Assembly (NCBI GenBank): GCA_035556555.1
Contig: DATMES010000040.1
Span: 1 to 46,341 of the forward strand
Direction of reading: 5' to 3'
Source: Frankiaceae bacterium
GTDB lineage: Bacteria > Actinomycetota > Actinomycetes > BP-191
Length of the DNA: 46,341 nucleotides
Shown here: piece after piece, positions 1 to 46,341 of the stretch
Layout of the letters: each line of letters begins with the position of its first letter
Position numbering within the stretch: the first letter of the stretch is position 1
Notes under the pieces: model-generated
Databases searched by the model: none
Told to the model about the DNA's origin: nothing
What the model saw: the letters and a program-made list of their open reading frames with translations, nothing else
Translations under genes and position numbers: made by a program

Positions 1-63
1 GCGAGCCGCGTCGTCAAGCCGTGGCCGGGAGCGAAGGAGCCGGGCGAGGGCGGTCACGAGTGA
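1..63 (+). CDS. nuoG: NuoG C-terminal end (partial)
   Basis: Only the last 20 codons lie in the window; they are read in frame 1 and stop at TGA 61-63. The residues ([14 protein letters not shown]) are a short tail and not diagnostic. The assignment rests on position: this frame ends in a GTGA overlap with nuoH, and nuoG is the usual gene before nuoH in actinobacterial complex I operons. The body of the subunit, with its iron-sulfur ligands, is outside the window. Confidence 0.6.
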
Positions 64-1073
64 ACGACGTCATCACCCTCGCCGCCGACGGCGGCATCCT
101 CCACTCGTTCGGCTTCCTGCTCGCGGTGAAGATCACGGCGATCCTGCTCGTCTTCCTCACCGTCCCGCTCGCGGTCGGCATGCTCGAGCACAAGGGCATG
201 GCGCACATGCAGGCGCGGCTCGGCCCGATGTACGCCGGCGGCTTCCACGGCTGGGCGCAGCTCGTCGCGGACGGCATCAAGTTCGTGCAGAAGGAGGACG
301 TCGTCCCGACCAACGCGGACCGCGGCGTCTTCAAGCTCGCGCCCGCGGTGTCGTTGCTCCCGGCGATGTTCGTCCTCGTCGTCATCCCCGTCGGTCCCGA
401 CATCGTCGCGGAGCCGTTGGACATCGGGCTCTTCTACGCCCTCGCCATCTCGTCGATCACCGTCATCGGCATGCTCATGGCGGCGTGGTCGAGCGCGAAC
501 AAGTTCTCGCTCCTCGGCGGCATCCGCGGCGCGGCGCAGCTCATCGCGTACGAGCTCCCGCTCATCCTCAGCGCCGTCTCCGTCGTCATCCTCGCGGGGA
601 CGTTGTCGCTCACCGGCATCGCGCACGCGTGGCGCTGGTGGTGGCTGCTCGCGCTCGCGCCCGGCATCTTCATCTTCTTCACGGCGTCGCTCGCCGAGCT
701 GAATCGACCGCCCTTCGACATGCCGGTCGCGGACTCCGAGATCATCTTCGGCCACATGACGGAGTACACGGGCCTGCGCTTCGCGCTGTTCCTCCTCACG
801 GAGTACGCCGGCATCGTCGTCGCCGCGGGCCTCATGACGGTCATGTTCTTCGGCGGCTGGCGCGGTCCGGGCCCCGAGGCGCTCGGGCCTGTCTGGACGC
901 TGGCGAAGGTGTTCGCGGTGGCGTTCGTCGTCGTCTGGCTGCGCGCGACGTACCCCCGCCTGCGCGAGGACCAGCTCCAGAAGTTCTGCTGGAAGGCGCT
1001 GATCCCCCTCGCGCTGGTGCAGCTCCTTGCCGTCGCCGCGCTCAAGGTCTACGTCATGCACGGAGCGCTCTGA
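60..1073 (+). CDS. nuoH: NADH-quinone oxidoreductase subunit H (NuoH)
   Basis: Membrane subunit of complex I that helps form the quinone-binding chamber where the peripheral arm meets the membrane arm. The 337-residue product is strongly hydrophobic, with about eight membrane segments. It carries the conserved loop [17 protein letters not shown] and the motif [19 protein letters not shown] near the N terminus, both typical of NuoH. GTG at 60 is chosen because it overlaps the preceding stop as GTGA; an in-frame ATG at 21 would add 13 Gly/Arg-rich residues and lie inside nuoG. The stop overlaps the nuoI ATG by one base, so translation is probably coupled. Part of the nuoGHIJKLMN transcript. Confidence 0.96.
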
Positions 1074-2143
1074 TGCCGGGCGGCACCGGCCTCCTCAAGG
1101 GCCTCTCCGTGACGCTGCGGACGATGACCAAGCGGTCCGTCACGCGGCAGTACCCCGACGTGAAGCCCGTGCTGCCCCCGCGTACCCGCGGTGTCATCGC
1201 GCTCATGGAGGAGAACTGCACGGTCTGCATGCTGTGCAGCCGCGAGTGCCCCGACTGGTGCATCTACATCGACTCCCACAAGGAGACGGTGCCGCCGAAG
1301 GAGCCGGGCGCCCGCGCGCGGACCCGCAACATCCTCGACCGCTTCGCCATCGACTTCGCGCTCTGCATGTACTGCGGCATCTGCGTCGAGGTCTGCCCGT
1401 TCGACGCGCTGTTCTGGTCGCCGGAGTTCGAGTACTCCGAGTACGACATCCGCGACCTGACGCACGAGAAGGAACGCCTGCGCGAGTGGATGTACACCGT
1501 CCCCGCGCCGCCGGTCCTCGACCCCGACGGCACGCCCGCCGCCGAGCTGGTCGCGGCGGAGAAGGCCGAGCCCAAGGTCTACGAGGCGCCGTCCCTCGGC
1601 GGCGGCGCTCCCGTCGCCGCGCCGGTCGCGGCCGCGCCCGCTGCCGTCGAGGCCACGCCGGCCGCCGCCGCTCCCGCGGAGGCCCCGGCGCCCGCCGCGA
1701 AGAAGCCCGCGCGCGAGCACGCCGAGATCGCCAAGGAGGACGTCGGCGTCGACCAGGCGGTCTTCGACGCGGCGATCGCGGCAGGCCTGCCCGAGCGCCA
1801 GGCCCGCGCCAAGGCCAAGTCGGCGTGGATGAAGGAGTGGAAGAAGAACAACGCGATCGAGGCGCCGTCCGAGCCCGAGGCGACCACAGCCCCTTCCCCC
1901 GCGGCCGGGTCCACTGAGGGTGGCGGCGATGCGGCCGGGGAGTCCGGCGACCTAAAGGACGCCGAAGGCGGCCCAGTCGCCGGGCCCCCGGATGCGTCGG
2001 CGGCGTCCTCCCACGACATCGGCGAGCCGCAGATCGACCAGGAGGTCTACGACGCCGCCATCGCGGAGGGGCTGCCCGACCGGGTCGCCCGCTCCAAGGC
2101 GAAGAGCGCGTGGGTCAAGAAGGCTCGGAAGGGGCTCGCGTGA
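1073..2143 (+). CDS. nuoI: NADH-quinone oxidoreductase subunit I with long repeat-bearing C-terminal tail
   Basis: 8Fe-8S ferredoxin-like subunit that carries electrons towards quinone. Two C-x2-C-x2-C-x3-CP clusters are visible, at C49/C52/C55/C59 and C98/C101/C104/C108, with an extra C63. The core ends near residue 160, the normal family size. The product is 356 residues because of an appended tail: an Ala/Pro-rich stretch, a 33-residue motif (residues 226-258, starting [17 protein letters not shown]), a Gly/Ser/Ala linker, and a second copy of the motif (residues 321-353, starting [17 protein letters not shown]). The copies share 22 of 33 residues. The ATG overlaps the nuoH stop by one base and the gene ends in a GTGA overlap with nuoJ, so the tail is in the natural reading frame and not a readthrough artefact. 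Tail function is unknown. Confidence 0.95.
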
Positions 2144-2679
2144 CCGTCCTCGCCCAGGCCCCGGCCTACACGAACATGCCCGCGCAGGAGGTCATCTTCA
2201 TCCTGCTCGGGATCATGACGCTGGCCGCCGCGTTCGCCGTCGTCACGACCCGCAACGTCGTCCACGCCGCGCTCTGGCTCGTCGTCACGCTGGCCGGCGC
2301 GGCGGGCTCGTACCTCATGCTCACCGCCGAGTTCCTCGCCTGGGTGCAGGTGCTGATCTACGTCGGCGCGGTCATCGTGCTGCTGCTGTTCGGGATCATG
2401 CTGACCAAGGCCCCGATCGGCGGCGACGACAACCTCTCGAGCGAGAACCGCATCCCCGCCGCGATCGTCGGCATCGCCAGCGCGGCGACGCTCGTGACGC
2501 TCGTGATCGACGCGTTCCGGCACTCGTACATCGAGCTCGGCGCGGGCACCGGCGCGGCACCGGTCGGGCGGGCGATCTTCAGCTCGTACGTCCTGCCGTT
2601 CGAGGTCGTGTCGCTGCTCCTGCTGGCCGCGCTGATCGGCTCGATCGTCCTGTCCCGCCGCGACGAGGAAGGCCAGTAA
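2140..2679 (+). CDS. nuoJ: NADH-quinone oxidoreductase subunit J (NuoJ)
   Basis: Small membrane subunit of complex I, 179 residues, with about five hydrophobic segments. Family hallmarks are the early segment [22 protein letters not shown] and the central [20 protein letters not shown], the region of the pi-bulge helix thought to take part in coupling. GTG at 2140 overlaps the nuoI stop as GTGA. An upstream in-frame ATG at 2110 would start inside the nuoI tail and is less likely. The stop codon overlaps the nuoK ATG by one base. Confidence 0.94.
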
Positions 2680-3032
2680 TGCATCTCGTCTACCCCGTCG
2701 TGCTGGCGGCGCTGCTGTTCTCGATCGGCATCTACGGCGTCCTCGCGCGCCGCAACGCCGTCCTCATCCTCATGTCGATCGAGATCATGCTCAACGCCGT
2801 CAACATCAACCTGATCGCGTTCAACGCCTACCTGCGCGACCCGCTGATGGGCGGGCAGATCTTCGCGCTGTTCGTCATCACGGTCGCGGCCGCCGAGGTC
2901 GGCGTCGGCCTGGCGATCGTGCTGCTGATCTTCCGCAACCGCGAGACCGTCGACCTCGACTCGCTCCGCGAGCTGAGCGACGCGCCGCCGGTGCGCCCGT
3001 CCCGAGCCCGCGAGGAGGCGCCCGTCCGCTAA
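2679..3032 (+). CDS. nuoK: NADH-quinone oxidoreductase subunit K (NuoK)
   Basis: Three-helix membrane subunit of complex I. The 117-residue product shows the NuoK pattern: [30 protein letters not shown] with the conserved membrane glutamate in the second helix, then [19 protein letters not shown] with the second glutamate in the third helix. These two acidic residues belong to the proton path. It runs slightly longer than the usual ~100 residues through a charged tail after residue 90. ATG 2679 overlaps the nuoJ stop by one base. A 39-bp gap containing a purine-rich stretch separates it from nuoL. Confidence 0.95.
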
Positions 3033-3071
3033 GGACAGGCGCTTTCATAGAGAGAGGATTCGGACACAGCC

Positions 3072-5093
3072 GTGGCGGACTACGCCTGGATCATCCCGAC
3101 GCTGCCGGCGGTGGCGTTCTTCGTGATCCTGCTGCTCGGCAAGCGGCTGCCCCGCGGCGGCGACTTCGTCGGCATCATCGCGATCGCCGGCTCCCTCGTC
3201 GTCGCGATCGGCGTGCTGATCCAGGCGTTCGCCAACGCCGGCGGCGACGAGCACGCCGCGGAGGAAGGCGGCCACGCGGCCAACTGGGTCGTCGAGAAAG
3301 CCGTCGTCCTCACGAAGTTCGGCAACGGCGAGCTGACCCTCGGCATGAAGGTCGACGGCCTCGCGGCGGTGATGTTCATCGTCGTCTGCGTCGTGTCGCT
3401 GCTCGTGCAGATCTACTCGACGTCGTACATGCACGGCGACAGCCGCTACACGTTCTTCTTCGCGATCCTGTCGATGTTCACGACCGGCATGCTGCTGGTC
3501 ACCATCGCCGACAACCTCCTGCTGATGCTCGTCGGCTGGGAGATCATGGGCGTCTGCTCGTACTTCCTCATCGGCCACTACTGGGAGGAACGTCCGAACA
3601 GCAACGCCGCCATCAAGGCGTTCATCACGACGCGCATCGGCGACGTCGGCTTCATGTTCGGCATCGCGACGCTGTTCTGGGGTGCGCACTCGTTCAAGCT
3701 GACGGAGATCATCCATGCGGCCGAGGAAGGCCACATCTCCCGCAACTTCATCGTCGCGGGCACGCTGCTGCTCTTCTGCGGCGCGATCGGCAAGAGCGCG
3801 CAGTTCCCGCTGCACGTCTGGCTGCCCGACGCCATGGCGGGCCCGACGCCGGTCTCCGCGCTGATCCACGCCGCGACGATGGTCGCGTCCGGCATCTACA
3901 TGGTCTGCCGGCTCTACCCGGTGTTCGAGCTGTCGGGTCCCGCGCTCAACCTCATCGGCGTCCTCGCCGCGATCACGATGCTCATGGCGGCGTTGATCGC
4001 GCTGGTGCAGGACGACATCAAGAAGGTCCTGGCGTACTCGACCGTCAGCCAGCTCGCGTACATGACCGCGGGCCTGTCGGTGGGCGGCTACACGGCGGGC
4101 TTCTTCCACCTGTTCACGCACGCGGCGTTCAAGGCCCTGCTCTTCCTTGGTGCCGGCTCGGTGATCCACGCCGTCGGCACCAACAACATGAGCGAGATGG
4201 GCGGCCTCAAGAAGTACATGCCGCGCACGCACGCGACGTTCCTCATCGGCTCGCTGGCACTGGCCGGACTGTTCCCGCTGGCGGCGTTCTGGTCGAAGGA
4301 CGAGATCATCGTCGACGCCTGCCGCGCGGCCGGCTTCTGCCACGAGCTCGAGCACGTCGCGACGTCGCCGCTGGTCGGCAAGATCGTGTTCGCCGCGACG
4401 ATCATCACGGCGCTGCTGACGGCGTTCTACACGCTGCGGATGTACTGCCTGACGTTCCTCGGCAAGTACCGCGGCACCGCGCACCCGCACGAGTCGCCGT
4501 TGGCGATGACCGGCCCGCTCATGGTGCTCGCTGTGCCCGCGCTGTTCCTCGGCCTGCTCGGCTCGCCGCTGCTGGCGAAGGGGCCGTACTTCGGCAAGGT
4601 CATCGCGTTCGCCGGCCAGCACACCCACGAGCCGCACCTGCACCTGGTGCTCGGGGGCGTCTCGATCCTGCTGTTCCTCGTCGGCGCCGGGGTCGGCTAC
4701 TCGGTCTACGGCAAGGGCATGCCGCGGCGTGACCCGACGCTGCACATGGGCTTCGCGACCACGCTGTTCGCGAACAAGTTCTACCTGGACGAGCTGTACC
4801 TCAACGGCCTCGTCCGCCCGGTCCGCACGACGGTCTCCAACGCCGCGTACTGGCTCAACCAGAACGTCTTCGACGCGCCGCCCAACCTCGCGGGCAAGGC
4901 GGCGATCTCGGCAGGCCGCGGCGCGTACAGCGTCGACCAGACGCTCGTCGACGGCGCGGTCAACGGCTCCGGCCGGACCGCCGACTACCTCGGCCGCGGA
5001 CTGCGGCTGCTCCAGAACGGCAACGTGCAGGCGTACGCGACGGCAATGTTCATCGGCGTCGTGGCTCTCGCAGTCGTGTTCTCGGCTCGTTAA
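3072..5093 (+). CDS. nuoL: NADH-quinone oxidoreductase subunit L (NuoL)
   Basis: Distal antiporter-like proton-pumping subunit of complex I, 673 residues, close to the usual NuoL length. Conserved segments include SRYTFFFAILSMFTTGMLLV, the glutamate helix LLMLVGWEIMGVCSYFLIGH, the lysine motif GKSAQFPLHVWLPDAMAGPT, and SALIHAATMVASGIY. The C terminus holds the long amphipathic lateral-helix region. GTG at 3072 follows a purine-rich AGAGAGAGGA about 9 bases upstream. The gene is 14 bp ahead of nuoM in the same operon. Confidence 0.96.
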   Translation: MADYAWIIPTLPAVAFFVILLLGKRLPRGGDFVGIIAIAGSLVVAIGVLIQAFANAGGDEHAAEEGGHAANWVVEKAVVLTKFGNGELTLGMKVDGLAAVMFIVVCVVSLLVQIYSTSYMHGDSRYTFFFAILSMFTTGMLLVTIADNLLLMLVGWEIMGVCSYFLIGHYWEERPNSNAAIKAFITTRIGDVGFMFGIATLFWGAHSFKLTEIIHAAEEGHISRNFIVAGTLLLFCGAIGKSAQFPLHVWLPDAMAGPTPVSALIHAATMVASGIYMVCRLYPVFELSGPALNLIGVLAAITMLMAALIALVQDDIKKVLAYSTVSQLAYMTAGLSVGGYTAGFFHLFTHAAFKALLFLGAGSVIHAVGTNNMSEMGGLKKYMPRTHATFLIGSLALAGLFPLAAFWSKDEIIVDACRAAGFCHELEHVATSPLVGKIVFAATIITALLTAFYTLRMYCLTFLGKYRGTAHPHESPLAMTGPLMVLAVPALFLGLLGSPLLAKGPYFGKVIAFAGQHTHEPHLHLVLGGVSILLFLVGAGVGYSVYGKGMPRRDPTLHMGFATTLFANKFYLDELYLNGLVRPVRTTVSNAAYWLNQNVFDAPPNLAGKAAISAGRGAYSVDQTLVDGAVNGSGRTADYLGRGLRLLQNGNVQAYATAMFIGVVALAVVFSAR

Positions 5094-5107
5094 ACGGAAA
5101 GGCTGAC

Positions 5108-6682
5108 ATGAACGACGTCTGGCAGGACTGGGCGCTGACGCTGACGGTCCTGGTGCCGTTGCTCGGCGCGATCGTCATCGCCTTGACGCCGGCTGCGCAG
5201 GAGCGGGCCGCGAAGGGCCTCGCCGTGGTGTTCTCGTTCGTCACGTTCGCCGTGACGATCGGGATCCTGGCGACCTACGACTTCTCGGACACCGTCGAGC
5301 AGTTCCCCAAGCACATGCAGTTCGACGTCAACGTGTCGTGGATCGAGGCCATCAACTCCCGCTACCACCTGGGCATCGACGGCGTCTCGCTGCCGCTCGT
5401 CGTCCTGACCGGCCTGCTGACGTTCCTCTGCGCGATCTACTCGCTGAAGGTGATCCCTGCGCCCGGCAAGCCCAAGGCGCTGCTGTCGCTGATGATGCTG
5501 CTCGAGGTCGGCATGATGGGCGCGTTCGTCGCGCTCGACCTGATCCTCTTCTTCATCTTCTTCGAGATCGTGCTCGTCCCGATGTTCTTCATGATCGCCG
5601 TCTGGGGCGGGCCCAACCGCGGCTACGCCAGCGTGAAGTTCTTCCTCTACACGCTGTTCGGCTCGGCGTTCATGCTGCTGAGCTTCCTCGCGATCTACTT
5701 CAAGTCGGACCCGCACACGTTCGACATCCTGCTGCTGGCGCAGAGCGGCAGCCACTTCGCGCGCGACTTCCAGATGATCGCGTTCCTCGGCATGTTCGTC
5801 GGCTTCGCGATCAAGGTGCCGATGTGGCCGCTGCACACCTGGCTGCCCGACGCGCACACCGAGGCGCCGACGATCGGCTCGGTCCTGCTGGCCGGCATCC
5901 TGCTGAAGATGGGGACGTACGGCTTCGTCCGCATCGCCATGCCGATCCTGCCGACGGCTGCCAAGGAGTACGCGCCGTGGATCGGCATCCTGGCGGTGAT
6001 CGCGATCATCTACGGCTCCCTGTGCTGTCTGGCACAGAAGGAGATCAAGCGGATGATCGCGTTCTCCTCGGTCGGACACATGGGCTTCGTCATGCTCGGC
6101 ATCGCGACGATGACCGAGACCGGCATCAACGCCGCGCTGTTCGGCAACATCGCGCACGGCGTCATCACCGGCATGCTGTTCTTCATCGTCGGCTCGGTGA
6201 AGGAGCGTTACCACACCGGTGACATCGCGGAGATCGGCGGTGGCATGCTCGCCAAGACGCCGTACCTCGGGTCGCTGCTGACGTTCGTGGCGATCGCGTC
6301 TCTGGGCCTGCCAGGGCTGGCCGGCTTCTGGGGTGAGATGTTCGCGCTGCTCGCCGCGTGGAACCCCGCCGAGGGCCTCAACCGGCCGCTCTTCTACGCC
6401 CTCGCCGTGGGTGGCGCGATCGGCACCGTGCTCACCGCGGGCTACTTCCTCTGGCTGCTGCAGCGCGTCAACCTCGGCGTCGTTCCCGAGCGCTGGAAGA
6501 ACGAGCGCTTCAGCGACGTCCTCGGCATCGAGCTCGGCGCGTGGGCGCCGCTGCTGGTCCTCATCGTGGCGTTCGGCGTCTACCCGAAGTTCGTCTTCGG
6601 GATCACCGACATCGCGGTCAAGGGCCTGCTCGCGGGCATGGGCATGGGTGAAGCCGGGGCCGGCGTCGGAGCTGGTCACTAG
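5108..6682 (+). CDS. nuoM: NADH-quinone oxidoreductase subunit M (NuoM)
   Basis: Antiporter-like proton-pumping membrane subunit of complex I, 524 residues, the normal size. Diagnostic stretches are FFIFFEIVLVPMFFMIAVWGG with the key membrane glutamate, KVPMWPLHTWLPDAHTEAPT with the conserved Lys and His, and FSSVGHMGFVMLGIA. The ATG at 5108 follows GGAAAGG. It lies 14 bp after nuoL and 2 bp before nuoN. The last residues are Gly/Ala-rich (GMGMGEAGAGVGAGH), which looks like a lineage-specific tail. Confidence 0.96.
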   Translation: MNDVWQDWALTLTVLVPLLGAIVIALTPAAQERAAKGLAVVFSFVTFAVTIGILATYDFSDTVEQFPKHMQFDVNVSWIEAINSRYHLGIDGVSLPLVVLTGLLTFLCAIYSLKVIPAPGKPKALLSLMMLLEVGMMGAFVALDLILFFIFFEIVLVPMFFMIAVWGGPNRGYASVKFFLYTLFGSAFMLLSFLAIYFKSDPHTFDILLLAQSGSHFARDFQMIAFLGMFVGFAIKVPMWPLHTWLPDAHTEAPTIGSVLLAGILLKMGTYGFVRIAMPILPTAAKEYAPWIGILAVIAIIYGSLCCLAQKEIKRMIAFSSVGHMGFVMLGIATMTETGINAALFGNIAHGVITGMLFFIVGSVKERYHTGDIAEIGGGMLAKTPYLGSLLTFVAIASLGLPGLAGFWGEMFALLAAWNPAEGLNRPLFYALAVGGAIGTVLTAGYFLWLLQRVNLGVVPERWKNERFSDVLGIELGAWAPLLVLIVAFGVYPKFVFGITDIAVKGLLAGMGMGEAGAGVGAGH

Positions 6683-6684
6683 CC

Positions 6685-8244
6685 ATGCTGCAGTCCATCG
6701 ACTACTACGCGATCCTGCCGGAGCTGATCCTCGGCGGGGCGCTGCTGCTCGTCCTGATCGTGGACCTGTTCCTGCCGCGGGACCGCAAGTGGCTGGCGAT
6801 GCCGCTGTCGCTGTTCGGCGTGCTCGGCTCGCTGGCCGCGACGCTGACGTTCGTCGGCAACGTCGGCGGCGACAACGCGCGGTCGACGTTCTGCACGGGT
6901 CCGACGGCCGGCTGGAGCGAGTACCCGCCGCTGGCCGACGCGCTCGCGGCCGGTGGCGACTGCTCGTTCGTCGTCGACAACTTCGCGGTGCTGTTCAAGG
7001 TCATCTTCCTGGTGTCCGCCGCGGTCGTGCTGCTCCTCTCGCTGAACTACTTCGAGGAAGGCCGCTACTACCAGGGCGAGTACTACTTCCTGCTCCTGGT
7101 GTCGTTCTTCGGGATGCTGACGATCGCGTCGAGCCGCGACCTCATCATGCTGTTCATCTCGCTGGAGCTCGTGTCGGTGCCCGGTTTCGTCATCGCGGGC
7201 TTCCGCAAGACCGACACCCGGTCGAGCGAGTCCGCGATCAAGTTCTTCCTCATCGGCGTGCTCGCCACCGCCGTCATGCTCTTCGGCATGAGCCTGGTCT
7301 ACGGGCTCACCGGCTCGCTGCAGCTCGAGGTCATCGCGCGGGAGCTCGCCACCGACGCGCGGACGCCGGCGGCGCTGGCCGCGGTCGGGCTCGTCATCAC
7401 CGGCTTCGCGTTCAAGGTGTCGGCGGCGCCGTTCCACTTCTGGGCGCCGGACACCTACCAGGGCGCGCCGGTCCCCGTGGCGGCGTTCCTCTCGGTCGCG
7501 TCGAAGGCCGCGGGCTTCACCGGACTCATGGCCGTCTGCTTCATCGGCTTCGCGCCGTACGCCGACGTCTGGGGCCCGCTGCTCGCCGTCCTCGCGGTCA
7601 TCACGATGACGCTGGGCAACCTCGTCGCGATCCAGCAACGCCACATGGTCCGGCTGCTCGCGTACTCCTCCGTCGCGCAGGCCGGCTACATGCTGGTGCC
7701 CTTCGGCGTCGCGGCCGCCGCGGGCGGGCGGGCCGACCTGGCCGACGCGTTCGCGGCGACGCTGTCGTACATCGCGATCTACTCGATCATGAACCTCGGC
7801 GTCTTCGCCTGCGTCATCGCGGTCGCCCGCCGTACGCCGCGCAACCTCGTCGCCGACTACCGCGGGCTGGTCAAGACGTCGCCTGTGCTGGCGGTCGTGC
7901 TGGCGTTCTTCCTGTTCTGCCTCGCGGGCGCGCCTCCGGGTGTCGCGGGGCTGTTCGCGAAGTTCGTGGTCTTCCGCGCGGCGGTCGACGGTCAGGTCGT
8001 CTGGCTCGCGGTCGTCATGGCGGTCAACACGGTCATCGCGGCGTACTACTACCTCAAGCTGGCGTTCAACCTGTTCGCCGGGCTCGGGGAGCCGGCCGGT
8101 GAGGAGCCGCTCGCGCGGGTCCGGATCCCGGCCCCGATCGTGGCCGCGATCGGTCTCACCGCGGTCGCCGCGCTGGTGCTGAGCGTGTACCCGCAGGTGA
8201 TGCTCGACGTGACGCCGCGCGCGGTGTTCGCGCTGGCGCCGTAG
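6685..8244 (+). CDS. nuoN: NADH-quinone oxidoreductase subunit N (NuoN)
   Basis: Third antiporter-like subunit and last gene of the operon, 519 residues. Recognisable motifs: LIMLFISLELVSVPGFVIAG with the conserved glutamate, FKVSAAPFHFWAPDTYQGAP, AYSSVAQAGYML, and FLFCLAGAPPGVAGLFAKF. ATG at 6685 lies two bases after the nuoM stop. The loop around residues 55-90 (DNARSTFCTGPTAGWS and following) adds hydrophilic sequence including two cysteines before the next membrane segment. A 36-bp gap follows before htpX and shows no clear terminator, so htpX may be co-transcribed. Confidence 0.95.
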   Translation: MLQSIDYYAILPELILGGALLLVLIVDLFLPRDRKWLAMPLSLFGVLGSLAATLTFVGNVGGDNARSTFCTGPTAGWSEYPPLADALAAGGDCSFVVDNFAVLFKVIFLVSAAVVLLLSLNYFEEGRYYQGEYYFLLLVSFFGMLTIASSRDLIMLFISLELVSVPGFVIAGFRKTDTRSSESAIKFFLIGVLATAVMLFGMSLVYGLTGSLQLEVIARELATDARTPAALAAVGLVITGFAFKVSAAPFHFWAPDTYQGAPVPVAAFLSVASKAAGFTGLMAVCFIGFAPYADVWGPLLAVLAVITMTLGNLVAIQQRHMVRLLAYSSVAQAGYMLVPFGVAAAAGGRADLADAFAATLSYIAIYSIMNLGVFACVIAVARRTPRNLVADYRGLVKTSPVLAVVLAFFLFCLAGAPPGVAGLFAKFVVFRAAVDGQVVWLAVVMAVNTVIAAYYYLKLAFNLFAGLGEPAGEEPLARVRIPAPIVAAIGLTAVAALVLSVYPQVMLDVTPRAVFALAP

Positions 8245-8280
8245 GGAACGTTCGCCGGCCTTCAGGACGTTGGAAGAGAC

Positions 8281-9159
8281 GTGAACCACTCGCACCGCAA
8301 CGGCCTCAAGACGGCCGTCATGCTCACCCTGCTCTCCGGCGTCATCCTCGTCATCGGCTCGCGCTTCGGCTCGGGCGGGCTCTGGATCGCGCTGGTGGCC
8401 GCGCTCGCCATCAACGGCGGGACGTACTTCTTCAGCGACAAGCTCGCGCTGCGCTCCATGCACGCGCGCCCGGTCAGCGAGGCCGAGGCGCCGATGCTGT
8501 ACCGGATCGTCGCGGAGCTCGCGCAGGTCAACCGGATGCCGATGCCGCGGCTCTACGTGTCGCCGACGATGCAGCCGAACGCGTTCGCCACCGGCCGCTC
8601 GCCGCGCCACGCCGCCGTCTGCTGCACCGAGGGCATCCTCGCGCTGATGGACGAGCGCGAGCTGCGCGGCGTCCTCGGCCACGAGCTGGCGCACGTCGCC
8701 AACCGCGACATCCTCATCTCGTCCGTCGCCGCGGGCCTCGCGACGGTCATCATGTTCGCGGCCCGGATGGCGTGGTTCGCGCAGCTCTTCGGCGGCGGCC
8801 GTAGCGACGACGAGGAGGGCGGCGGCGGCCTCGAGACGCTGGCACTGATCATCCTCGGGCCGATGGCCGCCGGGCTCATGCAGATGGCGCTGTCGCGGTC
8901 GCGGGAGTACCAGGCCGACGCGACGGGCGCGCGCGTGACCGGCGACCCGCTGGCGCTGGCGAGCGCGCTGCGCAAGCTGCACGCCGGCGCCGAGGCGCGG
9001 CCGCTGCCCGCGACCGCCGGCCTCGCGACGACGAGCCAGCTCATGATCGCGAACCCGTTCGGCGGGCGCGTGGGCGGGCTCGGCAAGCTGTTCTCGACGC
9101 ACCCGCCGATGGAGGAGCGCGTACGCCGCCTCGAAGAGATGGCGGGCGTCCGCGCGTAA
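8281..9159 (+). CDS. htpX: Membrane zinc metalloprotease HtpX
   Basis: M48-family membrane-anchored protease involved in quality control of membrane proteins. The 292-residue product has two N-terminal hydrophobic segments (about residues 10-50), then the catalytic HELAH at residues 134-138 and the third zinc ligand E209 in [10 protein letters not shown]. Two further hydrophobic stretches follow the HExxH motif, as in the family. GTG 8281 is preceded by GGAAGAG. The stop codon TAA (9157-9159) coincides with the left end of the 164-bp foldback element, so the exact C terminus may have been set by that insertion. Confidence 0.94.
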
Positions 9160-9320
9160 GGGGTGTCTCGCCACCCGTGATCGTCGCGAGCAGCGTCCGG
9201 GATGGTGCATCGCAAGGCGGAGGAGGCCCCGATAGCAGCGCTATCGGGGCCTCCGACAACGCGGCGAGGTGCCGTGCCGGGCGCTGCGCAGCAGATCGAC
9301 GGGTGGGGAGACACCCCTTA
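9157..9320 (+). repeat. 164-bp symmetric foldback (MITE-like) element
   Basis: The whole interval is an imperfect palindrome centred near 9238. The outer arms, 9157-9176 and 9301-9320, match at 19 of 20 positions (TAAGGGGTGTCTC outward ends). The inner arms, 9222-9236 and 9240-9254, are a perfect 15-bp stem with a 3-base loop. The stretches between them also match imperfectly in inverted orientation. Both ends finish in TA, which would fit a TA target duplication as made by IS630/Tc1-type elements. No coding region is present inside. The left end supplies the htpX stop codon. A folded RNA element or bidirectional terminator is the alternative reading. Confidence 0.6.
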
Positions 9321-9324
9321 GTCT
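9319..9324 (+). promoter_or_regulatory. Candidate -10 box of a leaderless promoter for the CorA-type gene
   Basis: TAGTCT at 9319-9324 ends six bases before the GTG at 9331, the spacing expected when transcription begins at or next to the start codon. No Shine-Dalgarno sequence is visible. The first two bases of the box belong to the right end of the foldback element, so the element may have contributed to the present promoter. A weak -35 (ATCGAC, 9295-9300) is 18 bp upstream. Confidence 0.4.
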
Positions 9325-9330
9325 CGCGGT

Positions 9331-10302
9331 GTGCTGACCCGGGTCTACCGCAACGGCGTCCTCGAGGCCGAGGGGTTCGACCCGGCGCGGGTCTCCGACT
9401 ACCTCGACGAGCCCGACACCGTCGTCTGGCTCGACGTCTGCCGGCCCACGCCGGGCGACCTCGCGGTCATCGCCGACGAGCTCGGCCTGCACCCGCTCGC
9501 CCGCGAGGACGCGACGGGGCGGCCGCAGCGGCCGAAGGTGGAGCCGTACGCCGGGCACCAGTTCCTCGTGGCGTACGCCGTGGCGTACGACGCGGGTACG
9601 CGGGAGCTGACGACGTCCGAGGTCGACGTCTTCTTCGACGACCGCTGGCTCGTCACCGTGCGCAAGGAGCCGGTGTTCGAGCTCGACGCGGTGCTCGCGC
9701 AGTGGGAGGCGTCGGCGGCGCTGGCGAAACACGGCACGGCGTACCTCCTCCACGGCCTCCTCGACGTCGTCGTCGAGGGGCACTTCACGGCGATCAGCGC
9801 GCTCGACGACGAGATCGAGGCGCTGGAGGAGGGGCTGTTCGGGGAGGGGTCGGGCGGGATCGAGACGCAGCGGCGGACGTTCGAGCTGCGGAAGGCGCTC
9901 GTGACGCTGCGCCGCGTCGTGCTGCCGATGCGCGAGGTGCTGAACGGCCTCATGCGCAGGGAGCGGTTCGCGATCGACGCCGAGCTGGTGCCGTACTACC
10001 AGGACCTGTACGACCACGTGCTGCGCGCCACCGAGTGGGCCGACTCGCTGCGCGACCTCATCTCGACGCTGCTGGAGACGCACCTGACGATCCAGGGGAA
10101 CCGGCTCAACGAGGTCATGAAGCGGCTGACGTCGTACGCCGCCATCGTCGCGGTGCCGACGGCGGTCGCGGGCATCTACGGCATGAACACCCGCATCTAC
10201 CCGGCGGCGGGGTCGGCGACGGGGTGGTGGTTCGCGCTCGGCCTGATGACCGCGATCTCCGGCTTCCTCTTCTTCTACTTCCGCCGCAAGGACTGGTTGT
10301 AG
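9331..10302 (+). CDS. corA: CorA-type divalent cation channel
   Basis: Magnesium/cobalt transport protein of the CorA family, acting as a pentameric inner-membrane channel. The 323-residue product has a large cytoplasmic N-terminal alpha/beta region, a long helical stalk (about residues 150-265), and two C-terminal membrane helices. The signature YGMN, with GMN at 284-286, sits at the end of the first helix and the chain ends with a basic YFRRKDWL tail. GTG 9331 has no Shine-Dalgarno sequence and probably starts a leaderless message. It is convergent with yajQ, separated by a strong palindrome. Metal specificity cannot be read from the sequence. Confidence 0.9.
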   Translation: MLTRVYRNGVLEAEGFDPARVSDYLDEPDTVVWLDVCRPTPGDLAVIADELGLHPLAREDATGRPQRPKVEPYAGHQFLVAYAVAYDAGTRELTTSEVDVFFDDRWLVTVRKEPVFELDAVLAQWEASAALAKHGTAYLLHGLLDVVVEGHFTAISALDDEIEALEEGLFGEGSGGIETQRRTFELRKALVTLRRVVLPMREVLNGLMRRERFAIDAELVPYYQDLYDHVLRATEWADSLRDLISTLLETHLTIQGNRLNEVMKRLTSYAAIVAVPTAVAGIYGMNTRIYPAAGSATGWWFALGLMTAISGFLFFYFRRKDWL

Positions 10303-10316
10303 ACCCCGCCGCGCGC

Positions 10317-10387
10317 GGTTACTGGTGAGTAGCGACGAACGCCGAGCACGAACTGGTGAGCCGCGACGTCGCTACTCACCAGTAACC
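10317..10387. repeat. Perfect 21-bp inverted repeat between convergent genes
   Basis: Arms 10317-10337 and 10367-10387 are exact reverse complements over 21 bases, separated by 29 bases. Each arm contains TACTGGTGAGTA, itself of the form TACT-N4-AGTA. A further partial copy (ACTGGTGAG) lies in the loop. The site lies between the ends of the convergent corA-type and yajQ genes, so a bidirectional terminator is the simplest role, although no T-run follows on either strand. Confidence 0.7.
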
Positions 10388-10405
10388 TCCGGCCCCGGCC
10401 CCGAG

Positions 10406-10897
10406 CTAGCGGTAGTTGGTGAACTGCAGGGGGATGTCGAAGTCGCTGTCCTTGAGCAGCGCGATGACCGCCTGCAGGTCGTCCTTCTTCTTGCCGGACA
10501 CGCGCAGCTGGTCGCCCTGGATCTGCGCCTGGATGCCCTTCGGGCCCTCCGCGCGGATCTTCTTCGCGATCGCCTTCGCCTTGTCGTCCTCGATGCCCTG
10601 GGCGATGTCGACGGTGAGGCGGGAGGTGTTGCCGCCGGCGGGCTGCGGCTCGCCGTGCTGCAACGCCTTGAGGGAGATCCCGCGCTTGACCAGCTTCTCC
10701 TGGAACACCTCCAGCACGGCCTTCACGCGCGAGTCGGAGTTGCTGCGGATCTCGACCTTCTCGCCCGACCACTCGATCGACGAGCCGGTGTCCTTGAAGT
10801 CGTACCGGTTGGCGATCTCCTTGGCGGCCTGGTTCAGGGCGTTGTCGACCTCCTGGCGGTCCACCTTGCTCACGATGTCGAACGACGGGTCGGCCAC
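10406..10897 (-). CDS. yajQ: YajQ/UPF0234 family nucleotide-binding protein
   Basis: Cytoplasmic protein with two ferredoxin-like folds; members bind nucleotides, and cyclic-di-GMP binding has been shown for a few. The 163-residue product matches the family from end to end: start [20 protein letters not shown], then [19 protein letters not shown], and the tail [15 protein letters not shown] at 10897 is chosen because it begins the conserved N terminus and follows GAGAGGAG on the minus strand; a longer frame continues upstream through the tRNA-Tyr locus and is not credible. Whether it senses the product of the cyclic-di-GMP gene nearby is inference only. Confidence 0.93.
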
Positions 10898-10983
10898 GGC
10901 GGTCGTGCTCCTCTCGAAAGGCGTCGGCGCCCATCCTCTCGCATCCGTTATCCTTCCCCTCGGTCCGGTTCGCCGGACGTCCA

Positions 10984-11065
10984 GGGAGGTTGCCCGAGTG
11001 GCCAAAGGGAGCAGGCTGTAAACCTGTCGGCATCGCCTACGGAGGTTCGAACCCTCCACCTCCCA
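10984..11065 (+). tRNA. tRNA-Tyr (anticodon GTA)
   Basis: Acceptor arms GGGAGGT (10984-10990) and ACCTCCC (11058-11064) pair fully. The T-arm GGAGG-TTCGAAC-CCTCC and the anticodon loop CTGTAAA with anticodon GTA are clear. The 82-nt length comes from a long variable arm, as expected for bacterial tRNA-Tyr. CCA is not encoded. It is divergent from yajQ; a possible -10 (TATCCT, 10949-10954) lies 29 bp upstream. Confidence 0.96.
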
Positions 11066-11075
11066 CCCGACGTAC

Positions 11076-11113
11076 GAACGCCGCGGCCCCCGCACAGGGG
11101 GACCGCGGCGTTC
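11076..11113. terminator. Strong GC hairpin between tRNA-Tyr and the convergent small-protein operon
   Basis: GAACGCCGCGG at 11076-11086 pairs with CCGCGGCGTTC at 11103-11113, and the C- and G-runs inside extend the stem with one bulge around a short loop. The hairpin starts 10 bases after the tRNA and lies 13 bases from the end of the minus-strand operon, so it can terminate both. No T-run follows, as is common for actinobacterial terminators. Confidence 0.7.
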
Positions 11114-11126
11114 GGCGTCAGAGGAC

Positions 11127-11345
11127 CTACGCGGGGCACATCACGATCAGCGACCGCAGGGTCGCCGCGGCGTCCTTCGGGTTGACCTCGGGCTGCATGC
11201 CCATCTGGCAGCGAAGCGCGCAGACGGGGCCCCAGCCGGGCAGCGGGCCCCAGTCGGCGCAGTAGACGCTGGCGTTCGCGGGGCTCGCCGAGGCGAACGA
11301 CGCGGCCGCCGCGGCGGCGAGCAGGAGAGCGGTGGTACGGCGCAT
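11127..11345 (-). CDS. Small secreted four-cysteine protein, copy 3
   Basis: Family not recognised. The 72-residue product has a signal peptide ([20 protein letters not shown], cleavage probably after the following PANA near residue 25) and a mature part of about 47 residues with four cysteines spaced C-x12-C-x3-C-x23-C. It shares the motifs VYCAD, GWGPVC and QPEVNP with the two genes upstream. It is the last gene of a three-gene minus-strand cluster, separated from copy 2 by 17 bp. An even number of cysteines in an exported peptide suggests two disulfides. There are no lipobox, cell-wall anchor or catalytic residues. Role unknown. Confidence 0.75.
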
Positions 11346-11362
11346 GGTGAGGGGATCCTTCG

Positions 11363-11581
11363 CTAGTCGGTGAACAGGCAGGGAGGGAGCTGGCCGCGGA
11401 CGTCGGGCTCGTCCGGGTCGACGTGCGGGTCGGCGCTCGCCGCGCACGTCACGGTGCAGACGGGCCCGTAGCCGGAGCCCTCGATGCCGAGGACGTCGGC
11501 GCAGTAGAGGCCGGCGTTCGCCGCGGGAGCGGACGCGAGGGCGCCACCCGCGAGCACCAGCGCGACCGCGAGGCGGCGCAT
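11363..11581 (-). CDS. Small secreted four-cysteine protein, copy 2
   Basis: Paralogue of its neighbours; function unknown. The 72 residues comprise a signal peptide (MRRLAVALVLAGGALASAPA, then ANA before the likely cleavage site) and a mature chain of about 49 residues with C-x14-C-x3-C-x21-C. Shared motifs are GLYCADVLGI, YGPVCTVTC and DPHVDP. The ATG at 11581 overlaps the stop of copy 1 by one base (TGATG), so the two are translationally coupled. An in-frame ATG seven codons upstream would lie inside copy 1 and give a poorer signal peptide. Confidence 0.78.
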   Translation of the reverse strand: MRRLAVALVLAGGALASAPAANAGLYCADVLGIEGSGYGPVCTVTCAASADPHVDPDEPDVRGQLPPCLFTD

Positions 11582-11805
11582 CAGGCGTCCTCGTCCATGC
11601 ACGAGGGACGGCCGGGGTCGACGGCCGGGTCGCGCGAGGGGTCGACGGACGGGTCGTACTGCCTCGCGCAGGACACCGTGCAGAACGGCGCCTGGCCGGT
11701 GCCGGGGATCCCGTAGAGCTCGTCACAGTAGATGCCCGCGGACGCGGCGGGGGCCAGCGTGCCGGCGAGGCCGGCGAGCAGCAGGAACAGGGTCGTACGG
11801 CGCAT
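11581..11805 (-). CDS. Small secreted four-cysteine protein, copy 1
   Basis: First gene of the minus-strand trio, 74 residues, family not recognised. A signal peptide with hydrophobic core LFLLLAGLAGTLAPAASA precedes a mature chain with C-x14-C-x3-C-x22-C. The segment GIYCDELYGIPGTGQAPFC and the acidic repeat-like DPSVDPSRDPAVDP correspond to motifs in copies 2 and 3. It reads away from the cyclic-di-GMP gene, with which it shares a 282-bp upstream region. The stop overlaps the copy 2 start. Confidence 0.78.
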   Translation of the reverse strand: MRRTTLFLLLAGLAGTLAPAASAGIYCDELYGIPGTGQAPFCTVSCARQYDPSVDPSRDPAVDPGRPSCMDEDA

Positions 11806-11967
11806 GAGGGGTTGGGCCTTCCGGTTGAGGGGGGTTCGTCCGGAATTGTGACGGACACCGGCGTGGCAGGAAAGGTCCGGCAGGCCTCCGGGCTACGTTT
11901 TCCACAACCCACCCCCGAGCACGGGTTGTACGTCATCCTCGAAGGGCGGGGGACGCCCCTGCGTGAC

Positions 11968-11989
11968 GGCTGGGCCGTACGGCCCAGCC
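11968..11989. promoter_or_regulatory. 22-bp perfect palindrome in a divergent promoter region
   Basis: The 22 bases are identical to their own reverse complement (half-site GGCTGGGCCGT). The palindrome lies between the divergently read small-protein operon (start 11805) and the GGDEF-EAL gene (start 12088), 163 and 99 bases from them. A dimeric regulator could use it as operator; a simple stem-loop is the alternative. The rest of the 282-bp gap shows only a weak TATACC (12034-12039). Confidence 0.45.
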
Positions 11990-12087
11990 CGGTTACGCCG
12001 GTCGCGGGCTCATCCCCGCGTCCCAGCGTGCCGTATACCCGTGCAGGGGTGTGTCCTGTTCGACCCTGCCCAGGAACGGAGGCGCGC

Positions 12088-14598
12088 ATGTCGGACGAAG
12101 CCGCGCGCTCCGCCCTGCGCGCAGCCAGCGGCGCCCGCGGGGCGTACGCCCTGTCGTTCGGGCTGCTCGTCGGCGGCGTCTCGCTGACGCTGGGGCCGGT
12201 CGCGGCGCTCGACCCGCTGCGCACCGGCGTCCAGCTCTGGCCCGCGGTCATCGCCGTGCTGACGCTGCTGCTCAGCGCGTCGGCGATCACGCTGCAGTTC
12301 CGCCGCCAGGGCCACACGCTGTCCATGACCGAGATCCCTGTGGCGATCGGGCTGTTCGCGGTGTCGCCGCTCGCGCTCATCGTCGCCAAGGCGGCCGGCC
12401 ACGCGCTCGACGGGGTACGCCGCCGCCTCCCGGTGCACAAGGCCGTCTTCAACGTCTCCCTCGTCATCTTCCAGGTGCCCGTCGCGGTGCTGGTGTTCCG
12501 CGTCGTCGTCGGCGACGACGCGATAGGCCCCCGGGCGTGGCTGGCGGCGTTCGCCGCGGTGCAGACCGCCAACTTCATCTCCGCCGCCGCGATCTTCGCG
12601 GTCATCGGCATCACGCAGGCGCAGGTCGACCGGACCGAGCTCGACGTCGCCGTCGGCAAGTGGTTCGTCGTCAGCCTCGTCGAGACGTCGCTCGCTCTGG
12701 TCGCCGTCGAGGCACTGCGCGAGCAGCCACTGACCGGCTGGCTGCTCGTCGTGGTGGCGTTGCTGCTGCTGTCGTTCACGCGGGCGTACGCCTCGCTGCG
12801 CGACCGTAACGACGAGCTCGCCGCCGTCTACGACTTCGGCCGCAGCGTCGCCGAGCCGGAGGACACCGAGGAGCTGCCGGCGTTCGTGGCCGACAAGGTC
12901 CGCGCGCTGCTGCGCGCCGAGCGCGCCGACGTGCTGCTGGCGTACGACGGCGGGCTCACCTGCTGGCGCGCCGACGACGACGGCGTCGGCGTCGTTCCCG
13001 TCGACGCCGCCGCGTGGCCGTGGCGCGAGGTGCTCGCGACCGGCGCGCCGGTGCTCGGGCCGCGCGGCCGCGACGCCGTGGCGGTCCCGCTGCGCGGCGA
13101 GAACGGGATGGTCGGCATGCTCGCGGCGTACGACCGCATGGGCAACGTCCGGCGGTTCGCGCGCGTGGACGTCCAGCTGCTCGAAGCCCTTGCGGCCCAG
13201 GCAGGCGCGACGCTGGAGAGCGCCCGCCTCGTCGAGCGGCTGCGCCACGAGGCCAACCACGACTCGCTCACGGGGCTCGCCAACTGGACCGGGCTGCGTA
13301 CGTACGCCGACGAGGCCATGCAGGGCGGCGGCCCCGTCGCGCTGGTGCTCATGGACCTCGACCGGTTCAAGGACGTCAACGACACCCTCGGCCACCACAA
13401 CGGCGACGTGCTGCTCCTCGAGCTCAGCGAACGCCTCGCGGCCTACTGCGGCGACCGCCGCCGTGTCGGGCGGCTCGGCGGCGACGAGTTCGCCGTCGTC
13501 CTCAGCGAGGGCGACGACGCCGAGTCCGCGGCGCGGGTCGCGCGCGAGCTGCTCGAGATCGTCGCCGTGCCCGTCGTCCTCGACGGCGTCCGCATCGTCA
13601 TGGCGGCGAGCATCGGCATCGCCGTCCACCCCGAGCACGGCGTCGACGCCGCGTCGTTGCTGCAGCGGGCCGACGTCGCGATGTACGCCGCGAAGACCGG
13701 CCACCTCGGCGTCGCGATGTACCAGCCGACAGAGGACCACGTCTCCGCCCGCCGGCTCGTGCTTGCCGGTGAGCTGCGGCGGGCGATCGACGACGGGACG
13801 CTGTTCGTGGCGTACCAGCCGAAGGCGTCGCTCGAGGACGGCCGCATCCTCGGCGCCGAGGCACTGCTGCGCTGGCACCACCGCGAGCTCGGCTTCGTCG
13901 CGCCGGACGAGTTCATCCCGCTCGCCGAGCGGACCGGGCTCATCGTGCCGCTGACGACGTACGTCCTCGACCGCGCGCTGCGCCAGTGCGCCACGTGGAC
14001 GCGCGAGGGGCTCGACGTCGGCGTCGCCGTCAACATCAGCGTCCGCAACCTCCTCGACAGCGACCTCCCCGACGAGATCGGGGCGCTGCTCGTACGGCAC
14101 GGCGTCGAGCCGCGCAGGCTGACGCTGGAGATCACCGAGTCGTCGGTCATGGCCGACCCCGCGCGCGCCATCGACGTCCTCGAACGCCTCTCCCGCATCG
14201 GCATCCGCCTGTCCGTCGACGACTTCGGGACCGGCTACTCGTCGCTGACGTACCTCAAGCGTCTGCCCGTCGACGAGGTCAAGATCGACAAGTCGTTCGT
14301 GCTGTCGATGGCGACCGACGTGGGCGACGCGGCGATCGTGCGTTCGATCATCGACCTCGGCGTCAGCCTCGGCCTCACCGTCGTCGCGGAGGGCGTCGAG
14401 GACACCCCGACGTGGGAGCGCCTCACCGACCTCGGCTGCGACATCATCCAGGGCTACGGCCTGTGCCGTCCGGTGCCCGCGCAGGAGGTCACCGAGTGGC
14501 TGCACGCCTGGGATCCCGCGACCGCTGTGCGGCGTTCGTCCCGGCCTGTCACGGAGCTCGCGCCGCGGCGGCGGCTGGCGAGGGGGCAGGACACGTAA
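12088..14598 (+). CDS. Membrane GAF-GGDEF-EAL protein (cyclic-di-GMP synthase/phosphodiesterase)
   Basis: 836-residue signalling protein for cyclic-di-GMP turnover at the membrane. About seven hydrophobic segments occupy residues 20-235, followed by a GAF-like region (about 250-385). The diguanylate cyclase domain has MDLDRFKDVNDTLGHHNGD and an intact GGDEF at 465-469. The phosphodiesterase domain has EALLRW with E591, then ITES, DDFGTGYSSL, KIDKSF and AEGVED, so both active sites look complete. No RxxD inhibitory site is seen just before GGDEF. ATG 12088 is preceded by GGAGG; the longer open frame upstream is rejected. Which activity dominates cannot be read. It ends 48 bp before tRNA-Thr. 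Confidence 0.92.
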   Translation: MSDEAARSALRAASGARGAYALSFGLLVGGVSLTLGPVAALDPLRTGVQLWPAVIAVLTLLLSASAITLQFRRQGHTLSMTEIPVAIGLFAVSPLALIVAKAAGHALDGVRRRLPVHKAVFNVSLVIFQVPVAVLVFRVVVGDDAIGPRAWLAAFAAVQTANFISAAAIFAVIGITQAQVDRTELDVAVGKWFVVSLVETSLALVAVEALREQPLTGWLLVVVALLLLSFTRAYASLRDRNDELAAVYDFGRSVAEPEDTEELPAFVADKVRALLRAERADVLLAYDGGLTCWRADDDGVGVVPVDAAAWPWREVLATGAPVLGPRGRDAVAVPLRGENGMVGMLAAYDRMGNVRRFARVDVQLLEALAAQAGATLESARLVERLRHEANHDSLTGLANWTGLRTYADEAMQGGGPVALVLMDLDRFKDVNDTLGHHNGDVLLLELSERLAAYCGDRRRVGRLGGDEFAVVLSEGDDAESAARVARELLEIVAVPVVLDGVRIVMAASIGIAVHPEHGVDAASLLQRADVAMYAAKTGHLGVAMYQPTEDHVSARRLVLAGELRRAIDDGTLFVAYQPKASLEDGRILGAEALLRWHHRELGFVAPDEFIPLAERTGLIVPLTTYVLDRALRQCATWTREGLDVGVAVNISVRNLLDSDLPDEIGALLVRHGVEPRRLTLEITESSVMADPARAIDVLERLSRIGIRLSVDDFGTGYSSLTYLKRLPVDEVKIDKSFVLSMATDVGDAAIVRSIIDLGVSLGLTVVAEGVEDTPTWERLTDLGCDIIQGYGLCRPVPAQEVTEWLHAWDPATAVRRSSRPVTELAPRRRLARGQDT

Positions 14599-14646
14599 CG
14601 GTGTGCGCGGCGCGCCCGGCATCGGGTAACCTGCGTCCTGCTCGAC

Positions 14647-14719
14647 GCCCCCTTAGCTCAGTCGGCAGAGCGTCTCCATGGTAAGGAGAAGGTCTACGGT
14701 TCGATTCCGTAAGGGGGCT
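14647..14719 (+). tRNA. tRNA-Thr (anticodon GGT)
   Basis: Acceptor arms GCCCCCT (14647-14653) and AGGGGGC (14712-14718) pair, and the T-arm TACGG-TTCGATT-CCGTA is intact. The anticodon stem TCTCC/GGAGA encloses ATGGTAA, giving anticodon GGT. CCA follows at 14720-14722. A TANNNT box (TAACCT, 14627-14632) lies at promoter distance. The tRNA-Thr, tRNA-Met, rpmG order is conserved in actinobacteria. Confidence 0.96.
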
Positions 14720-14732
14720 CCACCACTCTCGT

Positions 14733-14786
14733 AACCTTGACCATGAGCAGGCCATGTTCAAGGTTGTCGCGCAACCTTGACCATGG
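14733..14786. repeat. Inverted plus direct repeat between two tRNA genes
   Basis: AACCTTGACCATG at 14733-14745 is followed by its reverse complement with one mismatch at 14753-14765 and by a direct copy extending one base at 14773-14786. The hairpin starts 11 bases after the tRNA-Thr CCA and could terminate that transcript. The third copy is not explained by a terminator. Confidence 0.6.
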
Positions 14787-14827
14787 ATGTCGTGGCGGCG
14801 CCTCCGTGACGCGCCGTCGGTAACGAG

Positions 14828-14857
14828 TTCGGGTCCGGCCGCGCGAGCAGGTATCGT
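14828..14857 (+). promoter_or_regulatory. Candidate promoter of tRNA-Met
   Basis: TTCGGG at 14828-14833 and TATCGT at 14852-14857 are separated by 18 bp. The -10 box is 15 bases before the mature tRNA-Met end, giving a short 5' leader for RNase P. Confidence 0.45.
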
Positions 14858-14872
14858 GTCGGCGTTCTCTGC

Positions 14873-14946
14873 GGCGGAGTAGCTCAGTCTGGCAGAGCAA
14901 GCGGCTCATAATCGCTGTGTCGCCGGTTCAAGTCCGGCCTCCGCTA
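14873..14946 (+). tRNA. tRNA-Met, probably elongator (anticodon CAT)
   Basis: Acceptor GGCGGAG (14873-14879) pairs with CTCCGCT (14939-14945), with a G-U first pair. The anticodon loop CTCATAA gives CAT, and the T-arm GCCGG-TTCAAGT-CCGGC is intact. CCA is encoded at 14947-14949. A paired first position argues against an initiator tRNA. A CAT anticodon can also mark the lysidine-modified tRNA-Ile, but the position beside tRNA-Thr and rpmG fits elongator Met. Confidence 0.92.
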
Positions 14947-15019
14947 CCAACGCGCACGTCCCGCCTCCGCGACTCACGGAGGAGGACTTAGTACCATCAC
15001 TCTAGCCTTCAACCCTAGG

Positions 15020-15670
15020 GTGGTCGTGGTATCTCCTCGTGCGGCGCGCGGTCTGCCGCCGCGGCTCGCCCAGCGCGACAACGCCGTCGTGCGCCCGCGC
15101 GACGCCGCCGACGTCTACGTCAACCCGCACGCCGAGTTCGCGCGGCTCGTCGACAACGGGCTGTTGCTGCGCGTGGCTCCTGGCAGCTACGCGATCGTTC
15201 CGCGGCCGTGGGTCGGCCGGGTCTGGCGTCCCGATCTGGCGGCGGTCGCGCTCGGCATCGCACAGGCCGACTACGGCCGCGACGCCGTCGCGCTGACGAA
15301 CGTCAGCGCCGCACGCCACCACGGCGCGATCCCGCGTGCGCTGGCGACGGCGACCGTGGCGGTTCCCACCCAGCGGCCGCCGTTGCGCGTCGGCGACGGC
15401 ACTGTCCACTTCACCCAGCGCACCGTCGCGCGGATCGACGTCGAGGCGGTCGAGACGGAGATCACCGCGGGTTGGGTGACGACGGTCGAGCAGACGCTGC
15501 TCGACCTGGCGGCGCGCCCCACGTTCGGCGGGGTCGAGCCCGGGCAGGCAGACGAGGCGATCCGGGTGCTCGCCGCGCGCGCCGACTGGGACCGCGTCAC
15601 CGCGCTCGCGCGTCCGCAGCACAAGCTGAAGGCGATGGCGTACGCCCAGCGCGTCGCCGAGGCGTCCTGA
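15020..15670 (+). CDS. AbiEi-like antitoxin / transcriptional regulator
   Basis: Probable antitoxin of a type IV AbiE toxin-antitoxin pair. The 216-residue product has an N-terminal region with the family-like sequence ARLVDNGLLLRVAPGSYAIVP, matching the winged-helix end of AbiEi proteins. A C-terminal region (about residues 90-216) with TNVSAARHHGAIPR and ETEITAGWVTTVEQTLLDLA resembles the AbiEi C-terminal domain. The GTG at 15020 lacks a Shine-Dalgarno sequence; a purine-rich GGAGGAGGA (14979-14987) is too far upstream. A palindrome ACCCTAGGGT (15012-15021) overlaps the start, which would fit autorepression. The partner gene begins one base after the stop. It interrupts the tRNA-Met to rpmG synteny. 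Confidence 0.75.
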   Translation: MVVVSPRAARGLPPRLAQRDNAVVRPRDAADVYVNPHAEFARLVDNGLLLRVAPGSYAIVPRPWVGRVWRPDLAAVALGIAQADYGRDAVALTNVSAARHHGAIPRALATATVAVPTQRPPLRVGDGTVHFTQRTVARIDVEAVETEITAGWVTTVEQTLLDLAARPTFGGVEPGQADEAIRVLAARADWDRVTALARPQHKLKAMAYAQRVAEAS

Positions 15671-15671
15671 C

Positions 15672-16406
15672 GTGCTCGACCCGCGCGAGCTCAGGGAGGT
15701 CGCGGAACGCTTCGGTGTCGCGGAGGACCAGGTACGCCGCGACCACCTCGTCAGCCATGTCCTGGCGGCGGTCTCACGCCTCGCCCCGGCCGCCGTCTTC
15801 TTCGGCGGTACGGCGCTCGCGCGGACTCACCTGCCCGCCGGCCGGCTGTCGGAAGACGTCGACCTCTACGCCGCGCGGCGTCGCGACGTCGCGCGGGCAC
15901 TCACGACGGGCATCCCGTCGGCGCTCCGCAGGGAGTTCCCGCGCCTGGCCTGGGACCCGGCGCCGGAGGACGTGGCGGACAACGGCACGGCGCTTCTCCT
16001 CGCCGAGCGCGTGCCGCCAGTTCGGTTGCAGGTGCTCGACGGCACCGGGTACGCCCTCTGGCCCACCGAGCGCAGGTCCGTGGACACGCGCTACGCGGAC
16101 GTGCCGGCCGCGACTCTGACCGTCCCTACGCGAGCGTCGTTCGTCGGGATGAAGCTCTGGGCCTGGGGTGACCGGCGCGCCGCCCGCGACCTCTACGACC
16201 TGTGGTCGCTCGCGACGATCGGCGCGGTCGACGCCGACGCGGTCGCTGCCTACGAGGCCGCCGTGGGCTACCGGCCGCCGCTGTCGGTCTTCGACCGCGT
16301 GCCGGACGCGGAGGAGTGGCGTACGGCGCTGGCGCACCAGACCGCGGTCCTGCCGGACGTCGCTGGGGCCGTCGCCGCCGTCCGGGCCGCGCTCACCGCT
16401 GTCTGA
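15672..16406 (+). CDS. AbiEii-like nucleotidyltransferase toxin
   Basis: Probable toxin of the AbiE pair; family members are nucleotidyltransferases. The 244-residue product has the nucleotidyltransferase motifs GGTALAR (residues 45-51) and SEDVDLY with D62 and D64 as metal ligands. The later motif KLWAWGDRRAARDLYDLW corresponds to the conserved K...RxKDxxDL segment, here with RAARDLYDL. GTG at 15672 is one base after the antitoxin stop, so the two are co-translated. The active-site residues look intact. It ends inside the likely rpmG promoter region. Confidence 0.82.
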   Translation: MLDPRELREVAERFGVAEDQVRRDHLVSHVLAAVSRLAPAAVFFGGTALARTHLPAGRLSEDVDLYAARRRDVARALTTGIPSALRREFPRLAWDPAPEDVADNGTALLLAERVPPVRLQVLDGTGYALWPTERRSVDTRYADVPAATLTVPTRASFVGMKLWAWGDRRAARDLYDLWSLATIGAVDADAVAAYEAAVGYRPPLSVFDRVPDAEEWRTALAHQTAVLPDVAGAVAAVRAALTAV

Positions 16407-16411
16407 GCGCC

Positions 16412-16442
16412 TTGGACAGGCCCGTACGCGCTCGGCTATCCT
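16412..16442 (+). promoter_or_regulatory. Candidate promoter of rpmG
   Basis: TTGGAC (16412-16417; TTGGACA if extended) and TATCCT (16437-16442) lie 19 bp apart, a good match to a housekeeping promoter. It begins six bases after the AbiEii-like stop, so rpmG need not depend on that transcript. Transcription would start near 16449, leaving a leader of about 36 bases. Confidence 0.55.
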
Positions 16443-16484
16443 CTGCGGGTTGCCCGTCCGCAAACCTGAGAGAGGCTCCGCGCA

Positions 16485-16649
16485 GTGGCCGCCACCGACG
16501 TACGTCCGAAGATCACGCTGGCCTGCACGGAGTGCAAGCACCGCAACTACATCACCAGGAAGAACCGCCGCAACGACCCGGACCGCCTGGAGATGAAGAA
16601 GTTCTGCCCCAACTGCCGGACGCACCAGCCGCACCGCGAGACGCGCTAG
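16485..16649 (+). CDS. rpmG: 50S ribosomal protein L33
   Basis: Short large-subunit ribosomal protein, 54 residues. It starts at GTG with [19 protein letters not shown] and contains two CxxC pairs (CTEC and CPNC), so it is the zinc-binding form of L33. The sequence [20 protein letters not shown] is typical of the family. The start follows a plausible leader from the TATCCT promoter. A clear terminator hairpin lies 20 bases downstream. The zinc form is often paralleled by a zinc-free copy elsewhere in actinobacterial genomes. Confidence 0.96.
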
Positions 16650-16669
16650 GCGCCCACGGCACCCGAGAC

Positions 16670-16701
16670 AAGGCCGGTCCCGAGCACGACGGACCGGCCT
16701 T
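16670..16701 (+). terminator. Intrinsic-type hairpin after rpmG
   Basis: AAGGCCGGTCC (16670-16680) and GGACCGGCCTT (16691-16701) form a perfect 11-bp stem with a 10-base loop, followed by TCGTCGTT. It separates rpmG from the adenylate cyclase gene. Confidence 0.85.
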
Positions 16702-16727
16702 CGTCGTTCCCGGAGCAGAATCCATCC

Positions 16728-17813
16728 GTGGACTGGGACGCCTACATCGCCGCGGGGCTGTACGACCCCGCCGCGCCCAGCGCCGCTGACCGCCGCGACC
16801 TCATCGAGTTCCTCGTCGCCGAGGGCTGCACGCTCGACGAGATGGTCGCCGCGCACGAGCGCGGCAGGCTCTTCGGCCTCGCGGGCGACAGGAAGGTACG
16901 CCCTGGCCGCGAGGAGCTCACGCTCCGCGAAGCCGCCGCGATCACCGGCACCGACCTGGACCTCGTCGTCAGGCTCTGGCAGGCGTACGGCCTCCCGATC
17001 GTCGACCCCGACACCAAGGTCGCGAGTCGCGCGGACGTCGAGACGCTGCCCCTGTTCGCCGCCATCGCCGAGCTCCTCGGCGACGATGCCGCGCTCAACC
17101 TGGCCCGCGTCGCGGGCGCGAGCGTCGCGAGGTTCGCCGAGGCCGTCTCCGCGGCGATGCGCAGCTCGGTGCGCGAGCTCGCGCTCGACACGAGCGGCAG
17201 CGAGACGGCGACCGCCAAGTCGTACGCCGGCCTGGCCGAGCTGACGCCGCAGGTCGGCCGCATGCTCGACGTGCTCCTGCGCCACCACCTCGAGGCGGCC
17301 CGCAGGCAGTTCGAGCAGTCCGACAGCAACGACGTCGCGCTGCTCGGGCAGATCCGCGCCGCGGTGGCGTTCGCTGACGTCAGCGGCTTCACGGCGCTGT
17401 CGCAGGTCTCCACGAGCGCCGAGCTGGCGGCGATGCTGACCCGCTTCGAACGCACCGCCACCGCGCTGGTCACCGAGGCCGACGGCCGTGTCGTGAAGTT
17501 CATCGGCGACGCCGTCATGTACGTCACCGCGCAGCCGGCCACGGCGGTCGACGTCGCCCAGCGCCTCGTCGGCGCAGCCGACCATCCCGTCAGGGCCGGC
17601 GTCGCGTACGGCCTCCTGCTGGCCCAGGACGGCGACTTCTTCGGCCCGCCGGTCAACCTCGCCGCCCGCCTGGTCACCGTTGCCGAGCCCGGTCAGGTCC
17701 TCGTGGACGGCGCCGCGCGGGACCGCCTGCCCGGCAGCACAGCCACCACCGCGCTGCCGCCGAAGACCCTGCGCGGCATCGCCGACGACGTGACTCCGTA
17801 CGTCGTGGGGTAG
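16728..17813 (+). CDS. Class III adenylate cyclase with N-terminal regulatory domain
   Basis: Makes cAMP from ATP. The 361-residue soluble protein has an N-terminal helical domain (about residues 1-195) like the regulatory domain of Rv1264-type mycobacterial cyclases, including a HTH-like stretch LTLREAAAITGTDLDLVVRL. A C-terminal catalytic domain follows. Catalytic residues are present: metal aspartates D217 (FADVSGFT) and D261 (KFIGDAV), adenine-specifying K257, and transition-state N310 and R314 (PVNLAARL). GTG 16728 has no Shine-Dalgarno; CAGAAT ends six bases upstream, so a leaderless message is likely. Regulation by pH or fatty acids, known for Rv1264, is only a possibility here. Confidence 0.88.
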   Translation: MDWDAYIAAGLYDPAAPSAADRRDLIEFLVAEGCTLDEMVAAHERGRLFGLAGDRKVRPGREELTLREAAAITGTDLDLVVRLWQAYGLPIVDPDTKVASRADVETLPLFAAIAELLGDDAALNLARVAGASVARFAEAVSAAMRSSVRELALDTSGSETATAKSYAGLAELTPQVGRMLDVLLRHHLEAARRQFEQSDSNDVALLGQIRAAVAFADVSGFTALSQVSTSAELAAMLTRFERTATALVTEADGRVVKFIGDAVMYVTAQPATAVDVAQRLVGAADHPVRAGVAYGLLLAQDGDFFGPPVNLAARLVTVAEPGQVLVDGAARDRLPGSTATTALPPKTLRGIADDVTPYVVG

Positions 17814-17850
17814 CGTCGCCGCGTCGCCGACATGTGAGGGAGAACGAGCA

Positions 17851-18663
17851 GTGGGACGACTGGACGACCGGGTGGCGATCGTCACCGGAGCGGGTCGCGG
17901 CATCGGCCGCGCGACCGCCGTACGACTGGCCAGCGAGGGCGCGATCGTCGTGGTCAACGACGTCGACTCCGAGCCGGCCCACGAGACCGTGGACATCATC
18001 AAGGCGGCGGGCGGCACCGCGAGCGCCGGCCTCCAGAACACCGTCGACGCGGCGCAGGCCGAGGACCTGGTGACGACGACCATCGACCAGTACGGCAAGG
18101 TCGACGTCGTCATCAACAACGCCGGCACGACCCGCGACAAGACGTTCCACAACCTCGACGACGACCTGTTCGACTTCGTGTTCGACGTCAACTTCAAGAC
18201 GTCGTTCCACGTGTCGCTCGCGGCCGTCAAGCACATGCGCGCGGCGGGCAAGGCGGAGCTCGAGCGCGACGGCAGGCCGGCCTACAACCGCAAGATCGTC
18301 AACACCTCCAGCGTCGCGGCGATCCTCGGCAACCCCGGCCAGTTCAACTACACCGCCGCCAAGGGCGCGCTCATCGCGACGACCCGCACGCTGGCGCTCG
18401 AGCTCGGCCGCTTCGGCATCAACGTCAACGCCGTCGCGCCCGGCTTCGTCGACACCCGCCTGACGCAGGCGAAGGAGCAGGGCGACGGGACGTACGGCAT
18501 CCCCGACGCCGCCCGCAACATCGCCATCTCGATGATCCCCCTCGGCCGCCCGGGCCAGCCCGAGGACATCGCGGCGGTGCATGCGTTCCTCGCCAGCTCC
18601 GACAGCGACTTCGTGTCCGGCGTGACGATCCCCGTCGCCGGCGGCCAGCTGGGGACGATGTAG
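17851..18663 (+). CDS. SDR-family reductase, probably 3-oxoacyl-ACP/CoA reductase
   Basis: NAD(P)-dependent short-chain dehydrogenase of 270 residues. The cofactor motif TGAGRGIG is near residue 13, NNAG near residue 90, the catalytic Ser in VNTSSVAA, and YTAAK carries the catalytic Tyr and Lys. The C terminus VSGVTIPVAGGQLG matches FabG-like reductases. An insertion between strand 4 and the Ser loop (AAGKAELERDGRPAYNR) is typical of FabG-like enzymes with acyl-CoA substrates. GTG 17851 follows GAGGGAGAA. It is two bases ahead of hadA and likely supplies the reductase step before the dehydratase pair. Confidence 0.85.
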   Translation: MGRLDDRVAIVTGAGRGIGRATAVRLASEGAIVVVNDVDSEPAHETVDIIKAAGGTASAGLQNTVDAAQAEDLVTTTIDQYGKVDVVINNAGTTRDKTFHNLDDDLFDFVFDVNFKTSFHVSLAAVKHMRAAGKAELERDGRPAYNRKIVNTSSVAAILGNPGQFNYTAAKGALIATTRTLALELGRFGINVNAVAPGFVDTRLTQAKEQGDGTYGIPDAARNIAISMIPLGRPGQPEDIAAVHAFLASSDSDFVSGVTIPVAGGQLGTM

Positions 18664-18665
18664 CC

Positions 18666-19121
18666 ATGCCTCTCAACCGCGACTACATCGGGCGCTCGTT
18701 CCCGGCCAGCGAGCCGTACGAGGTCTCCCGCGTCAAGATCAAGGACTTCGCGTACGCGATCGGCGACCCCAGCCCCGCGTACCTCGACATCGAGGCGGCG
18801 AAGGCGCTCGGCTACCCCGACGTCATCGCGCCGCCGACGTTCGCGATCGTGGTGTCGTTCGGGATGGGCGCGCACGTCGTCGGTGCCCCCGACCTCGGCC
18901 TCAACTATGCGCTCGTCGTCCACGGCGAGCAGTCGTTCCAGTACTCACGGCCGATCCACGCGGGCGACGTCCTCGTCGGCACGCCGACGATCACCGACAT
19001 CCGCGACGCCGGCCGCAACGAGTTGCTCACCTGGGAGGCCGTCATCACGACGACTGAGGGCGAGCACGTCTGCACGGCCGTCAACACTCTCGTCTCGCGT
19101 GGAACGGCGGTGTCCGCATGA
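18666..19121 (+). CDS. hadA: HadA-like (3R)-hydroxyacyl dehydratase subunit (UPF0336 type)
   Basis: Hot-dog fold protein of 151 residues matching the HadA/HadC family, the non-catalytic partner of a HadB-type dehydratase. Conserved features include YEVSRVKIKDFAYAIGD, a loop APPTFAIVV, and QSFQYSRPIHAGDVL. As in HadA, it lacks the D-x4-H catalytic motif. The ATG overlaps nothing but follows the reductase by two bases, and the stop overlaps the hadB start as ATGA. In mycobacteria these genes serve mycolate elongation; in an organism without mycolates the pair would act in fatty acid synthesis, which cannot be decided here. Confidence 0.88.
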   Translation: MPLNRDYIGRSFPASEPYEVSRVKIKDFAYAIGDPSPAYLDIEAAKALGYPDVIAPPTFAIVVSFGMGAHVVGAPDLGLNYALVVHGEQSFQYSRPIHAGDVLVGTPTITDIRDAGRNELLTWEAVITTTEGEHVCTAVNTLVSRGTAVSA

Positions 19122-19540
19122 CCCTCCGCTACGACGACGTCAACGTCGGCGACACGATCCCGGCGCGCGACTTCAGCGTGCAGCGCATCAACCTCGTCAT
19201 GTACTGCGGGGCCTCGGGCGACTTCAACGTCATCCACTGGAACGAGCGCATCGCGAAGATGGTCGGCCTGCCCGACGTCATCGCGCACGGCATGTTCACG
19301 ATGGCCGAGGCGGGGCGCGTCGTCACCGACTGGTGCGGCGACCCTGGTGCGGTCGAGGAGTACAAGGTCCGCTTCTCCAAGCCGGTCGTCGTCCCCGACG
19401 ACGACAAGGGCGCGACGCTCACCGTCTCCGGCGAGGTCACCGAGAAGCTCGACGGCAACCGCGTCGTCGTCACCCTGACCGCCACGGCCGCGGACTCGGC
19501 CGTGCTCCAGGGCGCGCGGGCGACCGTACGCCTGACGTGA
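19118..19540 (+). CDS. hadB: HadB-like (3R)-hydroxyacyl dehydratase, catalytic subunit (MaoC)
   Basis: Catalytic hot-dog dehydratase of 140 residues, pairing with HadA. The hydratase motif GDFNVIHWNERIAK supplies the Asp and His of the active site, followed by AHGMFTMAEAGRVVTDWCGDPGAV, which is very like mycobacterial HadB. ATG 19118 overlaps the hadA stop by four bases, and its own stop overlaps the next GTG (GTGA). The reductase-hadA-hadB order gives two consecutive steps of acyl-chain elongation. Confidence 0.92.
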   Translation: MTLRYDDVNVGDTIPARDFSVQRINLVMYCGASGDFNVIHWNERIAKMVGLPDVIAHGMFTMAEAGRVVTDWCGDPGAVEEYKVRFSKPVVVPDDDKGATLTVSGEVTEKLDGNRVVVTLTATAADSAVLQGARATVRLT

Positions 19541-20397
19541 CAGACGCGCCGCCCGAGGTGGCCGCGCTGGCCGGACGCCGCGCGGCCGCCAGGGCGGCGA
19601 AGGACTACGCCGCCTCCGACGCGCTCCGCGACGAGATCGCGGCGCTCGGCTGGACCGTCCGTGACAGCGCGGACGGCCAGGTGCTGGCGCAGAAGCCGCC
19701 GTACGACGTGTCCGAGCGCGTCACCGACCTGCCGGACCACTCGGCGTCGGAGGACACCCGCGACGTCACCGTCGCGATCGTCGCCGACGGCTGGCCTGAC
19801 GACGTACGCCGCTGCGTCGCCTCGGTCCGCGCGCACACGCACGCGCACGTCCTCGTCCTCGACGCGGGCCTCGGCTACGACGACCCCGACGCCGAGGTGC
19901 TGCACCTCGTCACCGATCCGGGCTGGGCCGCCGCGCGCACGGCTCTCCTGCGCGCCGACACGGCCCGCATCCACCTCACGCTCGACCCGTCCATGGAGCT
20001 GACCGGCGACGCCGTGGCGCCGGTCGTCAGGGCGTTCGACGATCCCGAGGTCGTCGTCGCCGGCGGCTGGGGCGTCACGGCGAGCGCCGACATGACGGAG
20101 TTCACCGACGCGGAGCCGGGCGACGTCGATGCCGTGCTCGGCTACCTGTTCGCCGTACGCCGCTCCGCCGCGCTCGCGACGCCGCCGCACCCGAAGGCGC
20201 GCTTCTACCGCAACGCCGACATCGAGTGGTCGTACGCGCTCCGGCGAGCGGGCGGCAAGGCCGTCATGACCGAGCCGCTGCCCGTGACGCGGCACCGCCA
20301 CCGCGGCTACCACGACAGCGACCCGGCGTACCGCGACAAGGAGTCGAAGAGGACGTACGACCGCTTCCTCCAGGCGTTCCGGCAGCCCCGCCCGTAG
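19537..20397 (+). CDS. CysS-tail-like domain fused to a GT2-like glycosyltransferase domain
   Basis: 286-residue protein; exact function not recognised. Residues about 5-50 (ALAGRRAAARAAKDYAASDA, then LRDEIAALGW and DGQVL) closely resemble the C-terminal helical motif of cysteinyl-tRNA synthetase (ARxxKDFAxADxIRDxLxxxG). Residues about 70-286 have a Rossmann-like start (VTVAIVADGWPDDVRRCVAS), a central FAVRRSAAL, and FYRNADIEWSYALRRAGGK, the pattern of family 2 glycosyltransferases. No membrane segment is visible. GTG 19537 overlaps the hadB stop by four bases, so it belongs to the same operon. A classical DxD is not obvious, so catalytic activity is uncertain. Confidence 0.6.
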   Translation: MTDAPPEVAALAGRRAAARAAKDYAASDALRDEIAALGWTVRDSADGQVLAQKPPYDVSERVTDLPDHSASEDTRDVTVAIVADGWPDDVRRCVASVRAHTHAHVLVLDAGLGYDDPDAEVLHLVTDPGWAAARTALLRADTARIHLTLDPSMELTGDAVAPVVRAFDDPEVVVAGGWGVTASADMTEFTDAEPGDVDAVLGYLFAVRRSAALATPPHPKARFYRNADIEWSYALRRAGGKAVMTEPLPVTRHRHRGYHDSDPAYRDKESKRTYDRFLQAFRQPRP

Positions 20398-20414
20398 TCC
20401 GCCCCCGCCCCCAC

Positions 20415-20450
20415 CGCCGTTCTTTGAAGATCATCACGCGTGAGACCGGC
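20415..20450 (+). repeat. 36-bp dispersed repeat, copy A
   Basis: This segment matches the reverse complement of 42396-42431 at 32 of 36 positions; the shared core is TGAAGATCA followed by CACGCGTGAGAC. A short inverted repeat (20418-20426 with 20461-20469, one mismatch) suggests it folds. It lies in the 160-bp gap after the glycosyltransferase-like gene. The rest of that gap holds no recognisable feature. Confidence 0.65.
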
Positions 20451-20557
20451 GCACGGACCGCAGAGAACGAGGGGGCCGAGGTCCCTCCGTAGTCCTTTCG
20501 GATCATTTCGGGACAGAACGCTCGACGCGTGCGCCGCCCCTGGCGATCCTCGTACGC

Positions 20558-20719
20558 ATGCTCTCGACGCTGATCGTGGTGACCGCCCTCCTGCTCGCCG
20601 CCCTCGGCCTGCGCGCCGAGCGCCGCGGCCGCGCCCGCGAGCTCTGGCTCTGCAACCTCGTCGCGCTCGTCCTCGTCGCCCTGACGGCGTCCGCGCATGC
20701 CAGCGGCCAGATCGGCTGA
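20558..20719 (+). CDS. Possible small two-helix membrane protein
   Basis: 53-residue frame: a first hydrophobic helix (LSTLIVVTALLLAALGL), a basic loop (RAERRGRARELW), and a second helix (LCNLVALVLVALTASA). The helix-loop-helix plan with a positive cytoplasmic loop looks real. No Shine-Dalgarno precedes the ATG and no family is recognised. It ends 22 bases before the next gene start. Confidence 0.4.
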   Translation: MLSTLIVVTALLLAALGLRAERRGRARELWLCNLVALVLVALTASAHASGQIG

Positions 20720-20741
20720 CGGCATCGGGCAGAATGCCCCC

Positions 20742-21521
20742 GTGACCCACCCCGCCCCGCCCAGGCCCTGGCTGATCGCGTACCGCGTCCTCGGCCTGCG
20801 CCTGCCACCCGAGTACCGCGCGTGGGCCGCGGCCGACACGCAGACCAAGGCGTTCCTCAACTGGCGCATCGGCCGGACCGCGCTCTGGCTCTACGCGGGC
20901 CTCGGCCTGTACTACGTCATCCAGTCGCGCATGCACGAGCCGCCGACCAGCGCGAAGCTGCTCCAGGCGTTCTTCATCATCTCCGCGCTGGCGCTGCTGT
21001 CGAGCAAGAACACCCTCGTCCGCAAGACGCTGCGCTGGCAGCGCGTCGACAGGCACGGGCGGCCGGTCGCACCGAAGCGGCTCGCGATCCTCGAGAACCG
21101 CGAGGCGATCGTGGCGGGCACCGCGTTCGTCGTGCTGCTCGCGTCGGGGATGGCGGTCTACGCGTACGGCCTGCGCCCCACCGGGATCCAGGCCATCAAG
21201 TGCCGGACCCCCAACGGCGAGACGATGGACAGGATCCGGGCCGGGTTGAAGACCCAGGAGACGAAGATCACGCTCGCCCGGTCGATCCCGTACGGCGATG
21301 CGACCGCGATCGTGGCGTACCACGCCACCGGCACCGAGAAGGAGACCATCGCGTTCTGGATCATGCAGGGCGACCAGCTCTTCGAGGTGAACGAGGCCGA
21401 GGCGATCAAGAGGAGCCCGACGAAGTTCGAACCGCTCCCGAGAAGGGACGACCGGATCGTCGCCGAGGCGTTCCTCCGGGCCTACACCTGCCTGACCAAG
21501 GTGCGCCCGCTCAAGCAGTGA
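20742..21521 (+). CDS. DUF5313-like membrane protein
   Basis: 259-residue protein of unknown function. The N-terminal part, [20 protein letters not shown] followed by [15 protein letters not shown], resembles actinobacterial DUF5313 proteins, with two to three membrane segments (about residues 45-65, 70-90 and 120-145). A C-terminal soluble domain (about 150-259) is not recognised and carries two cysteines (KCRTPNGE and AYTCLTK). GTG 20742 is preferred; CAGAAT ends six bases upstream, fitting a leaderless start. A longer start at 20697 would overlap the small frame before it. Its 3' end overlaps that of aspC by 11 bp on opposite strands. Confidence 0.65.
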
Positions 21522-22704
21522 GCACGGCCGCCATGCGCTCGACGCCGCGGCGCAGGTCGTCGTCGCCGAGGGCGTACGACAGCCGCGCGTAGCCCGGCGC
21601 CCCGAACGCCTCGCCCGGCACGACCGCGACCTCCGCCTCGTCGAGCAGCAGCTCGGCGATCTCGGCGCTCGTGCGCGGCGTACGCCCCCTGATCTCCTTG
21701 CCGAGCAGCCCCTTGACGCAGGGGAACGCGTAGAACGCGCCGAGCGGCTCGGGGCACTGCACGCCGTCGATGGCGTTGAGCATCGAGTGGATGACCTGGC
21801 GCCGGCGGTCGAACGCCGCGCGCATCTCCGCCACCGCGTCCAACGGCCCGGTGACGGCCGCGAGGGCGGCGGCCTGGGCGACGTTGGAGACGTTGCTGGT
21901 GGCGTGCGACTGGAGGTTGGTGGCGGCCTTGATCACGTCGAGCGGTCCGGCCATCCAGCCGACCCGCCAGCCGGTCATCGAGTACGTCTTCGCGACGCCG
22001 TTGAGCACGACGCAGGTCTCGGCGAGCTCGGGCACGACGACCGGCATGGAGACGTGCTCCGCGGCGCCGTACGTGAGGTGCTCGTAGATCTCGTCGGTGA
22101 CGACCCAGATGCCGTGTTCCACCGCCCACCTGCCGATGGCCTCGACCTGCTCGGGCGGGTACACCGCGCCGGTCGGGTTGGACGGCGAGCAGAACAGCAG
22201 CAGCTTGGTCTTGTCCGTCCGGGCCGCCTCGAGCTGCTCGACGGACGCGAGGTAGCCGGTCTCCTCGCTCGTCTCCACGACGACCGGCGTGCCGCCGGCG
22301 AGCGCGATCGACTCGGGGTACGTCGTCCAGTACGGCGCCGGGAGCAGCGCCTCGTCGCCGGGGTCGAGCAGCGTCGCGAACGTGTTGTAGACGGCCTGCT
22401 TGCCGCCGTTCGTCACGAGCACCTGCTCGGCGGTGACGTCGTAGCCGGAGTCGCGCTTGGTCTTGTCCGCGATGGCCGAACGCAGCTCGGGCAGGCCAGG
22501 CGTCGGCGTGTACTTGTGGAAGCGCGGGTTGGCGCACGCCTGCGCCGCCGCCTCGACGATGTGCGCGGGGGTCGGGAAGTCCGGCTCGCCCGCCCCGAAG
22601 CCGATCACGTCACGGCCCGCGGCCTTGAGCGACTTGGCCTTGGCATCGACCGCCAGCGTCGCCGACTCCGCGATGGCACCGACCCTGCGAGAGATACGAG
22701 GCAT
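21511..22704 (-). CDS. aspC: Pyridoxal-phosphate aspartate aminotransferase
   Basis: Class I aminotransferase of 397 residues that interconverts aspartate and glutamate with their keto acids. Family marks: [56 protein letters not shown], and the PLP-binding lysine in [14 protein letters not shown]. The C-terminal Arg for the substrate carboxylate is in [15 protein letters not shown] 22704 is the first codon of the conserved start ([10 protein letters not shown]). No Shine-Dalgarno exists; TAGGGT ends seven bases upstream, so a leaderless message is likely. The gene between hadB and tRNA-Trp is in a known syntenic position. Confidence 0.95.
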
Positions 22705-22711
22705 GGAGGTA

Positions 22712-22732
22712 ACCCTACGGCCCGAATAGAGT
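22712..22732. promoter_or_regulatory. Back-to-back leaderless promoters of aspC and the ECF sigma gene
   Basis: Only 36 bases separate the two start codons (22704 minus, 22741 plus). On the minus strand TAGGGT (22717-22712) ends seven bases before the aspC ATG; on the plus strand TAGAGT (22727-22732) ends eight bases before the sigma ATG. Neither gene has a Shine-Dalgarno. Any -35 boxes must overlap the opposite gene's start, so the two promoters would compete for polymerase. Confidence 0.6.
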
Positions 22733-22740
22733 CCAACCCC

Positions 22741-23343
22741 ATGATGGACGTCGACCCGGAGGTCGTTCGCGCCTGCCAACGTGGCGAGGCCGGGGCTCTC
22801 GACGCCCTGGTCCGGGCCACGTACGCCGACGTCTACGCGCTGGCGTACCGGCTGGTACGCGACCGCGACGAGGCGGCCGACGTGACGCAGGAGGTGTTCG
22901 TGCGCGTGATGCGCTCCGTCGTGGGCTTCCGTGGGGAGTCGGCGTTCGGCACCTGGCTGCACCGCGTCACCGTCAACACCGCGCTCACGTCGCTGCGCAA
23001 GCGGTCCCGCCGTGCGCTCCCTGGCCGCGAGGCGTTCGGGATGCCGGGGGACGAGGCCGTCGGCCTCGTCGACACCGACGCGGGGCCCGAGGAGCGCGCC
23101 GAGCGCGCCGAGCTGCTCGCCCGCGCCGAGGCCGCCGTCGCCGCCCTGCCCGAGTCGTCGCGGACGATCGTCGTCCTGCGCGACGTCGAGGGCCTGTCCA
23201 CCGCCGAGGTGGCCGCGCAGACCGGGCTGTCCGAGACGGCCGTCAAGGTCCGCCTCTTCCGCGCCCGCGAACGCCTCCGCGCCTCGCTCGCCGACGCTTC
23301 CGTCACCCCTCTTCCCCGCCGTACCAGAAGGGGCACCGCATGA
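22741..23343 (+). CDS. ECF-type RNA polymerase sigma factor
   Basis: 200-residue extracytoplasmic-function sigma factor. Region 2 covers about residues 25-95 ([53 protein letters not shown]). Region 4 covers about 135-190 ([20 protein letters not shown], then [16 protein letters not shown]). ATG 22741 is taken; a second ATG follows immediately. The stop overlaps the next ATG by four bases (ATGA), coupling it to the anti-sigma gene. No autoregulatory ECF promoter motif was identified with confidence. Confidence 0.92.
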
Positions 23344-23750
23344 GTGCCAGCCGTCCCGCCGCGCTTCCCCCGCGCTGCGCCTCCACCCGTGCCGACCTGC
23401 CTGGCCTCGACGGCCACGAGCTGTCGACCCGCCGCGCCACCGAGCTGCGCGCGCACCTCGCCGAGTGCCCCGAGTGCGCCGAGCTGGCGTCGTCGTTCCG
23501 GACCGTGCGCCGTACGCTCGCCGACCTCCACCACGTCAACGCCGCCCCGCCCGAGGGGCTCCTCGAGTCGATCCTCGAGCGCGCCGAGGCGCCGTCCGTC
23601 CGCGAGAAGGCGGCCGTGCTCGGCCGCGGCGCGGTCAGCGGTGCCCGGCCCAAGGTCATCGCAGCCGGGGCAGGCATCGGCGCCGTCGCCACCGTCGGCG
23701 CGGGCCTCGTCGCGTGGCGCGTGCTGCGCAGCCGCCGCGCCGCCGCGTAG
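23340..23750 (+). CDS. Zinc-finger anti-sigma factor (ZAS type), membrane anchored
   Basis: 136-residue probable anti-sigma factor for the preceding ECF sigma. The anti-sigma zinc motif is HLAECPEC (H-x3-C-x2-C) near residues 38-45, preceded by [16 protein letters not shown]. One hydrophobic segment near the C terminus ([20 protein letters not shown]) would anchor it, leaving only a few basic residues outside. With almost no extracytoplasmic domain, signal sensing would have to occur in the membrane, through a partner or by the zinc thiols (redox). ATG 23340 overlaps the sigma gene stop. Confidence 0.82.
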
Positions 23751-23786
23751 GCCTGTCCGACCCGCGCCGCTCGCTCGTCCGGTTTT

Positions 23787-23842
23787 CGTGATCTTGGCGA
23801 CGTTCGTGCTGCCCGGGCAGCACAGACGTTGCCAAGATCACG
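23787..23842. repeat. 56-bp near-perfect palindrome, no loop
   Basis: Arms 23787-23814 and 23815-23842 match at 25 of 28 positions and abut at a central CCCGGG. The outer part reads CGTGATCTTGGC. It lies 36 bases after the anti-sigma gene and 75 bases before the tRNA-Trp promoter. A terminator for the sigma/anti-sigma transcript, or a dispersed palindromic repeat, are both possible. Confidence 0.65.
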
Positions 23843-23916
23843 GGATCGGGGTCGGAGGGAGGGGACAATCCGGGCGCCCCGGTCGTTGGGCGAGCAGTAA
23901 CGCCGGTTGGTTCCTG

Positions 23917-23945
23917 ACCGCTGCTCACGTACACTGCACCGTCTG
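23917..23945 (+). promoter_or_regulatory. Candidate promoter for tRNA-Trp and secE-nusG
   Basis: TTGGTT (23917-23922) and TACACT (23940-23945) are separated by 17 bp, a strong match to a housekeeping promoter. Transcription would start near 23952, about 48 bases before the tRNA. Confidence 0.6.
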
Positions 23946-23999
23946 GGTGAAGGCTGCCCCTGCTCCGGCTTGCCCGGGAACGGGGTGACCGAGCCCGGA

Positions 24000-24073
24000 A
24001 GGGCAGTAGCTCAACTGGTCAGAGTTCCGGTCTCCAAAACCGGCGGTTGGGGGTTCGAGTCCCTCCTGCCCTG
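24000..24073 (+). tRNA. tRNA-Trp (anticodon CCA)
   Basis: Acceptor AGGGCAG (24000-24006) pairs with CTGCCCT (24066-24072). The anticodon stem CCGGT/ACCGG encloses CTCCAAA, giving CCA. The T-arm GGGGG-TTCGAGT-CCCTC contains one G-U pair. The 3' CCA is not encoded. Its place directly ahead of secE is the conserved actinobacterial arrangement. Confidence 0.96.
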
Positions 24074-24103
24074 CGAGACGACCACGATGGTGAGGACGTA
24101 CGA

Positions 24104-24400
24104 GTGAGCAGCGACAGCGGTAGCGGCCTGGCGACGTTCGACGACGAGCCGACCGCCGAGCCCGCCGCGGCTGCCGGCGGCAAGGGTGCGAAGAAGCCCC
24201 CGAAGGACCGTCGCGGCCTCGGCCGGATCCCGCGTCTCTACCGCGAGGTCGCGGCCGAGATGCGCAAGGTCATCTGGCCGACCCGCCGCGAGCTGCTGGC
24301 GTACTCCAGCGTCGTGCTCGTGTTCGTCACCGCGATGGTGCTGCTCGTCGCTGGGCTCGACTTCGGGTTCACCCAGGCGGTGCTGAAGGTCTTCGGCTGA
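24104..24400 (+). CDS. secE: Preprotein translocase subunit SecE
   Basis: 98-residue membrane subunit that clamps SecY in the protein-export channel. A Ser/Gly/Ala-rich N-terminal extension of about 45 residues precedes the SecE core: PRLYREVAAEMRKVIWPTRRELL followed in the chain by one membrane helix (YSSVVLVFVTAMVLLVAGLD). GTG at 24104 is chosen because GTGAGGA lies eight bases upstream; the open frame reaches back into tRNA-Trp and cannot be coding there. nusG follows after 47 bp. Confidence 0.94.
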   Translation: MSSDSGSGLATFDDEPTAEPAAAAGGKGAKKPPKDRRGLGRIPRLYREVAAEMRKVIWPTRRELLAYSSVVLVFVTAMVLLVAGLDFGFTQAVLKVFG

Positions 24401-24447
24401 TCCACCGTCCGAGCCCGGCCCCACCCGACTGAAGGAAGCGTTCATCC

Positions 24448-25671
24448 TTGTCCGAGAACACCGCCACTCCCGAGCAGGACCTGCCCGCGGCGTACGGCGA
24501 GACCACCGTCGACCGCGCCGAGGAGGCCGCCGAGACCGCGGGCACCCCGGCCGAGCCGGTCGAGGAGCGCGGCACGGAGGAGTCCTCGGAGCCCGTCGCG
24601 CTCGACGAGGACGCGCCCGTCGCGGCGCCTGAGGCCGCCAATGCCGGCGCCGACGAGGACGTCGCCGAGGGCGTGGCGCTGGCCGAGGCCGACGACGCCG
24701 ACACCGACGTTGTCGTGCCCAGCGAGACCCCCGCGCCGACCGTCGACGAGACCCCCGCCGACGAGCCGATGCCTGAGCCCGAGCCCACGCCTGAGCCTGC
24801 GCCTGAGCCGGAGGCGGCGGAGGAGACGGCCCCCGAGCCCGAGGCGACGCCCGAGTCCGAGGCCGCCCCTGAGCCCGTGGCCGAGGCGCCGTCGCGCGCG
24901 GCGCTGGAGTCGCCGTTCGCGCAGTCGGTCATGGACGCCACGCAGGCACCCGCCGAGCCGGTCGCGCCGCCCGCGTCCGCCGGTGCCGGCGAGGAGCCGA
25001 GCGTCGCCGACCTGCTCGCCGCCGTTCCCGCGGCCGGCGAGCCGAACGCCTCCGGCGACATCGCCCCCGAGGAGGTGCCCGCCGCCCCCGTGGCCGAGGC
25101 CGATGACGACGACGAGGACCTCGCCGCCGTCATCGAGAACGCCCCCGGCGACTGGTACGTCGTGCACTCCTACGCGGGCTACGAGAACAAGGTCAAGACC
25201 AACCTCGAGTCGCGGATCACCTCGCTCAACATGGAGGACTACATCTTCCAGATCGAGGTCCCGACCGAGGAGGTCACGCAGGTCAAGGGCGGCAAGCGGC
25301 AGACCGTTCAGCAGAAGGTCTTCCCCGGCTACCTGCTGGTCCGCATGGAGCTCACCGACGAGTCGTGGTCGGCGGTCCGCAACACGCCGGGCGTCACCGG
25401 CTTCGTGGGCCAGACCTCGCGCCCGTCGCCGCTGACCAAGGCCGAGGTGCTGCGCATCCTGGCCCCGGTCAAGGAGAAGAAGGTCGTCGTCCCGAGCAAG
25501 GTCGACTTCGAGGTCGGAGAGTCGGTGACGGTGATGGACGGGCCGTTCGCGACGCTGCCCGCCACCATCAGCGAGATCAACACCGACCACCAGAAGCTCA
25601 AGGTGCTGGTCTCCATCTTCGGCCGGGAGACCCCGGTCGAGCTGTCGTACAACCAGGTCTCGAAGATCTAA
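24448..25671 (+). CDS. nusG: Transcription factor NusG with a ~230-residue acidic N-terminal extension
   Basis: Transcription elongation/termination factor that binds RNA polymerase and Rho or ribosome. The conserved protein occupies only residues 235-407: the NGN domain from [16 protein letters not shown] through [11 protein letters not shown] and [10 protein letters not shown], then the KOW domain from [19 protein letters not shown]. The first 234 residues are low-complexity Ala/Glu/Pro/Asp with [14 protein letters not shown]-like runs and no predicted fold. TTG 24448 follows GAAGGAAG at good spacing; the extension is in frame without stops. Actinobacterial NusG proteins often carry acidic leaders, but this one is longer than the whole core. 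rplK starts eight bases after the stop. Confidence 0.94.
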
Positions 25672-25679
25672 GGACTGTC

Positions 25680-26111
25680 ATGCCTCCCAAGAAGAAGCTC
25701 GCGGCGATCATCAAGCTCCAGATCAACGCGGGCGCCGCGACTCCCGCGCCGCCGGTCGGCCCCGCGCTCGGCCAGCACGGCGTGAACATCATGGAGTTCT
25801 GCAAGCAGTACAACGCGCAGACCGAGAGCCAGCGGGGCATGGTCGTTCCCGTCGAGATCTCGGTGTTCGAGGACCGGACGTTCACGTTCATCACGAAGAC
25901 CCCGCCGGCCGCGAAGCTCCTGCTCAAGGCCGCCGGCGTCGAGAAGGGCTCGGGCGAGCCGCACAAGACCAAGGTCGCGACCGTGACGGCCGACCAGGTC
26001 CGCGAGATCGCGCAGACCAAGATGCCCGACCTCAACGCCAACGACATCGCCGCCGCCGAGCAGATCGTCCGCGGCACCGCCCGTTCCATGGGCATCACGG
26101 TCCGGGACTAG
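25680..26111 (+). CDS. rplK: 50S ribosomal protein L11
   Basis: 143-residue L11, which binds 23S rRNA at the GTPase centre. Conserved sequences: [53 protein letters not shown], and the C-terminal RNA-binding [17 protein letters not shown] 25680 is in the usual position right after nusG, with AAGGACTG just upstream. The nusG-rplK-rplA order is conserved. Confidence 0.97.
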
Positions 26112-26171
26112 CCCGGGCCGGTGGGAGGGCGCGAACGCGCCCGCCTGACCACGACGAAGGAGACGTACGAC

Positions 26172-26888
26172 ATGACACAGCGCAGCAAGGCGTACCGCAA
26201 GGTCGCGGACCTCATCGAGCCCGACCGCATCTACACGCCCCTCGAGGCGTCGAAGCTCGTCAAGCAGACCGTGACGACGAAGTTCGACCCGACCGTCGAG
26301 GTGGCCATCCGGCTCGGCGTCGACCCCCGCAAGGCGGACCAGATGGTCCGCGGCACCGTCAGCCTGCCGCACGGCACCGGCAAGACGGCGCGCGTGGTCG
26401 TGTTCGCGACCGGTGACAAGGCCGCCGAGGCCGAGGCCGCCGGCGCCGACGTCGTGGGCAGCGACGACCTCATCGAGCGCGTCCAGGGCGGCTACGTCGA
26501 CTTCGAGGCCGCCATCGCGACGCCCGACCTCATGGGCAAGGTCGGCAAGATCGCCCGCATCCTCGGCCCCCGCGGCCTCATGCCCAACCCGAAGACCGGC
26601 ACCGTCACGCAGGACGTCGCGAAGGCCGTCGCCGACATCAAGGGCGGCAAGATCAACTACCGCGTCGACAAGCAGGGCAACCTGCACCTGGTGATCGGCA
26701 AGGCGTCGTTCTCCGAGCAGCAGCTGGTCGAGAACTACGCCGCCGCGCTCGACGAGGTCGTCCGCGCCAAGCCCTCGTCGGCGAAGGGCAAGTACCTCAA
26801 GAAGATCACGTTCACGACGACGATGGGCCCGGGCATCCCGGTCGACCCGAACCGCCAGCGCAACCTCATGGAGGACGCGACCGCGTAG
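26172..26888 (+). CDS. rplA: 50S ribosomal protein L1
   Basis: 238-residue L1, the protein of the mobile L1 stalk and often a translational repressor of its own operon. Conserved motifs: [71 protein letters not shown], and [12 protein letters not shown] 26172 follows ACGAAGGAGA; an open frame from 26121 is ignored since it lacks conserved residues. It is followed by an unusual membrane-protein gene before rplJ. Confidence 0.97.
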
Positions 26889-26913
26889 GTCGCCACGACG
26901 ACGGGGGACGGCC

Positions 26914-28629
26914 GTGGCCGCCTGTACGGAATGCGGTACGACCCTGCCACGGAGCGCGACGGCGTGCCCGCAGTGCGGTACGCCGGTCGCGCGACGGGTG
27001 ACGAAGGCGGCCGCGAAGCCCGCGGCGAAGCCGGCGAAGAAGGCCGCGGCCAAGCCGGCCGAGCCGGCCAAGCCCGCGAAGAAGGCCGCCGCCAAGCCCG
27101 CCGCGAAGCGCGCCGCCAAGGCCGTCGCGCCCGAGCCTCCCGCCGAGCCGGTCGCGGACGTCGCCGCGCCGTCGCAACGCCGCCGTCCCGCGCTGGCCGC
27201 CGACGGCTCCGCCGCCCGCCGCCGCGCGCTGCAGGGCACGCTGCCCAGCCCCGTCCCACCGCCGGTCGCGGAGCCCGCTGCCGGCTCCGACGTCGTCGGC
27301 GAGGCAGCGGAGCGCGACCCGTACGACACGTTCGTCCCGTCGCGGCCGTCCCGCCTGGTCGACTCGCCGGCCGTCGCGGAGGACGGCGGCGAGCCTCCGC
27401 GTTTCGCCGTCCGCGTGCTGAGCGGCGACTGGCTCGCGGCGGTCCGCGACGCGGCCCCGGCCGTGGTCACGGTGCTCGTCCTCGCCGCACTCGCCACCGT
27501 CGCCGTGATGACCGCGACCCGGCCGGGCTCCGACGAGCTCCTCGTCGAGGGGACCGGTGCCGGCCGCTGGCTGCGCTACGTCTGCGTGGCAGTGGGGCTC
27601 GCGTTCGGCTCTCCGCTGTCGATGTCGATGTCCGGCGGCGAAGAAAGCTTCTTCCCCGGGGACTACTCGCTGGGCTTCGTCCCGCTGACGGTGACGTTCG
27701 CCGCGCTGGCCGTGCTCTGGCTGCGCGTACGGGCCGGGATGCGCGCCGGCCGGTTCTCCGACTGGCTCGCCGACGGCGTACGGACGGCGGCCGTGTTCGC
27801 GTTCGCCCTCGCCGTCGTCTCGGTGCTCGGCCGCTGGTCCGTCACGGAGACGCGGCCAGGGTTCGACGACTCCGGGTTCGACGACCCCGGGTTCGAGGGC
27901 AGCTTCGGCGTCGCCGAGGAGACCACGACGACGTCGTTCTCGGTGTGGCCGCCGAAGGTCTTCTTCTGGGCGTTCCTCGCGGCGCTCGCCGTCGTCGCGC
28001 TCGCGCACCTGACGCGGTCGTGGCCGTCCCGGTGGGCGGCCTGGGGCGTCGTCGTACGCGGCGCGCTCGTCGGGGTGGGTGCCGGTGTCGCCCTGAGCTT
28101 CGTTGCCGCGCTCGTGCTCGCGTACGCGAACGCCGACCGCGTCGACGCGTCCGCCTCGGACGTGACGGGAGCGCTGCCGGCGCTGCTCGCGTACCTGCCC
28201 AACCTGGGCACAGCGGCGTTCGGCGTCGTCAGCGGCGGGCGGCTCGGCGCCAGCTACGGCGAACAGGCCAGCGTCACGCTCTGGTCCTCGTGGCTGCCCG
28301 ACGGGTACCTGCTCCTGTTCGTCATCCCCGTGCTCGCGGTCGCGGCGGGCGCCCGCTACGTCACCCGTCGTTCCGGGCTGCCGCCGGCCGAGTCGGCGCG
28401 GGCGTGCGCGCGGATGGCGTTGCCGGCGGGGCTGGCCTGGGGCGTCCTTGCCATCGCCGGGTCGGCCCACACCTCGGTGGTCTTCGGCGGGGGCCGTACC
28501 GGGCCGCGGCTGTGGGACGCGCTGCTGGTGGCGCTCTGGTTCGGCGTGCTCGGGTGGCTGGCCGGGCGTGCGCTGGCCGGGCGCCAGGCGCCCGCGTTTG
28601 ACCAGCCGGACACGCCGCCCGTACCCTGA
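26914..28629 (+). CDS. Zinc-ribbon, Lys/Ala-linker, multi-pass membrane protein
   Basis: 571-residue protein, family not firmly recognised. A zinc ribbon with C4, C7, C18 and C21 (CTECGTTL, CPQCG) opens the chain. An Ala/Lys/Pro-rich linker (residues about 28-75) resembling histone-like tails follows, then a disordered region to about 165. About seven hydrophobic segments occupy residues 180-560. The part around LPALLAYLPNLGTAAFGVV recalls Streptomyces streptophobe-type membrane proteins, but this is a weak resemblance. GTG 26914 is 25 bases after rplA, with GGGGGA upstream, so it is probably read with rplK-rplA. Its place between rplA and rplJ is unusual. Confidence 0.75.
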   Translation: MAACTECGTTLPRSATACPQCGTPVARRVTKAAAKPAAKPAKKAAAKPAEPAKPAKKAAAKPAAKRAAKAVAPEPPAEPVADVAAPSQRRRPALAADGSAARRRALQGTLPSPVPPPVAEPAAGSDVVGEAAERDPYDTFVPSRPSRLVDSPAVAEDGGEPPRFAVRVLSGDWLAAVRDAAPAVVTVLVLAALATVAVMTATRPGSDELLVEGTGAGRWLRYVCVAVGLAFGSPLSMSMSGGEESFFPGDYSLGFVPLTVTFAALAVLWLRVRAGMRAGRFSDWLADGVRTAAVFAFALAVVSVLGRWSVTETRPGFDDSGFDDPGFEGSFGVAEETTTTSFSVWPPKVFFWAFLAALAVVALAHLTRSWPSRWAAWGVVVRGALVGVGAGVALSFVAALVLAYANADRVDASASDVTGALPALLAYLPNLGTAAFGVVSGGRLGASYGEQASVTLWSSWLPDGYLLLFVIPVLAVAAGARYVTRRSGLPPAESARACARMALPAGLAWGVLAIAGSAHTSVVFGGGRTGPRLWDALLVALWFGVLGWLAGRALAGRQAPAFDQPDTPPVP

Positions 28630-28631
28630 CC

Positions 28632-28751
28632 CGAGCCACAGACCGCCGGTCGCTGCCCGCCTGGGCAGCCGAAGGCCCCGACTCGTCGGGCGGCCCGCGC
28701 AGGTGAACGTACGGACGTCATCCCGACGCCTCACGCTCTCCTGCGTGGGGC
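28632..28751 (+). ncRNA. L10-type ribosomal protein leader with attenuator-like hairpin
   Basis: The 174-bp gap before rplJ contains AGACCGCCGGTC (28640-28651), like the AGACCGC(N)GGU core of the L10-binding leader, then a hairpin CTGCCC/GGGCAG (28653-28668) and GCGCAGGTGAACG (28698-28710). A later 9-bp stem (28728-28736 with 28743-28751) is followed by a T-rich GTTCCTCGTTT, like an attenuator. Binding of L10(L12)4 to such leaders represses rplJL in known bacteria. Confidence 0.65.
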
Positions 28752-28803
28752 GTTCCTCGTTTCTGGGCCGGACCCCGGCCGAACGCAGGAACGAAGGAGG
28801 CAC

Positions 28804-29571
28804 ATGGCGAGGCCAGACAAGGCCGCGTCGGTCGCCGAGATCACCGAGGCCTTCACGGGCGCGGGTGCTGCCGTCATCACGGAGTACCGCGGCCTGACGG
28901 TGTCCGAGATGAAGGAGCTGCGTCGCTCGCTCGGCGAGAACACGCAGTACGCCGTCGTCAAGAACACGCTGACCAAGATCGCGGCCAAGCAGGCCGGGCT
29001 CGAGCTGGACGCGCTGCTCGAGGGCCCGACGGCCATCGCGTTCATCAAGGGTGACCCGGTCGAGGCGGCCAAGGGTCTGCGTGACTTCGCGAAGACGCAC
29101 CCGCTCCTGGTCATCAAGGGCGGTGTCCTCGACGACAAGGCGCTCACGGCCGACGAGATCCGCAAGCTCGCCGACCTGGAGTCGCGCGAGACCCTGCTCG
29201 CCAAGCTGGCCGGCGCGATGAACGCGTCCCTCCAGCAGGCGGTCAGCCTGTTCGCGGCCCCGCTGTCGCAGACGGCCCGCCTCGCGGCGGCCCTGCGCGA
29301 CAAGGTCGCGGCGGAGGGTCCGGCGACGCCGGCCGAGGAGACCGCTACCGAGGCTCCGGCCGAGGCGGCTGCCCCCGAGGCCGCCGAGGTGAGCGAGACG
29401 ACCGACAGCGAGACCAGCACCGAGAGCAACGACACCCCGGCGACCGAGGCCCCCGCGGCCGAGGCTGCCGAGGTGCCCGAAGCCGCGGCGGACGAGTCCG
29501 GCCCCGCGGGCGATGCCGAGGCGGAGACCCCCTCTGCCGAGGCGACCGACGACACGCCCGCTGAGGGCTAA
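28804..29571 (+). CDS. rplJ: 50S ribosomal protein L10 with acidic C-terminal tail
   Basis: L10 anchors the L7/L12 stalk. The conserved part is residues 1-172: an N-terminal rRNA-binding domain ([41 protein letters not shown]) and the C-terminal helix that binds L12 dimers. A further 83 residues of Ala/Glu/Thr/Ser-rich acidic sequence follow, bringing the length to 255 against the usual ~175. ATG 28804 follows GAAGGAGG. The rplL gene starts 19 bases after the stop. Confidence 0.96.
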
Positions 29572-29590
29572 CCCCGAAAGGAACCACCTG

Positions 29591-29983
29591 ATGGCGAAGC
29601 TCAGCACTGACGAGCTGCTCGAGGCGTTCAAGGAGATGACGCTGATCGAGCTGTCCGAGTTCGTGAAGCAGTTCGAGGACACGTTCGGCGTCACCGCCGC
29701 GGCTCCGGTCGCGGTCGCCGCGGCCCCGGCCGCCGGTGGCGGTGGCGGCGAGGCCGCCGCGTCCGAGGAGCAGGACGAGTTCGACGTGATCCTCGAGGAC
29801 GCGGGCGACAAGAAGATCCAGGTCATCAAGGAGGTGCGTGCCCTCACGAGCCTCGGTCTGAAGGAGGCCAAGGACCTCGTCGACGGCGCGCCCAAGCCCG
29901 TCCTGGAGAAGGTCGCCAAGGACGCGGCCGAGAAGGCCAAGGCCGCCCTCGAGGGCGCCGGCGCCAAGGTCACCCTCAAGTAG
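29591..29983 (+). CDS. rplL: 50S ribosomal protein L7/L12
   Basis: 130-residue stalk protein that recruits translation GTPases. The N-terminal dimer domain ([20 protein letters not shown]), a Gly/Ala hinge ([13 protein letters not shown]), and the C-terminal factor-binding domain ([20 protein letters not shown], then [14 protein letters not shown]) are all present. ATG 29591 follows AAAGGAACC. A strong terminator follows 17 bases after the stop, ending the ribosomal-protein unit before the mce and rpoB genes. Confidence 0.97.
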
Positions 29984-29999
29984 TTCATCGCAACGCCCG

Positions 30000-30035
30000 A
30001 CGGGCGGCCGCTCCCGAGAGGGGACGGCCGCCCGT
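30000..30035. terminator. Terminator hairpin after rplL
   Basis: ACGGGCGGCCG (30000-30010) pairs perfectly with CGGCCGCCCGT (30025-30035), followed by TCGGTTT. It lies between rplL and the convergent membrane gene, so it may act in both directions. Confidence 0.88.
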
Positions 30036-30043
30036 TCGGTTTC

Positions 30044-30748
30044 CTACGCCACCGCGAACGGCACGAACGCGAGGGCGAGAGCGATGCTCGCGAGTGAGCC
30101 GACGAGCACGTACTCCGTGATCTGGTCGACGTCGCCGGACGCGGCCCGCACCTCCGCGAACCGCAGCACGCCCTTCGCTGACACGACCAGCGTCGCCGCG
30201 GTCGGCTCGCCCGCGACGGCGAGCCCGAAGACGAGCACGCGCTCCAGCGACCCGATCACGCGCCCGCCGCCAGGGGGGTTCCGCGGCTGCTCCGAGCTCG
30301 GCGCAGCGGCCAGCAGCAGGCGGACCAGCGTGTTCGCCGCCGTCAGCAGGAACGCCACCGCTCCGCCGACGAACGCGACCCGCTCGGCGTCCGCCCCGAG
30401 CGTTCCTGGCAAGGACGCCGCCCATCGGTCGAACGCCGACTCGCCCGTGGTCACCCAGACTGCCGACGTCGCCATCCGCAACGCCAGCGCCGCGAGGAGG
30501 CCGGCGAGGACGTAGGCGGCGCGGCGTCCGACGGCGTTGCGCGCGGCGATCCACAGCAGTGCCTCGACGACCACCGACGCCACCAGGACCGACGTCGCCC
30601 GCCAGGACATGCCGACCGCGAGCCCTCCTGCCATGGCACATCCGGCGGCGGCCACGGCCGCGGCGGCCATCCGACGGGCCTGTCGCCGTGTTCCGAGCAA
30701 CGCGTCGAGGACGGCGATGCTGAACAGCGCGACGCCGAGGACGTTCAT
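30044..30748 (-). CDS. Membrane protein partner of the SatD-like gene
   Basis: 234-residue integral membrane protein with about six hydrophobic segments; specific function unknown. Its C-terminal half holds the pattern VIGSLERVLVFGLAVAGE, then SAKGVLRFAEVR and TEYVLVGSLASI, resembling a membrane family often encoded beside SatD. The central loop SSEQPRNPPGGGR is polar and Pro/Gly-rich. ATG 30748 follows a G-run (GGGGGATC). It begins 30 bases after the SatD-like gene on the same strand, so the two form an operon. The ends of this gene and rplL face each other across the terminator. Confidence 0.65.
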   Translation of the reverse strand: MNVLGVALFSIAVLDALLGTRRQARRMAAAAVAAAGCAMAGGLAVGMSWRATSVLVASVVVEALLWIAARNAVGRRAAYVLAGLLAALALRMATSAVWVTTGESAFDRWAASLPGTLGADAERVAFVGGAVAFLLTAANTLVRLLLAAAPSSEQPRNPPGGGRVIGSLERVLVFGLAVAGEPTAATLVVSAKGVLRFAEVRAASGDVDQITEYVLVGSLASIALALAFVPFAVA

Positions 30749-30778
30749 CGTGATCCCCCGTTCCGTGACCGCAGGACC

Positions 30779-31507
30779 TTACCTGGGCTGCTCCGGGAGG
30801 AGGTACCAATGCAGGAGCGCGGCGCGGGCGTACATGATCGCGCCCGCGCCTGATCGTTGGACTCGCTGGGACACGGCGGAGGGTGACACCTCTTCCGCCT
30901 CGGCGATCTCCTGCACCTGCCAGCCGACCAGCAGGCGCTGGAGGATACGGCGGTCCCTGGCGTCCATACCGCTGACGAGGTGGTCGCGGGTCGTGAGGAA
31001 CGCGTTGATGGCCGCGATGCGCTGGTCGAGGGGGATCTCGACGTCGCTCCTCGTCCGCCCATCGGGGACGTCGTCCGGCGCCGCGGCGGCGACCCAGGTA
31101 CGGAGCGTGCTCGGCACGTGCCGACGGCGTGCGCCTCCCGCGACGTGGTCGATCGCGTCCCTGGCGAGCCACCACGCCTGCCCGTCCTGACGGCGGAACG
31201 CACCCCCGGGCTCGTCGTCGACCCAGGTGACCGCGCCGATCCCGATGCCGAACCGCACGTCGAAGGGCGGCGGCATGCTCACGCGCACGAGGAGGGTGGC
31301 ATCGAGAGCCGCCATGAGGTTGTCGTACGTCCCCTGGAACTCGTCGCCGACGGTCGGAGTCAAGGGGTCAGCGGCGGTCCACGTGACGTTCGCGAGCAAC
31401 AGGGCCGCCCGGAGCGTCTGCTGGAGGGCCGCCCGGTCCACCGCCCGCCGCGACCCGACCAAGTCGCCGATGACCGCGACCCGCCAGTGAAGGTCAGGGC
31501 TTAACAT
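30779..31507 (-). CDS. SatD-family protein with C-terminal helix-turn-helix
   Basis: 242-residue protein. The N-terminal part matches the SatD family: VAVIGDLVGSRRAVDR, LTPTVGDEFQGTYDN, VRFGIGIGAVTWVDDEPGG and DGQAWWLARDAIDHV. The C-terminal 60 residues (DRRILQRLLVGWQVQEIAEA followed by EEVSPSAVSQRVQRSG) form a sigma-like helix-turn-helix suited to DNA binding. The biochemical role of SatD proteins is not established. ATG 31507 lies inside the first of two tandem CTTAA-N11-TTAAG palindromes, which suggests autoregulation. Divergent from the mce operon and followed by its membrane partner. Confidence 0.78.
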   Translation of the reverse strand: MLSPDLHWRVAVIGDLVGSRRAVDRAALQQTLRAALLLANVTWTAADPLTPTVGDEFQGTYDNLMAALDATLLVRVSMPPPFDVRFGIGIGAVTWVDDEPGGAFRRQDGQAWWLARDAIDHVAGGARRRHVPSTLRTWVAAAAPDDVPDGRTRSDVEIPLDQRIAAINAFLTTRDHLVSGMDARDRRILQRLLVGWQVQEIAEAEEVSPSAVSQRVQRSGAGAIMYARAALLHWYLLPEQPR

Positions 31508-31548
31508 GCCCGCAGTTAAGCATATGACTTAATTACTGCCTAGTTAAG
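31500..31548. promoter_or_regulatory. Two tandem CTTAA-N11-TTAAG palindromes (putative operator)
   Basis: Copy 1 is at 31500-31520 and copy 2 at 31528-31548; both are 21 bp with identical outer half-sites and starts 28 bp apart. Copy 1 covers the SatD-like start codon. The spacing is close to three helical turns, so two dimers would sit on about the same face. The AT-rich segment stands out from the GC-rich surroundings. A protein bound here would block SatD expression. Confidence 0.65.
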
Positions 31549-31646
31549 GCAGGCCCTTACGTCAACGCGCTCATGGCCCCAGAGCCTCCCGCACCGCCGC
31601 CGGCACGCGGTCAGCACGCATGGCGTCTGGCGGCGGAATCTCTTAC

Positions 31647-31662
31647 TGTGACCTGCGTCACA
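31647..31662. promoter_or_regulatory. Consensus CRP-type binding site upstream of the mce operon
   Basis: TGTGACCTGCGTCACA is a perfect TGTGA-N6-TCACA palindrome, the consensus for CRP/GlxR regulators of actinobacteria. It is centred 66 bases before the mkl start codon. A possible -10 (TAGTTC, 31690-31695) would put the site near position -47. The rest of the 213-bp gap shows no other feature besides the TTAAG palindromes. Confidence 0.6.
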
Positions 31663-31720
31663 CTCCGCGTTCGCCGGGTTCGTCCCGGTAGTTCGCGGTA
31701 CCCACGCCGAGGAGACCAGC

Positions 31721-32665
31721 TTGGGCGTCGAGATCAAGGTCGAGGGCCTGACCAAGTCCTTCGGCCGCCAGACGATCTTCGAGGACGTCTCGCTGACCAT
31801 CCCGGCCGGCGAGATCTCCGTCATGCTCGGCCCGTCCGGCACCGGCAAGTCGGTCTTCCTCAAGCACCTCGTGGGCCTGCTCAAGCCCAACCGCGGCCAC
31901 ATCTACGTGGGTGGCAAGGACGTCCCGAACATCCCCGAGAAGGAGCTGTACGCCGTCCGCAAGCTGTTCGGGGTGCTGTTCCAGGACGGCGCGCTGTTCG
32001 GCTCCATGACGCTGTTCGACAACGTCGCGTTCCCTCTTCGCGAGCACACGAAGAAGAGCGAGAGCGAGATCAAGAAGATCGTCATGGAGAAGATGGAGAT
32101 GGTGGGTCTCCTCGGCGCCGAGGGGAAGCTGCCGGGCGAGATCTCGGGCGGCATGCGCAAGCGCGCGGGGCTGGCGCGGGCGCTGGTGCTGGACCCGGAG
32201 ATCATCCTGTTCGACGAGCCGGACTCGGGCCTCGACCCGGTGCGCGTGGCGTACCTCAACCAGCTCATCGTGGATCTGAACGCCCAGATCGGCGCGACGT
32301 TCCTCATCGTCACCCACGACATCAACACCGCGCGCACGGTGCCCGACAACATCGGGCTGCTGTTCCGCCGCAAGCTGGTGATGTTCGGCCACCGCGACGA
32401 GCTGCTGTCGAGCGACGAGCCGGTCGTACGCCAGTTCCTCAACGGCCGCAGGCAGGGCCCGATCGGCATGGCCGAGGAGAAGGACGCCGCCGCGCTCGCC
32501 GCCGAGGCCGACGAGGGGTTCGAGGCGCCGGACCTGCCGCCGATCGAGCCGCAGCTGCTGCCGACCGACGGCCTGATCCGCAAGTCGATGCGCAGCCCGC
32601 ACGGCAGCCACGCGTTCCTCCTGGAGGAGCGCCAGCAGAAGACCCCGGCAGGCGCATCGCGATGA
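31721..32665 (+). CDS. mkl: Mce-system ABC transporter ATPase (Mkl/MceG type)
   Basis: 314-residue cytoplasmic ATPase that energises Mce lipid import. Walker A GPSGTGKS, Q-loop FQDGALFGSMT, signature SGGMRKRAGLARAL, Walker B IILFDEPDSGLDP and the switch His in VTHDINTAR are complete. The EISGGMRKR signature is typical of the MlaF/MceG group. A C-terminal extension after residue 245 (acidic, then Pro-rich) matches the extra tail of MceG proteins. TTG 31721 follows GAGGAGA. Its stop overlaps the next ATG by four bases. Here the ATPase is part of the mce operon, whereas mycobacterial mce operons share one distant copy. Confidence 0.93.
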   Translation: MGVEIKVEGLTKSFGRQTIFEDVSLTIPAGEISVMLGPSGTGKSVFLKHLVGLLKPNRGHIYVGGKDVPNIPEKELYAVRKLFGVLFQDGALFGSMTLFDNVAFPLREHTKKSESEIKKIVMEKMEMVGLLGAEGKLPGEISGGMRKRAGLARALVLDPEIILFDEPDSGLDPVRVAYLNQLIVDLNAQIGATFLIVTHDINTARTVPDNIGLLFRRKLVMFGHRDELLSSDEPVVRQFLNGRRQGPIGMAEEKDAAALAAEADEGFEAPDLPPIEPQLLPTDGLIRKSMRSPHGSHAFLLEERQQKTPAGASR

Positions 32666-33432
32666 GTGTGGTCACGGGCGCGCTCCAGCAGACGGGGAGC
32701 ATGTTCGCGCTGTTCCTGGACACCATCCGCATGATCTTCAAGCGGCCGTTCCAGTGGCGCGAGCTCATCAACCAGGCGTGGTTCATCGCCGGTGTCTGCA
32801 TCGTGCCGACGATGCTCGTGTCGATCCCGTTCGGCATGGTCATCTCGCTGCAGGTCGGCAACCTCTCGCGCCAGCTCGGCGCGCAGTCGTACGTCGGCTC
32901 CGCCTCCGTCCTCGCGATCGTCCGCGAGGCGGCGCCTGTCGCCACGGCGCTGCTCATCGCCGGCGCCGGCGGCTCGGCGATCTGCGCCGACCTCGGCTCC
33001 CGGCGCATCCGCGACGAGATCGACGCGATGGAGGTGCTCGCGGTCTCGCCGATCCAGCGCCTCGTCGTGCCGCGCGTGCTCGCCGCGATGATCGTGGCGT
33101 TCTTCCTCAACGGCCTGGTGTCGTTCGTCGGCATCGCCGGCGGCTACTTCTTCAACGTCATCGTGCAGAACGGCACACCAGGGGCCTACTTGGCGAGCTT
33201 CGGCACCCTCTCGCAGACGATGGACCTGTGGGTCTCCGAGGGGAAAGCGCTGATCTTCGGCCTGATCGCCGCCCTGGTGGCGGCGTACAAGGGGCTCAAC
33301 GCGAAGGGCGGACCGAAGGGCGTCGGCGACGCCGTCAACCAGAGCGTCGTCATCACGTTCATGCTGCTGTTCCTGGTGAACTTCGTCATCACGACGCTGT
33401 ACTTCCAACTCGTCCCGCAGAAGTTCTCATGA
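32662..33432 (+). CDS. YrbE-type Mce permease, first subunit
   Basis: 256-residue inner-membrane permease of the MlaE/YrbE family. About five hydrophobic segments and the family motifs EAAPVATALLIAGAGGSAIC, ADLGSRRIRDEIDAMEVLAV, PIQRLVVPRVLAA and SEGKALIFGLIAALVAAYKG are present. The conserved E-[IV]-DA[ML]E-V segment is thought to contact the ATPase. ATG 32662 overlaps the mkl stop. With the next gene it makes the heterodimeric membrane core. Confidence 0.92.
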   Translation: MSVVTGALQQTGSMFALFLDTIRMIFKRPFQWRELINQAWFIAGVCIVPTMLVSIPFGMVISLQVGNLSRQLGAQSYVGSASVLAIVREAAPVATALLIAGAGGSAICADLGSRRIRDEIDAMEVLAVSPIQRLVVPRVLAAMIVAFFLNGLVSFVGIAGGYFFNVIVQNGTPGAYLASFGTLSQTMDLWVSEGKALIFGLIAALVAAYKGLNAKGGPKGVGDAVNQSVVITFMLLFLVNFVITTLYFQLVPQKFS

Positions 33433-34292
33433 GCACCGTCCCCCCGGTCCTCAGCCGCCCGGCGCGCGTCGTCACGACCGCCGGCAACCGGCTCGTCGTC
33501 AACCCGCTCGGCGACCTCGGCGCGCAGCTGGCGTTCTACGGCGCCTGCCTCGGCTGGATCCCGAAGACGTTCGTCCACTACCGCAAGGAGTGGCTGCGGC
33601 TGCTCGCCGAGGTGAGCCTCGGCTCCGGCGCGCTGCTCGTCGGCGGCGGCACGGTCGGCGTCATCTTCTTCCTCAGTTTCTTCACCGGTACGCAGGTCGG
33701 TCTCGAGGGCTTCAAGGGCCTGCAGCTGATCGGCGCGGAGGCGTTCTCCGGGTTCGTCAGCGCGTTCGGCAACACCCGCGAGATCACGCCGCTCATCGCC
33801 GGCATCACGCTGGCCGCGCAGGTCGGCTGCGGCTTCACCGCGCAGCTCGGCGCCATGCGCATCAGCGAGGAGGTCGACGCGCTCGAGGTGATGGGTGTGC
33901 CGTCGATCCCGTTCCTCGTGACCACGCGGATGATCGCGGCGTTCATCGCGGTCATCCCGCTCTACCTCGTCAGCCTGTTCTCGTCGTTCCTCGCGACGAG
34001 GCTCGTCGTCGTGCAGCTGTTCGGGCAGAGCGCGGGCACGTACGACTACTACTTCAAGAAGTTCCTGCCGCCGATCGACGTCTTCTACTCGCTCGGCAAG
34101 GCGATGATCTTCGCGGTGCTCGTGACGCTGGTGCACTGCTACTACGGCTACACCGCGCGCGGCGGACCCGAGGGCGTCGGCGTGGCCGTCGGCAAGGCGA
34201 TCCGTACGTCGATCGTCTGCATCGTCATCATCAACTTCTTCCTCAGCCTCGCGTTCTGGGGCGCCACCGACACCGTCCGGATCGCGGGGTAG
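33429..34292 (+). CDS. YrbE-type Mce permease, second subunit
   Basis: 287-residue paralogue of the preceding permease. It has a longer polar N terminus (about 50 residues) before the membrane segments. Key sequence: GITLAAQVGCGFTAQLGAMR, ISEEVDALEVMGVPSIPFLV, and SLGKAMIFAVLVTLVHCYYG. ATG 33429 overlaps the upstream stop (ATGA). The MCE genes begin four bases after its stop. Two different YrbE subunits followed by six MCE genes is the classic actinobacterial mce arrangement. Confidence 0.92.
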   Translation: MSTVPPVLSRPARVVTTAGNRLVVNPLGDLGAQLAFYGACLGWIPKTFVHYRKEWLRLLAEVSLGSGALLVGGGTVGVIFFLSFFTGTQVGLEGFKGLQLIGAEAFSGFVSAFGNTREITPLIAGITLAAQVGCGFTAQLGAMRISEEVDALEVMGVPSIPFLVTTRMIAAFIAVIPLYLVSLFSSFLATRLVVVQLFGQSAGTYDYYFKKFLPPIDVFYSLGKAMIFAVLVTLVHCYYGYTARGGPEGVGVAVGKAIRTSIVCIVIINFFLSLAFWGATDTVRIAG

Positions 34293-34296
34293 CGCG

Positions 34297-35541
34297 ATGC
34301 GGACAGCGACGTGGCGAAGGGTCGTCCAGGGCCTGGTGTTCATGGTCGTCATCGCCATGCTCGTCGGGCTGACGGTGCTGAAGTTCCAGCGCAGGATCTT
34401 CAGCCCCGACGAGGTCTCCGCGACCCTTGTGGTGGACACCGCCGGCACGCAGCTCGGCATGGACGCCGACGTGAAGATCCGCGGCATCGCCGTCGGCCGC
34501 GTCGCCGAGCAGACCTCCGACGGCGAGGACGCGACGCTCCACCTCAAGATCCGTACCGACAAGGTCGGCTTCGTGCCGCGCAACGTCGTCGCGCGGCTGC
34601 TGCCCAAGACGCTGTTCGGCGAGAAGTACGTCGACCTGGTCATCCCGGAGTCGGGCGCCGCGGCCGAGCCGCTCCGCGACGGCGACACGATCCAGCAGGA
34701 CAAGAGCCACGAGGCCGTCGAGGTCGAACGCGTTCTCGCCGACCTGTTCCCGCTGCTGCGCGCGCTGGAGCCGGAGAAGCTCAACGCCGCGCTCACCGCG
34801 ATCGCCGAGGGGCTCGAAGGCCGCGGCAACGAGCTCGGCCAGGGCCTGGCCAACCTCGACGCGTACCTGCGCGAGATCAACCCCAAGCTGCCCACGATCC
34901 AGGCCGACCTGTCGGGTCTCGCCGACCTCGCGGAGTCGCTGGAGGAGAACGCCGACGACATCCTCCGCATCGCGCGCAACTCGATCACGAGCGGCCGCAC
35001 GCTGACGTCGAAGGAGGACACGCTCGCGGCGTTCCTCCGCGGTCTCACCGGCTTCACCGACGAGGTGCGCGAGCTGCTGACCGTCAACGGCGACAACCTC
35101 ATCTACCTCGCCGACGCGTCGCGGCGGACGCTCGCCACGGTCTACCCGAAGCGCCACCTGCTGCCGGGCACCGTCAAGGGTCTCAACGAGACGCTGACCA
35201 AGCTCAACGCCGCGCTCAACCACGGCCCCGCGCTGTCCATCCGGCTGGAACCGGTCGACAGCCGCGGCGGCTACTTCGTGCCGTGCAAGTACCCCACTCC
35301 CGACTACCAGGGCGGTTGCCCGATCGGCGTCGGCCAGCCGCCGCCCGCGCCTGCAGACGCGCCCGCGCTGCCGACGATCCCCGGCGCCGCGCCCGCCGGC
35401 GCGCCGGGCAGCCCGGAGGAGCGCGACACCGTACGCCAGCTGCTCGCCCCCGACATGGGCGTCACGCCGCCCGAGGTCTCCGACCTCGCGGTGCTGATCC
35501 TCACGCCGCTGCTCCGCGGGACGTTGGTGACCACCTCATGA
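34297..35541 (+). CDS. mceA: MCE family protein, MceA position
   Basis: 414-residue substrate-binding component of the Mce transporter. An N-terminal membrane anchor (VVQGLVFMVVIAMLVGLTVL) is followed by the MCE domain (about residues 38-115, with VKIRGIAVGRV and RLLPKTLFGEKYVDL). A long helical region (about 130-310) would form part of the periplasmic tube. The C-terminal part holds two cysteines (FVPCKYPTPDYQGGC) and a Pro/Ala-rich tail. ATG 34297 is directly after the permease. Stop overlaps the mceB start by four bases. Substrate class (sterol, fatty acid or phospholipid) cannot be read. Confidence 0.92.
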   Translation: MRTATWRRVVQGLVFMVVIAMLVGLTVLKFQRRIFSPDEVSATLVVDTAGTQLGMDADVKIRGIAVGRVAEQTSDGEDATLHLKIRTDKVGFVPRNVVARLLPKTLFGEKYVDLVIPESGAAAEPLRDGDTIQQDKSHEAVEVERVLADLFPLLRALEPEKLNAALTAIAEGLEGRGNELGQGLANLDAYLREINPKLPTIQADLSGLADLAESLEENADDILRIARNSITSGRTLTSKEDTLAAFLRGLTGFTDEVRELLTVNGDNLIYLADASRRTLATVYPKRHLLPGTVKGLNETLTKLNAALNHGPALSIRLEPVDSRGGYFVPCKYPTPDYQGGCPIGVGQPPPAPADAPALPTIPGAAPAGAPGSPEERDTVRQLLAPDMGVTPPEVSDLAVLILTPLLRGTLVTTS

Positions 35542-36533
35542 AGATCGGGGCGTCCCTCACCAAGCTGGTGATCTTCGCGGTCATCACGTCGTTCGCGACG
35601 ATGATCCTGTACTACACGATCGGCAACATCCGTCCGGGCGAGTCGTACACGACGTACCGGGCGGCGTTCACCGACGTCACCGGCCTGCTGCCCGGCGACG
35701 ACATCCGCGTCGCCGGCGTCCAGGTCGGGCGCATCACGTCGGCGAAGGTGGTGGACCACCACGCGGTCGTGACGTTCGCGCTGGAGTCCGACGTGCGCAT
35801 CACGACGGCGGCCACCGCGCGCGTGCGCTACAAGAACCTCCTCGGCCAGCGCTACGTCGCCCTGACGCTGTCGAGCCAGGGCGAGGAGCTGCCCAAGGGC
35901 GCGACGATCCCGCTCGGCCAGACGCAGCCCGCGCTCGACCTGACGGTGCTGTTCAACGGCTTCAAGCCGCTGTTCAAGGCGCTGTCGCCGGCCGACGTCA
36001 ACAAGCTCGCCACCGAGGTCGTCGCGACGCTGCAGGGTGAGGGCGGCACCGTCGACCAGCTGCTCGCCTCCACGTCGTCGCTCACCAACACGCTCGCCAC
36101 CCGCGACGCCGCGATCGGCCGCGTCATCACGAACCTGTCCGCCGTCATGGCGACCGTCGCCGACCGCGACGACACGCTCGGCCAGCTCATCAGCGAGCTG
36201 CAGCGGTTCACGACCGGCCTGGCCGGCGACCGCGACGCGATCGGCGGCTCCATCGAGAGCATCGACCGGCTCGCGGCGTCGACCGTACGGCTGCTCCGCG
36301 AGTCGCGCCCCGCCCTCGACAAGGACCTCGCGCACCTCAACACCGTGCTCGCCACCCTCGACGCGAAGAAGAACGTTCTCGACCAGGCGGTCAAGCGCCT
36401 TCCCGACGCGCTGACCGCGCTGACCCGCGGGCAGTCGTACGGCTCCTGGCTGAACCTCTACGTCTGCACCCTCGAAGTCACGATCGACGGCCAGACCGTC
36501 GTCGAGCGCCAAGAGCCGGAACCGGGGTGTTAG
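35538..36533 (+). CDS. mceB: MCE family protein, MceB position
   Basis: 331-residue MCE protein with an N-terminal anchor (LVIFAVITSFATMILYYTIG), an MCE domain (DIRVAGVQVGRITSAKVV, YKNLLGQRYVALTL), and a helical tube-forming region. The C terminus ends with two Cys (LYVCTLEV and a final C). ATG 35538 overlaps the mceA stop. A 153-bp gap with a folded structure follows, the only large gap in this operon. Confidence 0.92.
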   Translation: MKIGASLTKLVIFAVITSFATMILYYTIGNIRPGESYTTYRAAFTDVTGLLPGDDIRVAGVQVGRITSAKVVDHHAVVTFALESDVRITTAATARVRYKNLLGQRYVALTLSSQGEELPKGATIPLGQTQPALDLTVLFNGFKPLFKALSPADVNKLATEVVATLQGEGGTVDQLLASTSSLTNTLATRDAAIGRVITNLSAVMATVADRDDTLGQLISELQRFTTGLAGDRDAIGGSIESIDRLAASTVRLLRESRPALDKDLAHLNTVLATLDAKKNVLDQAVKRLPDALTALTRGQSYGSWLNLYVCTLEVTIDGQTVVERQEPEPGC

Positions 36534-36560
36534 CGCCATGACTCCCCTCTCTCCTGGCCT

Positions 36561-36612
36561 GCTGCGCGACGACCGGCACGACGCCGGCGGCGTTGTCGTC
36601 GTGGCGCGCAGC
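36561..36612 (+). other. Structured spacer inside the mce operon
   Basis: GCTGCGCG (36561-36568) pairs with CGCGCAGC (36605-36612), an inner stem (36567-36573 with 36595-36601) competes or stacks, and CCGGC/GCCGG (36573-36587) forms a top hairpin. It lies in the 153-bp mceB-mceC gap of an otherwise overlapping operon. A processing or attenuation element is possible. The gap also holds a 53-codon open frame (36538-36699) that looks non-coding. Confidence 0.4.
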
Positions 36613-36686
36613 TTCACTGCGCACTCCTCCTCCGCCTTGCCGGCCCCGCGCCGGACGCCGCTCGCGACGGCCGCGAGAGGGGAGGC

Positions 36687-37691
36687 ATGGCGCGCATGAC
36701 CCCCTTCCGCGAACGCAACCCGATCCCGATCGCGATCGGCGGCATCGTCGTCATCGCGCTGCTGCTGTTCGGGTCGTTCAACCTCACGAAGATCCCGCTG
36801 CCGTTCCTCGGCAAGAAGACGACGTACTCTGCGGCGTTCTCTCAGGCCGCTGGACTGCAGCGCGAGAACGAGGTCCGCGTCGCCGGCGTCCGCGTCGGCA
36901 GCGTCACCGAGGTCGAGCTCGACATCGAGAACAAGCAGGTCCTCGTGACGTTCCGCGTCGACGACGGCGTCGAGCTCGGCCCCGACACCAAGGCGGCGGT
37001 CAAGCTCAAGACGCTGCTCGGCACGAAGTACCTCGAGCTCACCTCCGCCGGCGAGGGCGCGCTGGAGCCGGGCAGCACGATCCCCCTGGCGCGCACGTCG
37101 GTGCCGTTCCAGATCTACGAGGCGTTCAACGAGTTCAGCGACCAGCTCGAGGAGATCGACACGGTCAAGCTGGCGCAGTCGCTCGACGTGCTCGCGGAGA
37201 CGTTCAGCGACTCGAAGGGCAACGCCCGCTCGGCGCTGACCGGCCTGTCCGCGCTGTCGAAGACGATCGCGACGCGCGACGCCGAGCTGCGCACGCTGCT
37301 CGCCGGCACCAAGAAGGTCACCGCCGCGCTGGCCGCGCGCGACGAGGAGCTGACCAAGCTCATCGCCGACGCCGACCTCGTCATGCGCGTGGTCCTCCAG
37401 CGCCGTGACGCGATCTCCGCGCTGCTGCGCGACACCTCGCTGCTCGCGAAGGAGCTGACCTCGCTGGTGCGCGACAACCGCGCCACCCTCGATCCGCTGC
37501 TCGACAACCTGCACAGCGTCGTCAACGTCCTCAAGAACAACCTCTCGTCACTGGACAAGTCGGTGAAGGCGCTGGGCCCGTTCGCGCGGTACGCCACCAA
37601 CGCCACCGGCAACGGCACGTGGCTCGACGTCTACTCGGAGAACCTCGTCATCCCCGACGCGGTCCTCTGCCAGGTGGGCGCATGCGACTGA
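36687..37691 (+). CDS. mceC: MCE family protein, MceC position
   Basis: 334-residue MCE protein. The anchor (IPIAIGGIVVIALLLFGSFN) is followed by the MCE domain with VRVAGVRVGSVTEVELDI and LKTLLGTKYLEL, then a heptad-rich helical region. The C terminus carries CQVGAC. ATG 36687 is preceded by GAGAGGGGAGG at good distance; a second ATG three codons later is possible. Its 3' end overlaps mceD by 10 bases. Confidence 0.92.
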   Translation: MARMTPFRERNPIPIAIGGIVVIALLLFGSFNLTKIPLPFLGKKTTYSAAFSQAAGLQRENEVRVAGVRVGSVTEVELDIENKQVLVTFRVDDGVELGPDTKAAVKLKTLLGTKYLELTSAGEGALEPGSTIPLARTSVPFQIYEAFNEFSDQLEEIDTVKLAQSLDVLAETFSDSKGNARSALTGLSALSKTIATRDAELRTLLAGTKKVTAALAARDEELTKLIADADLVMRVVLQRRDAISALLRDTSLLAKELTSLVRDNRATLDPLLDNLHSVVNVLKNNLSSLDKSVKALGPFARYATNATGNGTWLDVYSENLVIPDAVLCQVGACD

Positions 37692-38839
37692 CGACCACGG
37701 TCCAGAAGGCCATCGCGTTCTTCGTGACGATGATCGTCGTCGTCGGCGGTCTCACCGTCATGTTCCGCGGCGGCGAGAGCGACGTCATCCGCGTCACGGC
37801 GCGCTTCCCGCAGGCGGTCGGCCTGTACCCCGGGTCCAGCGTCCGCGTGCTCGGCGTGCCGGTCGGCACCGTACGCACCATCACCCCCGAGGGCGCCAAC
37901 GTCACCGTCGTCATGGAGGTGCCTGCGGAGACGCCGATCCCCGCCGACGTGACCGCCGTCATCATCCCGCCGTCGCTCGTCAGCGACCGCTACGTGGAGT
38001 TCACCCCGGTGTACGACGGCGGCGCCCGGCTCGCCGACGGCGCCGTCCTCGGCCCCGACCAGACGATGACGCCGGTCGAGCTGGACGAGATCCTCGGCAG
38101 CCTCGACTCGTTCCTCGTCGCGCTCGGCCCCGAGGGCGCCAACAAGGACGGCTCGCTCAGCCGTCTCGTCGACATCGGCGCGAAGACGCTAGGCAAGGGC
38201 GGCGGCAAGGACTTCAACGACACCATCGTCAACCTGTCGACGGCGATCCGCACTCTCGCCGACAACCGCGGCGACCTCACCGGCGTCATCACCAACCTCG
38301 CGTCGTTCACCGACACGCTGGCGCGCAACGACACGCAGATCCGCACGCTCACCGGCAACCTCGCGCGCGCCACGCAGTTCCTCGCGAGCGAGCGGACCGC
38401 GCTGGCGCAGGCGCTGAAGAACCTCGCGATCGCGCTCGGCGAGATCGCGAGCCTCGTCCGCGGCCACAAGGCCGACCTCAGCGCCGACGTGCAGACGCTG
38501 GCGAAGGTGACGAGCATCGTGGTCAAGCACCGCGAGAGCCTCATCGAGGCGCTCGAGGTCCTGCCGCTCGGCGCCGCGAACATCGCCAGCACCGTCAACA
38601 CCGAGCGCCGCACGCTCGACATCCGCAACAACAACCACCAGGCCGACGACCCGTACTCCATCGTCGTCTGCCAGGTGCTCGCGCCGATCCTGAACATCGA
38701 CTGCCCCGACCCACCCCCTGGCCCCGCGAGCACCACCGGGAAGGCCGCGCCGAAGGGCACCGCGCCCAAGACCGGCGTCCAGGTCGAGCGGGTCACCGAC
38801 CTGCTGTCGCCGCTCGCGCTGATCGGAGGGTCGTCGTGA
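37682..38839 (+). CDS. mceD: MCE family protein, MceD position
   Basis: 385-residue MCE protein with anchor (AIAFFVTMIVVVGGLTVMF), MCE domain (SVRVLGVPVGTVRTI, PPSLVSDRYVEFTPVY), and a helical region to about residue 320. A Cys-containing stretch (VVCQVLAPILNIDCPD) is followed by a Pro/Lys/Thr-rich tail. ATG 37682 begins inside the end of mceC. The stop overlaps the mceE GTG by four bases. Confidence 0.92.
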   Translation: MRLTTTVQKAIAFFVTMIVVVGGLTVMFRGGESDVIRVTARFPQAVGLYPGSSVRVLGVPVGTVRTITPEGANVTVVMEVPAETPIPADVTAVIIPPSLVSDRYVEFTPVYDGGARLADGAVLGPDQTMTPVELDEILGSLDSFLVALGPEGANKDGSLSRLVDIGAKTLGKGGGKDFNDTIVNLSTAIRTLADNRGDLTGVITNLASFTDTLARNDTQIRTLTGNLARATQFLASERTALAQALKNLAIALGEIASLVRGHKADLSADVQTLAKVTSIVVKHRESLIEALEVLPLGAANIASTVNTERRTLDIRNNNHQADDPYSIVVCQVLAPILNIDCPDPPPGPASTTGKAAPKGTAPKTGVQVERVTDLLSPLALIGGSS

Positions 38840-39942
38840 CCCGCCGCCGGCTCCCGCTGCTGCTCGCCGCGCTGACGTTCTTCGCGTCGACCGGCTGCGA
38901 CGGCATCTTCGGCGTCGACCTGCCGGGCGGCGCCGCGAAGGGCCCGACGTACCACGTGACGGTCGTCTTCGACGACGTGCTCGACCTCGTTCCGCAGTCC
39001 GCCGTGCGGGTCGACGACGTCGCGGTCGGCGACGTCGAGAAGATCACGCTGGACCCGGGGACGTTCAAGGCCAACGTCCTGCTCCGCATCAAGAAGTCGG
39101 TGACGCTGCCGCGCAACGCAGTCGCCCAGGTCCGCCAGACCAGCCTCCTCGGCGAGAAGTTCGTCGAGCTGTCGCCGCCGATCGGGGAGCCTGCCGAGGG
39201 CGTGCTCGCCGACGGCGACACCATCGCGTCGGAACGCAGCACGCGGACGCCCGAGGTCGAGGAGGTGTTCACGGCGCTGTCCGCGCTGCTCAACGGCGGC
39301 GGCATCGGCAACCTGCAGACCATCGCCGTCGAGCTGTCCGCGGCGCTGTCGGGCCGCGAGGCGACGGTGCGCTCCGCGCTGCGCAACATCACCGAGCTCG
39401 TCACCGCGCTCGACCAGCGCAAGAACGACATCGTCCGCGCGATCGACTCCATGGACCGGCTGACGAAGACGCTCGCGACGCAGCGGCAGACCATCGCCGA
39501 CGCGCTCGACACGTTCACCCCGGCGCTGACCGTCCTCGCCGACCAGCGCGCCGAGCTGACCAAGCTGCTGACACATGTCGCGCAACTGAGCAAGGTCGGC
39601 ACCCGCGTCGTCGACGCCAGCCGCGCCGACACCGTCGCCACGTTGGAGCTGCTCGCGCCGATCCTCGACAAGGTCGTCGCGGCGCGTACCGACCTGTCCA
39701 AGGCGCTCGACCAGGTGCTGCTGCTGACGAAGCTGATCCCGCGCGCGATCCCCGGCGACTACCTGCAGCTGTACGTCGAGATCTTCCTCAACCCCGAGGA
39801 CATCGGCGCCACGGCCGTCGGCACCGTCCAGAACGCCACCGGCGGCAAGAAGCCCAAGGCCGCGCCGAAGACGCCCGCGCCCACGCCGCTGCCCCCCGAC
39901 GGCGGCACCCTCGACTGGCTGATCGGGAGGGGGCTCTCGTGA
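38836..39942 (+). CDS. mceE: MCE family lipoprotein, MceE position
   Basis: 368-residue MCE protein with a lipoprotein-type signal: basic MTRRR, hydrophobic LPLLLAALTFFA, then STGC with Cys at residue 21. This fits the MceE/LprK position, where one MCE subunit is lipid-anchored. The MCE domain has AVRVDDVAVGDVEKI and RQTSLLGEKFVELSPP; the rest is helical with a short Pro-rich tail. The lipobox is atypical (Ser at -3), so lipidation is likely but not certain. GTG 38836 overlaps the mceD stop. Confidence 0.9.
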   Translation: MTRRRLPLLLAALTFFASTGCDGIFGVDLPGGAAKGPTYHVTVVFDDVLDLVPQSAVRVDDVAVGDVEKITLDPGTFKANVLLRIKKSVTLPRNAVAQVRQTSLLGEKFVELSPPIGEPAEGVLADGDTIASERSTRTPEVEEVFTALSALLNGGGIGNLQTIAVELSAALSGREATVRSALRNITELVTALDQRKNDIVRAIDSMDRLTKTLATQRQTIADALDTFTPALTVLADQRAELTKLLTHVAQLSKVGTRVVDASRADTVATLELLAPILDKVVAARTDLSKALDQVLLLTKLIPRAIPGDYLQLYVEIFLNPEDIGATAVGTVQNATGGKKPKAAPKTPAPTPLPPDGGTLDWLIGRGLS

Positions 39943-41198
39943 TCAGGCGCACCGTCAAGATCCAGCTCGCGGCGTTCGTGGGGATCTTCGTCCTCGGCAT
40001 CCTGTACGCCGGCTTCTCGCTCGTCGGCCTCGACGCGATCCGCAGGCCGTACGTCGTCACCGCCGACTTCGCCGCGTCCGGCGGCATCTTCACCGGCGCG
40101 GAGGTGACGTACCGCGGCGTCCGCGTCGGTGTGGTCGGCGACATGACGCTCACGCAGGACGGCGTCCTCGTCGACCTCAAGATCGACCGCGACGAGAAGA
40201 TCCCCGCCGACGGCACCACCGCGATCGTGCAGAACAAGTCGGCCGTCGGCGAGCAGTACGTCGACCTGCGCCCCACGTCGGCGTCGGGCCCGTTCTTCCG
40301 CAACGGCGACACCATCGAGCGCTCGCGGACGCAGCTGCCCGTGCAGATCTCGAAGGTGCTCGTCGACCTCGACCGCCTCGTCAACAGCATCGACAAGGAG
40401 AACCTCACGCTGCTCGTCGACGAGCTCGGTGACGCGTTCCGCGGGGCGGGCCCGTCGATCACGACGCTCATCGACGCAGGCAACGAGCTCACGCTCGCGA
40501 TGCAGGAGATCCTCCCTGAGACGTTCCAGCTCATCGACGAGGGCAAGCAGGTCCTCGACACGGCGCGGGCGACGGCGCCGGAGTTCCGGCAGTTCGCGCA
40601 GGGGCTCGCCGACCTGTCCGAGACGCTGCGCGAGTCGGACCCCGACATCCGCAGACTGTTCGAGAACGGCATCCGCGCGGCCGACGAGCTCGTCGGCCTC
40701 ATCGAGCCCAACCAGCAGGCCATCGCCGTCCTCCTCGGCGACCTCGTCACGATCAACCGCATCGGCACCGCGCGCCTCGCCGGCACCCGCCAGACGATGC
40801 TCGCGCTGCCCGAGCTGGTGAAGCGCGTACCCCTCGCGCTCATCGACGGGCAGCTCCGTAACGGACTCGTCATCCAGGACGAGCCGATCGGGTGCACGTA
40901 CGGCACCGAGGAGAAGCTGCCGCGCGACCGCAAGGCGGGGCCCGCCGACACGACCCGCAACTGCAACCCCGCCGAGGGCGGCAAGCGGACGTCGTGCTGG
41001 GCGACGCCGAGCGACGAGATGAAGCGCTGCACCGATGCCCAGACCGGCGGCGCCGAGATCGGCGCGCTGTCGACCGGTTACGGCCCGCTGACGCTGGCGT
41101 CCGACGGCTCGCTCGCCACCGTAGGCTGGGAGGGCGGACAGCAGGAGGTCCTCGGCGACGAGGCCTGGCTCGGGCTGCTGCTCGCGCCGCTCCAGTAG
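39939..41198 (+). CDS. mceF: MCE family protein, MceF position
   Basis: 419-residue last MCE protein of the operon. Anchor (IQLAAFVGIFVLGILYAGFS), MCE domain (EVTYRGVRVGVVGDMTL, VQNKSAVGEQYVDLRP) and a long helical region to about residue 290 are clear. The C-terminal 110 residues form a distinct cysteine-bearing domain (IGCTYGTEEK, NCNPAEGGKRTSCW, KRCTDA), four to five Cys in all, common in MceF proteins. GTG 39939 overlaps the mceE stop. The associated protein follows after 19 bases. Confidence 0.92.
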   Translation: MIRRTVKIQLAAFVGIFVLGILYAGFSLVGLDAIRRPYVVTADFAASGGIFTGAEVTYRGVRVGVVGDMTLTQDGVLVDLKIDRDEKIPADGTTAIVQNKSAVGEQYVDLRPTSASGPFFRNGDTIERSRTQLPVQISKVLVDLDRLVNSIDKENLTLLVDELGDAFRGAGPSITTLIDAGNELTLAMQEILPETFQLIDEGKQVLDTARATAPEFRQFAQGLADLSETLRESDPDIRRLFENGIRAADELVGLIEPNQQAIAVLLGDLVTINRIGTARLAGTRQTMLALPELVKRVPLALIDGQLRNGLVIQDEPIGCTYGTEEKLPRDRKAGPADTTRNCNPAEGGKRTSCWATPSDEMKRCTDAQTGGAEIGALSTGYGPLTLASDGSLATVGWEGGQQEVLGDEAWLGLLLAPLQ

Positions 41199-41217
41199 CC
41201 GACCAGAGGATCTTCGC

Positions 41218-42174
41218 GTGACCGACCCGACGTGCCCCCCGGTGAGCGACGCGCCGCCGCGCGAGCCCGAGGCGACGCCCGTCGCGGCCGACGTGCCCGC
41301 GGAGGAGCCGCTCGGTACGCCCCCCGCGGCACCCGAGCCCGTCACGCCCGAGCCCGTCACACCCGAGCCCTTCACACCCGAGCCCGTCACACCCGAGCCC
41401 GTCACACCCGAGCCGGTCGTCCCGGCGACGCCCGAGCCGCCGCCCGTCGCGCCGCCTACCGAGCCGGTCGCGCCGACGGCCCCCGAGCCCATCACCCCTG
41501 TCCCGACCGCGCCCGAGCCCGCCCCCGCGCCACCCACCGAGCCGGTCACCCCGGCCGAGCCGGCCGAGCCCGCGGCGGTCACGGCACCGCCGGTGGCGGA
41601 GCCCGCCGAGCCCGTCGTCGCCGAGCCCGTCGTCGATCCCGTACGCCGCGCCAGCCGCCGCGGCCTCCTGCTCGGCGCGATCTCGGCGGGCGTTCTCGCG
41701 CTGCTGCTCGCCGCGGCGTTGACGGCCACGGGCCCCATCGCCGCCGAACGCCGTGAGGACCGGGCCGACGACCGCCGCGCGGCCGCCGTACGCCAGGCCG
41801 GCCAGCTCGCCCTCAACCTCGTGTCGATCAACTACCAGACCCTCGACGAGGACCTGAAGCGGATCTCGGAGAGCACGACCGGCAAGGCGCGCGAGGAGTT
41901 CGACGAGAAGATCCTGGAGAACGAGTCGTACAAGGACCTCGTCGTCGACAACCAGGCCGTCATCACGAGCAAGATCCAGCGCGTCGGCATCGAGCCGTGC
42001 GGCACCGACGACGAGGCGTGCCGGCGCGGGGACCGCGCGACGGTGCTCGTCTTCCTCGACCAGGAGTCGAAGAACAAGCTCCGCACCACCCCCCGCGTCG
42101 ACCGCAACCGCGTCCTGCTCACGCTGGTCCGCCAGGGGGAGAAGTGGCTCGTCAGCGAGGTCAAGGTCCTCTAG
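41218..42174 (+). CDS. Mce-associated membrane protein with Pro-rich cytoplasmic repeat region
   Basis: 318-residue accessory protein of the Mce system. Residues 1-140 are Pro/Glu/Val/Ala-rich with a TPEPV pentapeptide repeat, then comes one membrane helix (about 149-171, GLLLGAISAGVLALLLAAAL). An extracytoplasmic domain of about 145 residues follows (LVSINYQTLDEDLKRISEST, then VFLDQESKNKLRT and the ending GEKWLVSEVKVL), the pattern of Mce-associated proteins that stabilise the transporter. GTG 41218 lies 19 bases after mceF with AGAGGA upstream. It is the last gene of the operon. Confidence 0.85.
   Translation: MTDPTCPPVSDAPPREPEATPVAADVPAEEPLGTPPAAPEPVTPEPVTPEPFTPEPVTPEPVTPEPVVPATPEPPPVAPPTEPVAPTAPEPITPVPTAPEPAPAPPTEPVTPAEPAEPAAVTAPPVAEPAEPVVAEPVVDPVRRASRRGLLLGAISAGVLALLLAAALTATGPIAAERREDRADDRRAAAVRQAGQLALNLVSINYQTLDEDLKRISESTTGKAREEFDEKILENESYKDLVVDNQAVITSKIQRVGIEPCGTDDEACRRGDRATVLVFLDQESKNKLRTTPRVDRNRVLLTLVRQGEKWLVSEVKVL
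41331..41415 (+). repeat. 15-bp tandem repeat encoding TPEPV units
   Basis: About 5.7 in-frame copies of a 15-bp unit (ACCCGAGCCCGTCAC) with few substitutions; one copy reads Phe instead of Val. Near-identical DNA in neighbouring units suggests recent slippage, so the copy number may vary among strains. Confidence 0.85.
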
Positions 42175-42280
42175 CGGCCGCCCTCCCGCGCAACCGGGTT
42201 GCACCCCGTGTGGGGAAAAGACGCAGAACGCACCCCGATGCCGAGCCTCGCCTCCCGCGCGGGTCGGCTCCCCGGGGAAC

Positions 42281-42336
42281 GATCACCTGTGTCCCTTGCC
42301 GTACGGCCTCTGGTCGCTGAGCGGACACAGGTGATC
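42281..42336. repeat. Perfect 14-bp inverted repeat after the mce operon
   Basis: GATCACCTGTGTCC (42281-42294) and its exact reverse complement (42323-42336) flank a 28-base loop. It starts 107 bases after the last mce gene, too far for a typical terminator but possible. It lies in the 503-bp gap (42175-42677), whose other contents are the dispersed repeat at 42396 and the rpoB promoter region. Confidence 0.6.
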
Positions 42337-42395
42337 AGAACGCGGGGCAACACGGGAGTCACATGCCGGTGGACGCTCTTCCGTGACGCCCACCC

Positions 42396-42431
42396 GCCTG
42401 TCTCACGCGTGGTGATCTTCACAGAACGGCC
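42396..42431 (-). repeat. 36-bp dispersed repeat, copy B
   Basis: In reverse orientation this matches 20415-20450 at 32 of 36 positions. It lies in the mce-rpoB gap, 60 bases after the 14-bp inverted repeat. It is followed by GC-rich repeats (CCGCGG, CCCGCCCGCGGGG) with potential to fold. Confidence 0.65.
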
Positions 42432-42476
42432 GCGGCCCGCCCGCGGGGCCGAGCGCGAGAACGCTTGCCGGGGATC

Positions 42477-42569
42477 TTGACTACGGCACGGCGCGCGCGC
42501 ATGCTACGTAGCGACTGTGGACATCAGCATCGGGTTCGGTTCGACAGCGGTCTAGCGCCTCGCTAGACT
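42477..42569 (+). promoter_or_regulatory. Candidate rpoB promoter region with hairpin
   Basis: Two possible promoters: TTGACT (42477-42482) with ATGCTA (42501-42506) 18 bp later, and TTCGAC (42540-42545) with TAGACT (42564-42569) 18 bp later. TCTAGCG/CGCTAGA (42551-42567) is a perfect 7-bp hairpin overlapping the second -10 box. A strong separate promoter is expected here, since rpoB is cut off from rplJL by 12.6 kb. Confidence 0.4.
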
Positions 42570-42677
42570 GCCCTTTTGCGCTGTCCACCCTCTGGTCGCT
42601 TCATATGGCGGTAGCCGACCTGGAGGGCAACTCGTGTGCCCACGCAACTGCTCCATCCAGGCTCGGAAGGACGATCG

Positions 42678-45600
42678 TTGGCCCCCAAGGCAGACTCCGC
42701 CCGTATCTCTTTCGCCAAGATCAAGGAACCCCTTGAGGTTCCGAACCTCCTCGCTCTCCAGGTCGAGTCCTTCGACTGGCTGGTCGGCAACGAGGCGTGG
42801 CGCTCTCGCGTCGCCCAGGCTCAGGCCGACGGCGTCACCACTGTTCCCTCGGAGTCGGGTCTCGAGGAGATCCTCGCCGAGATCAGCCCGATCAAGGACT
42901 TCAGCGACTCGATGTCGCTGGAGTTCCGCGACCCGCGCTTCGAGCCTGCCAAGTACTCCGTCGAGGAGTGCAAGGACAAGGACATGACGTTCTCCGCGCC
43001 GATGTTCGTCACGGCGGAGTTCACCAACCACGGCACCGGCGAGATCAAGAGCCAGACCGTGTTCATGGGCGACTTCCCGTTGATGACGCCCAAGGGCACG
43101 TTCGTCATCAACGGCACCGAGCGCGTCGTCGTGTCCCAGCTCGTCCGCAGCCCCGGCGTCTACTTCGACAAGACGATCGACAAGACGTCCGACAAGGACG
43201 TCTACGGCTGCAAGGTCATCCCGAGCCGCGGCGCGTGGCTGGAGTTCGAGGTCGACAAGCGCGACACCGTCGGCGTACGCATCGACCGCAAGCGCCGCCA
43301 GTCGGTCACCGTCCTGCTCAAGGCCCTCGGCTGGGACGACGCGAAGATCCTCGAGCGCTTCGGCGACTACGAGTCGATGCGCGTCACGCTCGAGAAGGAC
43401 CACACGACGGGCCAGGAGGACGCGCTCCTCGACATCTACCGCAAGCTGCGCCCGGGCGAGCCGCCGACGCGCGAGTCCGCGCAGACGCTGCTCGACAACC
43501 TCTTCTTCAACCCGAAGCGCTACGACCTCGCGAAGGTCGGCCGCTACAAGGTCAACAAGAAGCTGTCGCTCGAGCAGCCGCTGACGCAGGGCACGCTCAC
43601 CGAGGACGACATCATCGGGACGATCGAGTACATCGTCCGCCTCCACGCCGGCGAGAACGGCTACGAGACCGATGACATCGACCACTTCGGCAACCGCCGC
43701 CTCCGCACGGTCGGCGAGCTCATCCAGAACCAGGTGCGTCTCGGCCTGGCCCGCATGGAGCGCGTCGTGCGTGAGCGCATGACGACGCAGGACGTCGAGG
43801 CGATCACGCCGCAGACGCTCATCAACATCCGGCCCGTCGTGGCGAGCATCAAGGAGTTCTTCGGAACGTCCCAGCTCAGCCAGTTCATGGACCAGACCAA
43901 CCCGCTCGCGGGCCTGACCCACAAGCGCCGCCTGTCCGCGCTGGGCCCCGGTGGTCTGTCCCGTGAGCGCGCCGGCTTCGAGGTCCGCGACGTCCACCCG
44001 TCGCACTACGGCCGCATGTGCCCGATCGAGACGCCGGAAGGCCCGAACATCGGCCTGATCGGCTCGCTGTCGACCTACGCGCGCGTCAACCCGTACGGCT
44101 TCGTCGAGACGCCGTACCGCAAGGTCGTCAAGGGCAAGGTCTCCGACACGGTCGACTACCTGACCGCGGACGAGGAGGACCGGCACGTCATCGCCCAGGC
44201 GAACGAGCCGATCGACGCCAAGGGCAACTTCCTCAACGCCAAGGTGCTCGTCCGCCGCAAGGGCGGCGAGGTCGACTTCATCGAGCCGAACGACGTCGAC
44301 TACATGGACGTCTCCCCGCGCCAGATGGTGTCGGTGGCGACGGCGATGATCCCGTTCCTCGAGCACGACGACGCCAACCGTGCGCTCATGGGCTCGAACA
44401 TGCAGCGCCAGAGCGTTCCGCTGCTCCGCAGCGAGGCGCCGCTGGTCGGCACCGGCATGGAGGCCCGCGCGGCCAAGGACGCCGGCGACGTCGTCGTGGC
44501 CGACAAGGCCGGCGTGGTCGAGGAGCTCTCCGCCGACTACATCCAGGTCATGGCCGACGACGGGACGCGGCAGACGTACCGGCTGCACAAGTTCCGCCGC
44601 TCCAACCAGGGCACCTGCATCAACCAGAAGCCGATCGTCGAGGAGGGCGCGCGGATCGAGGCCGGCGACGTCATCGCCGACGGCCCCTGCACCGACAACG
44701 GTGAGATGGCGCTCGGCAAGAACCTGCTGGTCGCGTTCATGCCGTGGGAGGGCCACAACTACGAGGACGCGATCATCCTGTCGCAGCGCCTCGTGCAGGA
44801 CGACGTCATGACCTCGATCCACATCGAGGAGCACGAGGTCGACGCCCGCGACACCAAGCTCGGCGCCGAGGAGATCACCAGGGACATCCCGAACGTCTCC
44901 GAGGAGGTCCTCGCGGACCTCGACGAGCGCGGCATCATCCGCATCGGTGCCGAGGTCACGCCGGGCGACGTCCTCGTCGGCAAGGTCACGCCCAAGGGCG
45001 AGACCGAGCTGACGCCCGAGGAGCGGCTGCTCCGCGCGATCTTCGGCGAGAAGGCGCGCGAGGTCCGCGACACCTCCCTCAAGGTCCCGCACGGCGAGTC
45101 CGGCAAGGTCATCGGCGTCCGCGTGTTCTCGCGCGAGGACGGCGACGAGCTGCCCCCGGGCGTCAACGAGCTGGTCCGCGTCTACGTCGCCCAGAAGCGC
45201 AAGATCACCGACGGCGACAAGCTCGCCGGGCGCCACGGCAACAAGGGCGTCATCGCGAAGATCCTGCCGCAGGAGGACATGCCGTTCCTCGAGGACGGCA
45301 CGCCCGTCGACATCGTCCTCAACCCGCTCGGCGTCCCCGGCCGCATGAACGTCGGCCAGGTCCTCGAGACGCACCTCGGCTGGGTCGCCAAGACCGGCTG
45401 GGCGGTGGACGGCAAGCCCGACTGGGCCGGCCGCCTGCCCAAGGACGCGTTCAAGGGCGAGCCCGGCCAGAACGTCGCGACGCCGGTCTTCGACGGCGCC
45501 CGCGAGGAGGAGATCACCGGTCTGCTCGGCTCCACCAACCCCAACCGCGACGGCCTCCAGCTCATCGGGTCGTCCGGCAAGGCCAACCTGTTCGACGGCC

Positions 45601-46091
45601 GTACCGGGGAGCCGTTCCGCGAGCCGATCTCGGTGGGCTACATCTACATCCTGAAGCTCCTCCACCTGGTCGACGACAAGATCCACGCGCGCTCCACCGG
45701 CCCGTACTCGATGATCACGCAGCAGCCGCTGGGTGGTAAGGCGCAGTTCGGTGGCCAGCGCTTCGGTGAGATGGAGGTCTGGGCCCTGGAGGCGTACGGC
45801 GCCGCCTACGCCCTGCAGGAGCTCCTCACCATCAAGTCCGACGACGTGCTCGGCCGCGTGAAGGTCTACGAGGCCATCGTCAAGGGCGAGAACATCCCCG
45901 AGCCGGGCATCCCCGAGTCGTTCAAGGTCCTCATCAAGGAGATGCAGTCGCTCTGCCTCAACGTCGAGGTGCTCAGCAGCGACGGCATGCAGATCGAGAT
46001 GCGGGACACCGACGAGGACGTCTTCCGCGCGGCAGAAGAGCTGGGCATCGACCTCTCGCGTCGTGAGCCGAGCTCGGTCGAGGAGGTCTGA
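42678..46091 (+). CDS. rpoB: DNA-directed RNA polymerase subunit beta
   Basis: 1137-residue beta subunit. The conserved chain starts at [18 protein letters not shown]. The rifampicin region [31 protein letters not shown] has wild-type Asp, His and Ser at the main resistance positions, with Thr after DQ where mycobacteria have Asn. Later motifs such as [26 protein letters not shown] and [21 protein letters not shown] are intact. TTG 42678 follows GGAAGGA at good spacing. GTG 42636 also has GGAGGG upstream and would add 14 residues; it cannot be excluded. rpoC follows after 50 bp. Confidence 0.97.
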
Positions 46092-46123
46092 GGCAACCAG
46101 CTAGTCCCGGCCCTCAGACCTGA

Positions 46124-46341
<218 letters not shown>

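What the first reader, a model, noticed from the sequence alone, without database searches (positions are those of the whole stretch)
11127..11805. Three tandem paralogous genes for tiny exported four-cysteine proteins
Three minus-strand genes of 72-74 codons each encode a signal peptide and a mature chain of about 47-51 residues with the pattern C-x12-14-C-x3-C-x21-23-C. Shared motifs are [IVL]YC, G-x-x-P-[FV]-C and [DQ]P-x-V-[DN]P. Genes 1 and 2 are coupled by a TGATG overlap. Tandem duplication with diverged sequence but fixed cysteines suggests a selected disulfide-bonded peptide family, perhaps a toxin, signal or envelope peptide. I do not recognise the family.
Basis: partly seen in the sequence, partly recalled or inferred. 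Interest (0 to 1): 0.68.

Follow-up and report, generated by a model that had tools for sequence, protein, structure and literature searches.

The report
Hypervariable tiny exported cysteine-peptide gene arrays
Three neighbouring genes make tiny exported proteins held to a fixed set of four cysteines, and they turn out to be one of dozens of fast-changing, copy-number-variable arrays of such mini-proteins found only in one small group of actinobacteria; what they do is unknown.

Summary
Three genes (74, 72, 72 codons; minus strand 11805-11127) have clean coding statistics, Sec-type signal peptides and mature chains with cysteine spacings 14-3-22, 14-3-21 and 12-3-23. The TGATG overlap is real and the mature parts are homologous beyond chance. 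A sister species has one copy at the same place; a third has none there. No relative was found in hundreds of other actinobacterial genomes, phages, plasmids, Pfam or NCBIfam.

The larger result lies outside the coordinates. The three available genomes of this order carry many similar genes each, singly or in tandem arrays of 2-10 between housekeeping genes. At the same site, copy number differs between species (10/4/2, 3/1/0, 2/6). Signal peptides are fairly conserved, mature chains very variable, and cysteine number almost always even (61 of 64 loci). My best explanation: a birth-and-death repertoire of secreted disulfide mini-proteins facing variable outside targets. The pattern is well supported; the function is inferred, not shown. 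The usual actinobacterial disulfide enzyme VKOR was not found, and the link between the window family and the six-cysteine families is only suggestive.

The parts
11581..11805 (-). peptide gene A (first in the operon): signal peptide plus mature GIYCDELYGIPGTGQAPFCTVSCARQYDPSVDPSRDPAVDPGRPSCMDEDA
   Evidence: SD-like GGAAGG upstream
11363..11581 (-). peptide gene B, start overlaps stop of A (TGATG); mature GLYCADVLGIEGSGYGPVCTVTCAASADPHVDPDEPDVRGQLPPCLFTD
11127..11345 (-). peptide gene C, 17 bases after B; mature [47 protein letters not shown]
11075..11115 (-). strong GC-rich hairpin just downstream of gene C, terminator-like but without a T run; lies between the array and tRNA-Tyr
   Evidence: -53.5 kcal/mol for the 81-nt stretch, z -4.5
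11806..12087 (.). intergenic region shared with the divergent GGDEF-EAL gene; holds the leader motif CCCCTCA (minus strand, 11826-11832) at -27 from gene A
12088..14598 (+). divergent neighbour: GAF-GGDEF-EAL protein, present beside the array in the sister genome and missing from this place, together with the array, in the third
10984..11067 (+). tRNA-Tyr, left border of the variable block
   Evidence: same border in L008 and L211
10406..10897 (-). YajQ-like gene, conserved left anchor for synteny

Best explanation
The three genes form one small operon encoding Sec-exported mini-proteins of about 50 residues, probably held by two disulfides. They belong to a genus-wide repertoire of such genes and arrays that turns over by tandem duplication and loss: the signal peptide and the cysteine framework are kept while the rest of the mature chain changes quickly. 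The most likely role is outward-facing: secreted or surface-bound binding peptides (inhibitors, antagonists or recognition molecules) acting on variable external targets such as competitors, predators, phages or a host. Shown here: coding, homology within the array, restriction to the genus, array structure, copy-number turnover at fixed sites, even cysteine number, and fast divergence of the mature part. Inferred: disulfides, secretion beyond the membrane, and the target. Untested: any activity.
For: Arrays at syntenic sites with differing copy number: ppdK site 10/4/2 in G000/G002/G001; yajQ-GGDEF site 3/1/0; ilvE-FAH-gltX site 2/6 in G000/G002; kgd site 5/4 in G000/G002. A 15-sequence profile gives 45, 40 and 19 matches (E<=0.1, many resting mainly on the signal peptide) in the three genomes, against one weak match in each of 3 of 294 other class genomes at E<=0.001. 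In stretches not chosen for hits, 8 such genes in 634 kb of the window's genome against 1 in 1.49 Mb of other actinobacteria (p=4e-4). Cysteine number even in 61 of 64 loci, one gene per locus (p=5e-15). Nonsynonymous divergence over 15 chosen pairs: mature 0.39 (cysteines excluded), signal peptide 0.21, against 0.06-0.08 for conserved housekeeping genes between G000 and G002. An acidic mean charge (-2.3) suits soluble binding proteins better than membrane-active cationic peptides.
Against: No immunity gene, dedicated exporter or modification enzyme recurs at the arrays inspected. The synonymous rate is capped by the extreme third-position GC, so pN/pS near 1.2 does not prove positive selection. 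VKOR (PF07884) was not found in any of the three genomes, and the DsbA-like Thioredoxin_4 (PF13462) only in G001, so the oxidising machinery is unidentified. A structure model of gene B's mature chain was poor (pLDDT 59). The peptides fall into several families with no proven common origin apart from similar signal peptides.
Confidence: 0.4

Rival explanations
1. Structural envelope or coat components: small disulfide proteins that decorate the cell wall, filament or spore surface, as chaplins do in Streptomyces, with loose sequence constraint rather than an arms race.
For: Many paralogues, small size, no partner genes; a leader motif shared with larger exported proteins of the same genomes suggests one general exported-protein expression programme.
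Against: Copy number and sequence differ strongly between congeners at the same site; no chaplin or other coat family match in Pfam.
Confidence: 0.25
2. Bacteriocin-like toxins against close competitors.
For: Hypervariable, tandem, lineage-specific, small, cysteine-framed; the window's genome also carries lanthipeptide-like precursors.
Against: No recurrent immunity or export gene; arrays consist of peptides only; acidic mean charge and 1.5% lysine.
Confidence: 0.15
3. Metal- or cofactor-binding exported peptides: the even cysteines chelate metal rather than form disulfides.
For: C-x3-C pairs; the two disulfide-enzyme models tried were not found in the window's genome.
Against: Cysteine spacing varies widely between families and two-cysteine members are common, which suits disulfides better than one kind of metal site.
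Confidence: 0.1
4. Near-neutral by-products: signal-peptide cassettes that duplicate easily and drift, with little function in the mature part.
For: Mature pN close to pS, rapid gain and loss, no conserved partner.
Against: Intact frames and very high third-position GC throughout, cysteines kept while other residues change, even-number rule.
Confidence: 0.1

Closest known systems
Eukaryotic hypervariable secreted cysteine peptide families (conotoxins, nodule NCR peptides, defensin-like genes); from general knowledge
   Same: Conserved signal peptide, fixed cysteine framework, fast-changing mature part, tandem arrays, birth-and-death
   Different: Bacterial, acidic, no sequence match at curated cut-off (best: AtDEF-like PF25052 for one relative, 17.4 bits against a 25-bit cut-off)
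Chaplins of Streptomyces (from general knowledge)
   Same: Small exported actinobacterial paralogues, some with two cysteines
   Different: No Pfam match; four or six cysteines common; arrays vary between congeners
Small secreted disulfide inhibitors of actinobacteria (tendamistat, Streptomyces subtilisin inhibitor, I36 inhibitors; from general knowledge)
   Same: Sec-exported, small, disulfide-held; plausible mode of action
   Different: No Pfam match; no inhibitory activity known
Class I/II bacteriocins and lanthipeptides (from general knowledge)
   Same: Small exported peptides with cysteines
   Different: Ordinary Sec signal peptide, not a double-glycine or lanthipeptide leader; no modification, immunity or ABC genes beside the arrays inspected

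Membership tests
Defensin-like (AtDEF-like, PF25052) | Pfam match above curated cut-off | tested here: not met
   Best 17.4 bits against 25 for a relative (L144); no match for the window genes
Chaplins | Match to a chaplin domain model | tested here: not met
   No such family among Pfam hits
Actinobacterial alpha-amylase or protease inhibitors (tendamistat, SSI, I36) | Match to the Pfam inhibitor families | tested here: not met
   None listed up to E=10 for the window genes or E=1 for relatives
Actinobacterial alpha-amylase or protease inhibitors (tendamistat, SSI, I36) | Inhibitory activity | not testable with these tools
   Needs purified peptide
Bacteriocin systems | Neighbouring immunity, export or maturation genes | tested here: not met
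   Neighbours are housekeeping genes or the GGDEF-EAL gene
Phage-borne genes | Relatives in phage genomes or phage protein families | tested here: not met
   No match in phage records for gene A or in PHROGs for genes A and C
Hypervariable secreted disulfide peptide repertoire (as a way of working) | Tandem arrays with copy-number turnover, signal peptide slower than mature part, cysteines kept | tested here: met
Hypervariable secreted disulfide peptide repertoire (as a way of working) | Disulfide bonds present | tested here: inconclusive
   Even cysteine number in 61 of 64 loci, but VKOR not found and PF13462 only in G001
Six-cysteine family of the same genus (G000:C65, G001:C64, G002:C21) | Homology of mature parts to the window family | tested here: inconclusive
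   Gene A against C65a beats all 2000 cysteine-preserving shuffles, but gene B and the sister copy do not (45 and 49 of 2000 reach the score); profile E=0.12

The most novel reading that the evidence does not exclude
A bacterial lineage has evolved, on its own, a conotoxin/NCR-like system: dozens of hypervariable secreted disulfide mini-proteins in birth-and-death arrays, diversified by selection from outside partners.
Probability: 0.35. Interest if true: 0.85.

Novelty: new variant of a known kind. Interest (0 to 1): 0.62.

Why it matters
Large, rapidly diversifying families of secreted cysteine mini-proteins are a hallmark of animal venoms and plant defence; I know of no bacterial genome organised this way, and none turned up in the open-access literature searched. 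If real and functional, it is a natural library of small stable scaffolds and a bacterial recognition or arms-race system that can be tested with genetics.

Tried and rejected
Known families: Pfam, NCBIfam, PHROGs, PADLOC, PDB by sequence; the PDB profile hits to antibody heavy chains and photosystem subunits look like chance. Mobile origin: no phage or plasmid match; a viral-contig scan could not be run because the alignment was too diverged. Matches outside the genus: loci L105, L240-L242 and L308-L312 were inspected and hold either nothing of the kind or unrelated exported proteins matched by the signal peptide. A direct genome-contig scan with the three-gene alignment confirmed no relative. 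Structure: one low-confidence model, hence no fold search; the rules for structure jobs exclude the better relatives found in whole genomes. Positive selection: not claimed, because third-position GC limits synonymous change. A special promoter for the arrays: the CCCCT[CA] leader motif is strongly enriched (24/66 peptide loci vs 34/977 other genes) but also occurs before larger exported proteins, so it is not specific. My first idea, that the window family is a six-cysteine family that lost the second and fifth cysteines as a pair, was downgraded.

Full report
Observation. Spacings of the four cysteines are 14-3-22, 14-3-21 and 12-3-23. Gene A overlaps gene B by TGATG; B and C are 17 bases apart; A and C have purine-rich ribosome-binding sites. 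A strong hairpin follows C. The mature parts are homologous: each pair scores above all 2000 shuffles that hold cysteines in place.

Host and place. The window is one contig of a 3.98-Mb draft genome whose order holds only two other genomes in the collection, both of the same genus. The nearest named record by YajQ is 'Frankiaceae bacterium BP_191' (L019, 90%), and the third genome, G001, shows the same arrangement there. The array sits between yajQ/tRNA-Tyr and a divergent GAF-GGDEF-EAL gene. G002 has a single homologue at the same place, with the same four cysteines and the GGDEF-EAL gene beside it. In G001, tRNA-Tyr is followed directly by tRNA-Thr: array and GGDEF-EAL gene are both missing from that place. 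Whether this is loss in G001 or gain in the others cannot be told from three genomes.

Distribution. The window family's profile finds nothing convincing elsewhere: among 294 other class genomes one weak match, which is not a relative on inspection, and among 396 phylum genomes only the window's own. There are no phage or plasmid matches and no curated protein family.

The wider pattern. A scan for tiny exported reading frames with cysteines, checked by third-position GC and ribosome-binding site, showed many more arrays in the same three genomes. In stretches not chosen for hits, the window's genome has 8 in 634 kb against 1 in 1.49 Mb of other actinobacteria (p=4e-4); the smaller unselected samples of G002 and G001 (115 and 69 kb) held none. 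With targeted stretches added, 51, 41 and 14 distinct genes were catalogued in G000, G002 and G001; sampling was uneven, so these are rough and probably lower bounds. A 15-sequence profile gives 45, 40 and 19 matches at E<=0.1, many resting mainly on the signal peptide, and one weak match in each of 3 of 294 other class genomes. A profile of the ppdK-site array gives 12, 4 and 2 at E<=0.001, with single weak matches in five others that on inspection were not relatives.

Turnover. At fixed sites the arrays differ between congeners: ten genes beside ppdK in G000, four in G002 and two in G001; two against six at ilvE-FAH-gltX; five against four at kgd; three, one and none at yajQ. A six-cysteine array lies beside the same FAD oxidase and STAS genes in G000 (two copies) and G001 (three), and G002 has two related copies near a contig end.

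Sequence evolution. Over 15 chosen pairs of array members, pN is 0.39 in mature parts with cysteines excluded and 0.21 in signal peptides; conserved housekeeping genes between G000 and G002 give 0.06-0.08. Synonymous change is held low by codon bias, so pN/pS of 1.2 is not proof of positive selection. Pairs were picked for alignability and are not independent.

Cysteines. Taking one gene per locus, 61 of 64 have an even number. Even cysteine number is used in the literature to predict disulfides in exported mycobacterial proteins (PMC12421883). Against this, VKOR, the usual partner in actinobacteria, was not found in any of the three genomes, and the DsbA-like model PF13462 matched only G001. 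Other oxidases were not searched.

Interpretation. I favour a repertoire of secreted disulfide mini-proteins facing variable external partners. Coding, array structure and turnover are shown by sequence; disulfides and secretion beyond the membrane are inferred; the target is a guess. Structural coat proteins are the main rival. Filing under any known family is not supported.

Limits. The signal peptide test is my own rule set, not a trained predictor. The genomes are drafts; the window's own is estimated 99.9% complete with 1.7% contamination. Literature was searched only in an open-access library.

Noticed in passing
G000:C33 (L296:9469-11643): Ten tandem tiny exported four-cysteine genes beside ppdK, the largest array seen; four in G002 and two in G001 at the same site.
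   Followed up: yes
window 11826-11832 (minus) and many of 66 peptide loci: A CCCCT[CA] motif just upstream of the ribosome-binding site is enriched before these genes and also before larger exported proteins of the genus; it could be a promoter or leader element of an exported-protein programme.
   Followed up: partly
L299 (G000:C17) 9345-11875: Small genes with lanthipeptide-type leaders (NF038153; one above cut-off, two below) near a trypsin-like protease gene.
   Followed up: partly
window 15089-16406: AbiEi/AbiEii type IV toxin-antitoxin pair just past the tRNA-Thr and tRNA-Met genes.
   Followed up: no
three genomes of the order: No VKOR match in any, and Thioredoxin_4 only in G001, although exported even-cysteine proteins abound; the oxidising route is unexplained.
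   Followed up: partly
window 16728-17813: Adenylate/guanylate cyclase catalytic domain with an adenylate cyclase regulatory domain.
   Followed up: no
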